From NCBI GenBank assembly GCA_018677115.1, contig JAHHOC010000278.1, positions 1 to 10,520 of the forward strand: a DNA stretch of 10,520 bases. Reading direction: 5' to 3'. The position numbers and the translations under genes were made by a program. This DNA is from Arenicella sp. Its GTDB lineage: Bacteria; Pseudomonadota; Gammaproteobacteria; Arenicellales; Arenicellaceae. A model generated the notes under the pieces. It was given only the letters and a program-made list of their open reading frames with translations. It was not told where the DNA came from and did not search any database. Positions within the stretch are counted from its first letter, which is position 1; each line of letters begins with the position of its first letter. Below are positions 1 through 10,520 of this stretch, piece after piece.

Positions 1-495
1 CTTCACTTCTGCGGCAGCCAGCATCGCCTCTTCAGCAAAATGTTCAGCCTCAAGCTCCAGGCCGCAGTTCCAAGAGCCCAGCTTTACCCAGCGCATATCA
101 TCTGACTGAGGCATCCAGGCAAATCCCTCCGTTAAAAAATAGGTTCTGCGGGGTTTTTCCTCACGCGCCACTTCAACCATAGAAGCATGCTTACAGTCTT
201 TTTCAGCGTACACCAGGCAGACGATGTAGCCTGTCTGCACAGCCTTATGAACACGTACCGATTTGAGGAAATTCTGGCATCCTGGGCTGCTGGATTTTTT
301 CGGCGTCAGCATTACACGATCGCCTTGCATTTGCTTGTTTACTTTATAGAAACGAATACTTTTTTTGGGGCTGGCAGGGGCTGGCAGTTGCAAGTCCTCC
401 TGCGACTCGGCATGTGCATGGCCGAAGCCGGAAAGCGCAAATAATTGAAGCGACAATGTCAGCAACATTGAGCACGGGAAAACGAAACATTTCAT
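1..495 (-). CDS. Secreted protein of unknown function, C-terminus beyond window
   Basis: The reading frame is open from the ATG at 495-493 down to base 1, giving 165 residues with no stop; an in-frame TAA lies upstream at 528-526. The start is chosen because it gives a textbook Sec signal peptide: a short basic N-terminus (MK), a hydrophobic core over about residues 8-22, and a likely cleavage after AHA at residue 29. The mature part has a Pro/Ala stretch (residues 38-43) and then a compact region with four cysteines (73, 93, 101, 144), consistent with disulfides in the periplasm or outside the cell. Tryptophans cluster near residues 127-142, and the visible end is acidic and Ala-rich. I do not recognise a family and give no function. 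It lies 139 bp downstream of the alcohol dehydrogenase on the same strand, so co-transcription is possible. No strong Shine-Dalgarno sequence is seen. The plus-strand ORF at 187-444 is its antisense shadow. Confidence 0.75.
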   Translation of the reverse strand, partial: MKCFVFPCSMLLTLSLQLFALSGFGHAHAESQEDLQLPAPASPKKSIRFYKVNKQMQGDRVMLTPKKSSSPGCQNFLKSVRVHKAVQTGYIVCLVYAEKDCKHASMVEVAREEKPRRTYFLTEGFAWMPQSDDMRWVKLGSWNCGLELEAEHFAEEAMLAAAEVK

Positions 496-634
496 CTGTG
501 AAGATCGTGATTGATATGAAAAATTTATACCCAAGAACCGCCAAACCGGAAACTAATCAACAGAAGAGATAATTTTGGAGCGACGATCGAGAAGCATAAA
601 CGCCCCGGCCTTGTTAGTCCACCGCAGACGATAC

Positions 635-1621
635 TTAAGGGATCAACACGGCGGCGCCAGTCAGGTTTCCCTCCCGCAGGTCGGCGAGCGCCTGATTAGC
701 ATCCTCAAGTGCATATTTTTGGATTTTGGTCTCAATCGGTACTGTCGGGGCCAGCGCCAAAAAATCAATTGCATCCTGCCGCGTCAGGTTGGCAACTGAA
801 CGCACCATACGTTCTCCCCATAGGATGCTGTAAGGAAATTGCGGAATATCCGACATATGGATACCACCGCAGACCACTACGCCGCCTTTGCGCACTGCTC
901 GCAAAGCTGCCGGCACCAACGGGCCGACCGGGGCAAAAATGATTGCAGCATCAAGTTCAGCGGGCGAAGGCTGGTCTGAATCGCCGGCCCAGCAGGCACC
1001 CATTTCCAATGCAAATTGCTGTGCCGCCTCGTCACCTGGGCTGGTGAAAGCATAGACCTCCTGATTGCGGGATAGGGCTACCTGGATCACAATATGCGCT
1101 GCCGCGCCGAAGCCATAAATGCCAATACGCTGAGCATTGTCTCCGGTCATGCTGAGAGAACGATAGCCGATCAAGCCTGCGCACAAAAGTGGCGCCAGTT
1201 CGGCATCGGTATTATCGCCGTATAGAGGGAAGCAATAGCGTGCGTCGGCAACCGTTATATCTGCAAAGCCGCCATCAATCTGGTAACCGGTAAACGCTGG
1301 CGTATCACACAGGTTTTCGGATCCGGATTCACAATATCCACAACATCCGCAGGTGTGCCCCAACCACGGGATGCCAATGCGCTGACCGATATTGAAATGT
1401 TCCACACCACTGCCTAGCTCGCTAACTGTGCCGACAATCTCGTGGCCTGGAATAATTGGCAGCTTTGCCTCGGTCAGGTCACCATCGGTGACATGCAAGT
1501 CGGTGCGGCATACGCCACAGGCAGATACTTTAACTTGCACCTGATCGGGGCCGGGTTTAGGGTCTTCGCGCTCAACAAGTTGCAGCGGCTGCCCGGTGGC
1601 CTGCAAAATCATGGCTCTCAT
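635..1621 (-). CDS. Zinc-dependent alcohol dehydrogenase (MDR superfamily)
   Basis: This encodes a 328-residue cytosolic medium-chain dehydrogenase/reductase expected to interconvert alcohols and aldehydes or ketones with NAD(P)(H). The N-terminal catalytic GroES-like domain shows the catalytic zinc ligands: Cys38 in GVCRTDLH, the His60-Glu61 pair in PGHEIVG, and Cys147. The structural zinc lobe is present as Cys91, Cys94, Cys97 and Cys105, a C-x2-C-x2-C-x7-C spacing. The Rossmann nucleotide loop is GIYGFGAAAH (167-176), a slightly altered GxGxxG. Length and layout fit the compact zinc-binding ADH group of about 330 residues that is common in proteobacteria. The ATG start at 1621 gives the usual family N-terminus (MRAMILQATG), although no strong ribosome binding site precedes it. 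It is transcribed away from the isoprenoid array across a 383-bp divergent spacer, with the secreted-protein gene downstream. Family assignment is secure; the substrate is unknown. Confidence 0.93.
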   Translation of the reverse strand: MRAMILQATGQPLQLVEREDPKPGPDQVQVKVSACGVCRTDLHVTDGDLTEAKLPIIPGHEIVGTVSELGSGVEHFNIGQRIGIPWLGHTCGCCGYCESGSENLCDTPAFTGYQIDGGFADITVADARYCFPLYGDNTDAELAPLLCAGLIGYRSLSMTGDNAQRIGIYGFGAAAHIVIQVALSRNQEVYAFTSPGDEAAQQFALEMGACWAGDSDQPSPAELDAAIIFAPVGPLVPAALRAVRKGGVVVCGGIHMSDIPQFPYSILWGERMVRSVANLTRQDAIDFLALAPTVPIETKIQKYALEDANQALADLREGNLTGAAVLIP

Positions 1622-1688
1622 GTGAATTTACGCCGTCAATCATTGAAATCTCGATCAGAAGATTAGCATATTCATGATGACTTGAATC

Positions 1689-1713
1689 GCTTAGCGGCCT
1701 TCAACCGCTAAGC
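1689..1713. repeat. Perfect 9-bp inverted repeat (hairpin or operator)
   Basis: GCTTAGCGG (1689-1697) and CCGCTAAGC (1705-1713) are exact reverse complements around a 7-base loop. No T-run follows on either strand, so it is not a standard intrinsic terminator. It lies 68 bp upstream of the dehydrogenase start and 292 bp upstream of the fusion gene, which would suit an operator, a structured 5' leader or a scattered repeat element. Function is inferred only. Confidence 0.55.
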
Positions 1714-1908
1714 AGCCCCTGGGCACTTCAACTTTTGTGTCTGTTTTCATGAGTATGCATGGTCTCAAGGAACGCCTGAAACATGCTAAAAGCTCTTACG
1801 CGTTTACACGGAAACTGGGGCATAGCAAATTGAGTTTATTTATCGATTGGGAATCACGGATTACGTCTGTAATTTTGAAGTTGAACGTTTAGAATTTGAG
1901 GTTTAACC

Positions 1909-1938
1909 ATGCTACTAAAAGGCGCTAAAAAACCTTAG
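1909..1938 (+). other. Candidate 9-codon leader ORF
   Basis: The ATG at 1909 opens a 9-residue frame, MLLKGAKKP, ending in TAG at 1936-1938. A GAGG sequence at 1898-1901 sits 7 bases before it, a better ribosome binding site than the one before the fusion gene 67 bp downstream. It could be a regulatory leader peptide or chance; nothing in the sequence decides this. Confidence 0.2.
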
Positions 1939-2004
1939 TTTCTTGGCCAATAAATCCGCAGGCCAGCCTGTAAGCTTGCCGATTTTCAGGTTAAACTGGC
2001 ATAT

Positions 2005-4170
2005 ATGGCGATTGTCGCGCTTAGGAAGTCCACGCAACGGGGTGTCGAAATATGCCGATGGAACTTGGTAGCATTAATTGACCAACGCTGGGCCTTGTCC
2101 CTGAATGTAAACCGGTTTCACAGCAAGCAACGCAATCGCACTGGATATTCTGTCGCCTGGATTTTCAGCGATAATTTATCGAAGACTAAGTGGCGTAGTT
2201 CGTTGCTTGATTCAGGCTACCTGGAAAACTGCAGGGACGTAGCTCAAAATTTAACCGGCCGGGATTCGTATATTGACGCTTTTCTGGAAGCTACCGAAAA
2301 CGGATGCGTGTTCGCACCTTACAAACTGTGTGAGTCAAATGTCAAATCGGAAAGCGGACTAGATATTGAGATTGGAGGGTGCCGGATAACTATAGAGAAC
2401 TCCCTGGAAAATGCCTCAATTCGAATAATTGACAGAGAATTGGAAGTCGAAATACTAGGTGAGACGAAGGTCAGCAGGATATTCCAGTCCAGATTTCAGC
2501 AGTCCGAATCAATTTTCATAAACTCAGTTGAAAACCCCTGGTACAGATGCACATCGACTATCTCGCTTAATTCCTCGATACGTCAATATTTTTCGGGGGA
2601 TCTATGGGTTGATCGTCAGGACCTGTACGGCATTTCCCGGTCCGTAATATTAAAGGGTCTGATTCTCGATTGGTGCCTATTTTCAATTCGGCTGACTGGC
2701 AATAAGGTCATGCGAATATTCCAATCAGGCAACCGACATGAAGAGGTACAGGCTACGATATTCTCAACCGACGGTAAAACCAGAAAATTGAGTTCTCTGA
2801 GTCTTTCTGGACACGGCAAGTACGAGAGCCTGCGTACCTACAATAAATATCCCGGCGGCTGGTCGATTAGTGACGGAAAAGGTAAAGTCATGCTGGAAGT
2901 TATTCCTGTTGTTGACGATCAGGAGGTATATACGTTTTCGTTACAACGTGGGGTAATGCAGTACCACTGTACGGTCGAAGGGAAAGTCGACGGGCTAGAG
3001 GTGGATGGTACTGCAAATGTTGAAGCAACAGGTAGCCGATTTGATTTTAATGAGTTTTTCTGGGGACAGAAGAAAACCAACCTGGCCAGTCAATTGGAAG
3101 CATTTATTCCTGAGCAGGTTTCCGAGCGTTGGCTGCGGAGGTTATGCCGATCACGACAGCATATTAATCTAGACCTGGATGCATTGCAGAAGAGCATTAT
3201 CGCACCACTCTGGTCGATGATGAATCGCGGGGGTAAGGGGTGGAGAAGCACTTGGTATACGCTTTGTTGCCACGCGTTCGGCAATAGTATCGAGAATGAG
3301 CAGATTCGGGGGCTGTTACCAGTTACCGAACTTATTCATACGGGAAGCCTGATAATCGATGATATACAAGATCATTCACTCTTAAGGAGAGGAAAACCCG
3401 CTCTGCATACGGAAATAGGCACCGACCTTGCCATCAATGTTGGAAACTTCTGCTATTTCCTTCCGCTTTGCGTGGTGGACGAAATAAAAGGGCTAGATGA
3501 TGGTCAGCGTTACCGAATCCTGTCAATCGTTCTTGAAACTCTTCGCCTTGGGCATCTTGGCCAGGCGGTTGATCTGATGTGGTCAAATTCCAGAATGGAT
3601 GTTGCCGCAAAGCTTGAGGAAATAGAGCAAACAACCAATCAACTTATAGAGCAGTATAGAAGTAAGTCCGGCTGCCAGTTAAATGCCATAGCCAGAATAG
3701 CTGGAGAATTGAATCGTGCGCCTGCAGAACTGGTCCGGGCACTGGCAGACTATTCGGATTCATTTGGTGTGGTTTTTCAGATCATAGATGATGTGATCGA
3801 TGTGGTAGATGGAAAGGCTGTGCTTGGAAAGGAGAATAATGAGGATTTGCGTAATTTCAAACTGAATTTTGTCATGCTTAAGGCATTTGGATCTCTGGAT
3901 GCGTCTAGCCGGGTTAAGTGGTTTGAGAGGATTCAGTCTTCAGAGCAGGGTACGCGGACGAAACTTCTACTTAAACTCATTTATTCTACCGATGCAGTCC
4001 ATGCAGCATTGAGCGATGCATACGACATATACAATCAGTCTCTTAAAAAACTGGACAGCTTACCCGCAACCGATGCGAAACTGATGATGAAGTTGGTCCC
4101 CGCGTGGTTACTCGATCAACAACGAATTAAGCTCAAATCCTGGGAAGTAAAACTACAGCGGAAAAATTAG
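2005..4170 (+). CDS. AttH/CrtC-type lipocalin fused to trans-polyprenyl diphosphate synthase
   Basis: This 721-residue protein has two parts. Residues about 14-345 read as a two-lobed AttH/CrtC (carotenoid 1,2-hydratase-like) lipocalin domain. Cues are the beta-rich N-lobe, the second-lobe opener GDLWVDRQ (198-205), LDWCLFSIRL (221-230), which matches the family's W-x-W-F-x-x-Q/R-L strand, and the closing GTANVEATG (335-343), which matches G-x-G-Y-V-E-x-T-G. After a short linker, residues about 360-715 form a complete prenyl transferase: GGKGWR (409-414), first Asp motif DDIQD (452-456) with SLLRRG behind it, KSG (554-556), FQ (591-592) and second Asp motif DDVID (595-599). It should condense allylic diphosphates with IPP. 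FARM is plain DDxxD, and residues -4/-5 (Ser448, Gly447) are small, suggesting C20 or longer products. ATG 2005 is the first possible start in the open frame, but its ribosome binding site is weak. No signal peptide is seen, so it is probably cytosolic. The lipocalin role (cyclisation, hydration or lipid binding) is inferred. Confidence 0.85.
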   Translation: MAIVALRKSTQRGVEICRWNLVALIDQRWALSLNVNRFHSKQRNRTGYSVAWIFSDNLSKTKWRSSLLDSGYLENCRDVAQNLTGRDSYIDAFLEATENGCVFAPYKLCESNVKSESGLDIEIGGCRITIENSLENASIRIIDRELEVEILGETKVSRIFQSRFQQSESIFINSVENPWYRCTSTISLNSSIRQYFSGDLWVDRQDLYGISRSVILKGLILDWCLFSIRLTGNKVMRIFQSGNRHEEVQATIFSTDGKTRKLSSLSLSGHGKYESLRTYNKYPGGWSISDGKGKVMLEVIPVVDDQEVYTFSLQRGVMQYHCTVEGKVDGLEVDGTANVEATGSRFDFNEFFWGQKKTNLASQLEAFIPEQVSERWLRRLCRSRQHINLDLDALQKSIIAPLWSMMNRGGKGWRSTWYTLCCHAFGNSIENEQIRGLLPVTELIHTGSLIIDDIQDHSLLRRGKPALHTEIGTDLAINVGNFCYFLPLCVVDEIKGLDDGQRYRILSIVLETLRLGHLGQAVDLMWSNSRMDVAAKLEEIEQTTNQLIEQYRSKSGCQLNAIARIAGELNRAPAELVRALADYSDSFGVVFQIIDDVIDVVDGKAVLGKENNEDLRNFKLNFVMLKAFGSLDASSRVKWFERIQSSEQGTRTKLLLKLIYSTDAVHAALSDAYDIYNQSLKKLDSLPATDAKLMMKLVPAWLLDQQRIKLKSWEVKLQRKN

Positions 4171-4177
4171 CATTCGG

Positions 4178-4467
4178 ATGAAAGCAAAACAGTGCCGCCC
4201 AATTAGAATTTTGCTCTCATGCTTCAACCCTCTTTCCGCCTTCGCTGAATCCTCTGTATATACCGACGACCCGATTGCATATAACCACCATCAGGAAGCG
4301 GCTGCTTTGTTGCGGCGTTTTCACCTGACAGTCGAAGAACAAGGCGGTATGAAAATGCCCGGTTTCAAAGACAGCGCCGCGGTCAATCCAGTATGAGACA
4401 CAATTTTGGCAGTGGCCTCACAGAACGGCAATGCTATGATTTCATCGAGTATCTTAAAACCCTATAA
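4178..4467 (+). pseudogene. Small exported-protein gene split by a -1 frame change
   Basis: A first ORF (4178-4396, 72 residues) begins 7 bases after the fusion gene stop. It has a signal-peptide-like N-terminus (KAKQCRPIR, a hydrophobic stretch, then SAFA before ESS) and ends in a conserved-looking MKMPGFKDSAAVNPV. It stops at TGA 4394-4396, where an ATGA overlap opens a second ORF (4393-4467) of 24 residues starting MRHNFGSGLTERQCYDF. Read together with a -1 shift they make one protein of about 95 residues that fills the gap to the ABC gene, leaving 12 bases. The tail (LTERQCYDFIEYLKTL) resembles the C-terminal helix of small c-type cytochromes, and MPGF could recall a Met ligand, but no CxxCH haem site exists in either frame. 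I cannot name the family. Alternatives are a genuine frameshift mutation, a sequencing error, programmed frameshifting (no clear slippery heptamer seen) or two coupled small proteins. Confidence 0.5.
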
Positions 4468-4479
4468 CATTGACGAAAT

Positions 4480-5145
4480 ATGACAGCCACGCCGTTACTG
4501 ACGCTTGACCGGGTAAGCAAACGGTATGCTTCGCCCCAGCAGGCTGTGCTATCTGACGTTCAATTGTCGGTCGATGCCGGGGAACTAATCGCCATCACCG
4601 GTCCCAGTGGGAGCGGTAAATCCACCTTGTTATACATAATGTGTGGACTTGAAGACGCATCGTCCGGAGATATCGTCTTTGATGGAATAACTAATCCTTG
4701 TCGTAGAGATTGGGTGCATCTGCGTGCACGTCGAATCGGCCTAGTGTTCCAGGCCTTTAACCTCCTTGCTCAGCTGACCGCGTTGGAAAATATAGAGCTA
4801 CCGATGTTGGGTATTATTAATGACAGCGCAGAACGGAAAGAAAAAGCTGAGCATTTGCTCGAGCAGGTTGGCTTATCAAATCGCGCTACGCATCTCCCAC
4901 AGGAAATGTCCGGAGGAGAACAGCAACGGGTGGCAATTGCGCGCAGCCTGGCTAACTCGCCAGATATCCTGTTATGCGATGAACCAACCGGAAACCTAGA
5001 TAGCAAATCCGCCGCCCAGGTCCTCGATTTGTTAAATGAACGATATAACAGACAAGGTATGTCCCTCGTAATTGTGACGCACAATTCGGAAATTGCGTCG
5101 ACCTGTGACAGGTCGCTCCGCATTGTTGATGGTAAACTATCATGA
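4480..5145 (+). CDS. ABC transporter ATP-binding protein, LolD/MacB type
   Basis: The 221-residue nucleotide-binding subunit is expected to power a lipid, lipoprotein or hydrophobic-compound transporter from the cytosolic face of the inner membrane. All ABC motifs are present: Walker A GPSGSGKST (41-49), Q-loop Gln91 in VFQAFNLL, signature MSGGEQQR (143-150), Walker B ILLCDEPT (163-170) with catalytic Glu168, D-loop GNLDS (171-175) and switch His201. The FNLL segment after the Q-loop, the signature GGEQQR and the length match the LolD/YbbA/MacB group that pairs with FtsX-fold permeases. It ends in an ATGA overlap with the permease gene, so the two are translationally coupled and almost certainly form one complex. 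The ribosome binding site before the ATG is weak. The gene is also comparable in position to attE in attEFGH clusters, where an AttH lipocalin accompanies an ABC system. Confidence 0.95.
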   Translation: MTATPLLTLDRVSKRYASPQQAVLSDVQLSVDAGELIAITGPSGSGKSTLLYIMCGLEDASSGDIVFDGITNPCRRDWVHLRARRIGLVFQAFNLLAQLTALENIELPMLGIINDSAERKEKAEHLLEQVGLSNRATHLPQEMSGGEQQRVAIARSLANSPDILLCDEPTGNLDSKSAAQVLDLLNERYNRQGMSLVIVTHNSEIASTCDRSLRIVDGKLS

Positions 5146-6281
5146 GCCCTCTCACCTTGCCTTTTATTACCTTGCTCAGGCGTCCGGTTCGCAGTGGCCT
5201 GACCGTGTTGGGAATAGCCGTGGCGGTAGCAGGGATAATTTCTATACAGGGTCTGGTAAACGGCCTAGAAAAAGCATGGATCGGCGGAATTGAAAACCGG
5301 GGGACTTCGATAATAGGTGTGCGAAAAGGCGCTGTGGAATTACTTGGCGCCACTTTCCCGGCTGAAATCATCGAAGAGTTTGACTCATTTAACAACCTGG
5401 CTGCCGTAGCGGGTGAACTGGTCAGACTGGTAGATATTGACCCCAGCTTGGGTTTTGAAAGCCAGATGACGATTCTTTATGGATGGGACCCGGAACAGTA
5501 CCTGTGGCAAGAATTGGAGTTTAGTGAACGCGCTAATCGAATTCTCGAGACTGATGTCGAATTCGTTTTTCTTGGTCCGGCTAAGGCTGATCAGCTCGGA
5601 TTATCAGTGGGAGGCGACTTGGTCATACAGGACAGGACGTTTCCAGTTGCAGGAATCTTCATCCCTAAAGGGGTAATGATGAGCAACGCGATTATCATGC
5701 CATTATCGACCCTCCAGGAAACAACCGGTCTGGAAGGGAAAATAAATTTTCTCAATCTTCGCCTCAGGGCTGGTATCGACGAGGTGCTGGCTCGGGACCT
5801 CATAGTTGAGCTGTCATCTAAATTTAAGGATCTTAGGTTTACCGAGACCGGCCGACTTGCCGATACCGTTAGTTTCTTCGAAATATGGAAAGCGTTGTCC
5901 TGGGGAGCGTCCATAATTGTGCTGGGAATGGGAATTGTGATTACGCTCAACACTCTGTTGATGTCTGTTACAGAGCGAACTTGGGAGATCGGCGTTTTGT
6001 CCTCTATTGGCTGGGGAGATGGTCGTATTTTCAGATTAATCATGACCGAGGGGATGATCATTACCCTCGTAGGTGGAATAGCCGGAATTCTAATTGGCAT
6101 GGTAGGGCTAATTGCCCTTGCCGGAATACCCCTCATGGCTGGTTTCCTGTCGCCAGATTTTTCCGTTTTAGAGATTTTTAAAATCATCCTGTTTATCTTG
6201 GTGATGGGCTTCATAAGCAGTTACTACCCTGCGTATCGTGCTATACGTATCCAGCCCGCTGAAGCATTACGACATCACTAA
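5142..6281 (+). CDS. ABC transporter permease, FtsX/MacB fold
   Basis: This 379-residue inner-membrane permease has the type VII (MacB/LolCE-like) layout. It has one N-terminal membrane helix (about 19-39), a periplasmic domain of roughly 210 residues (about 42-250, MacB_PCD-like) and three C-terminal helices (about 253-276, 304-328, 345-363). The segment SVTERTWEIGVLSSIGWGDG (275-294) is the conserved cytosolic coupling region after helix 2, and the protein ends in the typical YPAYRAIRIQPAEAL (362-376). Such permeases do not usually channel substrate through the membrane; they drive extraction of lipids or lipoproteins or work with periplasmic partners. Only one permease gene is present, so a homodimer is expected, unlike LolC/LolE pairs. 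It starts inside the ATPase gene (ATGA) and ends 16 bases before the membrane-cyclase-like gene. The cargo is unknown; context suggests an isoprenoid or lipid. Confidence 0.93.
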   Translation: MSPLTLPFITLLRRPVRSGLTVLGIAVAVAGIISIQGLVNGLEKAWIGGIENRGTSIIGVRKGAVELLGATFPAEIIEEFDSFNNLAAVAGELVRLVDIDPSLGFESQMTILYGWDPEQYLWQELEFSERANRILETDVEFVFLGPAKADQLGLSVGGDLVIQDRTFPVAGIFIPKGVMMSNAIIMPLSTLQETTGLEGKINFLNLRLRAGIDEVLARDLIVELSSKFKDLRFTETGRLADTVSFFEIWKALSWGASIIVLGMGIVITLNTLLMSVTERTWEIGVLSSIGWGDGRIFRLIMTEGMIITLVGGIAGILIGMVGLIALAGIPLMAGFLSPDFSVLEIFKIILFILVMGFISSYYPAYRAIRIQPAEALRHH

Positions 6282-6286
6282 GTTGC

Positions 6287-6290
6287 GAGG
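6287..6290 (+). promoter_or_regulatory. Shine-Dalgarno GAGG deciding a TTG start
   Basis: GAGG at 6287-6290 lies 7 bases before TTG 6298-6300 and is one of the best ribosome binding sites in the array. No ATG is available near the expected N-terminus, so the TTG is taken as the true start of the membrane protein. Confidence 0.6.
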
Positions 6291-6297
6291 GTAAAAA

Positions 6298-7029
6298 TTG
6301 AGTCTCGAACCCAATATCGTTCAACAGTCCTCTCTATATTTCACAGCCAGTTTAACCCTGCTTAGTACCTACGTGCTGCTCTATTGGTGGAGGCGATCGT
6401 ATCGAAGCAGTAGTTTAATTTCAGCTTTAATGTCTATGACAACGGCGGTGTATGCGCTGGCATTTGTTCCTGAATATTGGAATCCACCGCAGTTGTTGAA
6501 AATTCATCCAGGTATCGAGGATATTATATTTTCATTTGCAAACGGCGGCATCGTATGGATATTGGCATGCCATCCTCGCCAGGAAAAAATGGTGGAAAAC
6601 CAGTTTGGAACAAAACTATTTCGTTATTTGATAGTTTCGGTTTCTTTCCTCATCATCCTGGCTGTACTCTGGTTTGCAGGTGTACCTGTAATGATAAGTG
6701 TGCTTGCATCATCAATGGTTGTTGCCCTATATCTTATAAAGTTCAGCTATAAAAATATGTGGTTTGCCGTTAGGGGGGGGATTTTGTTTACCTTAATGTA
6801 CATCTTGGGTTTATTCACTGTTCTCACCATCGAACCGGATGTTATTAATGCCTGGAATCACGAAAAGCTATTGGGGATAAGATTAATCGGAATTCCTCTG
6901 GAAGAATATCTATGGGCATTTTCCTACGGATTTATTTGGCCGATGTTTGTCAGATTTGTGTTGTTTGAGAATCCAATCCGTAGCGGGCAGAGTTCAATAC
7001 CGCCTGCAGCTAAGCGAACAAAAACATGA
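6298..7029 (+). CDS. Polytopic membrane protein, CrtYc/CrtYd lycopene-cyclase-like
   Basis: This is a 243-residue integral membrane protein with about seven hydrophobic segments, roughly at residues 13-30, 40-57, 74-91, 108-127, 130-147, 160-177 and 199-222. The strongest cue is LLGIRLIGIPLEEYLWAF (191-208), which matches the G-x-P-x-E-E-Y/F-x-F signature of the heterodimeric lycopene beta-cyclase family (CrtYc/CrtYd, lycopene cyclase domain). A weaker copy, IHPGIEDIIFSFANGG (69-84), occupies the same place in the first half, so the protein looks like an internal duplication corresponding to fused CrtYc-CrtYd. That family cyclises linear isoprenoid ends by proton-initiated chemistry in the membrane. 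No carotenoid backbone genes are near, so the substrate may be another prenyl chain. The start is TTG with GAGG 7 bases ahead. A run of eight G (6773-6780) lies in the codons for residues 159-161. Family assignment is fairly good; the activity is inferred. Confidence 0.72.
   Translation: MSLEPNIVQQSSLYFTASLTLLSTYVLLYWWRRSYRSSSLISALMSMTTAVYALAFVPEYWNPPQLLKIHPGIEDIIFSFANGGIVWILACHPRQEKMVENQFGTKLFRYLIVSVSFLIILAVLWFAGVPVMISVLASSMVVALYLIKFSYKNMWFAVRGGILFTLMYILGLFTVLTIEPDVINAWNHEKLLGIRLIGIPLEEYLWAFSYGFIWPMFVRFVLFENPIRSGQSSIPPAAKRTKT
6773..6780 (+). repeat. G8 homopolymer inside the membrane-protein gene
   Basis: Eight consecutive G residues encode part of Arg-Gly-Gly (159-161). Such tracts are prone to slipped-strand change; gain or loss of one base would truncate the protein before its PLEEY motif. 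It could be a phase-variation site or simply a sequence-quality risk. Confidence 0.6.
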
Positions 7030-7109
7030 AAATATTGAAACGCGCTATCATTTTGACAATTATGAACCGGTCACAATTTTCGTGGATTAAAACCTATATG
7101 TATCAGTGA
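7026..7109 (+). CDS. Possible 27-residue ORF coupled to the membrane-protein gene
   Basis: ATG at 7026-7028 overlaps the TGA stop of the preceding gene (ATGA), the same arrangement as between the ABC genes. The frame starts MKILKRAIILTIMNRSQF and stops at TGA 7107-7109. The N-terminus is basic then hydrophobic, like the beginning of a membrane or exported protein, but it ends early. It may be a tiny coupled membrane peptide, the remnant of a lost downstream gene, or chance. No homology is recognised. Confidence 0.25.
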   Translation: MKILKRAIILTIMNRSQFSWIKTYMYQ

Positions 7110-7131
7110 TGGGGTGCCATTGTCACTGTTT
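7104..7131 (+). terminator. Weak hairpin terminator candidate after the isoprenoid array
   Basis: CAGTGA (7104-7109) and TCACTG (7123-7128) are exact inverted repeats, with a possible inner TGG/CCA pairing, followed by TTTA. The T-run is short, so efficiency is doubtful. It sits where the plus-strand array should end, before the convergent lipase gene. Confidence 0.35.
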
Positions 7132-7249
7132 AGAAAAGTTGCCATGCCATAGTTCAACAGCCATGCTCCTAATGCTAGTTATTTATCGGCTACCCTCAGG
7201 GAAGGTCAATAATGTTATGTGACGCAAGATGTAATTATCAGCCAGTCTG

Positions 7250-8182
7250 CTATGAACCAGGATCCACAACACATTGTTCTTCAAGGCGTGATATGCCCCC
7301 ATCCAGAACATACAGATAGGTCGGCAAACTGTGGTAGCAGGCAATGCTGTGTTTAATCCGTTTAATCGGGTGTGAGTCAATCTCAAGTTCATGCCAGATA
7401 TGACGATAACCAAAATAGGGGGCCGGTACGCGGGGAATGAGATCGGGTTTGTTGACCACCCGCACACTGTTTTTGATGCGCGACTGGAAAGCGCTTACAA
7501 ATTTAGCATCGCCGGTCAGCGGCGAAGCAAAGGTCAATAGTTCCACTTCGTCAGCATAATCCGAGATCGTGGCGTTAAACGCCACCAGCGTAGCCAGTGA
7601 CGATCCCAGGCTATGACCTACGACGATAATCCGGTTGAGTCTGTGTTTCAGCCCGCGCATGAACGTATCCAGCTGAACAAATACCGCCGCATCGGGCTTT
7701 GACACCGTAAAACTGGCGAATATTTCCTTAAATCCTAATTCGACACGGCCAAAGTCGCGGTTATCGTTGTAATGCACCTTGCCCAGCTTCCAATCGTCAA
7801 TCCATTCCTGTCTGTCCGAAGTGCCGCGAATGCTGATAACCAGCACGCCGTGCTGTTCTGGCCCCAGCCACGATAAATGGCCGTATAACTCCTTACGGCC
7901 TTTACTGCTATCCATGCCCTGTAAATTGGCGATGGGTGTGAATCCGGCCTGGAACGGCGAGGGAAACGGTGGATTGGGGTCATTCCTGTTGTCCTTCAAC
8001 TGGGCATCAAAAATCTTATAAGCGAGATTAACCAGTCTGCCAAATGTCAGTATGGCCGGTTTATCAAAGCCCAGAGCAGCGGACTGCTCCATGTCTATCG
8101 GGTATTCCGGCTTCACAATGCCGCAAGCGGACAATGACAGCACGATTGCCAAAAGCAAAACAGTTTTCCAGATTCCAGTCAT
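7250..8182 (-). CDS. Class 3 lipase family lipoprotein
   Basis: The 310-residue protein begins with a lipoprotein signal: MTGIWK, a hydrophobic core, then lipobox LSAC with acylated Cys20. It should be anchored to the inner or outer membrane; Gly at +2 does not indicate inner-membrane retention. The body is an alpha/beta hydrolase of the class 3 (Rhizomucor-type) lipase family. Visible features are SIRGTSDRQEWIDDW (117-131) with the oxyanion-hole RGT, the nucleophile elbow GHSLG (189-193) with catalytic Ser191, the following FASPLTGD (218-225), a probable catalytic Asp in KPDLIPRVP (Asp247) and His284 in CYHSLPTYL. It is expected to cleave acylglycerol or phospholipid esters. It converges on the isoprenoid array and has no same-strand neighbour close by, so it is probably monocistronic. 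The ATG at 8182 gives the signal peptide at once; only a weak GAG precedes it. Family secure, substrate unknown. Confidence 0.92.
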   Translation of the reverse strand: MTGIWKTVLLLAIVLSLSACGIVKPEYPIDMEQSAALGFDKPAILTFGRLVNLAYKIFDAQLKDNRNDPNPPFPSPFQAGFTPIANLQGMDSSKGRKELYGHLSWLGPEQHGVLVISIRGTSDRQEWIDDWKLGKVHYNDNRDFGRVELGFKEIFASFTVSKPDAAVFVQLDTFMRGLKHRLNRIIVVGHSLGSSLATLVAFNATISDYADEVELLTFASPLTGDAKFVSAFQSRIKNSVRVVNKPDLIPRVPAPYFGYRHIWHELEIDSHPIKRIKHSIACYHSLPTYLYVLDGGISRLEEQCVVDPGS

Positions 8183-8647
8183 AATTCACTCGACCGCGAG
8201 GCTATGCGGCAGTAAGTATGATTGAGAAAACACCTGATTAGAACAGCAATCCAGTTCTATTTTGGCAGGTTATACAGCCATCACAAAACAAGCAACGAGT
8301 TATAGTTTATCGTCGAAAGGCTGAGATAGCTATTTGGTCCAGTTTTCTGCCTAATAAAAACATAGAGTTATGCTCTATTTCTAACCACTTTTCACCAACG
8401 ACAATCGAATTAACGCTTACTATTCACATACGGGTAAGTTTGGAATTTAACGGAACGCTGCTTTTTTAGAATGCGAATTCGTAAATTTCTGCACTTGCTA
8501 TCATGAACCAGGAAGATGTCCGCTGAATATGCTAATCGGACATTGGCATATAATGACCTGATTGCACTAATTTGAACTAACCAAGAATAAATTTCACGCT
8601 GGCCCAAAATAATTGAGTGATTCTATGCTTACAACCAATTTACCCTG
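8183..8647. other. 465-bp AT-rich intergenic region, little recognisable
   Basis: This spacer separates the divergent lipase and methyltransferase genes and must carry their promoters, but I cannot mark any with confidence. It contains a small inverted repeat, ATAGAG (8362-8367) with CTCTAT (8373-8378) around a 5-base loop. A 7-codon ORF (8625-8648, MLTTNLP) overlaps its stop with the methyltransferase ATG as TGATG and has GAG 7 bases ahead. A minus-strand ORF of 65 codons (8410-8607) has no protein-like features and is not called. Confidence 0.5.
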
Positions 8648-9547
8648 ATGGACAGAAACACGCATATTCTGCAAAACATCGACAAATCCGGTCGCGGGCT
8701 GGAAATAGGACCCAGCCACAGCCCGATTACTGCCAGACGAGAAGGCTACAATGTTGAAATCATTGATCACTTGACGCGGGAACAGTTAGTTGAAAAATAT
8801 ACCGGCCACGGGGTAAATGTCGAAAATATTGAGGATGTCGATTATGTCTGGCAGGGTGAGTCCTTTGCCGAGCTGACCGGTAACAGTAATCACTACGATT
8901 GGATTATTTCTTCACACAGCATAGAACACGCGCCTGATTTGATCGGTTTTCTGAATGACTGTGAAGACCTACTTAAGGAGGGCGGCGTGTTGTCGCTAGC
9001 TGTTCCAGATAAGCGATTCAGCTTCGATCACTTCAGGCCAGCGACCGGGCTGGCGCAGGTAATTGACACCCATGCCTTAAAGCCCGCGACACATAGCCAG
9101 GGAAAGATTGCTGAACACTATTTGAACGCCGTGTCTAAAAATGAACAGATTGCCTGGGCAGCACACTCAACCGGTGATATACGGCCGGTACATGATCTGC
9201 AGACTGTAACGGCAGCGATGCATTCAGCGAACCGGGAAGAAGTCTACTTGGATGTGCACGCCTGGTGTTTTGTGCCCAATTCCTTTCGCCTCATACTGCA
9301 TGACCTGCATCTGCTTGGTTTCACGCAGCTGCGTGAACTGTATTTTTATTCGCCGGTCGGTTCTGAATTCTACATTACCCTTGCCAAATCAGGCACCGGC
9401 CCAACTGAATCGAGGATGGAGTTGCTCGAAAATATTGAAGCGGAGCTGAGGTTCAGTGCACCGCAAGCTGAAGATATCATCAAGGCGATAGAGTATTCGG
9501 TATCTACCGGATTTATGGCTCGCATAATGCAAAAACTAAGATCCTGA
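8648..9547 (+). CDS. Class I SAM-dependent methyltransferase
   Basis: This 299-residue protein has a Rossmann-type methyltransferase core. Motif I is RGLEIGPSHSPI (16-27), with Pro-Ser replacing the usual second Gly region as seen in the GxEIGP subgroup. The beta-2 acidic residue is Asp40 (VEIIDH). Motif IV-like DWIISSHSIEHAPDLIGFL (84-102) and post-motif LLKEGGVLSLAVPDKRFSFD (108-127) follow. The GxEIGP...SSHxxEH...PDKR pattern is common in methyltransferases found near glycan and surface-polysaccharide genes, but none lie here, so the acceptor is unknown. The C-terminal 140 or so residues contain AEHYLNA, DVHAWCFVPNSF and a helical tail. The ATG is preceded by a poor ribosome binding site and overlaps the stop of a 7-codon upstream frame (TGATG), which could help re-initiation. 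It faces the minus-strand methyltransferase gene 85 bp downstream. Confidence 0.88.
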   Translation: MDRNTHILQNIDKSGRGLEIGPSHSPITARREGYNVEIIDHLTREQLVEKYTGHGVNVENIEDVDYVWQGESFAELTGNSNHYDWIISSHSIEHAPDLIGFLNDCEDLLKEGGVLSLAVPDKRFSFDHFRPATGLAQVIDTHALKPATHSQGKIAEHYLNAVSKNEQIAWAAHSTGDIRPVHDLQTVTAAMHSANREEVYLDVHAWCFVPNSFRLILHDLHLLGFTQLRELYFYSPVGSEFYITLAKSGTGPTESRMELLENIEAELRFSAPQAEDIIKAIEYSVSTGFMARIMQKLRS

Positions 9548-9618
9548 AAAGGCCATTTTGAATAAAAGAGCTCTGACATTTCAATAAAATTTTACTCAGA
9601 CTCCAGTTATTAGTTACC

Positions 9619-9634
9619 GATAGTCATTACTATC
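9619..9634. terminator. Small hairpin between convergent methyltransferase genes
   Basis: GATAGT (9619-9624) and ACTATC (9629-9634) are perfect inverted repeats around a 4-base loop, overlapping the stop codon of the minus-strand gene. No T-run follows on either strand, so it could only be a weak bidirectional 3'-end structure. Confidence 0.22.
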
Positions 9635-10265
9635 AACCTATTGCGTCGACCTTGGCGGCAATCAGGAACAGGCTGTTGGCACGGCCGTGCGTCCAGTGTT
9701 CCTGCGTTTCGAAACCTGCCGTCGCCACCTCACTCAACATGTTGTTTGCACTGACGAAACTGACATAAGGTGCCTTCCCGATCCATTGCAGCACCGGAAT
9801 CACCGGTCGCAAGAACCACATTCGGACAGCCAGACATACGGTGCTCGATACGAACAGGCCGCCAGGTTTCAGCAGCCGGTGTATTTTTGCCAGCGCCGCG
9901 GTGCGATCCGGCAGCAGGTGTAGCAGGTTCAGCGCCAGCACCATGTCATAGGTGCCGTCGGTGTCGAAGTCCTCTACACCCGACTGTATGAAGCGTATAT
10001 TGTCGATACCGGCGTCCTCTGCTTTTTCACGGCCGAATGCGATCATCGCAGCGGACACGTCGGTCGCGTCGATATGAGCCACATGCCGCGCGTGCTCCAG
10101 CGCTGTCGACCCGGTGCCGCAGCCTAACTCCAATACCTGCATGTCTGGCCGCATAAGCGCCTGGGTCGCAGCAAGCTTGCGGGCGTAGCTCTCGGTGTCG
10201 CTGATGGGTTGCTTGCTGTAGTCGGGAGCTACGCGGTCCCAGAACTCGGCGGAATTGACGGTCAT
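9633..10265 (-). CDS. Class I SAM-dependent methyltransferase (Methyltransf_11/25 type)
   Basis: From the chosen start the protein has 210 residues. SAM motif I is VLELGCGTGS (44-53), motif II acidic residues lie in IDATDVSAAMI (65-75), motif IV is DMVLALNLLHLLPD (107-120) and the post-motif is LLKPGGLFVS (131-140). A more hydrophobic stretch, MWFLRPVIPVLQWIG (149-163), may form an acceptor-site lid or membrane-facing helix. The acceptor is unknown. The frame is open 16 codons further upstream to 10313, but the ATG at 10265-10263 is preferred. It gives the usual start of this family (MTVNSAEFWDRVAPDYSK), and GAGG stands 8 bases before it on the minus strand. A tandem dyad repeat lies 54-81 bp upstream and may control it. 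Unrelated in sequence to the neighbouring methyltransferase apart from the common fold. Confidence 0.9.
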   Translation of the reverse strand: MTVNSAEFWDRVAPDYSKQPISDTESYARKLAATQALMRPDMQVLELGCGTGSTALEHARHVAHIDATDVSAAMIAFGREKAEDAGIDNIRFIQSGVEDFDTDGTYDMVLALNLLHLLPDRTAALAKIHRLLKPGGLFVSSTVCLAVRMWFLRPVIPVLQWIGKAPYVSFVSANNMLSEVATAGFETQEHWTHGRANSLFLIAAKVDAIG

Positions 10266-10318
10266 GATGGATGCCTCAGTTGGACAGAGGGGCCAGGTCT
10301 TGGATCTTGACACACAAC

Positions 10319-10346
10319 GACGGAAGACCGTTGACGGAAGACCGTT
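10319..10346. repeat. Perfect 14-bp tandem repeat with dyad core
   Basis: GACGGAAGACCGTT occurs twice in immediate succession (10319-10332 and 10333-10346). Each unit contains ACGG and CCGT as an inverted pair around AAGA, and the junction CCGT-TG-ACGG is itself a dyad. Paired dyads 54-81 bp upstream of the minus-strand methyltransferase start would suit an operator for a dimeric regulator, though a simple duplication is possible. Confidence 0.6.
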
Positions 10347-10520
10347 AATAAATATAGCGGACGTTGGCGGAGCATGGGCTTCAACCGAGTCTGATCCTTT
10401 CGATACGTTACAGAATCTTTAACGTCTAAATTAATTGCCGGTCAAACAATAAAACTATTGGTGCTGACAAATTTACTACTATAAATATTGTACATAAAAG
10501 GGTACAGACCACGTTTTTCG

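Follow-up and report, generated by a model that had tools for sequence, protein, structure and literature searches.

A Four-Gene Bacterial Cassette Built on a Lipocalin–Prenyl Synthase Fusion and Its Possible Role in Making and Exporting a Cyclic Isoprenoid

Introduction

What would a bacterium make with a protein that joins a lipocalin to a prenyl diphosphate synthase, when the neighboring genes encode an ABC transporter and a membrane protein related to lycopene cyclases? The question arises from a stretch of 10,520 nucleotides from Arenicella sp. (contig JAHHOC010000278.1 of assembly GCA_018677115.1), which we call the window; it is a contig of 10.5 kb from a 510-contig bin (G000) that is 82% complete. 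An original prediction saw in it a possible undescribed operon of five tightly packed genes, in which a prenyl chain is made, cyclized or otherwise modified, and moved in the envelope. Here, we ask which parts of that picture survive a comparison with related loci. The four-gene combination that we are left with seems to be undescribed, and a literature search of open-licence PMC papers returned nothing on the lipocalin–prenyl synthase fusion or on the cassette.

Results

The cassette spans 2005–7029 and consists of four open frames, all on the + strand: the fusion, FUS (2005–4170; 721 aa); a LolD/MacB-type ABC ATPase (4480–5145; 221 aa); a single-length FtsX/MacB-type permease (5142–6281; 379 aa); and LCYC, a membrane protein of the lycopene cyclase family (6298–7029; 243 aa, with a TTG start). 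Genes on the minus strand flank it on both sides (635–1621 and 7250–8182). The fifth gene that had been counted, a + strand ORF of 72 aa at 4178–4396 put down as a small exported protein, probably does not belong to the cassette, and we have rejected it as a member: its frame ends at a TGA (4394–4396), it has nothing above cut-off in Pfam (best E 0.13), and it has no match across 17 congeneric genomes and no counterpart in either of the two related cassettes, L004 and L005. A 19-residue hydropathy scan, which is blind to a short signal, found no hydrophobic segment in it. Of the predicted gaps of 7, 12, −4, and 16 bases, the 12 is reached only by changing frame, the stop of the small ORF lying 83 bases before the ATPase gene; the other three stand, and the spacing from FUS to the ATPase gene is 309 bases, which makes this the only junction that may contain a promoter. 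In the window, an Rfam scan gave no match, and scans for promoters (12 vs. a shuffle mean of 9.3, sd 3.4) and terminators (6 vs. 5.7, sd 2.6) stayed near the shuffle means.

FUS is indeed a fusion of the predicted kind, a CrtC/AttH-type lipocalin followed by a type-III-like GGPP synthase, with Lipocalin_9 (PF17186) at residues 223–320 (2671–2964; 32.0 bits, cut-off 26.2) and a polyprenyl synthetase domain (PF00348) at residues 398–644 (3196–3936; 148.8 bits). Both Asp-rich motifs are intact, as type III GGPP synthases require: DDIQD at residues 452–456 (3358–3372), in which D452, D453, and D456 are invariant in A1, and DDVID at residues 595–599 (3787–3801), in which D595 and D596 are. Among solved structures, the stretch that starts ahead of DDIQD and reaches GHxGQ is matched most closely by the prenyl domains of fungal terpene synthases and by the GGPP synthases of animals and yeast; the structures 6v0k and 7s0x are of domains that make GGPP. 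Small non-aromatic residues (Ser/Gly) precede DDIQD at −4/−5, and the NYVYF and LHRGQ of solved fungal domains line up with Tyr484-Phe485 and His517, in agreement with the rule in PMC9729869 that in type III enzymes non-aromatic residues at −4/−5, a Tyr-Phe pair, and a His restrict the chain to C20. On these sequence features, the product is most likely an all-trans C20 chain, GGPP. Other comparisons speak against a firm C20 assignment: the whole synthase domain, used as a profile query, finds an archaeal GGPP synthase as its top solved match and then decaprenyl and octaprenyl synthases, the window sequence alone puts an octaprenyl synthase on top, and every NCBIfam chain-length model listed for FUS scores far below its cut-off.

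The lipocalin half is the less conserved of the two: of the near-invariant positions, window FUS keeps 32 of 50 there and 98 of 108 in its synthase part. It passes the cut-off for PF17186 only and not for PF07143, and so does not show the double domain of CrtC, whose catalytic residues are given in PMC4717167 as H239-x-W241. We infer that the DHQW of the fusion family corresponds to this pair. Most clade-A relatives carry DHQWG, and window FUS has a degenerate DRQDL (2611–2625), without the catalytic His-x-Trp; its lipocalin half is therefore predicted not to act as a hydratase. The fusion of L004 has PF07143 and PF17186 with DHQWG intact, and its lipocalin half matches PDB 2ich, “Putative AttH” (E 7.7e-13). 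Window FUS showed no hydrophobic segment in a 19-residue scan and none at the N-terminus by eye.

The ABC pair was also correctly foreseen in its domains, PF00005 in the ATPase and PF12704 (57.2 bits) plus PF02687 (61.3 bits) in the permease, which place the latter in the MacB/FtsX superfamily. It is not a LolCDE system by NCBIfam: the best model for the ATPase, LolD, reaches 222.6 bits against a cut-off of 307.75, and the permease reaches 60.0 of 362.45 bits against LolC/E. By sequence, the nearest solved relatives of the permease are MacB chains, with LolE/LolC lower in the ranking.

LCYC matches PF18916 (Lycopene_cyc) with 39.4 bits over a cut-off of 27, which bears out the predicted likeness to lycopene cyclases, and falls short of NCBIfam TIGR03462 (19.4 bits, cut-off 39.4). 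Its conserved residues are FVPEYW at 56–61 (6463–6480), a GxED after it at 72–75, and PLEE at 200–203 (6895–6906). Across 96 aligned rows, Y60, W61, P63, E74, F78, and E203 are identical in all, and E202 is identical in 94; G72, D75, and W206 mark all 32 rows of group 1 of the LCYC tree (support 100/99), the group that holds the LCYCs of the window, L004, and L005. The combination FVP(E/Q)YW, GxED, and PxExxW recurred, among 30 other loci classified, only in those two (there numbered L192 and L193).

L004 and L005, both retrieved by searching with FUS rather than with LCYC, support the earlier claim of a unit for these four genes. L004, from another gammaproteobacterial MAG, has FUS, the ATPase, the permease, and LCYC in the order of the window, at protein identities of 39%, 51%, 39%, and 40%, respectively (38.5% over 374 residues for the permease). 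When the window's other queries (ADH, lipase, two methyltransferases, and N1) were compared with 22 kb of L004, no ORF matched; the flanks are unrelated, and the shared order of four genes is more than chance. L005, from a Vicinamibacteria MAG, has FUS and LCYC followed by a nonhomologous transporter, an MMPL protein with a LolA domain, whose ORF overlaps that of LCYC at 12809–12812. Fusion clade A, to which the window belongs, has 27 rows (support 100/100), and all three of its loci with known context (window, L004, and L005; all MAGs) combine LCYC with an envelope transporter.

What holds in clade A does not hold for the fusion family at large. The original prediction had named fusions without the ABC and cyclase-like genes in most genomes as evidence against itself; such fusions do prevail in the wider family, where relatives of LCYC are missing from 26 of 28 genomes, and do not in clade A (three of three with). 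A search of seven fusion genomes for PF18916 found none. Outside clade A, five of 29 loci have a transporter match within 4 kb and 24 have none, in a test with ten queries (several from the same loci) that could miss other transporter types, counted self-hits, and included one locus, L006, whose two flanks are each shorter than 4 kb. We reject the idea that fusions of this family are generally accompanied by LCYC or by ABC genes. The genome scan for the fusion started from two short peptide patterns and retained the top 80 of the 272 relatives that it confirmed, and the genome draws are samples of larger groups. The fusion is absent from all 17 congeners of the window genome. Among the relatives listed, lipocalin–GGPPS fusions occur in Pseudomonadota, Acidobacteriota, Bacteroidota, Actinomycetota, Cyanobacteriota, Verrucomicrobiota, and haloarchaea. 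In Tolypothrix, S. canus, and Nocardiopsis, synthases of this kind either have ABC components as neighbors or share a protein with them, and in P0038, an ABC-2-type permease is joined to a prenyl synthase, the permease being 38% identical to that of S. canus (245 residues).

LCYC, for its part, also occurs elsewhere. When 398 genomes drawn by phylum were searched with group-1 LCYC, G000 and four distant carriers came up; the six contexts fetched for these carriers contained no fusion. The 18 fetched contexts of group 2 held no ORF matching a GGPPS or lipocalin profile, as seen through a longest-ORF filter that in five of them (L134–L138) dropped the LCYC ORF itself. A plasmid search with the LCYC of L004 gave one distant match, and scans of IMG/VR with LCYC and fusion alignments gave no relative.

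Is this, then, a carotenoid locus? Phytoene synthase is missing from the operon, as the original prediction noted, and no member of the phytoene/squalene synthase family (PF00494) was found in either genome that has all four genes (G000 and G474) or in the congeners G001, G016, and G017 (99% complete each). For the first two, this is not proof of absence, because the bins are 82% and 86% complete (the latter figure from G033, the same MAG as G474). Genome G475 has two tandem copies of PF00494 on another contig; hopanoid-type squalene synthases occur as two tandem copies. Of 14 gammaproteobacteria tested that carry the other LCYC type, 12 have PF00494.

Discussion

We lean, with moderate confidence, toward a small, sporadically distributed isoprenoid pathway in which GGPP or a derivative is made, cyclized at its ω-end in the membrane, and exported. 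FUS, in which no export or membrane segment is seen, would synthesize a prenyl diphosphate of the all-trans kind, GGPP being the likeliest, while the lipocalin half would hold or deliver the chain; in relatives with an intact DHQWG, that half may also hydrate the far end. LCYC would protonate and close the ω-end of the chain, or of a lipid derived from it, much as lycopene cyclases act on lycopene, with a non-carotenoid as its substrate. The LolD–FtsX pair would then lift the product from the inner membrane toward the periplasm or outer membrane, a step that the MMPL–LolA fusion would perform in the Vicinamibacteria version. Gene content, domain families, order, active-site motifs, and the replacement of one transporter by another are plain in the loci themselves; we infer the length of the product, its cyclization, the cargo, and its destination.

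This proposal is favored by the order in L004, the pair in L005, the agreement of all clade-A loci with context, the grouping of the LCYCs, and the failure to find PF00494, as well as by the GGPPS-like active-site segment, the C20-limiting residues, the links to ABC parts elsewhere, and the export route proposed for aryl polyenes. The activity of Rubrivivax CrtC, described in PMC12402844 as the hydration of C12–C20 terpenes, also speaks for it. Against it stand the many fusion genomes without LCYC and the few transporter matches outside clade A, the small number of clade-A loci, all of them MAGs, the TIGR03462 score, the lost lipocalin motif, and the lack of a phosphatase, transferase, or periplasmic carrier among the genes of the window cassette.

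Could LCYC be something other than a cyclase? It might bind prenols in the membrane, or be an enzyme acting on head groups, in a cassette that exports an acyclic prenyl lipid, a reading to which its score of 19.4 of 39.4 bits lends itself, as do a relative adjoining a prenyltransferase gene in Ilyobacter and another sitting among membrane-lipid genes in Methylophaga; that both halves have an acidic motif without variation in 96 rows (E74 in one, E203 in the other) counts against it, and we hold the non-cyclase reading to be unlikely. Unlikely, too, is a carotenoid-tailoring locus, in which other genes of the genome make lycopene or a similar carotenoid, LCYC cyclizes it, and FUS provides the GGPP. 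Membership in PF18916, a lipocalin half of the carotenoid hydratase family, and the PF00494 genes that accompany the other LCYC kind in 12 of 14 gammaproteobacteria fit it, and it has to contend with the failure to find PF00494 in G000, G474, or the three congeners and with the copies in G475, tandem and on another contig in the manner of squalene synthases for hopanoids.

We likewise doubt that the cassette is a variant attEFGH cluster, an AttH lipocalin and ABC exporter with a prenyl synthase fused in and LCYC as an accessory, exporting a lipid, as may also be true of att clusters. The 2ich match of L004 points that way, and when 15 att-type loci were retrieved from other genomes, the full trio of lipocalin, LolD-like ATPase, and FtsX-type permease was tagged in nine, so the parallel that the original prediction drew holds loosely, in shared gene types. 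It fails in detail: att permeases have 831–852 aa (nine loci) vs. 379, the window permease is 23–28% identical to three of them over part of its length vs. 38.5% to that of L004, AttH is a separate gene there, and most of 13 att lipocalins begin, by eye, with a hydrophobic or lipobox-like stretch that the fusions lack. Direct membership in the att clusters is rejected on the single-length permease and on the fused lipocalin without such a stretch. That the genes are chance neighbors—as a 10.5-kb contig from an 82% complete, 510-contig bin and the absence of the fusion from all 17 congeners might suggest—is very improbable indeed, being already contradicted by the identical order in L004, with the core pair in L005 besides.

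If the isoprenoid pathway is real, then the role of carotenoid-type membrane cyclases extends beyond the making of carotenoids, and bacteria possess a compact route to envelope lipids that are cyclic isoprenoids. An apparently unstudied family of lipocalin–GGPPS fusions would also be opened to study, and the cassette offers a four-gene set amenable to testing in E. coli. More tentatively, and short of an even chance in our estimation, the products may form a class of envelope lipids, cyclic and C20, that has not been described before, made by a fused GGPPS and a new LCYC subgroup without phytoene and carried by interchangeable transporters (LolD–FtsX or MMPL–LolA). As part of that C20 reading, the cassette is conceivably one branch of a far wider fusion family in bacteria and haloarchaea, certain members of which have sulfotransferase and glycosyltransferase domains as well, a suggestion that we make with similar reserve.

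How does the cassette compare with systems already known? Like attEFGH, it brings a LolD-type ATPase, an FtsX-superfamily permease, and an AttH/CrtC-fold lipocalin into one locus; its permease is less than half the att size, its lipocalin is fused and begins without a hydrophobic stretch, and it has an extra gene, LCYC, and another gene order. DevBCA-type exporters export glycolipids, and in Tolypothrix the genes close to the fusion include those of DevC, an ABC ATPase, and a membrane fusion protein; the window has no membrane fusion protein, and the Tolypothrix fusion adds sulfotransferase and glycosyltransferase domains. For aryl polyenes, the outer-membrane route proposed in PMC8253772 combines a transporter of the RND family and proteins resembling LolA and LolB, which recalls the LolA-domain MMPL protein encoded directly after the biosynthesis genes of L005; the cassette genes are isoprenoid rather than polyketide, however, and the window uses an ABC pair.

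CrtC shares the CrtC/AttH fold and, with the L004 fusion, both Pfam domains and DHQWG, whereas the cassette lipocalin is fused to a GGPP-type synthase, has lost the motif in window FUS, and occurs where PF00494 was not found (G000 and G474). With the membrane lycopene cyclases (CrtYc/Yd and CarR; PF18916 and TIGR03462), LCYC has in common a PF18916 score over cut-off and an acidic motif per half, but it forms its own subgroup (FVPEYW, GxED, PLEExxW) under the TIGR03462 cut-off, and no PF00494 was found in two of the three genomes with LCYC cassettes. Type III GGPP synthases and the fungal synthase–cyclase chimeras are nearest in the active-site segment, even though longer-chain bacterial synthases match the whole FUS domain equally well, and in the chimeras, as in FUS, a chain-making domain is fused to another; there the partner is an α-helical terpene cyclase, and here it is a lipocalin, in a prokaryotic protein whose gene adjoins those of a transporter.

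Results

The cassette consists of four plus-strand genes flanked on both sides by minus-strand genes: an alcohol dehydrogenase (635-1621) and a class 3 lipase (7250-8182), the N terminus of which weakly resembles LptM-type lipoprotein signals, under the cut-off. The fusion gene (2005-4170) joins a CrtC/AttH-type lipocalin, which matches PF17186 at 32.0 bits, to a polyprenyl synthetase, which matches PF00348 at 148.8 bits. It is followed by a LolD-like ATPase (4480-5145), an FtsX/MacB-type permease of 379 residues (5142-6281) and a lycopene-cyclase-family membrane protein, LCYC (6298-7029; PF18916). The original prediction had counted five genes, of which these four stand and the small fifth does not: its frame stops at 4396, the reported 12-base gap needs a continuation in another frame, and there is no counterpart in the related cassettes or in 17 congeners. 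A 24-codon open stretch at 4393-4467, in a different frame from the ORF at 4178-4396 and apparently joined to it in that count, is possibly a remnant of a small gene.

How widely are these genes found together? A fusion alignment was scanned against one genome per species (84,980), and 272 relatives were confirmed; among the best 80, which were kept, lipocalin and synthase parts occur together in 29 loci of 28 genomes, with the two parts lying in two adjacent ORFs at one of them (L030). In a tree of 47 fusion proteins, the window falls in a clade of 27 rows (clade A; support 100/100) with L004, a gammaproteobacterial metagenome-assembled locus, L005, its counterpart from Vicinamibacteria, and 24 database proteins, including P0024, which is the L005 protein; P0017, the L004 protein, was excluded as a duplicate. 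Gene context is known for the window, L004 and L005 only. L004 repeats the window's gene order and its 4-base overlap of ATPase and permease, at identities of 39% (fusion), 51% (LolD), 39% (FtsX) and 40% (LCYC), and none of the window's genes outside the cassette has a match in its 22 kb. At L005, the fusion and LCYC genes precede a 1056-residue MMPL protein with a C-terminal LolA domain, so that the two core genes are shared but the envelope transporter behind them is of an unrelated kind. For clade A, these three loci give good support to the proposed unit of synthesis and transport. It does not extend to the whole fusion family: among the 28 fusion genomes, LCYC was found in only the two that belong to clade A.

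The distribution of the cassette is sporadic. Only 2 of 109 genomes of the window's order hold the full fusion (the window's own and that of L004), and it is absent from all 17 other congeners; we infer horizontal movement.

A relative of LCYC occurs in 28 of 369 gammaproteobacteria, the window's genome included and alone in having the fusion as well; several are fragments or contain internal stops. Of 396 genomes drawn from the L005 phylum, 3, including that of L005, have one at E 1e-10 or better. A tree of 96 rows places the window, L004 and L005 in group 1 (32 rows; support 100/99), where long branches flagged by the tree program, the window's included, leave its exact position unsure. G72, D75 and W206 occur in 32/32 group 1 rows; in the 64 remaining rows, which we call group 2, D72 is found in 62, S75 in 62 and F206 in 61. 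All 20 loci of the gammaproteobacterial draw match the group 2 kind at D72/S75, and L105-L124 are group 2 lycopene-cyclase-like genes from that draw. Left out of the tree is a third form (F..DWW, GIEDFLF, PxEDFxW), seen at L213, L214 and L215 in genomes that belong to a single family within the same phylum.

Group 2 genes keep other company than the group 1 genes of the cassette, and no GGPP synthase or lipocalin match was found in 18 contexts examined. On an Ilyobacter polytropus plasmid (L206:7926-9524), a prenyltransferase gene directly follows the LCYC relative; on a Methylophaga thalassica plasmid (L204:1221-13916), the relative lies amid an MFP/ABC exporter and membrane-lipid genes (cyclopropane synthase, fatty acid cis/trans isomerase, phospholipase-D-like).

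Discussion

What, then, might the cassette make? Our chemistry is a reasoned guess. The synthase half has both Asp-rich motifs intact and small residues directly ahead of DDIQD; Tyr484-Phe485 and His517 occupy the positions that hold type III enzymes to C20 (PMC9729869). For the segment that runs from ahead of DDIQD to GHxGQ, the best solved-structure matches are the prenyl domains of fungal terpene synthases and the GGPP synthases of animals and yeast; for the whole domain, one comparison puts an archaeal GGPP synthase first, then decaprenyl and octaprenyl synthases, and another puts an octaprenyl synthase first. The likely product, judged from sequence, would be GGPP, with longer chains possible.

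The lipocalin half belongs to the carotenoid hydratase family, members of which protonate the far end of the prenyl chain (PMC4717167); Rubrivivax CrtC also accepts C12-C20 terpenes (geranylgeraniol 4%, geranyllinalool 25%; PMC12402844). L004 keeps 40/40 near-invariant lipocalin positions and L005 34/49. The window keeps 32/50, versus 98/108 in its synthase half, and has DRQDL in place of DHQWG, and because of these losses its lipocalin more likely serves to bind the chain or hand it over. LCYC could start ring closure with acid at the same chain end; its acidic motif in each half, with E74 and E203 in 96/96 rows, fits such a role, as predicted from the family, and it scores under the cut-off of the curated lycopene-cyclase domain.

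We saw no sign of a carotenoid route: a search for PF00494 (phytoene/squalene synthase) gave no match in the window's genome or that of L004, bins 82 and 86% complete in which a miss is possible, or in three congeners, each 99% complete. It was found in 15 of 23 genomes tested, and G475 has two tandem copies on a different contig. As far as tested by this domain, no carotenoid synthase was seen in the two genomes with the four-gene form.

Other fusions point to terpenoids that are made and modified and sometimes exported. Fusions of about 1500 residues with sulfotransferase, glycosyltransferase, CrtC lipocalin and GGPP synthase domains (both domain-scanned) occur on a Tolypothrix plasmid (L207:7145-11674), where DevC, an ABC ATPase and a membrane fusion protein are encoded nearby, and in a haloarchaeon (L011:7334-11818); another haloarchaeal one (L037:6878-11362) has the length of the latter and similar neighbours. 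In Spirosoma (L007:9083-18454), the fusion is followed by a lipase maturation factor, an FkbM methyltransferase, an MGDG-synthase-like glycosyltransferase and P450s (two of one family, one domain-scanned), a set that looks like a glycosylated terpenoid cluster and has similar sets at L008, L012 and L046. ABC-2-type transporter genes adjoin the fusion in S. canus and Nocardiopsis, and a Streptomyces protein (P0038) fuses polyprenyl synthase to an ABC-2-type permease. By a strict count, a transporter match lies within 4 kb at 5 of 29 loci outside clade A (27 from genomes, two from plasmids); at two of the five the match is an RND pump, which may be unrelated.

Our literature search did not find the cassette. 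Among known systems, its ABC pair resembles MacB and, less so, LolCDE, scoring below the Lol cut-offs; by the features compared, the cassette does not qualify as an att cluster.
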